From Amyelois transitella (taxonomy: Eukaryota > Arthropoda > Insecta > Lepidoptera > Pyralidae), in assembly GCF_032362555.1 (NCBI RefSeq), contig NC_083505.1, forward strand, positions 9,167,501 to 9,231,500: a DNA stretch of 64,000 nt. The letters run 5' to 3'. Position 1 is the stretch's first letter; every line of letters begins with the position of its first letter. The notes under the pieces are model-generated. The model searched no databases. It saw only the letters and a list, made by a program, of their open reading frames with translations, and was not told the DNA's origin. Shown here one piece after another: positions 1 through 64,000 of the stretch. Both the position numbers and the translations under genes were made by a program.

Positions 1-764
1 GGTGTACATTATTGTTTACGTTTACAATAAAGGCCAGTAGTGTTTTTTTACCTAGCAATCAAGTTTCCATAGAACTGCCTACGTCAGATATAAAAAGCAA
101 TTAACTAATTGGCTTTTTGAACATAATTTAATTTTAAACCCAAACCAAATCTTCGTTGTTCTGTTCTGATTATGTATGATCAATGGTCATTGTATTTAAA
201 CCCTGGCTAAAATTGTTAAGTATTTTAAATTTCATCTATTATATTGAAATATAGTTTTATCTACTTGTACTGAGGCTGAACGTATTCATTATAAGTATTA
301 ATTTCAAACACTGAACCACAGTCATAAAGTTCGATTTCTTATACACATCACGTAAATTACGTTCTAAATGATACGGGTAGACAGAGCCAGCAGTCTTTAA
401 AAGACTGATTTTTTTAAGCGATTAACTCATCGCCCAAAAGAATAAATCTTAATAATCATAATCTCAATTAATATTTACCTTCCAATAGACATTAGAAAAA
501 TAAGCCAAACAGTTTGCCTACATTCTTTTAAAATGTGAACTCGATTTATTGCTGCCATTTGGAACAGTTTATTGTGGATACAGGTACCTATTTACCTGTT
601 TCAAATAACTTTAGAAAAAAGGATAAAAGATTTTAGTCACAAAATATTTCACGCGAATGTACTTACATGCTGGCAAAACATTAGTTAAAACACGAAACAA
701 GTTTTTCTTGTCTTGTGAATAACGAAGAGAAAATGAGAAAAATGATAATCAAGTTAACACTTAC
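1..764 (-). other. Intron of the left-edge LAT gene
   Basis: This stretch lies downstream, in the minus-strand transcript, of the donor site that ends the LAT exon at 765. I see no further exon of that gene before the window edge, so its first coding intron is longer than 760 bp. The only recognisable content is a degraded SINE piece near 370-450. Confidence 0.6.
370..450. repeat. Degraded SINE fragment
   Basis: The string gggtagacagagccagcagt followed by a short 'aaaagactga' block and 'catcgcccaaaagaat' matches pieces of the dispersed element seen in full at 47966-48245 and 59598-59828. The middle is missing, so this is an old, internally deleted copy. Confidence 0.55.
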
Positions 765-1050
765 CTAACTCGGCATAGCAGAGTGCACCGACCATTGATA
801 GAAATCCTGAGAGAACCCATACTATAAGGGCCATTCCCTTCGACCCTGAATGCTTCAGCGCCAGGCTCGGAGACACGAAGATCCCGGACCCTACAATTAC
901 TCCCACTATTATGGCAACACCGTTCAACAAATTTAACTCCTTTTTGAGTCGAACACCACCATTTGACGACTCGTCATCATTTTCCCGACTTTCTACACCA
1001 ACATCCATAGTCTTCGGCGCCAATCCTTCTACTGTCGACACTTTAGCCAT
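765..1050 (-). CDS. SLC7/LAT-type amino-acid transporter, first coding exon only
   Basis: This 5' coding exon encodes the first 95 residues plus one base of the next codon, and it ends at a clear minus-strand donor (G|GTAAGT, GT at 764-763). After a charged, disordered N-terminus of about 35 residues comes the hallmark first half-helix of the LAT branch of the APC superfamily: [20 protein letters not shown], then a second helix ending in GALCYAELG. The GSGIF stretch is the unwound helix 1 that binds the amino acid's alpha groups in this family. The product should be a 12-helix plasma-membrane light chain that exchanges neutral or cationic amino acids. The ATG at 1050 opens the frame. The remaining exons are off the left edge, so which LAT paralogue this is cannot be decided. 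It is clearly a different gene from the one at 16521-33057 and lacks that gene's first intron. Confidence 0.93.
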
Positions 1051-2167
1051 TTTAAACGTTTTATTATCAACAAAAATATTATTTTAATTAAGCACTGAGT
1101 TTAAACACATGTTTAACTTAACCGCTGTTATATCTTCAGCGAAATTTTGAACTTCTCTGATTGTTCTTCACGCAAATATTGCATCACACTGCGGCTTGGT
1201 AGTGGGAAACGACCACGTGCGCTTCCGAACACCATGAAACCACCGTCGTCTGATAAAGGACACAATTAACTAACGGGAGTTAGTCACTGATAATGTGCTG
1301 ACATGAACAACTATACGCGTAAAACAAGTATAAATAGGGTTAAAATATTCATCAAATTTTATAAAACAAAGCCATATGTTGAAGCTAAGTAAATATATAA
1401 AATCTAAAGACGGCTCGAGTTTTTTAAGAGTTATGTATTGGGAGAAAATATTGAAATCGCTTCTGAGATCGAAACCTATATCGCATGATGGTTCGCGGAG
1501 ACGAGGTGAACACGTATGACGCGTGCTACTTTACTATTCATTTTACCGCTTTGCAGTTAACCATTCGTCTGCCGGCACCACTCTGTCGCCGCCGGTCGGT
1601 TCTTGAATATTAAAACGTCATGGGTGTTTGCGGTAAACTCTGAAAAATAAACTCTACAGCATAGCAGTAGAACTTGTTTTCGAAGTTGAAACAAGTGATG
1701 AGAATTCACTGCCAAGTTTGAACAACTGGTTTTTGTTGTCTCTGTCCCCCAAAGCCACCACGTGCGTCTACTTTTGACATACATTTTTATTTTTTTACGC
1801 ATTGTCACATTCACCAAAATAGTTTTCTTATACTTTGTTGCCACTGAACTGATAAGAAGGCACAATGACCGCGCATCTTTTAAGATAAGTGCTTGTGAGT
1901 AATATCCTTCAGGCTTGCAGGATATGGGCGATTCATTTTATAGCTCACCACTCGGAGGTCAATGACAGTTCTCCAAAATATATAATTTGCATAGTTTTAC
2001 AGGTACCCTTGATAAAATCAACTCTTTTAGTTGATAAATTTTTAAAAAGGAGATACATACTTTAAATATTCGTCGTGTACAGAAATTTCATGACGATATC
2101 GCGACTACACACTTCCTTTCTTAACAGGTTTAGGGAGCATTAAAAAAAAATCATCGTAATAAATAAG
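1051..2167. other. Intergenic, upstream of LAT gene and downstream of AAMP
   Basis: This interval must hold the promoter and 5' UTR of the minus-strand LAT gene. I see no coding exon I trust; the 102-codon frame at 1557-1865 lacks family features. A moderately GC-rich patch near 1160-1250 contains CACGTG, a possible E-box. Confidence 0.4.
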
Positions 2168-2173
2168 TTTATT
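2168..2173 (-). terminator. AAMP polyadenylation signal
   Basis: Read on the minus strand this is AATAAA, beginning only a few bases after the AAMP stop codon (2178-2180). If used, the 3' UTR would be very short. Confidence 0.5.
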
Positions 2174-2177
2174 AATC

Positions 2178-4884
2178 TTAATCTTTAATGATTTCATATT
2201 TAAATATCCTTGCAGTACCGTCATCAGAAGTGGTAAGGATGATGTTTTGTTTGGCGTTGTAACAAAAATCTAAGATTTCTGATCTATGGCCTGTCAACAT
2301 AAGGCATTGTTGTCCAGACCTCCCCTCGTAGGCCCTCACAGATCCGTCGAGCCCGCCAACCACTAGGCAGTTTTGAACCCAAATCATCTTTGTTACGCCC
2401 GCAATCGAATCCTCGTCCGATTTAGAACACTCGTGGCGGATCATTTGCCTGGGTACATCCCAAATATTTATAGCACCTGTTAGAGTACCTGAAAGTTATT
2501 TAAATTAATACATAATTGGTTATTGAATATTAAACCAATGTAAAATTGACTATATCGCGACTTCTCATTGTGCTAAATGGCAAAAACTGTCTAATTGGTA
2601 ACTGTTCATTAGGCAGATCCTGAAAGAGATCTGGCCAGGCCAATCATCCTTATTATAAAATTGACTCTTATTATGTTTATTGAAAATACATACCTGTACC
2701 AAAATAATCCATTTGAGGATCCTTGGAGAATGCTATAACTTCCAAATAATTTTCTGCTGTCAACTCACCAACCACTTTGCCATTATTGGCTGTGGTCAGA
2801 ACAATCTTACCTAAGGAGGAAAAATATTAGTACTTAAAAATTTATTTCAATATAAACAATATGTAGAACCAAATGAGTAGAGCTAAACCTGTACCTGTTA
2901 TTCTTAAAAAGAAAAAAAAACACATTACCTTCTGTGATTCATATATTTCTTCCAATGAATATGTTAGTATACTAGTATTATTAATAGAAAATATTTTTTG
3001 TAACTAGTTATTGATTCCTTTTAATGTAAAACTGAGCTCCGTATTGCTCGTTAGAGGGGTAAGGTAGAAATTTTTGTTAACCAGTTGATTGATTAAAATA
3101 TAAGATATGTGAAAACCGAATTTAAATCAGAGCAATTGTTTTCTCGTTATACGAGTACAAACATATTGTTTTCTCGTCATACAGAATGAAAATAGATAAA
3201 CTGTAAAAAATCATATTTTGGCTTTTTCTAGTCTTAATAGATCCAGATACAATTTTTTTTTACAATATTTTTCAAGCACACATCAAGCAGTTACAATTTT
3301 ATTGTAAACACAAAAACTACTGGAACAATTTTGATAATTTTGCAGACAGTCAAGGTATGCGCAACCTACGTAAGGTAAGCTAACATATCAGAATATTTAA
3401 GTTAAGAATTAAAAATATTACCATCTTCAGAAATGGAAGCCATCAAATTGTTTTCATGGTGAGTATCAATAGCCGTCACTCTGAGATCATGCACACTGTC
3501 AGGGACTTGCTGCAGAACTGAACTTGTCTTTAAATCCCACACTTTGACTGCACCATCTTCATATCCCGCTGCCAAACGGACACCATCATTAAACAACTGA
3601 AAAAAACATTTGATTTAGGGTATCTATCTCCAATATAAAAGTTCTACCATAAAACATTGATGCCAAAATGTGTGTACTATATCTGCTGCTATAAGGTGTG
3701 TTATATTTATGTAATACCACATCTCTATGAAGTTTGCCTTATTCATACTTTCATACTAATATTGAAAAATATTTTTTGTTCCTTAAATATAAAAACCAAT
3801 CCAACTTTGACCAATTTTAAAGATATTTAGCTAGAATTATGACATGTAAACCTTATAAGGAGTCATAAGGTTTTGTATGTCATTTTTCTGAAATTTCTGG
3901 AAATTCACATGGAATCAAACACATAAGGCAATTAAAGAAAAATTATATTATATTATCCTTGCGGGGTAGACAGAGCCAACAGTCTTAAAAAGACTGATAA
4001 GCCACATTCAGAGCTGTTTGGTTTAATGACAGAATTGAGATTCAAATAGTGATAGGTTGCTAGTCTGTCACCTAAAAGAATCCCAAGTTTATAAGCCTAT
4101 CCCTTAGTCGCCTTTACGCCATCCATGGGAAAGAGATGGAGTGGTCCTATTCTTTCTTTTCTAATGGTGACGAGAACCACACTGCACAAAAAAAAGAAAA
4201 ATTGATCCAACAACTCATGTATTTTGAATTGAAATGTAATGTGTTAAGGATATACCTATGTGCTAATGAGATGCTTACCTTTCCACATTCAACTTTAACA
4301 TTGTGGCCTTGCAACACCTTAGTTTCACCAGAGGGTATTTTGAATACATAAATATCACCAGTATTTGCTCCACAAATTAATACAAGAGCTCCAAAATGCC
4401 ATGTTCCCCAACTCAGGTCATCTGATTCATATTCGAAAACAACTGGCCATGGAAGTTGTTGGTTTTCTTCTAGAATACATTTCCAAACTTTAATGACACC
4501 ACCCATGTCAGCAGTTGCTAGATATGAGCCATCAAAGCTAAATCCAACAAACACAACAGAGTCCTTGTGTCCAGTGCAATCCATCACAACTTGTCCAGTC
4601 TCCACAGACCATACATACGCTTTATCATCTTCTCCCCCACTTACAGCCAGTTTGCCATCAGGATGCAAATCACAGCAAAATACTGATCCTATATGTTTAT
4701 CGAACATCATAATTGAGTGGTCCTCGGGGGGCTCCATCTCAATATATTCCTCATCATCTTCCATTTCCTCGTCCAGCTGAATCTCTTCCATTTCATCTAA
4801 ATATATAACGCCATCGGCATCCATAGCAGAAATCTCATCTCCGCTCACTGACGACGGGGGGGTGTCCTCTGGAATGTCTTTCAT
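2178..4884 (-). CDS. AAMP: Angio-associated migratory cell protein homologue (WD40)
   Basis: There are four exons on the minus strand: 4884-4279, 3596-3422, 2810-2694 and 2488-2178. All have GT/AG borders and phases that join cleanly (0, 1, 1), giving 402 residues; human AAMP has 434. Residues 1-70 are strongly acidic (runs of D/E). From about residue 75 come WD40 repeats, for example 'AVSGGEDDKAYVWSVETG', then 'GHKDSV..GFSFDGSYLATADMGG..KVW', 'AAGYEDGAVKVWDLK' and the last repeat 'GHRSEILDFCYNAKQNIILTT'. The GGEDDKA.VW and C-terminal GH..EILDF blocks are typical of AAMP. In vertebrates AAMP is a cytosolic or cell-cortex scaffold linked to cell migration and Rho signalling; its yeast relative Sqt1 is a chaperone for ribosomal protein uL16, so a ribosome-assembly role is also possible. 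It lies head-to-head with mRpL10. Intron 1 contains a SINE. Confidence 0.95.
3956..4187 (-). repeat. SINE copy in AAMP intron 1
   Basis: This near-complete copy of the dispersed element runs from 'ccttgcggggtagacagagc' to 'gagaaccacactgcac'. By comparison with copies that keep their (ATGT)n tails, the RNA sense is the minus strand. It lies in the intron between 4279 and 3596, in the same orientation as AAMP. Confidence 0.8.
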
Positions 4885-5950
4885 TCTAAAAAACCCTAAT
4901 AAAGTAATTAAATAGTAAGTTAAATACTATAAACATAACAAAATTAAATTATTAACAAATGGTATTTGAGGATTGCACAATATATGTTTTTCAACCTTAC
5001 ACTACCTTTAAGTATCTTAATTCTGCCTATCGCAATAAATATATATTATCGAACTTTAAGTTTTGTAGAAACTAGGACAAAAATACTTTTTTTATTTTCT
5101 TTATTCCATCAACACATTATACATTTATAGGTTAGCCCATTCTGTTCTTACTTATAATTTAAGATTAAGGAAGAAAGATGTGTTCATTGTTTTTTTTTTT
5201 CACGTAAATGTCACAGTCAATGTCAGAAATAATAAGTTATTTTTTTTATTTTCTCTCGTCGAAATAATTCTTATAGGTATTGGCTATCTGGTATTTGGCT
5301 GAGATCATTGTTCAAATCAATGGATCAAAGTATCAGGTGTTCATAAGCAGGGAATATGATTGATTATTGTAATATTGAAGTGTTTTAAATAAGACTTATT
5401 TAAACACTTCAACAACCAAACAGGTCTTTCGGCCTTAGTTGAACATAATATGGAATTAAGATTCAAATAGATACAGTTTGCTAACCATATACCCATTACT
5501 AATCCATTGCTTTATGTCCAAGTTCATTAGGTGGTCATATTCTAAAGTGCCGGACAATAGGTACGTCATCGCAAAATAAACACTGATATATTCTCATTTC
5601 CCTCAAACGACGGTAAATAAAAATTATTCCTTTCTAATTGGCCTTATTCAAAAGAGAATAATTCAGATAAATCAATTTTTTCCCTTCATGCTATTCTCCT
5701 GTGTCACACTGTGTGACTCACACATGGTGTGTGTGTGATGTGATGTGCACTGTCATGTCATGCATGTTTTGGATTTGACATTGATGTTTTAAATAAATTT
5801 TAGGTTAGCCTGGTTAGACCTGTGATTGTGAAGATACTTTTGTTATATTAAAAAATACATATTACCTCCGACATAATTTAATTCATAAACAGTTTTAAAC
5901 TGTTCATATATTTTTTTAAGAGAAATAAACAAAATTTTGGGAAATCAATT
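4885..5950. promoter_or_regulatory. Divergent AAMP / mRpL10 promoter interval
   Basis: About 1.07 kb separates the two divergent start codons, so both promoters must lie here. Pieces such as tcacagtcaatgtcag (about 5211-5226) and a block rich in TGTGTGA/TGTCATGTC (about 5700-5780) are built from TGACA/TGTCA units, which also recur upstream of the sorting nexin gene. A degraded SINE piece lies near 5445-5500. I see no TATA box that I would call. Confidence 0.5.
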
Positions 5951-8900
5951 ATGGCTTTAGTTAATCGAGGTAAGAAAATGTTTTGTTTTGTGACCAATTA
6001 TTAAAAACTTGTAAGGAATGTAAATAAATATAATATTTATACTTTTCAGCGATTCTACCAGTTAAAACACCGTTTATATTGGTGAAACGCTTTCGAGGAA
6101 AAATCAATATTCAGAGACCTCGTAAACCCCATTTTGAGAGACAGCTTTTGATCGACCTAAGCAAGCCTTATTATGGTCCACGAAAAAATAGCTTACCTGA
6201 CTATGCCCTTTGCGATAAAAGCAAGCAATCAAGCAGAACGGAAATAGATAACCCTTTCGAACGAATTTTAGCCAGAGAATGTCTAGATTGGTTCAATACA
6301 TCCAAAATGGTTGTTTTCTTACATCTTAATTCAATTAGTATGGAAGATAAAACTCCTATATTTGCGACTTTGAAGAAAAATGATATGCATCTTAGAACAT
6401 ATGGTAAAAAAATTGTGAGCATGGCTACAAAAGGCACTCGGTATGAAGCTGTAAATCAATTGTTTACCTCCCACCAAAATATAATTTTTGGTCAACCAGA
6501 TAAAGCTGACAAAATGTTTAAGATACTGAAAAAGGCACCACAATTGGTTGTCATGGGTTAGTATTAAAATATTTTAAAATTTATCTTAAGGTGGTAATAG
6601 GGCAAATCATATTATCGTCTTATACAGTCTAGAAATTATGTCAATTAACCCTTTCCATGCGGAAGCATTATTTCAATTTCGCCGTCTCTGTACGGGCGGT
6701 TTTGTATTAAGGCCCTTTTATAAAACGATGGGCGAGATATTACGTCCTAACAAAAATGGTTCTACTGTACGGAAGGCGTATTATTGCGTTCTGTAATTTT
6801 TTTCGCTAGACGCGGTTGGCGTATTATTTCGTTTTCAAAATTATATAGACAATTTTGGTGTTGCCATACCTTGAAACAATAACGTCTTTATAAGCAGAAA
6901 TGAGCAAAATTGATTTATGATTAAGAATAATCTTTCACCATTCGAAAGCTACATTATCCACGAGTAACATAGACTATATTTTATTTTGGAAAAAAATAGG
7001 GTTCCGTAATATATTTGGATTTTTCGGACACAAACTGAAAAAATAAACCAAAAAGTTTCTTATTTTGCGTACGCTGCCTAAACTACAAAAGATAGAACCA
7101 TAAAATGTTTTAATTAATTGTAGATCTTATAAATATCTACAAAAAAGTCCGCGACACACTATACCTATCTATGTCGAGTGAGGCACAACAACCACATTTT
7201 TATTTAAAAATCTTGAATTTTTTTTGGTCTACATTTAAACGCGTTTTTTTTACTCATGCTATTAATCCTTATCAAAATAAATATTTCATCAATAAGTACA
7301 GTTTATGTAGATAATATTTGGTCTTTGAATGATTAAAATTGGACATTTGGTTTTGAAGTTGTGGTGAAATTAAAATATTACGATTTCTGCTGCACGGCCC
7401 GTTGCGAAGTGAGCAAGACTTAGTTGGCCGCTTTGCGGGCGGTCCTTTAGTTAGTTCTAATAGAGATATATTTAGTATCGGCTGTGCATCTGTGCGAAGC
7501 CGGGGCGGGTCGCTAGTTTTTTATAAAAAAAAGAATTATGTAGTATATTGAAATAAAATTTTTATTAATCATAATAATTTTTTGGGCAACTAGGTATGAG
7601 CAAGCATATAAGCAAATTAACACTCAGTTTTTTACATACTCATTTTAAATTTTTTTATATTATTTTATCATGCTTTTAAAAAAAAATCTATGGTTATAAT
7701 AAAATGTAACGAGGGTAGCTTAAAATTTAATTTATGAGGGTACAATAAGTAACTGGCTAGTTGACATATCTTGTACATTGTATCGTGTTTGTATTGGACA
7801 TGGTGTTATCGGATTTGGAGAGTCATCATAACATTTCACTTTATTTTGTAAAATTCGTTGCGGTATCTTAAATACTTGAGATTCTTTGACCTCGTCAATA
7901 GTTTCGGGAGAAATTTCATTGTTTCTTCCTCGTTTCCTAGATAAAATACTTTGCGACATCTCATCATCGTCGATAAAATTTGGTTGCGAATATGGTTCAT
8001 GCTCGTCAATTTGAGTCTCATCTGAAGATTTATCTTTAAAAATATTATCGAAATCAAAAGGATTCGAGGTAAAACACATTATTAAGAATTATAAGTAATA
8101 CATTCAGTCAGAAAAGTATCGGGAATGGATTATTTATTTATGGTTCCAAATTAAAATTTTTGTTTTTTTTGTTGTTGTTAGATTGGCACAACTGTTTTCC
8201 ATTTTGGCGCGGAGTTTGAGTTGCATCTGTTGTTTACATTAAATACAGTGCTATTTTTAGTTATATCATATCTAGTGTGTATTGCTAATTTCATAATGGA
8301 TAAAAACATCGAACAAAGAGTTTGTCTTAAATTTTGCATTGCCAATGGAATATCGTGTTCGGAGTCACTGAAAATGTTACAGAAGGATTATGGTGAATCG
8401 ACTTTATCAAAAACTCGTGCTTATGAGTGGTACAAAGCGTTCAAAAGCGGTCGAGATGTGATGGAAGATTTGCCTCGCTCTGGTAGGCCATCAACGTCTG
8501 CAACTGAAGTTAACATCGCAAAAGTGAAGGAAATAGTGACTGAAAATCCTCATTCAACTTTGAGAGAGATAGCCACCGAACTTTCTGTATCTCACGAGTC
8601 GATCCGTACCATTTTAACTAATAATTTGGGTATGAAACATGTTGCCGCTCGGCTAGTCCCAAAAGACCTGAATTTTTTTCAAAAACTCAATCGCATGAGA
8701 GTCGCTGAGGACATGCTAGAACGAGTCAATTCCGACCCAACATTCATGAAACGCATTGTTACTGGTGACGAGACGTGGGTTTACGAGTTTGACATGCAAA
8801 CTAGTCAACAAGCTTCGGAGTGGCGCCTTCCAACTGAACCGAAACCGAAAAAACCACGCCAAAGTCGTTCAAAAGTCAAAGTCATGTTGACTGTTTTCTT

Positions 8901-10025
8901 TGACTATCGCGGTGTTGTGCACTCGGAATTCATGCCGGAAGGTCAAACGGTAAATAAGGAATATTATTTGAGTGTTATGCGGCGTTTAAGAGAGCAAATC
9001 CGACGAAAAAGGCCAGATTTGTGGAAAGAAAATTCTTGGAGTTTGCACCATGATAATGCCCCTTCGCACAAGGCCATCATTGTGAACGAATTTTTATCCA
9101 AACACTCAACAAATACCATCGAGCAACCACCATATTCACCAGATATGGCTCCAGCCGACTTTTTTCTTTTTCCTAAACTCAAATTACCACTTCGTGGCAC
9201 CCGTTTTCAATCGGTAGAAGACATAAAAGAGAATTCGCGGCGAGAACTGACCTCAATTCCGGAAACAGCGTTTAAAAAATGTTTTGATGATTGGATTATT
9301 CGTTGGCGTAAGTGTATCGTTTCTAAAGGAGCATATTTTGAAGGTGATAAAATAAATTTGGATGAATAACAAACAGTTTGTGTATTATTGATCTTTTCCT
9401 GCTACTTTCTTGACAGAGTAGTAAACTTACCATTCATATTATTCTCTCTTTATTAGACTTTTGATATAAAAAGCTTACAACACTATCGGCGTAAACCATG
9501 CACTCGTATATACATAATAAGTAAGTATTTTTCCACCGTTTCACGTAAGGTTGTTGAGTTTATAACTACAGTACAGGGGAACCAACTTTCATATTGGTCT
9601 AATCGTTTAACACAAGGATTTGTTTTGGACGCAATAATACGCCCACCGTGTGGCCAACGGTTTTTAGTTATACGTGATATTACGCCAGCCGCATGGAAAG
9701 GGTTAAAAAGTAAATTCTTCTCACCTTTCCCAGGTACACTGTTGCAATATACATCAAAATGAATTGTTATACCCCTTATTCATATATTAAACTTACATTT
9801 TCAGCTGGGATAATTCAAGATAAATTTATGTCTAAAAATGAACTGTTGGAATTCAGTAAAATGCCCAGCATTGACATGGCCCGCAGTCAGCTTTGTGCTG
9901 TTTTGGACAGCGCTGGATGTAGTCTAGTTAGACAATTGAATCAGAGTCAACAGATGCTCGTGTCCTATTTAGAAAAGCATGTGGAACTTCAAAATAAACC
10001 TAAAGATCAAGACATGGAGAGTTGA
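5951..10025 (+). CDS. mRpL10: Mitochondrial ribosomal protein L10 (uL10m)
   Basis: There are three exons: 5951-5969, 6050-6556 and 9805-10025. Phases are consistent (1, 1) and give 248 residues, close to human MRPL10 (261). The ATG exon codes only six residues plus one base (MALVNR-A). The mature part opens with 'VKRFRGKINIQRPRKPHFER', the block found at the start of insect mRpL10. The middle 'MVVFLHLNSISMEDKTPIF' and the end 'GIIQDKFMSKNELLEFSKMP' correspond to the ribosomal L10 fold. The protein is the stalk-base protein of the mitochondrial large subunit that carries L12 and recruits translation factors. The acceptor at 9803-9804 was chosen because the alternative AG at 9734-9735 runs into a stop in phase. 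Intron 2 (6557-9804) is swollen by a piggyBac-like element containing a mariner; the coding exons are intact. Confidence 0.93.
7732..8079 (-). CDS. Hypothetical 115-codon frame within the piggyBac-like element
   Basis: This open frame starts at an ATG (8079) 20 bases from the mariner insertion site. The product is acidic in its first half (FDNIFKDKSSDETQIDEHEP, then DDDEMSQ), followed by a basic RKRGR cluster, and ends without a domain I recognise. An acidic, disordered N-terminus is usual for piggyBac transposases, so a surviving N-terminal exon of the lost transposase is one reading. The DDD catalytic core and the C-terminal cysteine-rich domain are absent. It could instead be captured host sequence or a chance frame. 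The mariner would have separated it from any promoter at the element's right end. Confidence 0.4.
   Translation of the reverse strand: MCFTSNPFDFDNIFKDKSSDETQIDEHEPYSQPNFIDDDEMSQSILSRKRGRNNEISPETIDEVKESQVFKIPQRILQNKVKCYDDSPNPITPCPIQTRYNVQDMSTSQLLIVPS
8101..9418 (+). mobile_element. Mariner (Tc1/mariner) transposon, full length
   Basis: The element is 1,318 bp, a typical mariner size, flanked by the TA target duplication (8099-8100 and 9419-9420). The two ends are imperfect inverted repeats of roughly 28 bp: left GTCAGAAAAGTATCGGGAA against the complement of the right end GTCAAGAAAGTAGCAGGAA. It contains one uninterrupted transposase gene. It inserted into the piggyBac-like element, so it is the younger of the two. 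Confidence 0.88.
8296..9369 (+). CDS. Mariner transposase, DD34D, apparently intact
   Basis: The product of 357 residues matches the usual mariner length (about 345-355). The N-terminal half carries helix-turn-helix regions for binding the inverted repeats (about 1-110, including RSGRPS at 61-66 between the two). A VPKDLN block at 121-126 stands where WVPHEL is usual. The catalytic triad is complete: D158 in TGDETW, D253 in HHDNAPSH and D288 in YSPDMAPADFF, with 34 residues between the last two, the mariner DD34D spacing. I start at the ATG 8296 (MDKNIEQR); the frame extends 25 codons further upstream, but only from a TTG and with a hydrophobic leader foreign to the family. No stop or frameshift is seen, so the enzyme could be functional. 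The ends of the element have diverged from each other, which argues for some age. Confidence 0.93.
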   Translation: MDKNIEQRVCLKFCIANGISCSESLKMLQKDYGESTLSKTRAYEWYKAFKSGRDVMEDLPRSGRPSTSATEVNIAKVKEIVTENPHSTLREIATELSVSHESIRTILTNNLGMKHVAARLVPKDLNFFQKLNRMRVAEDMLERVNSDPTFMKRIVTGDETWVYEFDMQTSQQASEWRLPTEPKPKKPRQSRSKVKVMLTVFFDYRGVVHSEFMPEGQTVNKEYYLSVMRRLREQIRRKRPDLWKENSWSLHHDNAPSHKAIIVNEFLSKHSTNTIEQPPYSPDMAPADFFLFPKLKLPLRGTRFQSVEDIKENSRRELTSIPETAFKKCFDDWIIRWRKCIVSKGAYFEGDKINLDE

Positions 10026-11296
10026 AAGCTGTTTCTTAGATGTGTATAAATGTTATATAAGAGTTCTTGAAAAAATCTCAATGAAGATTACCTAATATTT
10101 GCATATAGGCTATGTAAAGCTGTTAAATTTATTCTTTTATTAAATAGTATGTATTATTTAGAGAACTATGTTTAGTGGTTTTATATTAATATATTTTTTT
10201 TAATCTTGTCATGGGTGCCAGCACATAAGCTGTCACTTTAGTGGCAACATGAGCAGTACACCATAATGTAACATCTGGATGAGAAATGTTTTGGACCAAA
10301 CTATTTTTTCAGAACTCACATTTCCTAAATCAGGGTTGGGCACCAGACTATTCTCTAAGTAAAGTTCACAATTCTGGGATATACTTGGCCCATCTGGCCA
10401 AGGTATGTGACAGTAAGACAAAAAACACATGTAAGTTTTCTACATTGTGCTTGACTGAGAAAGGAGACCAGTGTTTGAATTTCCACGAGAGGGACAGAAA
10501 ATAGATTAAAAAGGATCTATTGAATGTTAAAAGGAAAACCTAAAATGCATTTCGTCTGCGACACTATGTGATGGTGTAAATTGGTTCTTGTCATGCTGCG
10601 CTGCAGAAGCAACACATCATGCTGTCATGCTGCAGATGTTAATGTATTGGGTAAAGGTATTTTAATTTAATGGCAATACTTTTATTAAACAAACATTTAT
10701 TGAGATGAAACTTATTAACACATTTATTATATTTGGCAGGTATTTTAACTTAACACTAAACTAATGGAGATCAAAATATAACCATAATTGCATACAACAT
10801 ATAGGTATTTTATAATTTCTTATATTAGTAATACTTGAGCAAGAACATTTGAATTTGGCGTACAGACATTAACGCGAGTAACCTGGTTGTACTTACATTT
10901 AGACCCATCATATAACCACTGCTGATATTCTTATTTCAAACTTAATAACTCTGTTAGTTACTGTTTGTATACAAATATGACAATTATTTAACGACGATTT
11001 TATTATATCTATGTACCATTTAGAAACTAAAGATGCAATAGAATTTGTAATGTTTAACTTTGATACATCTATATTTTAAACTTGTTTCACACAAATACAG
11101 CATAGAACATTAGTAACGGCTCTATTTATTAACAATCTCATATTATGGATTTATCGAATTTTATTTGAGGATATAAAGAAACAAATGTAAAGAATACTCT
11201 TTGAAATGTGCACATTTGGAACAGTTTATTGGAAGCTATGTAGCTGGATCGCAAATCAAACCACCTAAACATTAGAATTTCCAAAATATTGTTCTT
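10026..11296. other. Intergenic between convergent mRpL10 and Mkx 3' ends
   Basis: This must contain both 3' UTRs. No canonical AATAAA lies immediately after the mRpL10 stop. The frames at 10233-10504 on both strands show no family features, and I see nothing else recognisable. Confidence 0.4.
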
Positions 11297-13090
11297 TCAT
11301 GGCGCTGTTAGACGTCTGGTAGCACTAGCCAATGTGGTTAGAGCCATTGCAGCCTCTACTTCATCTCGGTCATGGCGGGTTGTGTTGACTGCTCGTTGCA
11401 TTTTGTTCTCCGGCTTTCGTCGTTTTCCGTCCGCCCACCATGAGTAATTGGTTTCGCTGGGTTGAAAGCGGGCTGCACTCTCTAACCACTTGCTGAGCAG
11501 TAATGGACTTGAAACACTATTGGACTCCGCAAGATTGCAATTATCGTGCATAACATTATAAGAGTTGTTATTTATATTATCGCTTCTTTCTTTAGAAATG
11601 GACGATGAATCTGAATCATACTCCGGGTGCTGTGTTTGTTCTGGACTGTTGTTCGTACTGTGGGCCAAGTCGATCGATCCTGTTTTGGGACTGGCTTGTT
11701 CGTTTTCGCTCCATATGCTATCGTCAGAGCAAATGCTAAATTGCTCAACATTTCCCTGTGCACGGTCGTTATATGTGCGTATAAGATGTCCCCATGTTTG
11801 TTGATTTCGTTCAGCATTCACATTTTTTAGCTTTCTTCTCCAGTTAGCAAACCAATTGCAAATCTGAAAATGAAATCACAAGTTTCGATTTTTTATGGCA
11901 GATATTCGTGACTTATCTAGTTCCTGACATGGTGTCGTTCATACTACTATCTATAGTTCATACATATTTATCATTGAAAGTGTCTTTAACTAATATTCTT
12001 TTTTTTCTTGTTTTATGCATTAGGCATAAAAACTACCATAACAGAAATAATAAGCTACTTTAAGTAACGCCTCAGACCCCTATGTCATTTGACACTTATA
12101 AAAAACGACACGTTATACTAAAATTGTAAAGAGACGTCGTTGTTAACAAAGCAGTTACAAAAATAGTGCCTATATAGGTACAAGAAGCAAATCTTGGCAG
12201 TATGCCAATTAGGTTGTCGTAGGAACCAATGTGTAAGGAACAGCAATCCGGAAAGTTGAAAACTTGCACATCTAAGTTTTTACAATATTAGGTTTAAATG
12301 ATGGACCTTCCTAGTGCGCATGCATTTTTATACCAAAGGGCTAACCCTTTGGTATATTCAAACCTAAGTTTGAATCGTAACCCAACCCATGTCCGGTTTT
12401 GGATTTCGGGTCATGTTCGTAATAAACCTTAATTTTAAATACTTAAAATACATGAAAATAAAACGTAGACTACGTACCTACCTACAAGGTACCTAGTTTT
12501 TTGACTTTTTAAGTGGGCCACTGCTGGGAAAACTGGGTTATTCAAAGTCAACTTAACACGATATACCTACTAGGTTCATGCATGTGTAATAAAAAAAAGC
12601 ACTTACTTGAATATATGTAAGCCCTGTTTCGTTGGAAAGAAACTTTTTTTCTTCTCTGTTTGGGTATGGGTTTTCTCTACGCCGAACGAGCCAATCTTTT
12701 AAATATCTCTTGATTTCTGGAGTAAATAATCTTTTTTGAGGTCTTTGGCCTGCCACTAAACTTCGCCTGAAAGTTATGTTAAAAGTTTTATAAAAGGAAA
12801 CATGTTTTGTCGCGTAAACACTATGGACGTATTTCAGCATGAAGACTTGACAGTGCAGTGCTCTACAATTCAGTTTACTACAATTTCGTGCGTGACTCAC
12901 AAAGAAATTGCAATCCATTAAAATGTTCAGATTAAAAATAATAGGCTAGTGATAGAAAAGTTATAAATTTCACTGACCTGGTGTATCGTCTGTTTCTTAC
13001 GGGGCGTAGGGACTTGCCATTATCATCTTTGGTCTGCAGTCTATCCATGGATTCTGCTTTCGATTCGAAAGTTTTTTGAATAAGAGTCAT
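11297..13090 (-). CDS. Mkx: Mohawk-type TALE homeobox transcription factor
   Basis: There are three exons on the minus strand: 13090-12978, 12766-12607 and 11863-11297. Phases 2 and 0 join cleanly to give 279 residues. The homeodomain spans about residues 46-108. It has the TALE three-residue extension (ENPYP, 69-73), and the recognition helix QICNWFANWRRKLK contains W95, F96 and N98. Alanine between WF and N, followed by 'WGHLIRTYNDRAQGNVEQFS' and 'CSDDS', matches Mohawk rather than Iroquois, Meis or TGIF. In vertebrates MKX represses transcription and controls tendon and muscle differentiation; the Drosophila counterpart is CG11617. The C-terminus is Ser/Asn-rich and of low complexity. The start ATG at 13090 is supported by an in-frame stop shortly upstream, just after an acceptor, so further 5' exons should be untranslated. 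Confidence 0.92.
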
Positions 13091-13712
13091 CGGTCTGTGT
13101 CTAAGACAATTCTAAGCTGAAAGCAATCCTTTGAATGAAGAACAGATTTTGACTTCAGCACGTGCAAAGGGCACCACAACTTGCGACACAACTCGTGTCT
13201 CGCAACACTGCCGCTGCGGGGGATGGTTACTGATCTATTAAAAAAATAAGGACATGATGACATAAATAGATTGACTTTCGAACAGAATAAAACACTGTCT
13301 AATTAGTGTGACCAGTTAAATAGGCAGTGCATTGTGGCCTGTATATACGTTGATGTAACCGAAACATGACGGTCACATTCCTTAGTTCACTTTTAGATGT
13401 TATTAGCCCTCGAATGCTCCCAGACATAAAAAATAATATTATTTCGCTGAATAATTTTACCACGAGAGACGAGCTTTAAATATGTAACTTTTATTGTAAT
13501 AATATAGGCAGTAAACATAGAAAAGAACCAAAAACATGCTAACTATTACGTGTGCTCTCGAGGGTCAATGTTCTTGTTTTTGAAAGGTGTTTATTAAATT
13601 TCATATCATTTACATTTTTATCATTTTTGAGTCGTCTTTCGTGCCCTCGTGATGGTTTTTGGCAAATTAATTTTTGCATGAAAATCAGTAGTGACAGTGT
13701 GAGAGTACATAC

Positions 13713-13814
13713 CTGGATGCGGGAAAGCTCACGGACTGTGTGAAAATGGCGTCGGATAAGCGGGCGACTGTAGCGCCGCGGCGCGGGCGCATCGGCGGGC
13801 TGCTGCAAATTCAT
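13713..13814 (-). other. Candidate 5' untranslated exon of Mkx
   Basis: A GC- and CpG-rich patch unlike its AT-rich surroundings ends on the minus strand with a good donor (CATCCAG|GTATGT, GT at 13712-13711). An acceptor lies just upstream of the Mkx start exon (ATTGCTTTCAG-type, about 13117). The frame running through it meets an in-frame TAG before the Mkx ATG, so it is best read as untranslated leader. The outer limit is unknown. Confidence 0.45.
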
Positions 13815-16520
13815 GTTATTTCAGGATGTCTCCCGCGATGTCTTTAAAAACTGATCACAGCAGATAGTGTCGTAGCGTGTGATATAGGTGCATTACATGT
13901 TTACTGATTTGCATTGTGTCTTAGCCACAGCTTTACTTGTGTAGTAGAAGTGAATCATCGTGAAGTACAATTAAAACTAGGTATTGTGTTTACAGAAAAG
14001 AGGTTTCTAATTTATTGCAGTCTAGCGTTAGCTCTAGAAATAAGTAAGTACCTTAATTTAAATTATTGATACAGTTATTGCCCAATTCTAGGAATTCATG
14101 AAATATTTTTGTAATCGATTCGATATTTTCAATGATGTTCTGATTTCTATAATTTTTAAAATTAACATATGTACATATAGTCACTTCTATATCACTTGTT
14201 AGAGAGAGCCAACAGTCTAAAAGACAGATTGGCCACGTTCAGCTATTATAAGGCTTAATGGTAGAATTGAGATTCAAATAGAGACAGGTTGCTAGCCCAT
14301 CGACTACAAAAAGAATCTCAAGTTTTAAGACAACCTCTAGTTTAAAAAAAATATGTAAGTATTTTTCTTGGTTTATTAATTGTTAGATAACTTCATCTTT
14401 TTGATATTTTTGAGAAACATATGTAACATTATTATGCTCTATAACCCGTCTTGGGATATGTGCAATTCAATAATAGAATAGGATCAATAATGTTTGAGCA
14501 AAATTGCTAACAGAAATACCTACTTACTACGTACGGGTAATAAGAGCTTTCTTTAGAAAATTTTTTCGGTATATCATTTTGTGTCATAAATGTGTGCCGT
14601 AAATCTATTAAAACAATTATTAAAAGCTCTGGTGTAGTGTTATTCTTTGGGTATTAATTCGACATAAATTATTTAGGGATAGCACTAGTAGGAACTTAGG
14701 AATTAAACTTTTTTAATAGTTATTTATCGGCATTTTTTCTATCAGATTCTGAGTTGTATTATTGTCAAACACGAGATTAGATAAAAACGGTACTCGTTCT
14801 CAAATTAAAACTGCTCTTTCTAATATTATCCGTATTCTAATATCAACGTATAAAATGAAAGATGGCTTTGGTGTGATATTTTGTAAACTAAGTGTTTTTA
14901 TTGAAGTAAGGCTTTTTCGCCGTGTAGTACAGTACCTACTTAGTGTGCGGCAAAGCCCAAGAAAATTTAAGAGTTGAATTTGGGGCCTTGCAACATTTAA
15001 TACGCTGCGAGTATTGGATATCTTTTGTAGGATCTAGTTTCAATCGCTTTTTGCTGCTCATTCCAATTTGGACGTTTTTTATTGGTGTATTTAATCCTGA
15101 AATCTATGAAATCCCCTAAGTTACATAGAGCATTTTAATATTGAATTAAAAGCAAAGTTTTTCCAAAACTCCACTTGGGGAAATATGGTAAATTCCTTCT
15201 TTGATGCTGGTCTGATAGTGAAGTAAAAAACAGCGTGTGAAAGTTTTTTCCGCACCGACCGATTTATATTCAATAAATATAATTAATAACATCCTCCTTT
15301 TTTAGGCAAAAGACTCGTCACATATTTCGGTCTATATTCAATTTCATTCACACTCATTCATAACTTAAAAGTGGCCATTGAGTTCTTTTGACACCGAAGG
15401 CGTTGATATATCGCGGCATTGAAAGAGGAAATTCGTTTGGAATGGTTTTAGTTGGTTTTTGAAAACGACCTACCTCCCAATAGAAAGATTTTTTTTAAGT
15501 TCATGATATCTTTATTTAATTTTTTAATCCCAAAAATATAAAGTTTTAAGAGCCGTGTGGGTTTTTTTACTTACCTATAGGTATATTATTATTTATCCTG
15601 CTTAGATCTAGGATTTGTGTCCAAATTGTCTAAACTTCGCGGTATGCAATCGGCAGTGAAATTTAAGAGTCTACAAAAACCTACGTTTTCTTTATAAACT
15701 ATAATTTAAGGCTTAAAGCCTTACAGGCTATGCATATCAAGAAATGTAGGTACCTAACAATAATAAAATTGATCTATCAAAAAATAGAATTTGGAGTCGA
15801 GTAATTAAATCTGTATAAAAACTTTCTCACAAGAAAGTATTTTTAAAAATAGTTACGGTCGTCAGTCGAATTATGACCATGACATAGAAATGTAAACGCT
15901 TTCATGCGGGTCTCCATAATTGTACTTACTTACCTAGTTGAAGCAAATAAATACGCTGTCCATGACTGAAAATTGTTAAAATTTGCATCGACCTTCTTTC
16001 CATATGGCGCTTGACGCAGACGTTGGCGAGTATTTCATCATCGTTCGTCGCAAGCCCATGATTGATGGGTGTTTCACTTTGTTGAGTGAGGACATTATTT
16101 ATTTAGCTATCCTTTACCAGGTGTTTCAGGTTTTAGATCACAGGTTTCCATTCTCGTTTGCCAGTTGTCCCTATCGAAAGCCCGGGAGGGGGTTTTTCTG
16201 CGTCTCTTTCCGGTACATAGGTGTTTTGCGACGCTATCTCTACATGTAGCGGTCGCCCCGCAATCCACAAGTCCTCAAATTCACATGCGCCGTGGCGACT
16301 GTTCGGCGGAGTCGTATCGCGGCATTTGACGTCAACAAGTTACTAGTTCGCCCGTAAAAATGGTAACAGAAAATGATTCAGTCGTCTAAGAGAATCCGTG
16401 GTGTGTACAGTGGCTAGTATCCTGCGGGAACAAGTAACGTGCCAGCCGCGGGCTATTCATTCACTTCACAGTTAGTAACACGTGCGTGTGTAAACCGGTG
16501 CGTGATTGATTTTTTGCGGA
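13815..16520. other. Intergenic between divergent Mkx and LAT genes
   Basis: This interval should contain the Mkx promoter (right of 13814) and the LAT promoter and 5' UTR. GC content rises from about 15,980 to 16,520, directly before the LAT start codon, consistent with its promoter and leader. I see no supportable exon in between. Confidence 0.45.
14171..14335 (-). repeat. SINE copy, degraded at one end
   Basis: The copy starts at 'tatagtcacttctatatcac' and continues with gccaacagtctaaaagac, attgagattcaaatag and gctagcccatcgac before decaying near 14335. Its head, equivalent to the GGTTCCCGGCACC end of full copies, is missing. Confidence 0.7.
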
Positions 16521-19500
16521 ATGGGCGAAGAATCCCAAGCCGACGACGGTAAAGTTGTATTAAAACGTAAAATAACGTTATTTAATGGAGTGGGTATCAT
16601 TATTGGGACTATTATTGGCTCCGGGATTTTTATTTCTCCGACCGGCGTGTTTTTGAATACTAAGTAAGTACTTATTTCATGGAAACATAAAGCATGAGTG
16701 CATAAAGGTTTATAATACCTACTAAGTTTTTCACTTTCAGTCTTCTTCTATGATAGATAAGCCGGAAAGGGATTTTGGAAAGTTTTGTAGTAAGTAGTTT
16801 GCCAATAAATTAAATAATATTTCATGTGAATAGTAATGCCGAGTGTCTTTAATGGTAACTGGGAAAAACTTCAGAAAGAAATATATATGCAGTTGCGATT
16901 TAAAAACTTAAATAAGTAGGTAGAAAATAATACTCGTAAGAAAACTAAGTCGTGTATTTAAAAAACAACCCTACCTATTCGTTTAGGTATACTTAATTAA
17001 AGATATAATTTTGATTCAAGTTATGAAAATATCGTTTAATATTATGACGGCATTATCTTTCACAAGAATTTAAATTTCGCTTAGGTAGTATCGAAGTTTA
17101 GGTAGAAAATTAAGGAATAAGTACGGTCTTACACTTTAGTTGGTCTTTGTCTTTGAATAACGGCCTGTCTACTTACCTGTTATAGGTAGGTACCTAACCT
17201 GGGTCTTTTTAAAAATAATCTATAACTAATTTACGTGCTAGCTACGTAGATGATTGAGCCTCAAAAGTATAGTGATTACATGAGCCGCAATCAAACTATG
17301 GAAAGTTACAGTATGATAGGTACCTAAGTACTATATTTACATTGGTAGATTTTATACAAACTTATGTCGCGTTTTTTGTCGCAAGATGTACCTAACTAGT
17401 TACCTACTGAACAATGCAAGTGCAACAAGTATGCTACTCTATGTTGTCACACAGTTGTCCTTCAATTAATTATTTATGGGCCTAACTATTGGTTTAAAAC
17501 TTGTAAGAGATCAGGAAGCGGGTGTAAACTCATCCATTACGGAATAGACAGTCAATGGTAACAAGACTCGGAGGCACTCAGCTAGGTGTCTTTACGAAGG
17601 AATTGAGATTCAGAAGGTTAGAACGTTGCCGGCCAAGACTGCGAGAAGTAATCAGGTAGGCAGGTAAATAGCTGGCTGTGGCACACCTTTTTTTCTTAGC
17701 TACCGGACCAGCATAGCAGTTATAAAGATTTGTCGACATAATTCTATACTGTATCTACGCTGTCTATATCGAGGTTAACTGCAAACTGGGTGCTAACAGC
17801 ATGGACTTGTTAGGAAGGTACTTTACATACCTATCTACTGGTAGGTCGCTGAACGCTAAACGTCCGACTTGGCAACGAGTCCAAGGTTGAATTTTAACAG
17901 AAAATTTCGAGACCATCTCTTAATGCGAATATATATCCTAGTTTTGACCGAAAATATTACTAATTTTAAAAAAATATCTACTTTTATTAACTGCTTTCAA
18001 AGAAAGGTGGTTCTCAGTTTGACCTGAATGTACTCGTATGTATGTATGTTTCCGAAATCTCGCGTTCCGCTGAACCGATTTTGATACAGTTTTAAGAAAA
18101 GATAGTAGTAGTATATCAGTAGTTCCTGAGATTAGCGCGTTCAAATAAACAAACTCTTCAGCTTTATAATATTAGTATAGATGTGCTGAAATCTGTAATC
18201 CCAAATTACCAATATTACCTATCACAGAGCTTAAAGGAATTCCGATAAATTTCAAAGTTGACGGAAGCCCCGGACAAAAGTCACTTACAAAACGATATCA
18301 AGATCATACGAAAATTAAAAAGAGTGTTTAGGTATGTACTTACCTAATTTATCTAATCTTTTTGAACAAAGCATAGACACCGATATATACATACTCATAA
18401 ACAAAAAAAGTTATGAACAACAATCTTCTGAGAATGCATTGCCATCGTTTGCATAAAATTTAATATCAAGTTGCGTTCTTTGTAAGTAACTATATTAAAT
18501 TATTTATTTAACTACTACATAAGTACTACAGTCCATACTTTGTCGCAATAAACGTTTGGAAAACTAAAATAAGTTACTTACACTTTTTTGTAATCATAAC
18601 ATAGGTAATCTTATATTATTTCAAAGAATTTCGATCTGATTTTATAATAAAATATGGATTTATCCAGTACCTACCTATTTTTTGTAATTAAATGACATAC
18701 CTATAAATCAACAGTCAAGGATTATGCAGAATGCACCTGAAATTGTATAGGTTTTAAGAAAATGAAAAGAACAAAGGAAACTTTATAAATTCTCTAAGAT
18801 ATACAACTTTTTCTACAACTTTATTGATCCAAAGATCATGTTTATAATACACAATGACAAGCTTACATCAGTAGAACTAGTAGACCATGGTCTTTGGAAT
18901 CCTTGCACGCAGGTCATAGTTTGTATATAAGTTTAGGTAAATAGAAAACGTTATGTATGTCCTGTAAATTAGTCAGGATTCATTTGTATTTATCGAAATA
19001 ACTTCGTAAGTAAGTACAAATTTTAGCTCTAAGTAATCTATTAATTTGTTTAAATAACAGTAGATTGATTTATGTAGTTGTAAAAATATTCTTCAACACA
19101 ATAAAAACTTATTGGTTGCTTATTAATGTAAGTACCTAATACATAAATATTGGTACAAGTGTACTCTACGAACGGTTTAATATTTTTCCTTATACCAAAG
19201 TAGTTTGTTTAATGTAGTTAAGCACGTATTTACCTAAGCATGTAATGGACATTATTTTCACTAAAGATTAAAGAAAACGTTTTTCTTAAAATCGCAGTCT
19301 GTTTGGTTAGTTGATTAATTTTAAATGTATTTATTTTCTCTATATAAATATATACTTAGTACATATTCATAAATAGGTATCTAAAATGTTCAAATTTTTT
19401 TTATACTTTCTGTTTCATTGTTAAGTCTTCTGAATTCTTACCAATATTGAGATAAAAACGGTTGTACATTTACCTGTCACTTTTAGGTAAAATTAACCTA

Positions 19501-22500
19501 TACTTAGATAATGAGTAAACTCAGTTTTGCCCACTGTTGGGTCATGTACTGTTGGACAGGTAGAGGTAGGACCGCCTATGAGGTCTTGCCTCTACCTGTC
19601 CAAATAGAGCGCAAACAATGCCAAGACGATGAAGCTAAGGCAGTTTTATGAAACAAATTTGTAAACTTAAATCTATATTGTCATCAGGTCAGTCGCAGCA
19701 TCATTGTTAATATGGCTGTTCAGCGGTCTCCTGTCCACCCTCGGCGCTCTCTGCTACGCCGAACTCGGCACCTCCATCACCAGGTCAGGCGGAGACTACG
19801 CCTACATCTACACAGCATTCGGACCCCTACCAGCTTTCCTAAGGCTATGGATAGCGCTCCTCATCATCAGGCCCACCACGCAGGCCATCGTGGCCTTGAC
19901 CTTTGGCCAGTACGTCTCCAAGATCTTCTTCCCTGAGTGTGACCCGCCTGAGAACGCGATCCGGCTGCTGGCAGCTGTTTGTTTATGTAAGTAACTATTA
20001 TTTATAGGTGTCCTCGGGTTAAGTTATCGTAATTTCGCCTCCACAATGTTCTTTAGAGATAAATGGTCAAAGTTGATATGGGTTGCTAAGTTTCGTTTAG
20101 GTATTTGTTTATACCTATTCATTTTAGAAACCGCCAGCTTTGTATACGATGTGCTAAGAATTAATTATTGAGCCAACTAATTAAATAAATGTATTTCATT
20201 TAGGTGGCCAAATAAGTATTATTGCGCAAATAAAATTTTACGTATACATACGTATAGTCACGTCTATATCCCTTGCAGGGTATACAGAGCCAAAAGCCTG
20301 AAAAGCCACGTTCAGCTGTATGGCGTCATGATAGTATTGAGATTCAACAATTATAACATAATAGCAAATTGACATGACGACGGTCAATTATCTTGTATTT
20401 TACTATAACTAAATGTAGTTTTTCTAAAAGTATCTAGTTTTAATTGTAAATTCATAGTCCATACCAAGGTAAGACTTGTTGGAATTCAATCAGTCCTTTC
20501 AATACCTGCCATTTCAATGTAAATTATAATGTTTCTTTTTTTGAAAACTTGTTTGATCCTTTACATTCGAATCAAAATGTTATAAGAAAATGGAATAACT
20601 ATTTACCTAATTTATGTCCCAACCCCGTTGGAAGTATAATATTGCAATACTTAACGCAACAACTGCGTGGGAAACAGAGATCGTTACACTCTTAAGGTTA
20701 TTTAATCGATAACGGCCATTTCTCGATACATTGTGTCCTATCTTTGTGTCTAAATTAAAGTTGCACACTCTCCGAGCAATGAAATCATCGATATACAGGG
20801 ATGGTTCCGGCGATAAATTGCGGGCAATGTACTGGGTCTGACTCCTTATTGACTTCTGACACTTAAACGATGGAAGATCACCATATCCAATAAATAGGTG
20901 CGTTAACGAGTGACAACTTAATAAAATTGTTTACCAGTCTGAGAATGCGACTGATGTTTTGGCGAGAGAATGTAGGTGACAAAGATGTTTTGATTGAAAT
21001 CATTGTCTTTCTCGCGTAAACACAGTTTGTAAGATGATACGCATCTAATATCTTTGGGATACACAAAGTTTTGAATTGGAGAAGGCTTGTCGTACAGTTG
21101 GCATATTTAGTTGTAAAAAAAGGTAAACATTATCATCTGCAGCAAAAGTCCTAGTTGGGGTCCGCTATCCGACATTTCTGTTATCACTTTGTCCTGTCTG
21201 CAGCTTCTTTAGTTTTAAGAGCACTGCGCACGTTCATCATCTTTCGCTACGTTAAGCTAGGATTTTTTGCACTACCCCTGGACCGGACAAGAATGGCAAA
21301 GCTAGATGTTTGTTCCACAGATAGTTTTTAGGCATCCGCAAGGCGAACAATAAAACTAAAGAAAAAAAGCAATAAAATAACGTAGAAAAAAACGACAATC
21401 CCATTGCTTCCAAGTCACATTTGTGTTATGATTATGACCGGATCTATTGGCTGGACCCTTACTCTCAACGTTCCACTGCAGTACTTGTGGTTGAATAGAC
21501 AGCCCACAACAATCGTCCTCGTTATTCCGCTGGTATTGTTATATTACCACTTGCCATGCATTTCATCAAATTACATTTTGTGTGAGTAGAGACAAAGACG
21601 ACATTTAAATCCTCTAAAGATATGGTGTAATCCTCTATGGTGTACAGTTGAATATTCCACGCTGTGTAAAGTCGTAATAGTATAATAAAATAAGTATAAT
21701 AACTGCGACAAGTGTAAAATCTAGTATAAAGCATAATGTAGAGTCGAAAAATCATACTGAAAAAAATTATCATTGAAAATAACTGAAGTAAAATATTAAA
21801 TTTTCAACATGTACAGCCATTCCACCCAATATTTAAACTTTCCCATACTAAGACCGATCAAATGAGCAACCAATTTTGTATGGGAGAGTAAATTTTATAT
21901 TTCACTTTTTGCTATGAATTTGTTTTTATGGAAACCTATTCAGTTTCATTTAAAGCTAGTAACTTAAACTAATATAATGTGGAGTTTAAAAGTCGGCTCC
22001 GCGAAATCAATATTAAAAACTTTAGTTAATTGCAAAATTATCTGAGGTACAATGTGGAGTCGACTTGACTCTACTGCTACAACTTATCTAAAATAGGAGG
22101 TAGAGTTGACGCTTTAAACTTATCTTGAAAAAGCGACTATAAATACCCTAGTTTCAATGAATGTATTTGTTTTATTTGCACAAAACAGAGCCTTGCTCTA
22201 CCGGAGTTCGAATGCAGTGTTAATTGACAGGGGTTAGTACGAGTAGTTCAGAAACTTGTTTTAATTTATGACTTCGAATGTGAAGCGATCGCGAATAATT
22301 TAGCTGTATGTATACTGTATAGTGCTTTTAGTAGCTACAGGTACGATCCACTATTATTTTATTCTATTATAAAGTTTAGACGATCTATATCGTTACCAAA
22401 CTTTAGTAGTATTTACTTTATTATATAATGTACTTATTTAATTTTTGTGTGTCCTTCTCGAAGAGTTTTTTATTTATTGAGTTTATTATTTTAAAAGTTT

Positions 22501-25500
22501 TATAATCATCTATGAAAAAAAGAGATTTTTTGTTTGTTTGTTTGTAATATCTTTATTGCATAGAAATTTACACAGTAACAAGAAAATAGTACAAAGTTAT
22601 AAAATAAACAAATCACTAGCAATGGCGGACTTATCCCATAAAGGGATCTCTTCCAGTCAACCGGCAAAACAATAAAGGAACTAAATAATTCAGTAAAAAG
22701 CGGCAAGTCACTGTGTTTTTAGCAACAATATAATAATATACTAACAGAAATACATATATAGACATATACCTATCCACTAAATATATATGTATAAACTTAT
22801 AATAAATAAATAAACTTATTTAAATAAAATAAAGATTTTTTAAATTTAATTACCTAAAAGTTATACAATAATGTGTTATTTATGAAATAAATAGATAGAG
22901 ATAGAGACGTACCTGTAGCTACTAAAAGCACTATACAGTATACATACAGCTAAATTATTCGCGATCGCTTCACATTCGAAGTCATAAATTACCTTTTAAA
23001 TTACCGTGGATAAGCATCCTAATTATTTTTAAGGCCGTTTCATTTATCAGATTATAATTGCTTTCAGAGACTAAATGATTTTTATTTTAAATTTTTACAT
23101 ATGTAAACGTAAACCGACACTTTGATAAATATTTTTCGACAATACAACAGTCTAGACTTTCATTAGGCATTAAGTTTATAGACAATAATTAAATGAATGT
23201 AACAAACATTATGATAATATTCTGAAAGTTTGTCAACAATCTATGTAAAAGGACTAATATTTGTTTTGTTTATAATATCGGTTAATGACATTTTACATCA
23301 CTTACACTTTCTGTAATCGGTTTTCTTAATGGTGTTGTAATTACTTATGTCATTAGGCGTTCTTGCTAGATCATCGTTGATAGTATTAAGTGCAGTACAT
23401 CATATCCGTTCTATATTTAATTCGTTTGAATTTTCATAATATTTGGTGCGGGTGGGTGCAACTGGGAACATGATAAAGATAAGAAAAGCGACACTGCTTT
23501 TTACTACGCTTTATAATACTTATGCGCATTGATTTAAAAAGCTTTTTATCCGTCTAGAGATTAAAAACGAAACTGAATTTAAATTTCAAGACTTACTATG
23601 TCTCTACGGAATATCTTCTGTATTTTGTTGTTTGTAGTCTCTATAACTGATAAAGCTATAAATTCTCATTATGCGGCTTATTGCTGGGCGTAGTAGGTTA
23701 GGTACTAGCGAGGTGCAACAATTTTATAAATTGCTGTGAATTTCCTTTAAAAGCTAGCCGTGGGCGGCTAGCGGATCTCGGGCTCGATGAATAAGTGTGG
23801 TATCCGATAATTCCCTTGATTGCATTGCGCCTCGAACTCTTGGGAGCAGAGCGGCGGACGCACCCACTTAACCTAATTATTGACAAGGGAAGTTACTCCA
23901 TCTTGAAGCGAGACTCCGTTAGCAAATGCTGCCTAGCTCTGACGCTGTAATTGAGTCTTTCAATTAGCCTGAAACTGAGATTTATATGTAAGTACGGTAT
24001 ATGACTAAGATATACAGGCGAGTGTAACTGGAACAAAATTTGAATGGTCGAATATACCTACTACTTGCGTAGATAAAATTATTGATATTTTTGGAAAGGT
24101 TTGGTTTTAAATAAATCGGCGACCTTTCTTGAACTGTATGAATCTAATGGAACAACGATAACGAAATAGATTTTTTACATATCAAACAGGCGAAATATTA
24201 AGGCTAACCGTCATAATAACCAACAGTAATCCACTTCTATTGGAACCTCCTCACGTAAAACAATTGTTTTTATCGTAGATACGATAACGTAGAGAACACG
24301 AGCTAAGATAATGTAAAAATATCTTTAAAAAAATGTGTACGATTTTAGGCTGATCCGTCTCGTAACATGTGTTTCTCGTACAATAGAGCTTATCTTCAAT
24401 TGTCTGGTGTCTGATAGAGTAATATTGAGGGGATTACTTCCGCTGGTAGGTAGTAAAAAATGTCAAAATCTTATCAACCATTGTGCCTCAACTTTAATCC
24501 GTCTGATAAGTAAAATAATAATATTGATTACCTATTTGTATACAAATGAGTACTCTACACAAATTTTAGACTTCTTTTCTCAACTGAATTATTTTCTTAG
24601 TAATTTTTTCACTGTTTTTCTTGACACGGGCTTAGTAGGTATATACATATTGTCTACATAAAGGTTCTCTTTTTATTAAGCCCTATAAAATTAAATTTAT
24701 TTCTGGATGAATGGTTTTATATGTTCTTCTCAGAACTTGTGCCGCGTTTTAGTAACTGTGCTTGCATCTGCCAACGTCCAACCAAATATTATGTTATGCG
24801 TATTTAAGTTGGTTCTTATTGAACCACTGCAGCATTTATCCAAGATATTGCGATTTATATGACAAATCAAGAACTTTTTGTCAACAGGTATTCTGACTGC
24901 CATCAACTGCATCAGCGTGCGTTGGACGATGAGGATACAAGACGTGTTCACCACCTCCAAACTTTTGGCCCTTATTGTTATTATTATCTCCGGAATTTAT
25001 TACATTTGCGCAGGTAAAACTTTGCTTTTTGGTCTTTATCTTTATGTTTTAGAATAGTCAACAGTATCTAAATTATCACGTCATAGAGTTCTGCAGAATT
25101 ACTTGATGTGCAGCTAAACAAGCGAGTATGGTCAACACTAGCATAAAACAACATACATACATATTTTTTATCAGCAGCGTAGCATAAACCGTATGCAATC
25201 GAACTCAATTTGTTCTGGTTTTAAGATTACTAATAAGCATAATTGTAGTTGATGATGAATCAGTAGATTTGCATTTGCATCATTTCTTCGGTTAGCTATC
25301 TATGTTTACTAAGAAACATTTCAATCAACTTGCCTTAAAAAAGTAGGGATACGCGTTTGAATCTAGAAATAATTCCAGTATCCGTTTAGTTCGTCGTAAT
25401 TCAATACTTTAATTATTTCTGCGGTATTAACACAACTCGGCTCTTGTTACCTACAGAAGGTCCATTGAATTATTCATTGTATTCAACAAGTCGTTAGCGA

Positions 25501-28500
25501 AGACTGAGACCGTCTTAAATTATGTATAAAATGAGTTTGCTTCGAGAAAGCTTGCCCATCTATGTGTTACGCAATAAATTGATTGGTCCACTTTGATAAG
25601 AGCGCTCTTTGTATGATAATTGAATTAATATTTATTGATTTGTCTGTCTATTAATCATACTATATTTTTTTTAAAGTAAGACTTTAAGATATTTAAGACG
25701 AAGAAAATTTATTATGAAATCGAAAAAATATTCAATAGATCAATCATTCATCAAACGGATCCTTGAATATTTTAATACATTCAAGCTTTTATGGCCATTC
25801 TTACCTACCTACATATAACTGTATATATAGAACTTCTTTTCTGAGGATTGAAATACGATCCTATGCTCCATTCTCCTCTGAAATAGACTGAGGTTGTCTT
25901 TTCATAGTATATATGCTAGAACAGAATCTGCTTTTACCAGACTTGGGGTGATATAACTAATTATAATTAATCTGGTACCTACAGGTAATACGGAGAACTT
26001 TGAAAGACCTTTTGAGGGCGACTATAGCGCGGGAAATATAGCGCTAGCTTTCTATTCCGGCCTCTTTGCATTTGGTGGTTGGAATTATTTAAATTTCGTT
26101 ACTGAAGAACTACAAGATCCTTACAAGTAAGTACATTTATTTAGTTGTGGCAATTCTCATGGCTAATGAAACATCCCTAAAATAAGATATATGCATGCCG
26201 AATTCCAGTAAATGTTCAAATATTTAGTTCATGAGTTTATTTGAGGCTTTTGGTTTGGCTTTGTTTCTTCAACTTTCAATTAAATTTTTAGTAATCAATA
26301 TGACAACAGGTGCACGATTATCTCTGTACTACCGTAATATCAATAATGTTTATGAATATGTAAACGTATTAAAAAAATATCAGCAACTTAATAGCTCATA
26401 TGCGAGCACTGAGTAATGAAGTGCTTATGCTTTTTTTCTTCCGTGTCCGTGATATGTTATCTTTTTCATGCCCCATACTTTGATAACAGTTTATAACGTA
26501 TCTACGAGTACTTTACGTCACATACTATCAGTGTTATCAACTAGATTCACAGGTATTTTCTATTGAAGGTGATTCATTTTAATTCCTGTCTATTTTTAGA
26601 CATCGCATAAAAAGTTACGACCAAAATAGCATGAACACGAAGTTAATCCGTGTAGGTAAAGTTTTTTAAAACCGATCTGAGTTTAAAATGAAGTTCAATA
26701 TCGTTAAAAAACTATATAGTTACTTACCTATGTGCAAAAAATCAGTTTTTGTACGTTCGTTCAAAGACAAGTACTACTTATAATTACCTATTTTTTTAAC
26801 AGCGGTGCACCTGTCACTACTAAACTTCAATATTATACCCAAAAAGGTACATACCTGCAATAATAAGAATGTGCACCAAAAAAAGTCCTACGTAATTCGA
26901 AAAAGACAAGTAAAAGAACTATAAAAGAATAAGGCGATAGAACATTGTATACGAACGTAGTCTCACAATAAGCTTCGTTGTATTTGATCACGTTTTGATA
27001 CTATTCTACGATTTTACCCCGATGTATCGCTCTGATTTCGAATAGCTCTCACTGAAGAACGAAGAGCTATTCGAAATCAGATCACGGTATCATTACCGTA
27101 GGTATATCTAAATCTTAATAAGTTGTCATTACGTATCTCGTTTTCTATGTGAAAACATATTTTGAGGCTGCACAAAGGACACACATTTTGCATTGTTAGA
27201 GAAAATACATATTGCTAAACCTACCTTTCACTCTTTATAAAAGACCACAATACTATAACGTGGTTGTAGTACGACCTTGACCCACTGAATTTTAATAGTA
27301 CCTACCTACTTAAGACAACAAAAGGTTGCTTGTTAGTTCGACTAACTAGAGAGTGTAAATTTTACTTTTATTGTACCTTATTTTTTGACAAACCATAGAA
27401 AATATTACATTAGGTTAACTTGTATTTCTGTGAGGCATACCAAATGACGGTTTATTTAAGTGCCTACATATTTCTTTCTTCTTTGCAAAATCTACCTACC
27501 GGTAGTTATTGGATAGAACCCCTTAAAGTATACGAGTATTGTTAGGGGTTTCTGGTTTTGTGAACATTAATTTAATTCCAAGAAATCAAGAATTGTTCCA
27601 TGTTTATGTCGACCATGAACCACGTGCAATATAGGCGAGTGTTGCGTCATCCATCTAGTACGAATTGGTCCTCGTAAAAGACGGTCCGATGCTTCTAAGG
27701 TTGTTTGCCACTGGCTTGCCAAAAAGGGGAACGATGTCGGATCGTTAATAAAGTCGGAAAGATACTACTATGGTATATTCAGAGAATCGTAATTTGATAA
27801 ATATAAAATTGTGAAATACCTATAACAACTTTTTATTAAGTACTTTTATATATAAACTAGCTTTCCGCCCGCGGCTTCGCCCACGTGTAATTCGGTTATA
27901 TATAGCGTTTTTTAATGATCTCGACAGGGCTTTTTCTTCCACAGGCTGAAATCTTGTTACAACTGGAATTAAATATAGCCTGTGTTACTCAGGGATGATG
28001 TAGCTTTCTAATGGTGAATGTTTGAAATCGATTCAGTAGTTTCGGAGTTTATCGATTACATGTGTAAACAAACAAACATATAAAAAAATAGATTGTTCCT
28101 CTTTATAATATTAGTATACATACAAATCTATATAGAAAAAGTAAAGCGAGACAAAATCATCGTCTCAAAAGAAAAAAAAAACAGGATTTATAGGACGAAG
28201 AGGCCTTACAGGATTTCCTTCTGTTTAAGTATTTGCGTCTGATAGTCATCATCCCATGTGAATGAGCTGATGATGGAAAGTACAACTCCTCAACGGTTAG
28301 GAGTTGAAAGAAAATTCTTACGAAGTTATACGTACATGTGAGGCTATTAGGTTGACCTGATAATAAAAAGTAAATCTCATTAACGTTAAGAATTTAGGTG
28401 AAAATGGATGCGGACAAATTTCGTCTCTTCACTTGTTTCCTTTTAGCTGTTTGTATGGGTAGTGTTAACACAAAATAGGGATTTAAAGGCGTGATGTTAT

Positions 28501-31500
28501 TAATGTTATGCATGTATGTACATAATTATGTATGTTAAAGAGACGACTGAAAGTTGTCATACAAAGTCTTTTTTTTAAGGATGGGAAATCATCAAATGAC
28601 CTCTCCCGCTCTGGGTGGAACGGAAGGGAGTGTCAGACTTTTACTGACTAAAACCCACCTCGTTCCTTCAGTTGCCCTTTGCGTTCCGGGGCCACGGTAT
28701 CTCGTTAGAACTTTCCCGCAGCCCCGGCTCAGTTTATCCCGTTTCCCCCCCTTGGGGGTTGACATTTCAAAAATCCCTTCTTAGTGCTCACTTATGTTAC
28801 TAAAGGAACCTCTGTTCAAAATCTCAGACTCCTATACCGAGCGGTTTCGGCTGTGCGTTAATAAATCAGTCACCCAATCGCACCCCCTAAATCACGATTG
28901 GAGGGTAGTTTGAAAAAACTTATAATGTCAAACATATTTACTTGCCTATGTACGTGTTCATGCCAAGTTTCAAGTTTATAAACCCAAGGAATAAGATTTT
29001 TCATAGAAACGTTTTTACCCCTTTTCCCCCCCTTGGGGGTTGAATTTCCAAAAATCCTTTCTTAGTGCTCACTTATGTTACTAAAGGAACCTCTGTTCAA
29101 AATCTCAGACTCCTATACCGAGCGGTTTCGGCTGTGCGTTAATAAATCAGTCACCCAATCGCACCCCCTAAATCACGATTGGAGGGTAGTTTGAAAAAAC
29201 TTATAATGTCAAACATATTTACTTGCCTATGTACGTGTTCATGCCAAGTTTCAAGTTTATAAACCCAAGGAATAAGATTTTTCATAGAAACGTTTTTACC
29301 CCTTTTCCCCCCCTTGGGGGTTGAATTTCCAAAAATCCTTTCTTAGTGCTCCCCTACATATCCCAAGGAACCTACATTCCAAATTTCAGCTGTCTACGAC
29401 CAGTAGTTTCGACTGTGCGTTGTCTGTCAGTCAGTCACTCAGTAACGGAAGAGTTTTATATATATAGATGTCTAATATAAAATAAATAATACAATACTAA
29501 CATCATCTTATAGACCACTGTATTAAGGGCTAATGTTTAAATTGACATTCTATAATTAAAGATTACTTATACATTTTGTCGTATTGGACTTATCGAATTG
29601 TGGACAGTTCGCTTAGGTCATCGGTGGAAAACTACCTTATTATGAATCAAATGACAAATGCCATTGAGTGGCTCGCACGAGAGTTCCTCAAATATAGCTT
29701 AGGTTTCCCATTGCCTCTTAGTTGGATTGAGAGTTATTTGAAAGGGTTTGACAGTAAAGTTCATACATAGCTTTGTGATTCATGAGTTAATTACCTATTC
29801 CATGAATGGAAGACTGTTGCTCGATAGATTTGGTTGATTGAATTATGAAATAGCTTTACGATACACGGTAAAACTTGATGATAACTAAATTAACATTAAA
29901 TCAGTAATAAAATGACGTCCTACATTACGTTAACGGTCACACTTACTTTAAATTTCCAGAATGCAATTTTCCCTATATTCTACCAATGTATGATTAACCA
30001 TTTTAGGTAAATAAGTATATGGTTAATGTCATTATTGATTTTGAATAATAGCGAGATAAATTTATTTAAAACTTAAAGTTCCCAATACTGAGACAAAAAA
30101 TGTAGTGTAACACGATAGAATAAAATAAATTGTTCTTTATTGAGCACTTTTCTTATTACATGAAATATTCATAGACGCCGAGAAGGCGTTGACTGAATGA
30201 ATGGTAATTTATTCTTTCCGTTCCTTGATAACGAGAGCTTTGATAATACGAAAGTAAGATAACAGAATTTAGGCCATGGCCAAGAAACAGTTAAGACTAG
30301 TTTCCGTCTGCGGCTGTCTCTCACGCAGAGATTAGGTACTTTTCCGGGACAAAATGTACCTACTCTGAAAGTATCACGTAAATACTACGTATACTAGTTT
30401 TATAATTGGCAAATTTTGGGAACTAGTTATTCTTGTTGACCAGTCTTTGTGTTGTTTGTTAATATCATCACTAAGAAGGTACATGTAAAATAAATTCGAC
30501 GCGATGCTTAACTTACGGCGAAAGTAGAACCAGTTTTCATTTTCTTTTTATGTATGCTTTTTATGTTAGTCGAGAAATACCTTTTGAGAAAGTTACTGCA
30601 TTGCAAGGTGATTCGTTAGACACAAACTTTTGCGATTTTTATACGATTATAATTTTACTATGACTAATGTTTGGCACAAAGCCAACGTGGAATCCGCCTT
30701 CTCCATTCGTATATACATACATACTCCTTTTTACTCTAAATATAATTATAATCATGACTTCAATCATGTGTGTAATATGATCGTGGTTCCGATTCAAATT
30801 CTTAACGATAATTTTTTTAACGTAGGTTATTAATATTTATAATTTGTTAATAATAATTAATTATTAATAATACTATTGAAGAAGCTTAGAAAATAGAAAG
30901 TCGAGATGCTGCAGTGGAGTTATAAAAAATCCTTTCAGTCTTCGAAGCTGTGGGCTCTGCCTACCCCTTAAAGGATGAGGTTATATTTGTATTATATGTT
31001 GTTATGTGATGATAATGTGATCCAATATAAGCTGACTGAATTCAATATAACTATTTATCTAAAATTCTGCTGTTTCACATTTACTTATACATCTAACATA
31101 AGGTGGGATCTAGGTTTGATGTACTAAGTATTATATATTATTATATACTAAGATTTATTTATTATTAAAAAAGACCTATCTTATTCCACGAATTTATTAG
31201 AAAATAAAACCCGTATAATTCCTCGTCATCACGATACGAATACTGGGCATTCTCACACGATTCTTATTAATTTCAGGAATTTGCCGCGTGCCATATGGAT
31301 TGCCATGCCGATGGTCACCATTATCTACGTGATGGCAAACTTAGCCTACTTTGCCGTCGTCACAAGAATGGAATTGATGTCGCTTGCTCCTGTAGCTAAA
31401 GTAAGAATTTTGGCTTGACCTAGGTCAGCTTAGTTATTTCCTGTTTATTTAAACAAAATTACTTGAAATCGTCTAGCGAGTTGTCGGTCCTCAATTCAAG

Positions 31501-33057
31501 AAACGTTAGAATGCGTAAATATAAGAACTCTCCAGTTCTCCAGCGATGAGTCTTGATGTATTGGTGAGAACATTTTAACCGGGTACCTTACCGATTCGAT
31601 CACCGACGGTCGGTGGTCGTAACTAGTAATAATCATATAAATATTAAGTTCTATGTTTCTTTGACCTACTCAGCATACTTATAGCAAAATAATTGTAACC
31701 TCAAATCAATGTACTAATTTGCTTAACTTATCAAGTAGGTTTTATTTGTAAATTTAATTGTTTGTTTGTCCGACTACAAAGTGATATATCTCATTAATAA
31801 TATAAATAAGAGCCATAAACTTAACTTGCAAATATAAATTTATTGATGCTTGGTACACAGCTATTATTAAAATTAGGAAATTTAACTAACTGATAAAATG
31901 TCCCAATATTATAAAATACACGAAACTATATCTAAGTAACGCGACGGTTGGTGGTTATAATGTATATCTACGTAATTAGGAGATCAGAAACATAAATAGG
32001 TAACACAGTAAGATATATAATAAAAAGAGGATTTAAGTTTTTTAAGAAATATTCTTTACGCAACTTGATTTATCGACACTCAAAGATAGAAAAGAATAAA
32101 TCCGTTTAGTTTTATCTTAAGATTTCTTCTCTCTGCCCCTTCTAACCTTCTTATGGGTACAAAGTACGGTGGATCAGGAGATAGCTGTACACCTCGCCTT
32201 TATGGGATGTGGTCCAGGTATCTCCCACGCCGTGTAGTAGAAAGCACATAGATACAATATTTCAGATATTCGGAGACCACCTCTTTGGAGGATGGAGCTG
32301 GCTGATACCAGTATTCGTGGCGTTGTCCACTTTCGGCGGGGTCAATGGAGTTCTCTTCACATCAGCACGGCTGTTCGCCACGGGAGCACAAGAGGGACAT
32401 ATGCCTGCTTTCTTCTCACTTTTCCATATTGATAAGCAGACACCGATACCATCACTGATATTCACGGTGAGTTAAAATTGATTATTATTTCTTCTTTTAA
32501 ATCTAATTCAAGTTTTGTTGGTTTTCTCCCCAATTGTTTAGGTTTCAGTTATACTTATATTTTTATTGATCAAATTTCAGAACCAGGTTAATTTTACCGC
32601 CTTACTGTGAAGTTGCTATAAAATTTAACTCATTTTGTCTTTTTCTGTTTTCCAGTGTTTCTTCTCCCTTCTCATGTTGACAACGAGCAACGTGTTCGAT
32701 CTAATCAACTACTTCTCACAGATACTCTGGCTCTCAGTAGGAGCCTCCGTTGTGGGCATGCTGTGGCTCAGGCGGACCAAGCCTGACCTTCCACGCCCTA
32801 TCAAAGTCAACATTATCATACCACTCCTCTTCCTCATTGCTATCGGATGCTTAGTCATTATTCCAGCTATCACAAACCCAAAGGACACAGCCATTGGGAT
32901 AGCCATACTCCTTTCTGGTATACCAGTATATTATCTTTGTGTTAAATGGGAGAACAAACCCGACGCCTACAATAAATTTTCCACTGGCGTTCTAAGGTTC
33001 CTACAAAAACTTTGCTCATGTATTTATGTAGATTCATTAGAGAAGTTGTCGAATTGA
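16521..33057 (+). CDS. SLC7/LAT-type heterodimeric amino-acid transporter light chain
   Basis: There are seven exons: 16521-16663, 19688-19986, 24888-25013, 25985-26126, 31277-31400, 32266-32466 and 32656-33057. All have GT/AG borders and matching phases, and total 478 residues, the usual size for this family. The hydropathy fits 12 membrane helices. Diagnostic features are GSGIF (33-37, substrate-binding unwound helix 1), 'ALCYAELG', C132 in FFPECDPPE (the position of the cysteine that in human LAT1 bonds to the CD98 heavy chain), '[15 protein letters not shown]' (helix 6 gate, F217) and 'NLPRAIW'. It should exchange neutral or large amino acids at the plasma membrane as a partner of a CD98hc-like protein. 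Relatives in Drosophila include minidiscs, JhI-21 and genderblind; I cannot say which is the orthologue. Introns of 3.0, 4.9 and 5.2 kb carry most of the local repeats. Confidence 0.95.
17545..17630. repeat. Very degraded SINE remnant
   Basis: Scattered matches ('gaatagacagtcaatggtaa', 'aaggaattgagattcag') follow the order of the dispersed SINE. It lies in LAT intron 1. Confidence 0.35.
18000..18180. repeat. Dispersed repeat end ('tataatattagtatagatg')
   Basis: The stretch has a 'gaaccgattttgatac' segment and ends in ataatattagtatagatg. The same ending appears near 28,105 (ataatattagtatacat), and both resemble tails of abundant lepidopteran repeats. The family was not determined. Confidence 0.45.
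19552..19603. other. Precursor-like hairpin in LAT intron 1
   Basis: A 22-bp stem with two mismatches and an 8-base loop is formed by TTGGACAGGTAGAGGTAGG followed by ACC on one arm and GGTCTTGCCTCTACCTGTCC followed by AA on the other. It lies 85 bases before the acceptor of LAT exon 2. The size is at the small end for an animal miRNA precursor. Nothing in the sequence proves expression. Confidence 0.5.
20245..20350 (-). repeat. SINE copy, truncated
   Basis: The fragment begins with tacgtatagtcacgtctata and 'cccttgcagggtatacagag' and includes 'gccacgttcagctgtatgg' and 'attgagattcaa'. The inner half is lost. It lies in LAT intron 2. Confidence 0.7.
22262..22991. repeat. 730-bp foldback with perfect 84-bp inverted arms
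   Basis: Bases 22262-22345 are the exact reverse complement of 22908-22991 (84 of 84 by eye), separated by 562 bases. The arms include GAAGCGATCGCGAATAATTT and its complement. The spacer is AT-rich and includes a LINE-like tail. No target duplication is obvious, so it may be an inverted duplication rather than a classical transposon. It lies in LAT intron 2. Confidence 0.85.
22530..22680 (-). repeat. LINE-type 3' tail fragment
   Basis: The repeated 'tttgtttgtttgt', 'aatatctttattgcatag', then 'aatggcggacttatcccata' and 'ctcttccagtcaacc' resemble the 3' region of a very common lepidopteran non-LTR element. It is the spacer of the 22262-22991 foldback. The match is recalled from general knowledge; no library search was possible. 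Confidence 0.45.
27031..27081. other. Perfect 19-bp stem-loop in LAT intron 4
   Basis: TCTGATTTCGAATAGCTCT at 27031-27049 is the exact reverse complement of 27063-27081, with a 13-base loop. The stem is centred on TTCGAA. No flanking element was recognised. Confidence 0.7.
27861..28125. repeat. Abundant insect repeat ('ctttccgcccgcggcttcgc')
   Basis: The segment opens with the string typical of a widespread insect repeat (ccgcggcttcgcccacgtg), continues with 'tgatctcgacagggc' and 'ttcagtagtttcggagtt', and ends in aataatgtt-like AT-rich sequence with 'ataatattagtatacat'. The class (LINE tail or Helitron-like) was not determined. Confidence 0.5.
28740..29470. repeat. Tandem array with 281-bp period
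   Basis: Units start at 'cttagtgctc' at 28780, 29061 and 29342, exactly 281 bp apart. Units 28780-29060 and 29061-29341 look identical along their whole length. The third unit diverges after 'cttagtgctcccc' and ends near 29470 in the 'tttatatatatag' style of this repeat family. Each unit contains a C-run/G-run block (cccccccttgggggttga) and an inner ccaatcg / cgattgg inverted pair. Confidence 0.88.
30925..30995 (+). repeat. SINE/LINE tail fragment, opposite orientation
   Basis: Read on the minus strand this gives 'aaggggtaggcagagcccac', the shared tail motif of the local LINE and SINE, and then cttcgaagactga. It lies in LAT intron 4. Confidence 0.5.
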
Positions 33058-33154
33058 TTGAAAAGAAATTGTTTTGTTATGTACATAATATACAAATATA
33101 TAAAGGACCAATATGTTATATGTGTATGACGCTTATTGTGATATTTTAAGACAT

Positions 33155-33375
33155 TTAATAGACGAGCTTAAAACTATCCTTATATTATAAATGCGAATGT
33201 TTGGGGTATGTATGTATGGGTGTTTGTAACTCTTTCACGCAAATACAACTTAACTGATTACGCTGAATACCCAAAATAACATACTATAGGATACTTTTTA
33301 TCCCGGAGTTCCAGCGGGATTGATTGTTACGTTATGATAGGGTTTCCACGCGGACTAAGTCGCGGGCGGCCTTTA
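33155..33375. repeat. Dispersed repeat ('tttatcccggagttcc...cgcgggcgg')
   Basis: The pattern 'ttatattataaatgcgaatg', 'tttatcccggagttccagcg' and finally 'gactaagtcgcgggcggcc' is a repeat skeleton common in moths. It just follows the LAT stop codon by about 100 bases and may form part of its 3' UTR. Confidence 0.5.
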
Positions 33376-35274
33376 GTACTACATAAATATCAAAGCATTG
33401 TGTGTCTTCATTATTCCGTAAATGCTGTGTGAGTTTGCTAGTATATAACAAAGTGAAAGTTATTTCTTGTGATTGTGTGTCTATAAACTAATAAACAATA
33501 TACAATACTCGTTCTATTGTCTTAGATATACTAATTTATCTCAAAAATAAGAGTTATATTAGGTACTTATTACCTATTTGAGCCTAGTTTGGTATTATAC
33601 CTAGTACATGTGAGTTAGACGATATTTATTAAATTTACGAAAAATATGAGAATTTTGGGTAAAATCTTTTTTTGGTTCAAGACTATTCAAGTAGTTTTAC
33701 TTACATATTTGTTTAGTTATCTCTTTCTTGGTCTTCCTCTGTTATCTATTGTCTTTCTAATCTCGTCACGTACCTATATAATAATCGAACACATTCTCCT
33801 TATTTTTCTACATTTTGCGCTCTTAAAATACTCAAGGACAAAAACTTTAATAAAGCTAATTGATTGTTAAAATGTTACACAAGCATATTTTAACATTCAA
33901 TTTAGAAAAATACTTAATTGTTATGGAACCTACGATATTTTTTAAGGAAATTTACTGTATCTCAAATTGTTAGTGTAATGTAATAATGTTTATATTAAAA
34001 TCACACACATTACACTTTTAATATTTATTTTTATTTATAGACCCTTTTTTTATAAAACTGCCGCTTAGATGCAATAGTCAGTAAACTAATACGAACACAC
34101 ACTAGTACCTACCTACTTTTTCTTTCATTTATAATCCTTTGTTTACTTTGGACATACCTTATCAAATTTAGCTACGCAGGCATCCCTAAATTCAAAATGA
34201 GATCATATAAGTATATATACGTTACGTTGGTATACGCAATATACCAACTTATATTTTTTAGTTCTACTTATATAGCAGAAGAAAATATATTTATGGTATT
34301 AAAATTTATATATTTTATTTATTTTAAAAAAACTCAATACCTATCATAATTTACTCAGACATTAAAAACGCAAAAAAATACATAAGTAGTCGAATTCCTA
34401 ACTTATTGCTCTCTGATATTATCTGAATGTTTTATGTTGTGTTTGTTGTTTTTAAGGATAAACAAAGGTGTCTGTGACGTAGGTAAATCTTAATTTATTT
34501 ATTTATTTTACTGTATAAACTTAGATATATGTATAAAAACTTGAACATTTAATAAGCGCCTAATGGTACATATAGGTAGGTATGCACTGAACACAAAATT
34601 ATCAAAGACTAGTTGGGGTAGCGTGGGGCTTCCCTTCTAGAAAAAAGTATTGCTTAATTTATTCCTTAATGTATATAATACATACATACAAAAATACGAA
34701 TGTTTTCTCTTTATTGTTGGTGTGGATATATTTTTTGCATGGTTTCCTAAGGGTTTGCTTTGAAAAGAGCATGCTATATAACTAGATGTAACAAGTTTGT
34801 TAATAATCGAAGACATTCCTTAATAAACACCTCAAAAATTACAATAAATTAAGTAACACAAATTTAGTTTAATTCATTATATTTTTATAAGGAATTTTAT
34901 ATCATTACATTTACACAAGTTTTGATACCGATGTATATTATTGTTAGAAATAACTTTTTATATTTATCTTCATTTATTCAGATAAGAATTTCCATAGATT
35001 TATTCACCGAATAAATAATTGAAATATGTAAGTATTTTTTATACTAAAGTAGTAGGTACTAAAATAAAAATATGCCTGATCAAAAAAGTTGCATCGTAAC
35101 GTTATTGCTTACTTATTATTTTACGCGTAAGTTTATCAATTAACGGAAATGTGGACTTCAAATAAACTTTCTAGGAAATTTATAAACTTACGGTTCTTGT
35201 TATTTTCCGGTGACACATATACGTTCAAACTAAATTTTTGTTTGTCATTTATTCTACTACTACTACTACTAATA

Positions 35275-35485
35275 CCAGGACCACACGGCTCATCAGAAGA
35301 GGACCACTCTATATAGGATTCCCGAGGATGTTGTAAAAAACGACTAAGGTAAAGGCTGAAACTTGGGATTCTTCTTGTACTTAGATGAAAGGCTAGCAAT
35401 CTGTCACTATTTGAATCTCAATTCCGTCATCAAGCCATACAGCTAAACACGGTATTTTAGTAATTTTAAGACTTTTGGCTCTGTT
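35275..35485 (+). repeat. SINE copy, reverse of most others
   Basis: On the plus strand it reads from 'ccaggaccacacggctcatc' through 'aggaccactctatatagga', 'tgtcactatttgaatctcaa' and 'cttttggctctg', the reverse complement of the other copies. It lies about 290 bases upstream of the NDUFS2 copy and is clearly old. Confidence 0.7.
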
Positions 35486-35771
35486 TTTAAGTTGTAGTAG
35501 AAGCGCGGAAGCAGTCTATTATTTACGGAAATTCGTATACATCTACGCGTGAATATAAAAAAAAAAAACAAATACCCGTGAATGATAAATCTATGCGTTG
35601 TAACAAATTTTATAGTGTCCTGCACTGAGTAAATGAAAATAATAAAAACCTTTTTGATTAGATATCTACATGAAAAAAAGCTGTTGTCAAGGGCAACTAC
35701 AGTAAAATAAAAGAAATAGTTCAATTTGAATTGATATCAATTGCCTCTTATTTTTGTAAAGTTTTCAAAAA

Positions 35772-37139
35772 ATGCAACATTTAGTTCGTTGTTTCTGTAA
35801 GAAAACTATCAATTTTCGTTATTTTACAATAAATTATCCTATGTTCGGGCATAGATGGTTTCCCGATCCAGCGTATGTAAAACAGTTTGAAGGAACCGTC
35901 ATGTTCCCAAGTGAAACTACGGAGAAGTACTATAGAAAGATATACAATTCCATGTTGAAACCAGTGGAACGAAAACTACAGAATATGTGGATTAATTTTG
36001 GTCCTCAACATCCTGCCGCTCATGGCGTTCTCCGTCTCATACTGGAACTGGATGGAGAAACTGTAGTTAGGGCCGACTCGCACATCGGATTTCTACATCG
36101 AGCGACCGAGAAACTAATGGAAAACAAACATTATAACCAAAGCTTGCCATATATGGATCGAATGGACTATGTCTCTACGATCTCTAATGAAGTCGGCTTT
36201 TGCATAGCAGTTGAAACATTACTGAATATAGAAGTACCTCCAAGAGCTAAAGCCATACGTGTTTTGGGGAACGAGCTGTGTCGAATAGCAAACCATTTAC
36301 TCAATATATCGGGCACAATTTTAGATGCAGGTGGTATCACACCTTTTTTTTGGATGTGCGAAGAACGAGAAAAAATTTACGAGTTATTTGAAAGGCTGTG
36401 TGGTGCTCGAGTTCATTGCGCATACGTGCGTCCCGGTGGCGTGTCTCAAGATATGCCTATTGGTTTTATGGATGATGTTCATGAATTGTGCATGAAGATG
36501 GGTGAACGCTGTGATGAAACAGAAGATGTAGCGACTGGCAACAGGCTTTATTATGCTAGGACTGCTGGTATCGGAGTACTCACTGCGCATGATGCCATTA
36601 GTTTAGGATTTACGGGGCCTATGTTACGATGTACCGGTGTAAAATGGGACATAAGAATTGCTCACCCATATGATGGTTATGATTTGTACGAATTTGATGC
36701 TGTTGTGGGAACTTTTGGTGATAGTTACGATCGCCATTTGCTGCGTTTGGAAGAACTGCGGCAGTCCCTGCGAATTATCGATCAAGTAATTAATACAATG
36801 CCCGAGGGTGAAGTTAAGACCGACGACTCCAAAATATGTCTCCCTTCTAGGAAAGAGATGAAAACGTCTATGGAATCACTCATTCATCATTTCAAGTTGT
36901 GCACTGAAGGTTACCCTGTACCTCCTGGATCTACTTATGCTGCGGTTGAATGTCCGAAAGGCGAATTAGGTGTATATATGGTAGCTGACGGTACATCGAA
37001 ACCTTACAGGGTTCATTTGAGACCTTGTTCATATACACATCTAATGGCACTCTCGGTAATGGCGCCTAAATTGATGCTTTCTGATGTAGCTGTACTTATT
37101 GCCACTATAGATATTGTATTTGGCGATATAGATCGTTGA
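35772..37139 (+). CDS. Intronless NDUFS2-like complex I 49-kDa subunit (retrogene candidate)
   Basis: One uninterrupted frame of 455 residues covers the whole subunit, close to human NDUFS2 (463). The N-terminus (MQHLVRCFCKKTINFRYF) is basic and without acidic residues, as in a mitochondrial import signal. Core motifs of the quinone-site subunit are kept: NFGPQHPAAHGVLR (histidines 80 and 84), LHRATEKL (R110, the place of the methylated arginine in mammals), YMDRMDYVS (Y123), LDAGG (D165), MKTSMESLIHHFKL and the end DIVFGDIDR. Yet the protein differs from usual NDUFS2 at many positions that are normally nearly fixed, for example GFLHRATEKL for G(L)LHRGTEKL, and RPCSYTHLM where APGFAHLA is usual. 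Full length, no introns and fast divergence suggest a retrotransposed paralogue under selection, as with the testis-biased ND-49 paralogue of Drosophila. It would act in complex I of the inner mitochondrial membrane. A second, intron-containing NDUFS2 is expected elsewhere in the genome. Confidence 0.95.
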   Translation: MQHLVRCFCKKTINFRYFTINYPMFGHRWFPDPAYVKQFEGTVMFPSETTEKYYRKIYNSMLKPVERKLQNMWINFGPQHPAAHGVLRLILELDGETVVRADSHIGFLHRATEKLMENKHYNQSLPYMDRMDYVSTISNEVGFCIAVETLLNIEVPPRAKAIRVLGNELCRIANHLLNISGTILDAGGITPFFWMCEEREKIYELFERLCGARVHCAYVRPGGVSQDMPIGFMDDVHELCMKMGERCDETEDVATGNRLYYARTAGIGVLTAHDAISLGFTGPMLRCTGVKWDIRIAHPYDGYDLYEFDAVVGTFGDSYDRHLLRLEELRQSLRIIDQVINTMPEGEVKTDDSKICLPSRKEMKTSMESLIHHFKLCTEGYPVPPGSTYAAVECPKGELGVYMVADGTSKPYRVHLRPCSYTHLMALSVMAPKLMLSDVAVLIATIDIVFGDIDR

Positions 37140-37178
37140 TTTTTCACAAAAATGTATTCCTCCTCAGCTGCGTGGCAG

Positions 37179-37184
37179 AATAAA
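37179..37184 (+). terminator. Polyadenylation signal of the NDUFS2 copy
   Basis: AATAAA lies 40 bases after the stop codon. It supports the copy being transcribed with its own 3' end, or having kept that of the parent mRNA. Confidence 0.55.
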
Positions 37185-37450
37185 TTATAATGTCCTATCT
37201 TCTTACCTATGTAGGTAAGTAGGTAGTAATAAATATGTATTTATTCAATTAAATATTTAATTTAAAAATAATATCTTGTATTTATTAATTGTAGACTGTA
37301 CTGACTGACCTAACTACCTATCGAAGTACACAGTCTTGTAGATACCTTATAAGATAGAATGCCAACTCAACATGTTGAGAGCAATTAGAGAAAAAATATT
37401 ATATTTTGATGGCTAACATTGAAAGAACATACATACATACATACATAAAA

Positions 37451-38694
37451 TCACGCCTCTTTCTCGGAGGGGTAGGCAGAGACTACCTCTTTCCACTTGC
37501 CAAGATCTCTGCATACTTCCTTCGCTTCATCCACATTCATAACTCTCTTTATACAAGCTCGGCGGTTTCGGGTACTTTTGACCTGACCCTTTACCAGGAC
37601 GTCCTTAATTTGATCAAGATACGTTCGTCTAGGTCTTCCCACTCCGACCTTTCCCTCCATACTCTCCTTGTAAATCTGCTTAGTCAACCTGCTTTCATTC
37701 ATCCTCTCCACATGACCGAACCATCTTAACATACCTTTTCTATTCCTGTAACTACATCTTCTTTCACATCACAACATTCCCTTATCACGCTGTTCCTTAT
37801 CCGGTCACTCAATTTCACACCCAACATACTCCTTAACGCTCTTATTTCCACTGCATTTATTCTGCTTTCGTGCTTCTTTTGCCATACCCAACTTTCACTC
37901 CCATACATTAATGTCGGGACCAACACGCCCCTGTGCACAGCCAGTCGAGCCTTTTTGGATAGTTTCTGACTGCTCATAAAGGCATGCAAAGCTCCATTCA
38001 CCATGTTCCCCGCGTTCACTCTCCTTTCAATATCACTATCATATTTGCCATCTGATGGAAACTTTGATCCTAGATATACAAACTCTTTCACTTGCTCAAC
38101 TTTTTCCCCTCCAATCAAAATATTACATGCTGTAATTTCTTTCTCCATTTCAAAAACCAGTGTTTTAGTTTTACTTACGTTCCCTTTCATTCCTTTCTCT
38201 TTTAAAGCTTCATGCGTAAAGTTTACCATCTCCTGTAACTCCTCCGCTGATGACGCCAGTATAACCTGATCGTCGGCATAGAGCAGACATTTGACGAGTA
38301 ACTCATTCATCCTTAATCCACTTTCAGACTCTTTCAAATCTGTCAAACAACTATCCATAAATAGGTTGAACAGCCACGGTGACGCAACACATCCTTGCCT
38401 AACGCCTTTCTCAATCTTAAACCACTCAGTGTGCGCTCCGTTTATCCTGACACAAGCACTCGAATCCTCATATAAGGATTTCAGTGCTCGTATTAAGAGA
38501 CTGCTCACCCCATGCATAGAAAGTGCTGACCACAATTCATTCCTCTCAACTCTGTCATAGGCCTTTTCCAGATCTACGAATGTGCAATAGACTTTTTGAC
38601 TGTTGGCCAAAAACTTTTCGGCTATGCACCGCAAGGAAAAGACCTGATCAGTACATCCCATTCCCTTTCGAAATCCCGCTTGAGCATCCCACAT
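37451..38694 (-). pseudogene. LINE reverse transcriptase remnant, frameshifted
   Basis: The first frame (38694-37726) encodes the palm and thumb of a reverse transcriptase: motif A FVDLEKAYDRV, then 'GVRQGCVASPWLFNLFMD' and the catalytic LLYADDQVILAS (YADD), followed by 'LVPTLMYGSESW'. A loss of about one base near 37730 shifts it into the second frame (37732-37451), with the usual C-terminal LINE block LRWFGHVERM and 'GRPRRTYLDQI'. The endonuclease domain and N-terminal RT fingers are missing. It is dead as a coding unit. Confidence 0.9.
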
Positions 38695-38720
38695 TTTGTC
38701 AACTACTACTACTACTACTA

Positions 38721-38765
38721 CTAGTTAGCTAGCTAGTCAGTACAACTGACTAGCTAGCTAACTAG
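38721..38765. other. Perfect 21-bp hairpin at the LINE 5' junction
   Basis: CTAGTTAGCTAGCTAGTCAG followed by T pairs exactly with its complement ending at 38765, leaving a three-base loop. It is built from TAGC units and abuts a (CTA)n run on one side and the target duplication on the other. No other LINE copy here shows it. Confidence 0.85.
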
Positions 38766-39237
38766 CTACATTGAAAGAAATCTTGCATTGGGAAACTAGA
38801 TTAATGTGTGACTATGATTTAAGCTGCGTTCCCTTTTCCTTGCCAGATAACACGGTTATGGAGGTCAGATGTGATTGGAGTTACACCTTGAATTGAATAG
38901 CCACCAGACGTTCCCTTGGGTCATGGTCATAGACGGTCCCTCGGTTCTTTAAATTTCTCTATAAATAAGAAGGGTGATAGTGTTGAGTTGATATTAAAAA
39001 ATTAACTTCACGGTCACGGTTGCCGGAGTTGTCAAAAGAGGTCAGACACATATCACCATCATTTAACTTTGCTACTAGATAAATGTGCCTATTCTACAGA
39101 TTGAAAACATTATTTAGGTATATGTCTGTGGGCTATTACCTTAATCGACTCTTAATAAAATCTATGAGAAATAGGTGGTCCTATCGGGTTGTAAGTCTAA
39201 AAAAATATCGTTTGTGCTGTACATAGGTTCTTATTAC

Positions 39238-39479
39238 ATACATACATACATAAAATCACGCCTCTTTCCCGGAGGGGTAGGCAGAGACTACCTCTTTCCA
39301 CTTGCCACGATCTCTGCATACTTCCTTCGCTTCATCCACATTCATAACTCTCTTCATACAAGCTCGGTTTCGGGTACTGTTGACCTGACCCTTTACCAGG
39401 ACGTCCTTAATTTGATCAAGATACGTTCGTCTAGGTCTTCCCACTCCGACCTTTCCCTCCACACTCTCCTTGTTTATCT
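39238..39479 (-). mobile_element. Short LINE 3' fragment with 14-bp target duplication
   Basis: The fragment is nearly identical to the end of the element at 37428-38767, covering only its last 75 or so codons and (ATGT)n tail. It is bounded by TAGGTTCTTATTAC at 39224-39237 and 39480-39493, a perfect 14-bp target duplication. Near identity to the neighbour and perfect duplications point to recent insertion. Confidence 0.92.
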
Positions 39480-39493
39480 TAGGTTCTTATTAC

Positions 39494-40530
39494 TTTTTCC
39501 AAAATGTGTTTTTGATCGACTATATTAATGATTTTTGTCGAGTGCAAGCACGAGTGTTACAATAACGGATTTGGTGACGGATATTGTTCCAAAAAGTCCC
39601 GAGAATGGACGAAGTAAATCACCCATAGCTGGTACTCGAGGAACGAGGACAACCGAGGATTGACGTGGGATTAACTTAATTTCGACACAGGCAATAAATG
39701 AAGAAGTTTGATTGTCACAATCACAACGATTTATTTTTCATAATTCTTCATCAAATGCCACAAGGGAGAAAAGAACAAAAATATTGTCATTGTCACTTTT
39801 CAATTTAATCTGTCAATGTCACGTTGACAGTCATTCTTTCACGCTTGCCAGCATAGAATTTTTGCCCGTAATTTTGAAATTAATAGGAATCGAAACGTGA
39901 ACGTGATTATTTCTTTTTTTTTAAATTTCGGGATTCCAAGTATCAAAGGCAGCCGGAACAGAACCAATGACATAAACCTACTTTTTCCAAATTCGAAAGA
40001 ACTATTTTTGTTCACCTGTCCTATTAGGTGCCATGACAATGACGGACGATTTCTATTGAATACTAGTTATTGCCTGCGATTTCATCCCCCGTAAAACAAA
40101 ATCTGCGTAACCTTAAGTGTAAAATTTGCTCTTTAAACTATAAGACTCAGGAATACCTTACCCAAAGACTTCAGACGGACATCCAACAGGCATAAGTTTA
40201 AGGGAAAAGTACATTGTTTTTTCTTCATTATAATATTTATGTATGTTTATCTATATTCTTATTTATGTATGTTTATGAATTAAACAATTGTGTATTTTTT
40301 TCTTGCATTATCACCGGATAATTTATCTGTTTGCTATTTTCTTGATGTTGACTGGTAGAGAATGCTATTAGCACTAATTCTACCTATTGTACCTTTGAAG
40401 TTCAATAAAGTTTTAAATATAATTATAGGTACCTAATTGGACGAATATTAAATATATTATTCAAATATATCTTTATTATTTATCAACTTAATGGAATCTA
40501 TAATAGACCAAAAATTATATTAAAGTATTA
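39494..40530. other. Intergenic with an orphan promoter-like cluster
   Basis: No gene is supported. Between about 39784 and 39836 are several TGTCA/TGACA units (gtcattgtcactt, ctgtcaatgtcacgttgaca), as found upstream of housekeeping genes in this window, but no convincing exon follows. Confidence 0.4.
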
Positions 40531-40534
40531 ACCT

Positions 40535-40697
40535 TGTAGCGGGAGCGATGTTTCAGTTCGACCACCACCAAAGGGATAATCTTCCGCCAGGCTAGGTGTT
40601 ATGCCTGGTGAACCGCGGCTCCCTAGGCATAACACGTAGCCTGGCGGAAGATCTTCCATTTGGTGGCCGATCGAGCCGAATCATTGCTCCCGCTACA
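40535..40697. mobile_element. 163-bp foldback MITE
   Basis: The ends TGTAGCGGGAGC and GCTCCCGCTACA are perfect inverted repeats, and the complementarity continues with a few mismatches for about 70 bases per arm (e.g. ATCTTCCGCCAGGCTA in both senses), leaving a short GC-rich loop (ccgcggctcc). It is flanked by ACCT on both sides (40531-40534 and 40698-40701), a probable 4-bp target duplication. It has no coding capacity and could fold into one long hairpin RNA. Confidence 0.85.
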
Positions 40698-41029
40698 ACC
40701 TAACAAATTTGATATAAAATCAACACAATATTTACAAATTGAATAGAGATTCCAACGCCTCGCCACGAGGCAGGGTGTTTAATTGTTAATTTAAAATTTA
40801 TATATTTAAAATTAATAGTTTAAATTTAGTGGGAGTAGTGGAGGGAGAAAACTTTGTAATTTTTAAATTGGATCTAACAAAACACCTATAAGAAAATTGC
40901 ATTCCAACCGAAGCAATAGTTTTTGTGTTATGCAAATACAAACATGCAGACAGATAGTAATTCTAAAAACCACATCTTTGGCCATATTAAATAAATCAAA
41001 AATAGACGAAAGAGGGTATGTTCACGCCT

Positions 41030-41200
41030 GTGACTGTTATTTTCCTTGACAGTTAACAGACTAAAAACTCAATACGACGATATTGGGAATATTTTAGTGA
41101 AGGTTGGTTACACTTTGGCTGTTCTGTCATTCAACCAACGCCCGTCACCTGTCCTGTCAGTCATTCTTTGATATTTTGATGTTTAATAGACTTATTGCTT
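41030..41200 (+). promoter_or_regulatory. Probable promoter of the sorting nexin gene
   Basis: Directly upstream of the first coding exon lie 'ccttgacagttaacagac', 'ttctgtcattcaacc' and 'cacctgtcctgtcagtcatt', a cluster of TGACA/TGTCA units. No TATA box is evident. Confidence 0.4.
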
Positions 41201-41275
41201 TTGTTTGTTTTTACGGATAAAGATTTTTAAATAAATTTGAACGCCCGTAATAGTAAATTATTTTATGAAACAATC

Positions 41276-44142
41276 ATGTTAAAGTTTGAAATAGTTTCGT
41301 CGAGAACTGTGGAAGGTGATGAGAAGAAATTTGTGGCATACATGATGCAAGCAAGTCGGAACAACAAAGGAGTCAACGAAATGTATGATACAGATCCAGC
41401 GAATGTAGAAAGGCGTTATACCAATTTTCTGGAATTATACAATGGCTTGAGAAAGGAATATCCTTCATTGCTTAGTGGTGTATCGTTTCCTAGAAAGGTA
41501 ATTTCCCTTTTATGTAGGTAAGTATATCATTGTTACTACGTCATGAAGAACAGAACAATGTCAGGAAGCTATTTAATTACCTACCTATGCATATTGTATA
41601 CGTATTAGGCACTTTGTGTTTGATAGAGCGTAAGTAATTAGCTGAGTGTGTACCAATTCTTGTGCAATACTTTCCTTTTTTACCTTTACAAAATGATTAA
41701 TAGGTAAATTTAAGTACCTGCATTGTTCTTATCTGCACATATACCTAAATGACGTAAGTTTTTGTTTTTGATGATTTTTCAATACTGTACTTAACCATAT
41801 GAATATCATATTGTTATACTGTTACCTTTGTGATAATGGATAGGTACTTCAGAATGACAAATAATATCACAAAAAAGTGGTAATTAGAATTTTTCCTAGT
41901 ACAACTGCCTAAAAATTTGACATGATGATAAAAGAAACAATTGGTTATTTGAGACTTCACAGTTCATAAGGCTGTTAGTTTTTTTTATAATCTTTTAATG
42001 TGGAGTTAAAATTGTTAGGAATTATAATTGAACGATTTTAATAAGAATAATCCTAGGATTAAGATTAATTAATTAAGAAATATAATTCTCAGGAGATTTA
42101 AAAATAATTTACAACATGAACTTTCAGTTTGTATGAAAACTAAATTTAGATCTTAATTTTCTGTATTATAAAATTTCAGATGATGGTGGGTAATTTTGAT
42201 CCAGATTTGATATCATCAAGATGTTCTGCCTTTGAGTCATTGCTAGAGCTGATCGCAAGTGAATCCCGATTAAGAGAATCTCCGGCAGCCATAACATTTT
42301 TTCAGGATACTGAATTAAATGAGGCAAAAAGGCTCATACATGAAGAGAAGTATGATAAAGCCCTGTCTATTTTAGAAACCAGTTTCAAACTATTAAATAA
42401 GGTAAGAATATATTTGAATAAAATCATCTTCAAAACTTAATTTATTAAGTTATAGACCATATCTTATAATGTTAAAATAATTGGTCTTAATGCTTAGTCA
42501 TAGACTAGTTTTAGCAAATATTTATACATATATATAAACGATATTATCCCACTTGCCATGATTCCTGCATACTTCTTTGGCTTCATCCACATTCATAACT
42601 CTTCATGCCAGTTGGTCGAATTTGGATAACTTGACCTATTATTAATATTACTAATATGTTTTTCAGGTGTACACAGACAGGTCTCGCGTTGTGCTCTGTG
42701 CTCTATGCCGCATCGTAGCCTGTGCGGGCGCCAGCGGCGGGGCGCTCGCGGGCCCCGTGGAGCGCTGGGCACAACTAGCGCTGCGCCGGTACGAAGCCGT
42801 CAGCGACAGCGATCTTCTGCTCATTTACATTCCGTTGCTGCACACTTGTATATCTATATGGTGAGTCAGATTTCTGTTATGTTTAATGTGAAAATTTTAA
42901 AAAGCATTGTTTTGCAATTTTTTTATGAATAAAATGCAGTCTTTGCTTCCAGTAACATATATATGTATTGTCATTGGAACGGAGGCATTCTTTGTACAGT
43001 TGTAGTGAGACTGAAGATTTTCTGTTAACTATTGCTTTTTGAGATTTTTTGAAATAAATTCAAAGGTCTGTCGAGGTACAAGCAATACATAATAACATCT
43101 GCACAACTTCTCTATTTCGCGGGTTAACAATCGAAAGGTGAAAAAAATATTTATAGATTGGAGTTTATTGTTAATATGATAGGTACTTAAAGTATATTAT
43201 ACTAGTTTTGTAGGTTAATCTCAAGCTAATATTTACCTTCCTTATCTTTTATTGCTTGAAGATTACGATGTTTACATTACATTATCATTATACTCGTAGA
43301 TGTAAAGCTTTAGTAACAACCTAAATTACATCGGAAGCCGTGACGCGATTTAGATTACAAAGTCTTTAAAGTATTATTCTTACAGTTGAGATACACACAT
43401 ATGTCATGATATCATATACATATATATGTCATGATATAGATATCATGAAAAGACAGCCAAATGTCACATAATCACAAAGGCCTTTATGATGGATTCGAAA
43501 TTCAGAGATAGTGACGGGTTGTTAGCCCAGCGCTATAATAAGGCTCTCCCTATAATTACATTAACAATTCGCATAGAAATAAAATCAACTGGCACACACT
43601 ATATTTTCTTAATTAATAGAATAGCTCAAAAGTTGCTTTATATGCATGGATGGAGCAGTGAAGTACTACTCAACAAAGATACATAATATGTAATAAAGAT
43701 ATCCTAAGCTTGTTTCGGGTTTCGTTTTGTTTGTAAAATTATTGCCAGGTGATATTGACTAATAAAAAATATGCTCGAATTGATCACCTCCTCATTTTTT
43801 GAAGTCAAAAAATATTTTTTCTAATCAGATCATAAATACCAAAGAAGATACATAAAAATACATATACACAATACGATACATACATAAAATAACACAGTTG
43901 ACTTGAAAAAATTCTTGAAGTTGGTTTAAAAAACAGTAACATTATTAAATCACTTAGGTAGTTTGTTTTGTTTAATATTTTCGTGTTTTCAAAACTTGTT
44001 TTGTTTTCATTTCAGGGAGACCCTAGGCAGAGATAAATCGAAACTAGTTGAGGAGTTAAATGCTCTTCGCAAGAGAGGTATGAAGGTGGATTCAGTGGCC
44101 AGTCTCATGGACGCTGTCGACGAGTTAAATCCTACAGTATAA
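41276..44142 (+). CDS. Sorting nexin 20/21-like (PX domain plus C-terminal helical domain)
   Basis: There are four exons: 41276-41497, 42180-42401, 42667-42860 and 44016-44142. Phases are 0, 0 and 2, total 254 residues. Residues 1-110 form a PX domain, the phosphoinositide-binding fold: 'LKFEIVSSRTVEGDEKKFVA', the basic ERRYTNFLELYNGL motif that contacts the lipid, and the proline-containing SFPRK loop. 'CSAFESLLELIASESRLRES' ends it. The remainder (from about 115) is a helical repeat domain (TPR-like PXB) as in SNX20 and SNX21, closing with 'LNALRKRGMKVDSVASLMDA'. The protein should bind PI3P-type lipids on early endosomes and sort cargo. Human SNX20/21 are longer at the N-terminus; here the start ATG lies at the PX edge, and a stop precedes it closely in frame, so an unseen upstream coding exon is possible but not required. 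Exon 3 is markedly GC-rich. Confidence 0.88.
42541..42640 (-). repeat. LINE 3' fragment in the sorting nexin gene
   Basis: The stretch 'cccacttgccatgattcctg', 'catacttctttggcttcatc' and 'cacattcataactctt' is a diverged copy of the terminal segment of the LINE at 37428-38767. It lies in intron 2, just upstream of exon 3. Confidence 0.75.
43478..43540. repeat. Degraded SINE remnant in sorting nexin intron 3
   Basis: The string 'gattcgaaattcagagatag' followed by 'tgacgggttgttagcccagc' follows the SINE core (gattcaaatagtgacaggtt, gctagcccatcg). Confidence 0.5.
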
Positions 44143-45087
44143 TGTAGTTCTTTTAAGGATAAAGCTTTAACTCTGCTTGCTTAAGGTATGACCTGATATA
44201 AGAAAAAAATTTCAATAACGCGATAAGTTTTTGAGACCTAGTATTATCTGTACTCTCTATCATAAAGGATGTGCTCTGAAGTGAATGTAGTATTTAGAGA
44301 ATCTACTTGATGTAGCATAATATTGAAAGCATAGCATTGAAAATGTCGGGAAATGAGGGCTCCTGTTTTGTAATTTACTAGATTTTATTCTTATTAACAA
44401 TCGGAATTCTGTATCGGGACCTTAAAAGGACAGAAGAAAGAATAAGGTTTTTAGAGAATTTGTTTATGTTTTAAAAAAGATGATAAAAACCACAATCAGA
44501 GTAATATTTTGCGTTTGTGATTCAATTCTATAAAAGGTAAAAATTTTTGTAATTAATTACTTTTAAACGCGTTAAAATCATCATAATGATTTTAGTTGCT
44601 TTTGGTATGAAAGTGGTTCTAAAACAAAAAATGCAACGTAATAATGATCGCACACATTGGCTTTTAAAAAATATAAAATTGAAATTGAAAGAATTTGTCA
44701 ATTCAATTATAGATCTGTGGAATTTTTAAATGTTATTCAAACTTTTTAAGTCCATGTATTTTTACACGACAAAATCATATCAGAGGTCAATTTATTGCTT
44801 TGTTTTATAATCTTCAATCAACCTTTAAGTGATGGGATCTAGGAGAAAATAAAATTAGTGCTTTACTAGTCGTAAAATTAAATAAAAATAAAAAGGTCAC
44901 AAATATAAAAATATAAGCTTTTATATGTGTATATAAGGCACATAATGTATATTATATTCTGAGTTGGTCTTTTTCACCAATAAAGGCGAATCAAAGGAAA
45001 TAATCTCAATATTATATATTTCTCTCTTTGGATAGGTATAGCATGAATGATAACAATAAACAATTATTAAATACATGTACCTATAGA

Positions 45088-45121
45088 GGTAGGCGTGTTT
45101 ATATAGATAAACACGCCTACC
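45088..45121. other. Perfect 15-bp stem-loop
   Basis: GGTAGGCGTGTTTAT, a 4-base loop (atag) and the exact complement. It lies in AT-rich intergenic DNA about 950 bases after the sorting nexin gene. A short stem with a four-base loop suits an RNA or cruciform structure, but no function is visible. Confidence 0.75.
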
Positions 45122-47144
45122 ACTGTCGTTTGAAATAAATCTGAATTCTAATAGGGTTATTAAGCGAACTAACATTTTATTATATGTGACACACGAAATA
45201 TTTTCTTTCCACACAGTTGGACACACGTTATTTAGTTTAGCTAGATTTTATAAAGGCTCAATTGCAGCAAAATTTATCAACAACATGTTTTTCTATAAAA
45301 TCACAAAAAATTTTAGACACATTTTTCGACATAACGACAAAAAATTATTTGCAACACAGGTATGACTAAACCACTGCAAGCATGAAATGTCAGTTTCGAT
45401 ATTAATGACAAGCGTAATCTCATTTATTTGTTTACTTATAAGAAAAACGTATTAATTATATTCGTTGAGAGAAATGCATTTTAGAATTGCGTTGTATATC
45501 ACATATTGTTTCACTTTAAAATTGTAAAAATTATAAAATGATTTAATTTTATAGTAAAATTATATTTCATTTTAATTGTGATATTTTGCTTCAGTATCAA
45601 GCATAAATTATCTTTCTAATGTTTTACTGTAATAAAATTTACTGTGCGGCGACAGCATCGCAGGTGACCGCGTAAGTTGCATACAACTTCGTATAAAGTA
45701 ACTCGAGTGTGTGAGGTGCGGCCTTTGCGGTCACCCTAAGACCAAATTTTCGCAGGTAACTTATATACTTTTACATTGATGGAGTGTAATATTTTGCACA
45801 ATGTAATAATACTGTTCTAAACTTTTAACGAAATCATACAATTGGCCAGTAAAAAAAAGTAGCTACTACCTAGGTTTTTAATATTCATATTTACAGTCAT
45901 TAATTGATAAGTTAAGATTACTTTATGATCCGATGATTAGTATGCGTTTTAAGATACATAGTAACAAATATATAAAATAGTTTTACCCCAATCAAGCCGA
46001 AAAATGAGGGCTTTTTGAAATGAAATTTTGCAAATTCCCCATCGTTTATTTGTCGGCATATTTTTATTTACGGTCTTAGTTACGGAATTGAGAAAAGAGA
46101 TTTTTTTGGACTTTTTACGACAAAATATTTCTTATGGATTGAATATTTTTCTTCCTCTAACAAGGTTATAATAATGAAATAAGTAGTAAAAAAACAATTT
46201 TATTAGATAGATTTATGCTTTTCTTCTCATAATCGATCTGCGGTCATTAAATCAAATATGTTCAATGACTATTTTTTGTTGAATTCTTACTTCCTTACAC
46301 GAATCGAAAATTTTAAATTACATATATTATAACCTGAGAATATTTTTATTCTTGCACGTATTGTGATAACCATTGTTTTAGTTTAAGTGTAGCTTTTTAT
46401 GTATATACTTTTTGAAAAACCTATTTATAGATGTTTGTATATCATGTGACCATAAATTATATTGTTTCCTCAAGATAAGCAAAGGTTCATGCAAATTCAA
46501 ATTTATAAGTGTGGGCCGATAAAGTTGATTATCAGAAAAAATATTAAACATAGAATTACTTTTTTGAGACTGATTGGAGATCATGGATGCAGCGTTGCAG
46601 GTATACAGACATGTGTAAACATATTTTAAGTACTATAAAGGTGACTGATATTTTATACATTTGTAGCCATATAGATAATAAATCTTATATTTACAATTTG
46701 ATTTTTGATTCTCGTTGTTTCTTACTAATATCTTCCCATAAAGACGCGTTTCTTGTAAAATAATAACTTCTACGTCTACCTGATAATTGTTTTGTTCTAT
46801 TTGCACATGGGTGCTAAGTTATCATCATCATTTAAGCGGAAAGGTGCTGTCTGTTTGACATAGGGTTGCCAGGTCGCTATAATTAAGTAATGGCCGGACA
46901 GACTTCAGGGTCAGGTCAGGGCTATGAATCCCGTCCAAAATTGTGTAAAGGAAAAAATCCAAAAATCCGCTTTTTAGGTCAACCTATACAATTCAGATTG
47001 ATAGACCCTAAGGAAAACTGCACGTTCCATGCAACCCAATGTGTAGTGTATAGCCAAGATCTAATCTAGAAACTGCATAATGAAAAACAAATTTATACAT
47101 CTTTACACTTATCACGATTCTTGCATATTACATACATTAATATC

Positions 47145-47270
47145 ACGGGGTAGACAGAGCCAACCGTCTCGAAAGATTGACAGGGCCCAATAGTGGAATT
47201 GCGATTCCAATAGTGACAGGTTGATTTGATACTAGCCCATCGCCTTAAAGAGAAACTCAAGCCTTGCATA
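47145..47270 (-). repeat. SINE copy, diverged
   Basis: It begins with atcacggggtagacagagcc, keeps 'aatagtgacaggttg' and 'ctagcccatcgcc', and decays afterwards. The following 47,280-47,370 resembles LINE 3' sequence (cattcataaatcttttcatg, agacctgacattttatcag). Confidence 0.65.
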
Positions 47271-47965
47271 TGTTTGATTTATATTCATTCATAAATCTTT
47301 TCATGTAAGGTCGTTGGTTTAATGTAGTCCGTGTAGACCTGACATTTTATCAGAACGTACCTACTTACCTACCTGTTTGAGCAAGGTAGTCCTTGCAACG
47401 GGTCATCTAAGCCTTTCCCTTTTAACCGTGTGTATTTCAAACAAATCGGAGTAATTGTCTTCTTTTATTCCGATTTAATGTGACCTTACATTTAAATTTA
47501 TAGTAGTTTTCTTCAAATAGAATGAAATGTAACAAAGGAGTGGTACGATATGAGTTATGCGCTAGACCCAATACGTTTACCTGTGAGAGACTTGTTACAC
47601 TAATCAATTTACAAAATTGATCGGGGCTTCACCAAAACAATTTGCCCTTCATAAAAGCAAATTAATTCGGAACCAATTACACGATATAAGCGGCATTAGA
47701 TTCCCTGTAATTTCGGGGGCCATGTGGCTAATGTCCTCATATCAGTTCGGCTCATACTTTACGTGATAGGTATTTGTTGATTGGTTTCTTGTAAGTGAAT
47801 TGGTTGCGTGTTATTACTACAACGTTATGAGAGGGTCAGCGCAGGGGTATAAAGAATTAAGGGATATTACATATAGGTACATTACTCATATTGGTAAGTA
47901 CATTGACTTGATATTATGTTACTGCATATACGATTGTGAATATGCATGAAGATTTAGAATATTAT

Positions 47966-48245
47966 TTATACATACATACATATAATCACGTCTATATCCC
48001 TTGCGAGGTAGACAGAGCCAACAGTCTCGAAAAGACTGATATACCACGTTCAGCTGTGTAGCTTTATAAAGGAATTGAGATTCAAATAGTGACAGGTTGC
48101 TAGCCCATCGCCTAAAAGAAGAATCCCAAGTTTATAAGCCTATCCCTTAGTCGCCTTTTACAATATCCATGGCAACGAGATGGAGTGGTCCTATTCTTTT
48201 TTTTATTGGTGCCGGGAACCACACGGCACACGGAGAGTTTAAGAG
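47966..48245 (-). repeat. SINE, complete copy
   Basis: It runs from the (TACA)n tail through 'tcacgtctatatcccttgcg' to the head 'gccgggaaccacacggcac'. The flanks share GAATATTAT (47957-47965 and 48246-48254), a possible 9-bp target duplication; in that case about 16 bases (acggagagtttaag) after the usual head belong to the insertion. The RNA sense is the minus strand. Confidence 0.82.
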
Positions 48246-49439
48246 GAATATTATGTATCTGCTTTTGATTTACAAGATACTTAACGATATTTTTTTTTCT
48301 AGACATTCATAGGAAAATAAAAGAAACCTGTACCTGTGGGTTAAATGGTTGAAATATAGGTTAGATGTGTGGCTTGTGAACACAGCATAACCTGTGTGTT
48401 CCACAGGTCACTAAACTACTCGTATCTATGTGATGAGTTCTTACGTTTAAAAAACGACATTTACTGACGGATTGACTGATATTATATCAACGCACAGCCA
48501 AATCTGCTTGGTCTAGAGCCTTGGTCAAGAGATGAAATCTCTAGATCAATCTGGTATGTAGGTACCTTTTATAGTCTACTAAAAAGGGATTACCATTTGT
48601 AAACAAAAAAAGTGGAAAATGAGACAGGAGCCGCGGGCGCATTGTAGTAAATGTTATGATGATTTTTATTTTAGATTCTGATTAGAAAAAATCTTTTCCA
48701 CGATAAATTGTATTCGATAAAACCTTATACCTACTTAAACGAAGTACACACAGACATAAGTACCACTTATAGGTAGGTAACGTGCATAAAAAACCTACTT
48801 AAGTGTTGATTCAGTGTTGGAGCGGCATTCTACCCCACAACCCTCAAATTGCCTAATTGAATCGCGTGGGTTGTCTGTTTAAACACGACCACTTTCTGTT
48901 ACAGGTCCTTTGAGGGTTACCAGGGATCCAGAGACTTGGCCTTGTTACACAGAAAGATAATGATAAGTGGCACGCGAATATGTTTTTACTTGCGACGAAA
49001 TAAAGGTAGTAGGTACCTGTTGTAAGGCTTTGCAACTTCTCGGAGGCCAAGATCTGGTTTGATAGTGTTAGCCTACCTTAGGTAGTTTTAAGAGAGTTTA
49101 AGAGGAATACGAGTTTTTACCATGTCATACAAACGTTAAATGTAATTTCTGACATAAATATAAGTGTATCAGTCTCGTCGTAGAATTTAGATAATTATAT
49201 AAAGGACATAAGCGCTAACAACTATCTACTTATACCTACTTATGCTAAGAACCGGAGCTTCGAAGCAAATAGCTGTGATGAATAAATAGTTGTCACTTAT
49301 TTTATAGAAGAAAGGTAAGCAAGTCAGTTGTACCTATTGTAAGAGAAGGAGTTTCCGATTTAAAAAAATATTATATTTATCTTCATGTCTGTTTTATGAG
49401 GAATACTAGAAGAACGGATTTAGTGTGTGCAGGGAAGTT

Positions 49440-49830
49440 CTTAAGAAGCAACTTTGTCTTAAGCGCGCCCTGCAACCGCCATAAATCAACCTTTCAGAAT
49501 TTACGACGGCCCTCCGCAAATCGGTTTATATTTTCGATAAATAAAATTGGCGCGGGTTTTGCGAGGTAAGCAGAGGCCGTTAGGAGCGCGTCGCCCGATG
49601 CCGCCAGCTGCCGCGTGCACATAAACCCAACTACCCTCGCGTTTTCTTGCTGACAATTTTTTCCTACTCCGGTCATTACGCAGCTGGGCCCCGAGACAAA
49701 ACGGCGAATCGTTTAAGCCCTCTCCGGAGACCGTCCAATTTTATTGTTTGTACCTAGTCGAAATTGATATGCCGCGCGAGTGGCGACCTCGCCGGATCGT
49801 TTCACTGATGGACACAGTTCTTCTTTGGCC
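49440..49830. promoter_or_regulatory. GC-rich non-coding block, candidate regulatory DNA
   Basis: This CpG-bearing stretch (ggcgcgggttttgcgagg, gcgcgtcgcccgatgccg) is out of character with its AT-rich flanks and has no repeat or convincing reading frame. It lies some 500 bases upstream of the small membrane-protein gene and may be its control region. Confidence 0.35.
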
Positions 49831-50307
49831 TGAATCTATTTTTGCGACGTTAACATTGACAGGTATTTACAAAAGTGTTCATTCTTGATGTTTTGATTTC
49901 AGTTAATTTTATTTCAGATTACTACCTTTACACAAAAAGTAGCTAGTAAGCACCCAAGCTAAGGTTTGAATTTCATGCTCTGTGTTGGCTTTGTTCTTAT
50001 GAACTTCCCCAGTGAACTTCTTGGTTAAGCAACATAGACCTTATAATTATACTTTAAGATTGTAGAGTTTGAGATACTCACGAGATCACAGAGTTTGAGT
50101 CTCAGACACTGAGCTCAGACCTGAGTACTGAAATTGAGCCATAGTTACATCCCCCGTATGCTTGACACGTGTGCAGCTTCAATTCCTCTAACTAAAAACT
50201 TCTTTATACCTGTACTGAAAAGTTCTATTACAAAATTTTGACAAAAGCTTGTCTAACATTAGTCAATCATAAGAAAAATGTAGTGTAGCATTTTTTCTAC
50301 AAAAGTG

Positions 50308-51254
50308 ATGTCTAGCAACAAAAATGAGTGTGATACGGTAGTGGTGGTGATTGCCATCGTTGTGTTCGCGCTGCCATTAACTTTACTCATCCCCGACTTC
50401 TCCGTGTGGGACGTGGTACCCAAGGTTCGGGTCATTAGGTTCCATGTACTCCAGCAGCATCTTTCATGGCCACAACTCAATGCCATTGTTGTAGCGCTCT
50501 TGATTTTATTCTTCAGCCTTTACCTTGAAATTCGAAAGCGGAAGTAAGCATAATTTATGATCAATTCAAGATTTCTTTTTTAAAATAATTAATAACTACC
50601 TATATGGTACATTCACAAAAAGAAGTAATGAACAGTTGATAGCGCCCAGCCTAAAACATTGCGCGATATCGCTGAAATTTGATTTATTAAAATAACCATA
50701 ATAAAAGCATCTCAATATGCAAGTTGCTTCAGGTATTTAAATTATTTTTTTATATTAATAGGATATTTTTAATGTGTTCGCTAAACGCATTTAGGTAATA
50801 AATGTTTATAAACAACACACCTACACCATAGGCCTAGTTGATATATTTAATTATAAGACCATACATCTTAAGAAAATTTCCGTATTCATAGTACTTTATT
50901 AACTGACTTTATTTAATTTCTTATTATATATCTAACACATATTTAACTGCGTGTTTTCCTAATACATAAGTGCTTTCGTAAGTACATTTTATTAAGAGCT
51001 CATTATATTGAGCATTTTGTTATTGCAGCCTTGACGACATGGTCGAGAAAGTCCTGACCGTGAGTCAAGCCACCGATACAGTCATGCTGGAAGAGAAGAA
51101 CCGCCAAGCTGCCGCTCTGCGTTTGTGCGTGGAGCTGCTAGATGTCTCCGCGGAGCACTACGAACACCTGGTGCTGCTGCGTGACGAGCTCGCCAGGAAA
51201 GACAAACCCAACCAGCAACCACCAGTTATAGAACCCAGCGGGTCCATGTTGTGA
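50308..51254 (+). CDS. Small two-helix membrane protein with coiled-coil tail, unknown function
   Basis: There are two exons, 50308-50543 and 51029-51254, joined AA|GTAAGC to TTGCAG|C in phase 2, giving 153 residues. I do not recognise the family. Residues 11-31 (VVVVIAIVVFALPLTLLIP) and about 55-73 (LNAIVVALLILFFSLYLEI) are strong membrane helices, joined by a loop of about 23 residues. A basic RKR cluster follows the second helix, which by the positive-inside rule puts the C-terminus in the cytosol. Residues 80-140 are charged and heptad-like (MVEKVLTVSQATD, LRLCVELLDVSAEHYEHLVLL), likely a short coiled coil. The C-terminal exon has a GC-rich third codon position, typical of real coding DNA here. 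An AATAAA lies 11 bases after the stop. A diverged copy of the end of exon 2 follows at 51358. Confidence 0.72.
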
Positions 51255-51264
51255 TTTTTGGACT

Positions 51265-51270
51265 AATAAA
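51265..51270 (+). terminator. Polyadenylation signal of the membrane-protein gene
   Basis: AATAAA, ten bases beyond the stop codon, inside 'ggactaataaattattg'. Confidence 0.55.
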
Positions 51271-51357
51271 TTATTGTCAAACGGTCTAATCTTTGTGGGT
51301 TCTACGTCGCATTTTTCGTAACTATTTTTCAGAGCGCCGAGATATAGGTAGTATTTG

Positions 51358-51450
51358 GAGCAGTGCGAACATCTGATGCTGCTGCATGATGAGCTCGCCA
51401 GGAAATATAAGCCGAACCAGCAGCTAGGGCCCAGTAGGTGCATGTTGTGA
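51358..51450 (+). pseudogene. Diverged tandem copy of the last-exon end of the membrane-protein gene
   Basis: Read in frame, it gives EQCEHLMLLHDELARKYKPN and then QQLGPSRCML and a stop. This is clearly related to the real C-terminus (EHYEHLVLLRDELARKDKPN, then QQPPVIEPSGSML), including the same terminal ML and TGA. An in-frame TAG lies just before it (about 51349-51351), although a pyrimidine tract and CAG precede it near 51331. It is best read as a partial duplication that has decayed. Use as an alternative 3' exon would need a different phase. Confidence 0.78.
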
Positions 51451-51639
51451 TTAATGTCAACTTGTCCATCTACAGACACTTCTTTACTCCTTCGTTCCTT
51501 CCCAGACACAACCGAAATTAAAGGCTTCAAAAATAAATCACATCTTATTACTTAAACTTATACGTAGCAGTTTCCGATCTTTTACTCCAGGTTTAAATAA
51601 AAAGGTCAGTTAAGAGGGCACAGCAAACCATTGCATTGG

Positions 51640-51830
51640 ATTTTTATTCAACGCTTTGTTCTAGAAGTGTTCATTAGAGCAAGTGTCTCCGGGGTCCCGC
51701 GGGACATTGTCGACGTGAAAAAACCAATCTGGGCTGGCAATTATTGCAAATGATCTAATTAGAAGCCGAGACGTTGGCGGTGGTGCTTGCTTTGCCGTCA
51801 GCTCGCGGGGGTTTTCACCTTTTAGTTTTT
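51640..51830. promoter_or_regulatory. GC-rich block with homeodomain-type sites
   Basis: The block contains TCTAATTAG, a palindromic homeodomain-type site, among GC-rich segments (ctccggggtcccgcgggaca, gccgtcagctcgcggggg). There is no repeat or good reading frame. This is a candidate enhancer only. Confidence 0.3.
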
Positions 51831-52729
51831 TTACTTTTAACCACTTTTTAACTAACGCTACTGTACATTAGGATATAAGGTTTAATATGTTTACTTCAAA
51901 ATAAGTTCTTATAATAAAAAGTCCGTCCTATAAAGTTTCTAATTGAATTTGCTTAGAAAAATGTTTCATTAAAATACTAACCGCTACCATCGCATCGGTT
52001 TTTAGATTGGAGGTTGTAAAACGTGCAATGGGATTCGTGCATAATTATATATTTATTACTGTGGATTGACGGAATATTTCGTTATTGGAAACAATCAATT
52101 ATAAAGTTAGTTTACTATCCGTTTATCAAAATACCTATAGTAAGTAAGTGCTTAACATTCGGTTTAAGTGCCTAAGTTACACCGTAAAGCAAAAACTCCT
52201 TTCTATTACTACCGTCCTTTGTACCGTCGGATACAGTAGCGCCAGTAGCGTCACCTACTGTCGGATTTAGTGTTTTGATCAAGGTTTAAAGCCAAAATGA
52301 GTTTTTTGATTCAATCCACCCTGCACCTTCATTTATTTCTTCCTCTTCTATGTCATATCCTCAAAACCGAGGAGAGTGAGCTTCTTCGAGCATTATAAGC
52401 TGCTCTCTTCGCAAAGGCACTCCAGGAAAAACGATCTAGTTGGTACTCTGCTCCAAAGAGAATGGTACGCGTGATTTTTAAAAATTGTATAATGAACATT
52501 TTTGTTTGTTATTAAATAGATTATCTTTGTTATTTAATTAGTCAATGTCTTGAGGCGACGTCGACAGAACAGATCACAATGTGTATTTTACGACCCACGA
52601 TCCCAAAGCACGGTTTACTGCACGCGGTCGTTAATTCGCGACTAAATAAACTTCAGTCTTCATTGCAAGTTTGTCGCTGATCTCATTCACGCTCATAATT
52701 TTGGCTGGTTTTATACTGACAACTACAGT

Positions 52730-52905
52730 AAGCTCGCGACACCGCCTGCGCAAAGCGAAAAATCGCATTATTTTCCTTTCCCTCTTGATTTCGAGAAAAT
52801 CCTCCTTAATATGCCCTTAGACCACACAAGGAACCTATGTAATGCCAAATTTCAAATCTCTTAAACCAGCCATTTGGACTGTGCGTTGTAATCTCGGTTA
52901 ATTAT
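52730..52905. repeat. Dispersed repeat related to the 281-bp array
   Basis: The string 'aaggaacctatgtaatgcca', then 'aatttcaaatctcttaaacc' and 'ggactgtgcgttg' follows the same skeleton as the last unit of the 28740-29470 array (aaggaacctacattccaaat, gactgtgcgttg). Confidence 0.6.
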
Positions 52906-53303
52906 TGCCTTTTTATATATTAAGGTTGTTATTGCCAACGGCTCCGCAATTTTAAAATCACGTATTTCTAGTTCTGTTCCTATGCGAATTCACAAAAAAT
53001 CTACATATTACACTTCTTACGCTGAGTAATTTCAGCTGCGCGTTGTACGTTAGTCAGAAAGTTCTATTACACTGACTGATTATGTATGATAAATTGGCGA
53101 TTGATTAGAATTAATAATAACTAACTAGTTACAAACACACTCAGTTACTAACTGTATTTTTTTAACACGAAGAATAATATACAACCACATTTGTATATAT
53201 ATTCAGTAGCGTACCTACTAAGGAACATTTATGCATGTATTTCCAAACATGGTGGCTGCACACGCCTCCTCTGTTTTCATCAGACAGCTCCTCCGGGAGC
53301 GGC

Positions 53304-53444
53304 TCAACCGTTGCAAAAATAAAATAAAACTGTTATTGAGATAAGCATCTGCTCGGCTTTCGCTAAGTCCCGCTGCGTCGCGTTGAGCAATGTACTGAGA
53401 TATGTTCGGATTACCCGCAGTCGCTTCCGTTCCTGTTGGAACAA
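53304..53444 (-). other. Candidate minus-strand exon, unassigned
   Basis: A GC-rich stretch follows a usable acceptor (TATGTTTCAG, AG at 53447-53446). In one frame it reads LFQQERKRLRVIRTYLSTLL and then NATQRDLAKAEQML before a stop, an amphipathic helix-like sequence. I find no matching exon nearby and no donor. It could be a terminal exon of a gene off the right side, or chance. Confidence 0.25.
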
Positions 53445-53600
53445 ACTGAAACATAATAATTGCTGAAGTTATTCAGCTGCCGTCTTGAATTCTCGCTTGG
53501 TCTAGAGGTAGGTTGGTTTTAATCACTGTATTATTTCTTGTAATTTCATAAAAAAAATAGTTTTTTTATAATATCGGGTAAGTGCTTTTTTATTTACATA

Positions 53601-53894
53601 TATACATACATATGGTCACGTCTATATTCCTTGCGGGGTAGACAGAGCCAACAGCCTTGAAAAGATTGAATGGCCACGTTCAGCTATTTAATAATATCTA
53701 TTAATAGGCTTAATGATAGAATTGAGATTCAAATAGTGACAGGTTGCTAACCCATCGCCTAAAAAAGAATCCAAAGTTTGTAAGCCTATCCCTTAGGTGC
53801 CTTTTATGACATCCATGCGAAAGAGATGGAGTGGTCCTTTTCTTTTTTGCATTGGTGCCGGGAACCACACGGTCATGCCGGGAACCACACGGTC
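53601..53894 (-). repeat. SINE copy with duplicated head
   Basis: This complete copy runs from 'tatacatacatatggtcacg' onward; at the head end, 'gccgggaaccacacggtc' is present twice in succession. The body is otherwise close to the copy at 59598-59828. Confidence 0.82.
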
Positions 53895-54659
53895 GGTCTT
53901 TTTTATTTCATTCATATATTTTGATAACTTTGTAAAATTTTTTCAATTTAAGCTGGACTGATGGCAATTTTCTAATTTTTTTAAGTAGGTACCTAATTTT
54001 AAACCTTAGGTAAGTACATAATGTTTTACAGAGGTATTTCGAATTTGGGACTGATAGACAGAAAAACATTTTTTTTTTGTGCTACAAGTTACGTTAATGT
54101 ACGTAACATACTACTTCTTCATCATTACCGTTTCCCACTATTTACTTGGGGCGGTACAGTATATTAGGTTTTTCCGATTGCTTCTGTCATTTGCCATCTA
54201 AATAGTCACTTATTTCCTTCTTTTTCAGTCTTCCCCTATTTCTAAAACATTCCACTTCCATATTTAGGCCTTTTTAGTCTTCACTTCTTATGTTCAGTCC
54301 GTACCAACACTACCAACCCAACATATTAGGTTCTATTCAGCTTTTCAAAATTAAAAACAAACTTACAAAATAATGTTAATATTAAACGAAATAACCATGT
54401 TTAGGTTTATTTTATCACTTGATGATTCTCTATGCATTTCAAATAATGTTTGTTGTGTTAAAGTATCAAAAGTTGCACTTTTATGTTACTTACCTAATTT
54501 GATTAAATTATTATAAAGAATCGAGATATTATCTACGGAAAGAAGGATCTTTTGTCAAAATGTATACAGTATTTATACTGTTCAATGATAAAGCTGTTAA
54601 TCTAAGTAAATCTGCTACCTAACGTAGGCTGCAGGCTACAACCTCAAGTCTATTTTCTT

Positions 54660-54920
54660 CAGGATCCCTACACCGACCAGTGATTCAGGCGCGGCTTATC
54701 GTTGAAGCAAATTGGCCAGGCCCGCACCTGCAGCGGGCACCTGCCCTGGATTAATTTCTCATCACGCCCGCCATCCCGGCGGATAAAATGAACACGACAT
54801 CCTTGAGAAAAATGCTACTAAGCCTGGAGATGTCATCCGTTTGATTAATAAACCCGGCCTGTTTAGCCCACGTTTTCATGGCCTTTACGGTTACGGCGCC
54901 TCGCTATGAAATTGAGCGGG
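54660..54920. promoter_or_regulatory. GC-rich non-coding block, candidate enhancer
   Basis: The stretch includes 'cccgcacctgcagcgggcac' (CACCTG E-box type motifs), 'ggattaatttctc' (GGATTA-type homeodomain core) and 'ttgattaataaacccgg'. It has no open frame and no repeat family. The density of sites is suggestive, not proof. Confidence 0.3.
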
Positions 54921-57900
54921 GAAAAAATTAATTTCAGAGATATCTTGTTAGGTATATATTTTTTGAAATTATTTTTAGTTTGAGAAAGTTTACTTTACAC
55001 ATGGACATTTTAATCACTTGAAGTAGGTGGTTATCTATTGATGTAGAAGGCTGCTAGTAGGGCTTAGTGCGCGATAAGTAGTTTACCGATAGACTAAGTG
55101 TAAAATGTCAAAATTCCATTATAGTTAATTTAAATGAACCTGTGTCAAGTTGAGTAGATACAATTAAGCTTTTGAAACGGAAACTGCCGTGTTTACTTAT
55201 CATAACATGCCCCAACATTGTCGTTAAGATAGGAGCCGTAATATTTTAATTAGAAAGTTGGCAGAAATTACAGGGTGGAGATGACTAATGAAGAGTTATG
55301 GTAATTCGTCGGCACCTCGTTTACACGATACTTCAACTTTCGATGCCGTTTTGTTGGTAATTTGGCAGAATTACTGGAATTTGATTTCAAAGCGACATTG
55401 CGGTCGCAAAGTCACGAAACTAGCTTCCGTCGCCACAAGATGGCCGCAAGCATCTGTCGGGTTTGTCGCTCTTTCTTTACAAATTACTGTACTTTTGATA
55501 CAATTATTTTACTATGTCATTATTATTGTGGTAACCTGAACACTTTCCGGGTAACAGACATCGCCTGGAGATGTGTAAATAGCCTGTTTTAACGTAGCCG
55601 TTCACATGACAATGGGAGACAGAAGGCGTTTTAAAGACTTTCACTACTATTCAATGTGAATGTCATAATTGTCCTTTACTCTGTAGGGACAATTTATTTA
55701 ATACAAAATATCTCTTTGAAGACTTCCCATTCTAACTAATTATCTTTCTTCACATTCAATTGAAGTCAAAATATTAAATAAATAGAAAGTACTATGCATG
55801 TATGTAAACGTAAGTAAAGATGCTTGATGGTTACTCAGTTACGGTACTTTACAATTTTCCCGATATAAGATCGGATAGAGCTTGTCAAGCCATTTATTAA
55901 TCGTATGGTTTTATGTCTACTTCTGAGAGCCACTTTCAGGAAAGTACACTGTAGCGCCCTTAGTCAATTTTATGAAAATTGCTATTAATAAATTGTAATA
56001 CGTACTGTACTTATAACTATTCACATTTAAGTGTGGATGTACTTATCTTCGATTAATTTAGGTATTACCTAAGTCTAAACAAGGCTTATCTCAGACAGCA
56101 AATACCTGACAATTCGCTTTAAGTATAAATTTAGAAATAAGGATCATAAGGGATTTCATAAAAGTAGGTACATTTATTGTTAATTCAACACCATTTATAG
56201 TATAAATATAAATTTAGTAGAGCTCATCTATGTGGGGTGGGCCGCGAGGCACAAATCTTTCAATTGCAGGCACTCAAACAGTCGCTACTTTAAAGACGTC
56301 ACTCTTACATAAATTTAAATTGTCTTCTCGGCATTCGTTCAAAATTATTTATGTCACTATTTATTGTATTAACATAAATTGGACATGAGTTATTTTATTA
56401 GTCAGAATGCATCGAGAATGCGTCGTACAAAGGTTATGATTACAAGGGTGGTTTCACATGCAGCGCGAGCAGATGTATTTTCCACATAATGTTGTGATTT
56501 TTCCCCACTGATATATTTAATCTGACCTTGTGACATCACAATATGTCATACCAGGATTTCAAATTAGAATGAAGTGATGGTAGGCTATGTATTTCCAGGT
56601 AGGCTGCTATCATCTATATCTTCTAAATTTTAATTTTCTTTTCACGACATCGTGTGAACCTACCTTTATTTAAATTTTGTCATGGACCATAAATACAACG
56701 ATTGTTTATTTTATACAAGGGAAATAATCCCTGTGGCACGCGCATGTTATTAGTTCTAAAAATTTTATCACTTTTGTTTATATTTATAATCAGTTAAAAA
56801 GTGGATAGGTTTTAGTTTTGTTTCTGAGGTAGGTACTAATAGAATTAAGTTGTCTTGACATAGAATTTAGGTCTAATTTAGTTTAGGTTGTGAAACGTAG
56901 GTATCCGATATTCGTAGTAATGAAGGAAGGTTCTTAAAATTATGTTCAGCATCCAGATTGTAATACAATTCTAAACATTTACAACTTCGAGAGTTTTAAC
57001 AATATGCCATCCCTACTCGCTCTACAGACTCAATAATTAATCATTGTACCGTCACATTACACGTATTGTGATGTAAAAGTGATACTGTTCCCGATTGATA
57101 TTGAATACCACACGCTACATCATGCTGTCATAACACAGAATGTCGAGAGCATTTATTTTCTCGCACAAAATCAGGACTCCGTGTGTTCCGTGGGCGACAG
57201 AATGGGCCAGAACGACGGGGGTCCGGCCAGTCTTAATTTAATAATCCTAATCGCATGGGCACAACACTAGAACATGTCTGCTGAGGCGCTGTAACAATTT
57301 AAAGGTATTTAGTGGGCCGATCGCAATACGCTGTACTGAGTCTTACATGTTTTGTTTCATTTTCAATACCTAATTCATTGCATTGGGTTAATAAGAAAGA
57401 GTAAACTTAAAGTAGGTTTAAGGATAATTTTTATCCTTTATTTATTATTTTATCTTATTTGTTATTGCAGATCTTTATTGTACTTTAATATTGCTTCATT
57501 TCCTGTTCATCGCAAAGTCATTCTTAGATGGTCTTATTGATTAGTTGACTAGACATATGGCCCCTTAACATAGGTTTTAGTTTAGACCTGTCAGTAAAAT
57601 AAATAATTGTGCATTGTTTTGTATAACGAAGCCCTTTTCCATCTGGATCGAATGTAGTCAGTAAGCTAAAATGAAAAATTCCTCAGTTTATATAAATCAT
57701 GTAATTGCTACTGAGTATTTGCAACTGCTTCTGTGTGATTACTTTTAAAGAGGAATTGTTTTAATTTGTTTCTTTGGTTGTGACTTATTTCACTTTATTT
57801 CTTAAGCTTTCTTTAACATTTACCTGAGGAAATGACGAAACTTTTTTCTGAAGTTGAACAATGCAGCCCAGAATAGCCTTTTAATTTTTTAGCTATTTTA

Positions 57901-59597
57901 TAAATTGAAAGAGAACTGTTTATCATAAGATAAAGTTTTACTAACTGGCATACTTAAAGATACTTAAAAAACAGGTATTTCAACACATTACGAAGAAAAT
58001 CCGACTAAATACTTGTTGAATATTATCAAGCATTCGTTAAAATATTTAATTCAGAAAAAATAACAATAATATGATGAAAATTTTATTCGCTGCAATGATG
58101 ATCATACTAAATTCAAAATGTGGATGTTAATCATTTCTAAATGTCTCTATATCAAAGTACCCTCATTTAATTTTAAATGTTAACGATGTAGATGCGATAC
58201 ACCAAGCACAGACCTTTTCATCTGTCAAGTTTTAACAGCCATGGAATTGGGTTATAATTTACGATTTTATCTCGTTCGGCACCCCGCATAGGGGCAGTGG
58301 TCAGTACAGTATGAATGAGAAAAAAACCTGCACTAGTATTTAGGGGGGTAATGGTCAACAGTGTCCTGCGGTCGCCACGCCCGCCCTGTTGTGACTTGCC
58401 AAAATAAAGTCGTAATAATGACAGATGAGTGTAACTTTCGTGTTATTTAGAGCAACACGAAGGCTTGCCGGCTGTTTGTCGAGTGCCCGTTGTGTCTAAC
58501 TGTCGGGGGTGATTTTGTTCTAGTTTAGCTGATCAGTTTATGTCCATTTGGTATTGTTAACGTGGTCAGTAGATAACGTTGTCACTATTAATAAAATCGG
58601 GGAAGTCGATCGTTGTGTAGCTGTCATGATAAATGGCGAGATTTGCGATTGTGGAGTGTGATGTAACAAAGCATCCTTGCCATTGAGATGTGGGCAATTT
58701 GGTGTGGTTTAGACAAACGCTTTTATTTACACATAAACTTTTGTTTGAAAAATGTTATTATAAAAGCCAGATCATTTCATTAACATGATAATTTTTCAGA
58801 TAATTGAGTCGCGATTGAACGTAAATTATATCGGTGAGGATTGCACCTTGTCAAGGGAAGTGCGGATTGACGCCAAGATCATGCTAATAAGAATATTGAG
58901 TTACGATTTTATAAACTAATTTTCTAGCTTACCCTCTATGAAAGACCCATTGTTAGCGCTAATTTAGCAACAAAGATTGATGCCAGGTTTGACCTCCGGT
59001 GCCTGACAAATAGTTGGTCCAGAGGAGGCGTCGCAGAGCGTCTTGCTATAAATAAGGATTAGGCTACTGGCCACACAGTCTTGCGGAGACGAAGAGCCCC
59101 TTGTGACGTCTAACGGCCCCACGCTACAATTCTCATGTCCAATGCTCCAAATACCCGCAATTCGTTTACTTCAAACCTAAATATATCTTGGATAAATTTT
59201 ATCGCCTACGATTCACAAAGCTCTTCTCTCCGAGCGTATTTGACTCGTGAATTTGCCTTATTTCGGCGCCTAAGACCCGAATCACAAATTAGAAGCCTGG
59301 CATCAAGTTTTGCGCAAGAAGCGTTAAGCCACGGCTGTTTTAGGCTCTACGGCGATGTTTCAATTGCAAGTGCGTCGGGATTATGGGATCACGATCTGTG
59401 ACAGAAAGCGTCGAAACACGCACGAAATTCTCCTGGATCGTACGAATTATAGTTAGGATTGAAACTGTCGGTGTTACATTCAATTTAAATACTATAAGGG
59501 ATTTCCTTATTTTTTTGGAAATTAAAACTAAGATTCAAGTTATCTTACGTCAGAATATCGGATAGCAATCATACTTATATACTTACGTAACTCAAGA

Positions 59598-59828
59598 ACA
59601 TACATATGGTCACGTCTATATCCCTTGCGGGGTAGATAGAGCCAACAGTCTGAAAAAGACTGAATGGCCACGTTCAGCTATTTGGCTTAATGATAGAATT
59701 CAAATAGTGACAGATTGTTAACCCATCGCCTAAAAAAGAATCCCAAGTTTGTAAGCCTGTCCCATCCATGGGAAAGATATGGAGTGGTCCTTTTCTTTTT
59801 TGTATTGGTGCCGAGAACCACACGGCAC
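59598..59828 (-). repeat. SINE with perfect 13-bp target duplication
   Basis: The element is 231 bp and bounded by ACGTAACTCAAGA at 59585-59597 and 59829-59841. It defines the limits of this family: an (ATGT)n-like tail with 'tatggtcacgtctatatccc' at the left and 'gccgagaaccacacggcac' at the right. The RNA sense is the minus strand. Confidence 0.92.
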
Positions 59829-60757
59829 ACGTAACTCAAGACACGTCATCAAAACATTAGTTGCCCTCACAATCCAGTAAATTTTTCATTACTTTTTACT
59901 GTATCATATTTAAAATGTTATTTTTTTTACTGATACAAATACAGTATGCGCACATTGCCAAGCTTTTGTATTCTTTTTTAAGCCCACTTGAATAAATAAA
60001 CATGCGTAGAAGTTTCTTGAGAATCTGTAAATTACTTTCTTATAGAACACTACTTGATTGCATAAAGCCCCATTTAGCTCAAGTTAGGAGAATGGTCTTT
60101 GGAGTCGATGATGATAATCTCTAATCCGATGCTTAAGGTTTATAGCGTTTTACTTGACTAAACGGATTAGCTAAAGTAACTCAACTTTCTCATTTAGCTA
60201 AAGTTGAGCTTACTTGATCAATAAATGAGAGTTATTACTTATACTTTTTATTCAGTTTGTTATTGCAAAATATATTGAATTATATCATCGGCGTTAAAAA
60301 ATTAAATCTCTTTTCATTACAATTCTCGGAAAAACAAATTACGTCGTTGATGCGAAAGAGGGGATGTCAGAGGTTGTGCAGTGTTCATTGCATTAGAAAG
60401 ATGAAGTCTCTGCCTACCTACTTATCCGGCGTATGATTTTATGTAGGTATTTACGTAAAACGATATTTTCATTCTACTACTTTTGGTTTCGAATATTTTA
60501 TTTGATTGCAATACTACTTACAGATGTATAACGGTGTCCAACAAATGTGGCAGAAGTAATTTTATTGCTATACTCTGTCCCATAATATAATTAGAGGTCA
60601 TAGTGTTATCTCGTGAAATCTCCAATTACATAGATATGTATGGGCCTGTGTTAAGATCATAGAAATAAAATTGAATATCCAAGGGGAGCTTACTGAAATA
60701 TTATTCTTGCAAAATTACACAAGTAAGAGGTTTTCTTCAGAAAATACGAAACTTCAA

Positions 60758-60805
60758 ACATATATCACGTCTTCATTCCTTACGGGAAAGACAGAGCCAA
60801 GAGTC
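60758..60805 (-). repeat. SINE tail fragment
   Basis: 'atatatcacgtcttcattcc' followed by 'ttacgggaaagacagagcca' matches only the tail end of the SINE. Confidence 0.5.
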
Positions 60806-60863
60806 ACGAAACAGAGAAATAACTGTAATTTATTTAAAAAAAAAGACTACTTGCATGACTATA

Positions 60864-61338
60864 CAGGGTGACTTTTAATTCAACTGCATAAATTTAACTG
60901 TTAAGTGTACTCATCTAAAGGATATTTAAAAACGTTAAAAGAATAATATCGGTTCATATTTTAGAAAGTACGAAAAAAAATAAAAGTGTCAAAATCCACG
61001 ATCCTAAATACGTCATATCACCCCGGCCGGCGGAAAAGCGACGCGTAAGATTCAGAGGTCAACGACACAATTCATTCAGCTGAGCGATCTCGACAACTCT
61101 GTACTTTACTTGATCTTGATACTAGAAAAATAATTTATTTTTCACACATTTATTTACATGTTTAGTTTTAATTTCTTTTTGTAGTATTGGTTTTTAATAA
61201 ATCGTGTGACGTAGTTTTTGAGGGTTTTTAAATGTGAAAATGATTACGTTTAATTTAAATTAAAATAGGCTTAAACGGCTTAGAAGCATGGGTATAGTCT
61301 ATGTTTAAAAAGATGCAGTTGTTTTAAATGTCACCCTG
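60864..61338. mobile_element. 475-bp MITE, Tc1/mariner-type ends
   Basis: The ends CAGGGTGACTTTTAATTCAA and the complement of the right end CAGGGTGACATTTAAAACAA form inverted repeats of about 28 bp with a few mismatches (both continue CTGCA). TA lies on both sides (60862-60863, 61339-61340). There is no transposase frame inside, so it is non-autonomous. Confidence 0.75.
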
Positions 61339-63295
61339 TATATGCAAAATACCCCATTCTAGTTTTAGGCGTCTTTAAATTTTGTTAAGAATATACTTTA
61401 GAAATAAAAGTGTCTACACATCAACCACACAAAGTTGATTTTTATTTCTAAAGGTCGTGGTTTACAACCATTGTTCATCTTGCCACATCTCCTTCGGTTC
61501 TATGATCTGGGGCACCGGGCAATAGAGTCCGAGGGATTAGCCGATGGCCAGTCTTCTCACGTCGTGTTGGGCTCGGAGTTTCAATTAGACCGACCGCTCT
61601 GGGGCCACCCGAATGACAATATTGGTTTATTACTACCGCACATGAATATGTATATACGAGTATCTTATGGGTGTGTCATTTGTGTCTTAAGATTGTGCGA
61701 ATTATGAACATAATATTAGTTTGCCAGTTTAGCTTTAAGCCATGGTTTTCAAATCATGCGAATGAATCTAGGCTACAATATGAATTATCGGCATGTCGAT
61801 ATTTTTACACGAAACAAAAACATTGCTTAGGATGCTACAACTATTCCAATAGATACCTACTTACAATGCACTGTAATTAAGTGATAAATAAATTAAAGTA
61901 CCTTGTGTTTTTATATTGCTGACGGTATTTAATAAGTGTAATCTGATGTGAAATTACCCTTTAATTGTTTGGACCAGATATATAAAGCAACATTTAAAGG
62001 AATATCTCCAACAAAAACATGAATTAGAAAAATACACCCTTTCTGTCCGGTATTTACGTCCTACACGTCAAATTAAAGGGGTATGTTAATGTTACACCTA
62101 CAGATTGTGAATTCGTTATTTTTTAAAAAAGCTTTAATCACGGATCTACATAATAATGTGGAACGGACGGGACTTCCCGTCCATCAGACAACTTGATTGA
62201 TGTGGCCTCCTAGATTTATTTGCTTAAAAAAGTAGCACGCCACACGTCCGCAAAGCTTTACCGCGCGTAAATGGCATCCGTGATACCTTTGTTTCATTTT
62301 TAAATAATTCCCTTTCATAATTAGCGTAATAAATTATAAAATGATAATAATACAAGGGCCATCTTGTGAAACGCTTAATGTCGCGCGTCGGGGGGTGCCG
62401 CGGGCGACCGCGTGTCAATCACTCTACCGAATGTAGAACAATTCTTATTTTGAAAAAGAATAAAAAATACGTATCATTTTATTGTTGTCTTTCTCTGTCC
62501 AGTTCGCGAAACGTTTGCGAGAGAGGAACGGGTTTAGAAATCGGTCTTGTGGTAACATCTGTGCTTTATAATAGACGCTTACGTAGGCTTCTTTTCGGGG
62601 ATCGAGCGAGCCCGGTGGGATCGCTTTAACATGATTGATCTGTTTATTTTACATTTTAAAGGAGCATTTTTACGGTTGCTTGTCAACTTAATAACAAAGT
62701 GTTTTATTTAGGGACACGTTAAATTCAGTTTTATTGATAGGTTTCTTTTAACATTATTCATTCGTTGACTCGAGATATTCCAAATGTTTTAGTAATGATT
62801 CAACCGTTTATAGATGTGATTGGCGTTTCATAAACCTGGTCGAGGTATTATCCTTAACTACATTTTATGTTAATTGTTAATTCAGAATGTAGATGCATAT
62901 ATACATTTATATTATTTTTACCGTTTTGTAATTTGTTAAACAAAAAGTTACTAAAACCTAACTTTGAGTTAGGTACTTAATAAATTTAAAAATAAACTTA
63001 ATCACTAATAAAAGATACTTGATATGAGGCACCACAAGTCTAAGCTACTGTTTATTGCCAGATACGAGTAATAAGCTTTTAGCTTTTATCTTTCCGCGGG
63101 AGAACGCTTACTTTTTACTCTTTGATAACTTATCTGCTACGCCTTCATTGTAAGTGGCTTAAAGATAGTTTATATTCTTTTGAGAATAGTTAAAGAATTG
63201 GTTAATTAGTGTTCGAGTATAATTAGAAATAGAGATTCCATTCTTACTATAATTATAATTACTCTCGTATTTTTTTAACATGCTTACCTACATAT

Positions 63296-63385
63296 AATAA
63301 ATCACGCCTCATTTCCAAACGTTAAGGTAGAGGCTTTATCTTTTCACTTGTCACGATCTATGCATTCTCCTTTCTACAATAATTT
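63296..63385 (-). repeat. LINE 3' fragment, diverged
   Basis: 'aaatcacgcctcatttccaa', 'ggtagaggctttatcttttc' and 'acttgtcacgatctatgcat' correspond to the tail and last codons of the LINE at 37428-38767. Confidence 0.65.
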
Positions 63386-64000
63386 ACTCGCAGTAATTAA
63401 TTTGGATTGTTCTTTTGTTAATAAGTGAAATAATACTTATGTCAAATAAACTATATCAATTCGGGAAAAATACTAATTAATTCATGCATTATGTCTCTTT
63501 TGACACTAATAATTATGAGCTACAGAGTCTACTCACTGCTGTTATAAAATTTGTGTTATAGCCTTCATTAGCGGCATTTATTTCTTCTCTTTAATGTTGA
63601 GTGTTTACGGATAAATTACTAAGAATTTTCTTAAATGTTTGTATTGCGGGGCTCGTTAAACAGCAAGATAAAAGCAGAAAAAGTGCACTAATCTTCTGAG
63701 ATAGGAAGCAATTACATGCATCTCTTTATTAATTTTCGTAACTACCCTCGACATCAAAGATGCCGCCCGACGTGGGGCGCGTGCGCCCGCCCTTGACTTG
63801 TGGTCTAAGTTACAGGCGAAGTAGTAGTCCAAAGTTCAGTCGCAGTAATGTTATCTCTGAAAATTAGGTTTCGCGTTCTATCCCTAGCTTGGTAAAGATC
63901 TTTTGCTTTTTATTGGCATAATATTATTTTTTATCATAAATGTGTCTATTACTATGAGTTTACATATATAACGGATATTGCTTTAGGTCTAGCTGATGAT

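Follow-up and report, generated by a model that had tools for sequence, protein, structure and literature searches.

An intronless, constrained second copy of NDUFS2 in a moth genome that also holds second copies of most of its matrix-arm partners

Duplicated energy genes in insects

Why do insects keep testis-type duplicates of their energy genes? The question is an open one (PMC551531, PMC8950493), and the causes proposed in these two papers are an escape from X inactivation in males, a sexual conflict over the parent gene, the repair of mtDNA that harms males, and enzyme properties specific to sperm. Drosophila duplicates of nuclear-encoded mitochondrial genes are reported to be strongly testis-biased (PMC551531, PMC8950493), and COX4L is described as essential for male fertility (PMC8950493). 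Like the gene reported here, the testis-biased duplicates of Drosophila, which include COX4L and those of the 20, 24, 49 and 51 kDa subunits, are often intronless or intron-poor and have intact frames; they span OXPHOS and the TCA cycle and lack the NRG element of their parents (PMC551531, PMC2241641, PMC8950493). According to PMC2241641, the housekeeping copy of an insect OXPHOS gene bears this element, RTTAYRTAAY, usually in intron 1, and 214 of 215 insect OXPHOS duplicates follow the pattern in which one paralog only contains it.

For the 49 kDa subunit of complex I, Table 2 of PMC551531 lists a second gene in both Drosophila and Anopheles. The sequence-only reading of our locus had credited Drosophila with a diverged second copy of NDUFS2; the second gene is indeed listed there, but it is not peculiar to the fly (PMC551531). 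The Drosophila gene CG11913 is likewise a second copy of this subunit in an insect, although it has two coding exons where our copy has one (PMC551531), and it appears in a list of retrogenes that have similarity to mitochondrial genes by function, many of which (87%) are testis-expressed (PMC1839131). Intact, constrained retrocopies resembling ours are described in Lepidoptera, those of the silkworm showing a testis-specific excess (PMC11675541). In the monarch sperm proteome complex I is reported to be enriched, with some subunits more abundant than in Manduca; the statement does not specify the paralogs (PMC5712127).

A duplicated insect energy gene is of a known kind, and what is notable in this moth is the extent of duplication. 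In the matrix arm of complex I, six of the seven nuclear-encoded core subunits (S1, S2, S3, S7, S8 and V2) have a second locus, and they include the 75, 30 and 23 kDa subunits, which are absent from the complex I rows of Table 2 in PMC551531. None of the literature matches listed describes a doubled complex I matrix arm for moths, although this does not prove that no such account exists. Here we describe the second NDUFS2 gene, which lies in a 64-kb stretch of DNA (the window), and place it among these other copies.

The window copy, its parent and its origin

The copy occupies positions 35772-37139 of the window on the forward strand as a single open, intronless frame of 455 codons plus stop, from ATG to a terminal TGA. 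It encodes NDUFS2, the 49 kDa subunit of complex I: the Pfam family Complex1_49kDa matches over profile positions 1-271 of 271 (E 6.5e-108), and the protein aligns with Drosophila ND-49 from the Protein Data Bank over 429 residues with zero gaps (E 1e-178). The first 25 residues (35772-35846) form a putative mitochondrial targeting segment, judged from composition: it holds four Lys or Arg, no Asp or Glu, and reaches a maximum hydrophobic moment of 0.38. This leader precedes the part that can be aligned with the parent gene, whose own leader before the motif GHRW is 36 residues long and differs in sequence. A possible polyadenylation signal, AATAAA, lies 40 bases past the stop (37179-37184), and further matches to A[AT]TAAA stand at +89 and +109.

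A family search and a protein search of the genome (327 Mb, 33 contigs), in which every first-look candidate was scored (7/7 and 10/10), revealed two NDUFS2 loci: the window copy on contig C1 and an intron-containing gene on contig C29. The sequence-only reading had described a full-length 455-residue NDUFS2 frame with no intron and had looked to an intron-containing NDUFS2 elsewhere in the genome; the frame, the domain and the ND-49 alignment bear out the description, and the intron-containing gene is present, so that the window copy is not the only NDUFS2. We assembled the model of the C29 gene by hand from GT-AG borders in the genomic sequence. It has ten coding exons over approximately 10 kb and encodes 466 amino acids, with its ATG at C29:2802282 and its last codon ending at 2812440. 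The two genes share their family, the length of the conserved part and the invariant quinone-site residues, but the C29 gene, unlike the window copy, is divided into exons, carries an NRG element in intron 1, and is 84% identical to the Drosophila protein where the window copy is 58% identical. From GHRW to the end the two proteins align over 430 residues each with no indel and are 59% identical, and none of the eight parental introns within this part is present in the window copy. The most diverged stretch of the copy (37010-37136) is the counterpart of the parent's last exon, with 17 of 43 residues identical. Within the parent gene, at C29 ~2805507-2805593, a partial tandem copy of one exon's 3' half follows that exon and has a donor-like site of its own.

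A poly(A) tract, a target-site duplication and UTR similarity were looked for around the window copy and none was found. Intron loss by itself therefore carries the case for retroposition, and the event is probably old; the poly(A) tract and target-site duplication may have been lost through the erosion that is common in old copies.

The NRG element conforms to the published pattern in this pair, being present in the parent and absent in the copy (PMC2241641). The parent bears a full motif, GTTACGTAAT, 143 bases past its ATG, at a point 49 bases inside intron 1, while the core TTAYRTAA has no match from 1500 bases before the ATG of the window copy to 500 past its stop (34272-37639; the motif is palindromic and both strands are hence covered). 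The full 10-base motif matches only once in the whole window, and a motif this rare would be missing from the copy by chance, so that its absence there means little. The informative half of the contrast is the parent's motif at the published position.

When did the copy arise? An alternative reading of its origin, compatible with the role that we propose below, is that it does not stem from an event in the moth lineage but is the ortholog of an ancient insect duplicate, namely Drosophila CG11913 or the second 49 kDa gene of Anopheles. Placement tests on nine sequences (388 columns, four topologies) gave the best scores to trees that put the copy beyond the moth and fly NDUFS2 taken together, namely tree 4 with LG+G4 and tree 2 with LG+C20+G4. 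Under LG+G4 only, bp-RELL excluded the moth-lineage tree (0.031) and c-ELW one other. However, all four topologies survived the AU, KH and SH tests with both models (lowest p-AU 0.114, from 2000 resamplings, which the program calls too few for AU). A free maximum-likelihood search placed the copy beside the bacteria with 66% bootstrap; this is probably long-branch attraction and shows that an outward pull is present, which counts against reading the outside placements as evidence of age. By exon count, the two coding exons of CG11913 also speak against orthology with a single-exon gene. On balance we regard an ancient insect duplicate as rather unlikely. The name ND-49L, which we take to denote CG11913 in Drosophila, had no match in our literature search.

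Second copies of matrix-arm partners and of other mitochondrial enzymes

How far does the duplication extend among the partners of NDUFS2? NDUFS1 is represented by an intron-containing gene on C16 and an intronless gene of 714 residues on C11. The NDUFS3 loci, on C18 and C2, are both single-exon frames, and this pair consequently says nothing about retroposition. The NDUFS7 genes on C12 and C17 have introns at different positions; comparison of the two (L049 and L050, respectively) gives the impression that the faster copy, L050, had been processed and had then gained new introns. NDUFS8 lies in four pieces on C11, and the same stretch is one exon on C31. The NDUFV2 gene on C2 has one intron fewer, in the part compared, than that on C10. 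NDUFV1 alone has a single locus (L053, C1:2978000-2987900). On its minus strand, at approximately 5200-5760 of the locus, are two tandem 147-base exons with near-identical 49-residue products; they look mutually exclusive, and an isoform switch in the NADH-binding subunit is possible.

Identity to Drosophila, canonical and second copy respectively, is 70 and 50% for S1, 84 and 58% for S2, 80 and 57% for S3, 89 and 77% for S7, 90 and 89% for S8, and 67 and 49% for V2, as taken from tblastn pieces that overrun by a few residues into introns, chiefly in the second V2 and the canonical S8, so that the identities of these are too low. With exons joined by hand, the second copy evolves faster in six of the six pairs, with p from 8e-3 for S7 to 6e-26 for S2 (297 aligned N-terminal columns only for S1; S7, S8 and V2 without their N-terminal exons). 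Only three of the six pairs show the lower GC3 in the second copy.

All 28 cysteines common to the canonical copy, Drosophila and mammal are kept in the second copies of four Fe-S subunits (11 in S1, five in S7, eight in S8 and four in V2), whereas the window copy keeps none of the five shared cysteines of S2, a subunit that presumably holds no Fe-S cluster; S3 has none to compare. This contrast, drawn from residues in the predicted proteins, is an argument for an electron-transfer chain that is still present in the second copies.

The NRG rule is not clean over these other pairs. Canonical S3, S7 and V1 each have a strict TTACGTAA close to their start, and another is placed 528 bases before the first exon found in the second V2 copy. 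An AT-type full match occurs in canonical V2 and also in the second S1 copy, 14 bases before the ATG; canonical S1, like canonical S8, lacks any full match. The scan is rough: for several genes it had no first exon to start from, and it covered only 263 bases upstream of the second S7 copy.

Are second copies specific to complex I? We joined five other E. coli enzymes with mitochondrial homologs into one query and scored 23 of the 63 first-look candidates; among these, five of five enzymes have more than one locus, and the second-copy pattern is thus not specific to complex I. SdhA lies on C16 and C31, SdhB on C22 and C20, fumarase on C14 and C22, malate dehydrogenase on C21 with a further frame on C5 at 36% identity, and ATP synthase beta at two loci on C8 and one on C30. 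The two C8 genes (C8:5735136-5736548 and C8:5762389-5763801) are single-frame, well conserved, approximately 26 kb apart and have different leaders; the third, on C30, contains introns. Of six single-frame copies of mitochondrial enzymes, the N termini that could be seen look targeting-like or leader-like by eye.

A second joined query was built from five E. coli enzymes that are cytosolic in animals, and 20 of its 33 first-look candidates were scored. Among these, CTP synthase, methionine adenosyltransferase and 6-phosphogluconate dehydrogenase have single loci, IMP dehydrogenase has one single-frame gene and a weak match elsewhere, and enolase has two extra single-frame copies; triosephosphate isomerase also has a single locus. 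The extra enolase copies (C31:10487065-10488360 and C31:1566386-1567672) are diverged, and one has a TGA inside the match. In total, 11 of 12 mitochondrial genes have a second locus, compared with one or two of six other genes (Fisher p 0.004 or 0.02), a contrast to be read as an indication since the genes were hand-picked rather than random, the candidates were scored in part, and E. coli queries miss short exons. Tpi and 6-phosphogluconate dehydrogenase, which we take to be Z-linked in Lepidoptera, both lie on C31, a linkage that fits a moth, and C31 is probably the Z chromosome.

Constraint on the window copy and its probable role

What has selection kept in the window copy? Over 430 codons the copy and the parent differ at 0.33, 0.22 and 0.74 of first, second and third codon positions, respectively, the last figure being inflated by the strong difference in GC3 (0.79 in the parent, 0.35 in the copy). 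By NG86, dN is 0.338 and dS is not computable; synonymous sites are saturated, and the pair consequently yields no dN/dS value. Constraint can be judged independently of dS from the positions that are identical in 28 other sequences, namely 25 of 80 fetched prokaryotic NuoD and those of mouse, Drosophila and the parent gene. Of these 80 invariant positions 75 are kept in the copy, whereas it differs from the parent at 170 of the other 350 (Fisher p 5e-14). In six leave-one-out controls that exclude the copy, none of 80 positions is changed in the parent, in Drosophila or in mouse, and three bacteria change 1 of 81, 3 of 83 and 0 of 80. The five invariant positions altered in the copy are P103S, A188G, F196C, F421Y and E452D. 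With Drosophila as the reference, the copy has 132 changes of its own and the parent 13 (p 6e-26), and the maximum-likelihood branches are 0.58 and 0.07, respectively. Judged by these comparisons, the window copy is constrained, though far less than its parent.

The residues kept include those of the putative quinone site. In comparison with 21 of the 80 prokaryotic loci, H80, H84, Y133 and D185 are conserved, and R110 and the C-terminal IDR are kept as well. The HPAAH loop from H80 to H84 (36009-36023), the invariant Tyr133 (36168-36170) and the invariant Asp185 (36324-36326) presumably contribute to this site, and R110 in the motif LHR (36099-36101) is, we assume, the equivalent of the arginine methylated by NDUFAF7; all of these are assigned by conservation. 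The sequence-only reading had named H80, H84, Y123 and D165 as quinone-site residues and had R110 kept with other near-invariant positions changed. Its histidines and arginine stand and the five altered positions agree with it, but residue 123 is Gln and residue 165 is Leu, the correct sites being Y133 and D185.

An AlphaFold2 model, for which 21 of the 80 fetched prokaryotic relatives were used, reaches a mean pLDDT of 72.7. Its best Foldseek match is Drosophila complex I subunit S2 (E 4.6e-42; TM 0.77 by query and 0.82 by target), with an rmsd of 16.5 over the full length. pLDDT is below 50 in residues 1-46, 61-85, 107-111, 119-131 and 449-455, and thus in the stretch containing H80 and H84. 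The predicted model confirms the NDUFS2 fold but not the quinone site, for which conservation is the support.

We think it moderately probable that the window copy is an old processed copy of NDUFS2 that became a gene, works in complex I and has the male germ line as its main site of expression. A reverse-transcribed copy of the genome's NDUFS2 would have become a gene long ago. Its protein, with a targeting-like N terminus, would be imported into mitochondria and, in some molecules of complex I, would take the place of the parent's 49 kDa subunit. There, with the second copies of S1, S3, S7, S8 and V2 as its partners, it may work by the same NADH:ubiquinone chemistry. By analogy with Drosophila, the copy may have been kept because it had lost the parent's housekeeping control, the NRG element in intron 1, and expression chiefly in the male germ line would give sperm mitochondria their own energy machinery. 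The copy probably belongs to a set of duplicated energy genes of the Drosophila type, used in the male germ line, and the matrix-arm second copies together suggest a special version of complex I, perhaps for sperm.

The same retrogene could have been selected for another job or tissue, either as a somatic 49 kDa subunit (in hypoxia, diapause or flight muscle) or as a protein outside complex I. Such a shift could account for the divergence of the last-exon part, the most pronounced in the protein, and for the five altered invariant positions, and a changed expression pattern has been proposed in general as what permits fixation of duplicates (PMC2241641). However, the retention of H80, H84, Y133, D185 and the C-terminal IDR, the doubling of five partner subunits, and the 28 of 28 shared cysteines in four Fe-S subunits fit an assembled enzyme, and the insect precedent published in PMC551531 is testis-biased; we consider another job or tissue unlikely. 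An ageing retropseudogene whose frame is open by chance would explain fast evolution and altered invariant residues but is very improbable, being already contradicted, save for a very recent loss of function, by the 75 invariant sites kept, the lower divergence at second than at third positions, the lack of any indel in 430 codons, and neutral simulations (substitutions only, three divergence settings, 300 each) in which 0 of 300 frames stayed open at each of the three levels. The sequence-only reading had proposed a retrogene kept by selection, and with an intron-containing parent elsewhere, invariant sites kept and the neutral simulations, we conclude from these sequence comparisons that the window copy is a retrogene of the C29 NDUFS2 under purifying selection.

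More broadly, we tentatively suggest, as something possible though short of probable, that moths make two kinds of matrix arm. One would serve the soma; the other, in the male germ line, would have dedicated paralogs in place of all of S1, S2, S3, S7, S8 and V2, perhaps with a variation of V1 by way of its tandem exons, which look mutually exclusive, and would be part of a broader second set of energy enzymes in the mitochondria. Seven OXPHOS duplication events were counted in the silkworm data of 2007, and Drosophilidae were said to stand out (PMC2241641). If the copies described here prove to be expressed, the difference between flies and moths in OXPHOS duplication may be smaller than believed; this genome, in which six of the seven core matrix-arm subunits and also SdhA, SdhB and ATP synthase beta have second loci, points that way. 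Male moths are ZZ, and male X inactivation therefore cannot explain a second set in a moth.

Finally, we describe the surroundings of the gene. Its neighbours in the window, which the sequence-only reading took for genes that all have introns, are seen as single exon-like frames with domain matches, to an amino-acid permease and a PX domain, and are not gene models. A LINE reverse-transcriptase remnant (37454-38724, reverse strand) starts approximately 315 bases after the retrogene. Near canonical NDUFV2 (L048) a 600-codon frame encodes a protein closely similar to it; the family is thus present elsewhere, and its site beside the window copy need not mean anything. Before the gene, positions 35280-35520 are repeat-like and resemble, by eye, sequence immediately before exon 2 in the parent gene on C29; this is probably a dispersed element. 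Farther away, a mariner-type transposase frame of 357 codons with no stops (8296-9366, forward strand) is preceded by an exon-like frame with a borderline ribosomal L10 match (6034-6558, E 9e-5), of which the frame at 9714-10022, after the mariner frame, could by reading be the next exon.
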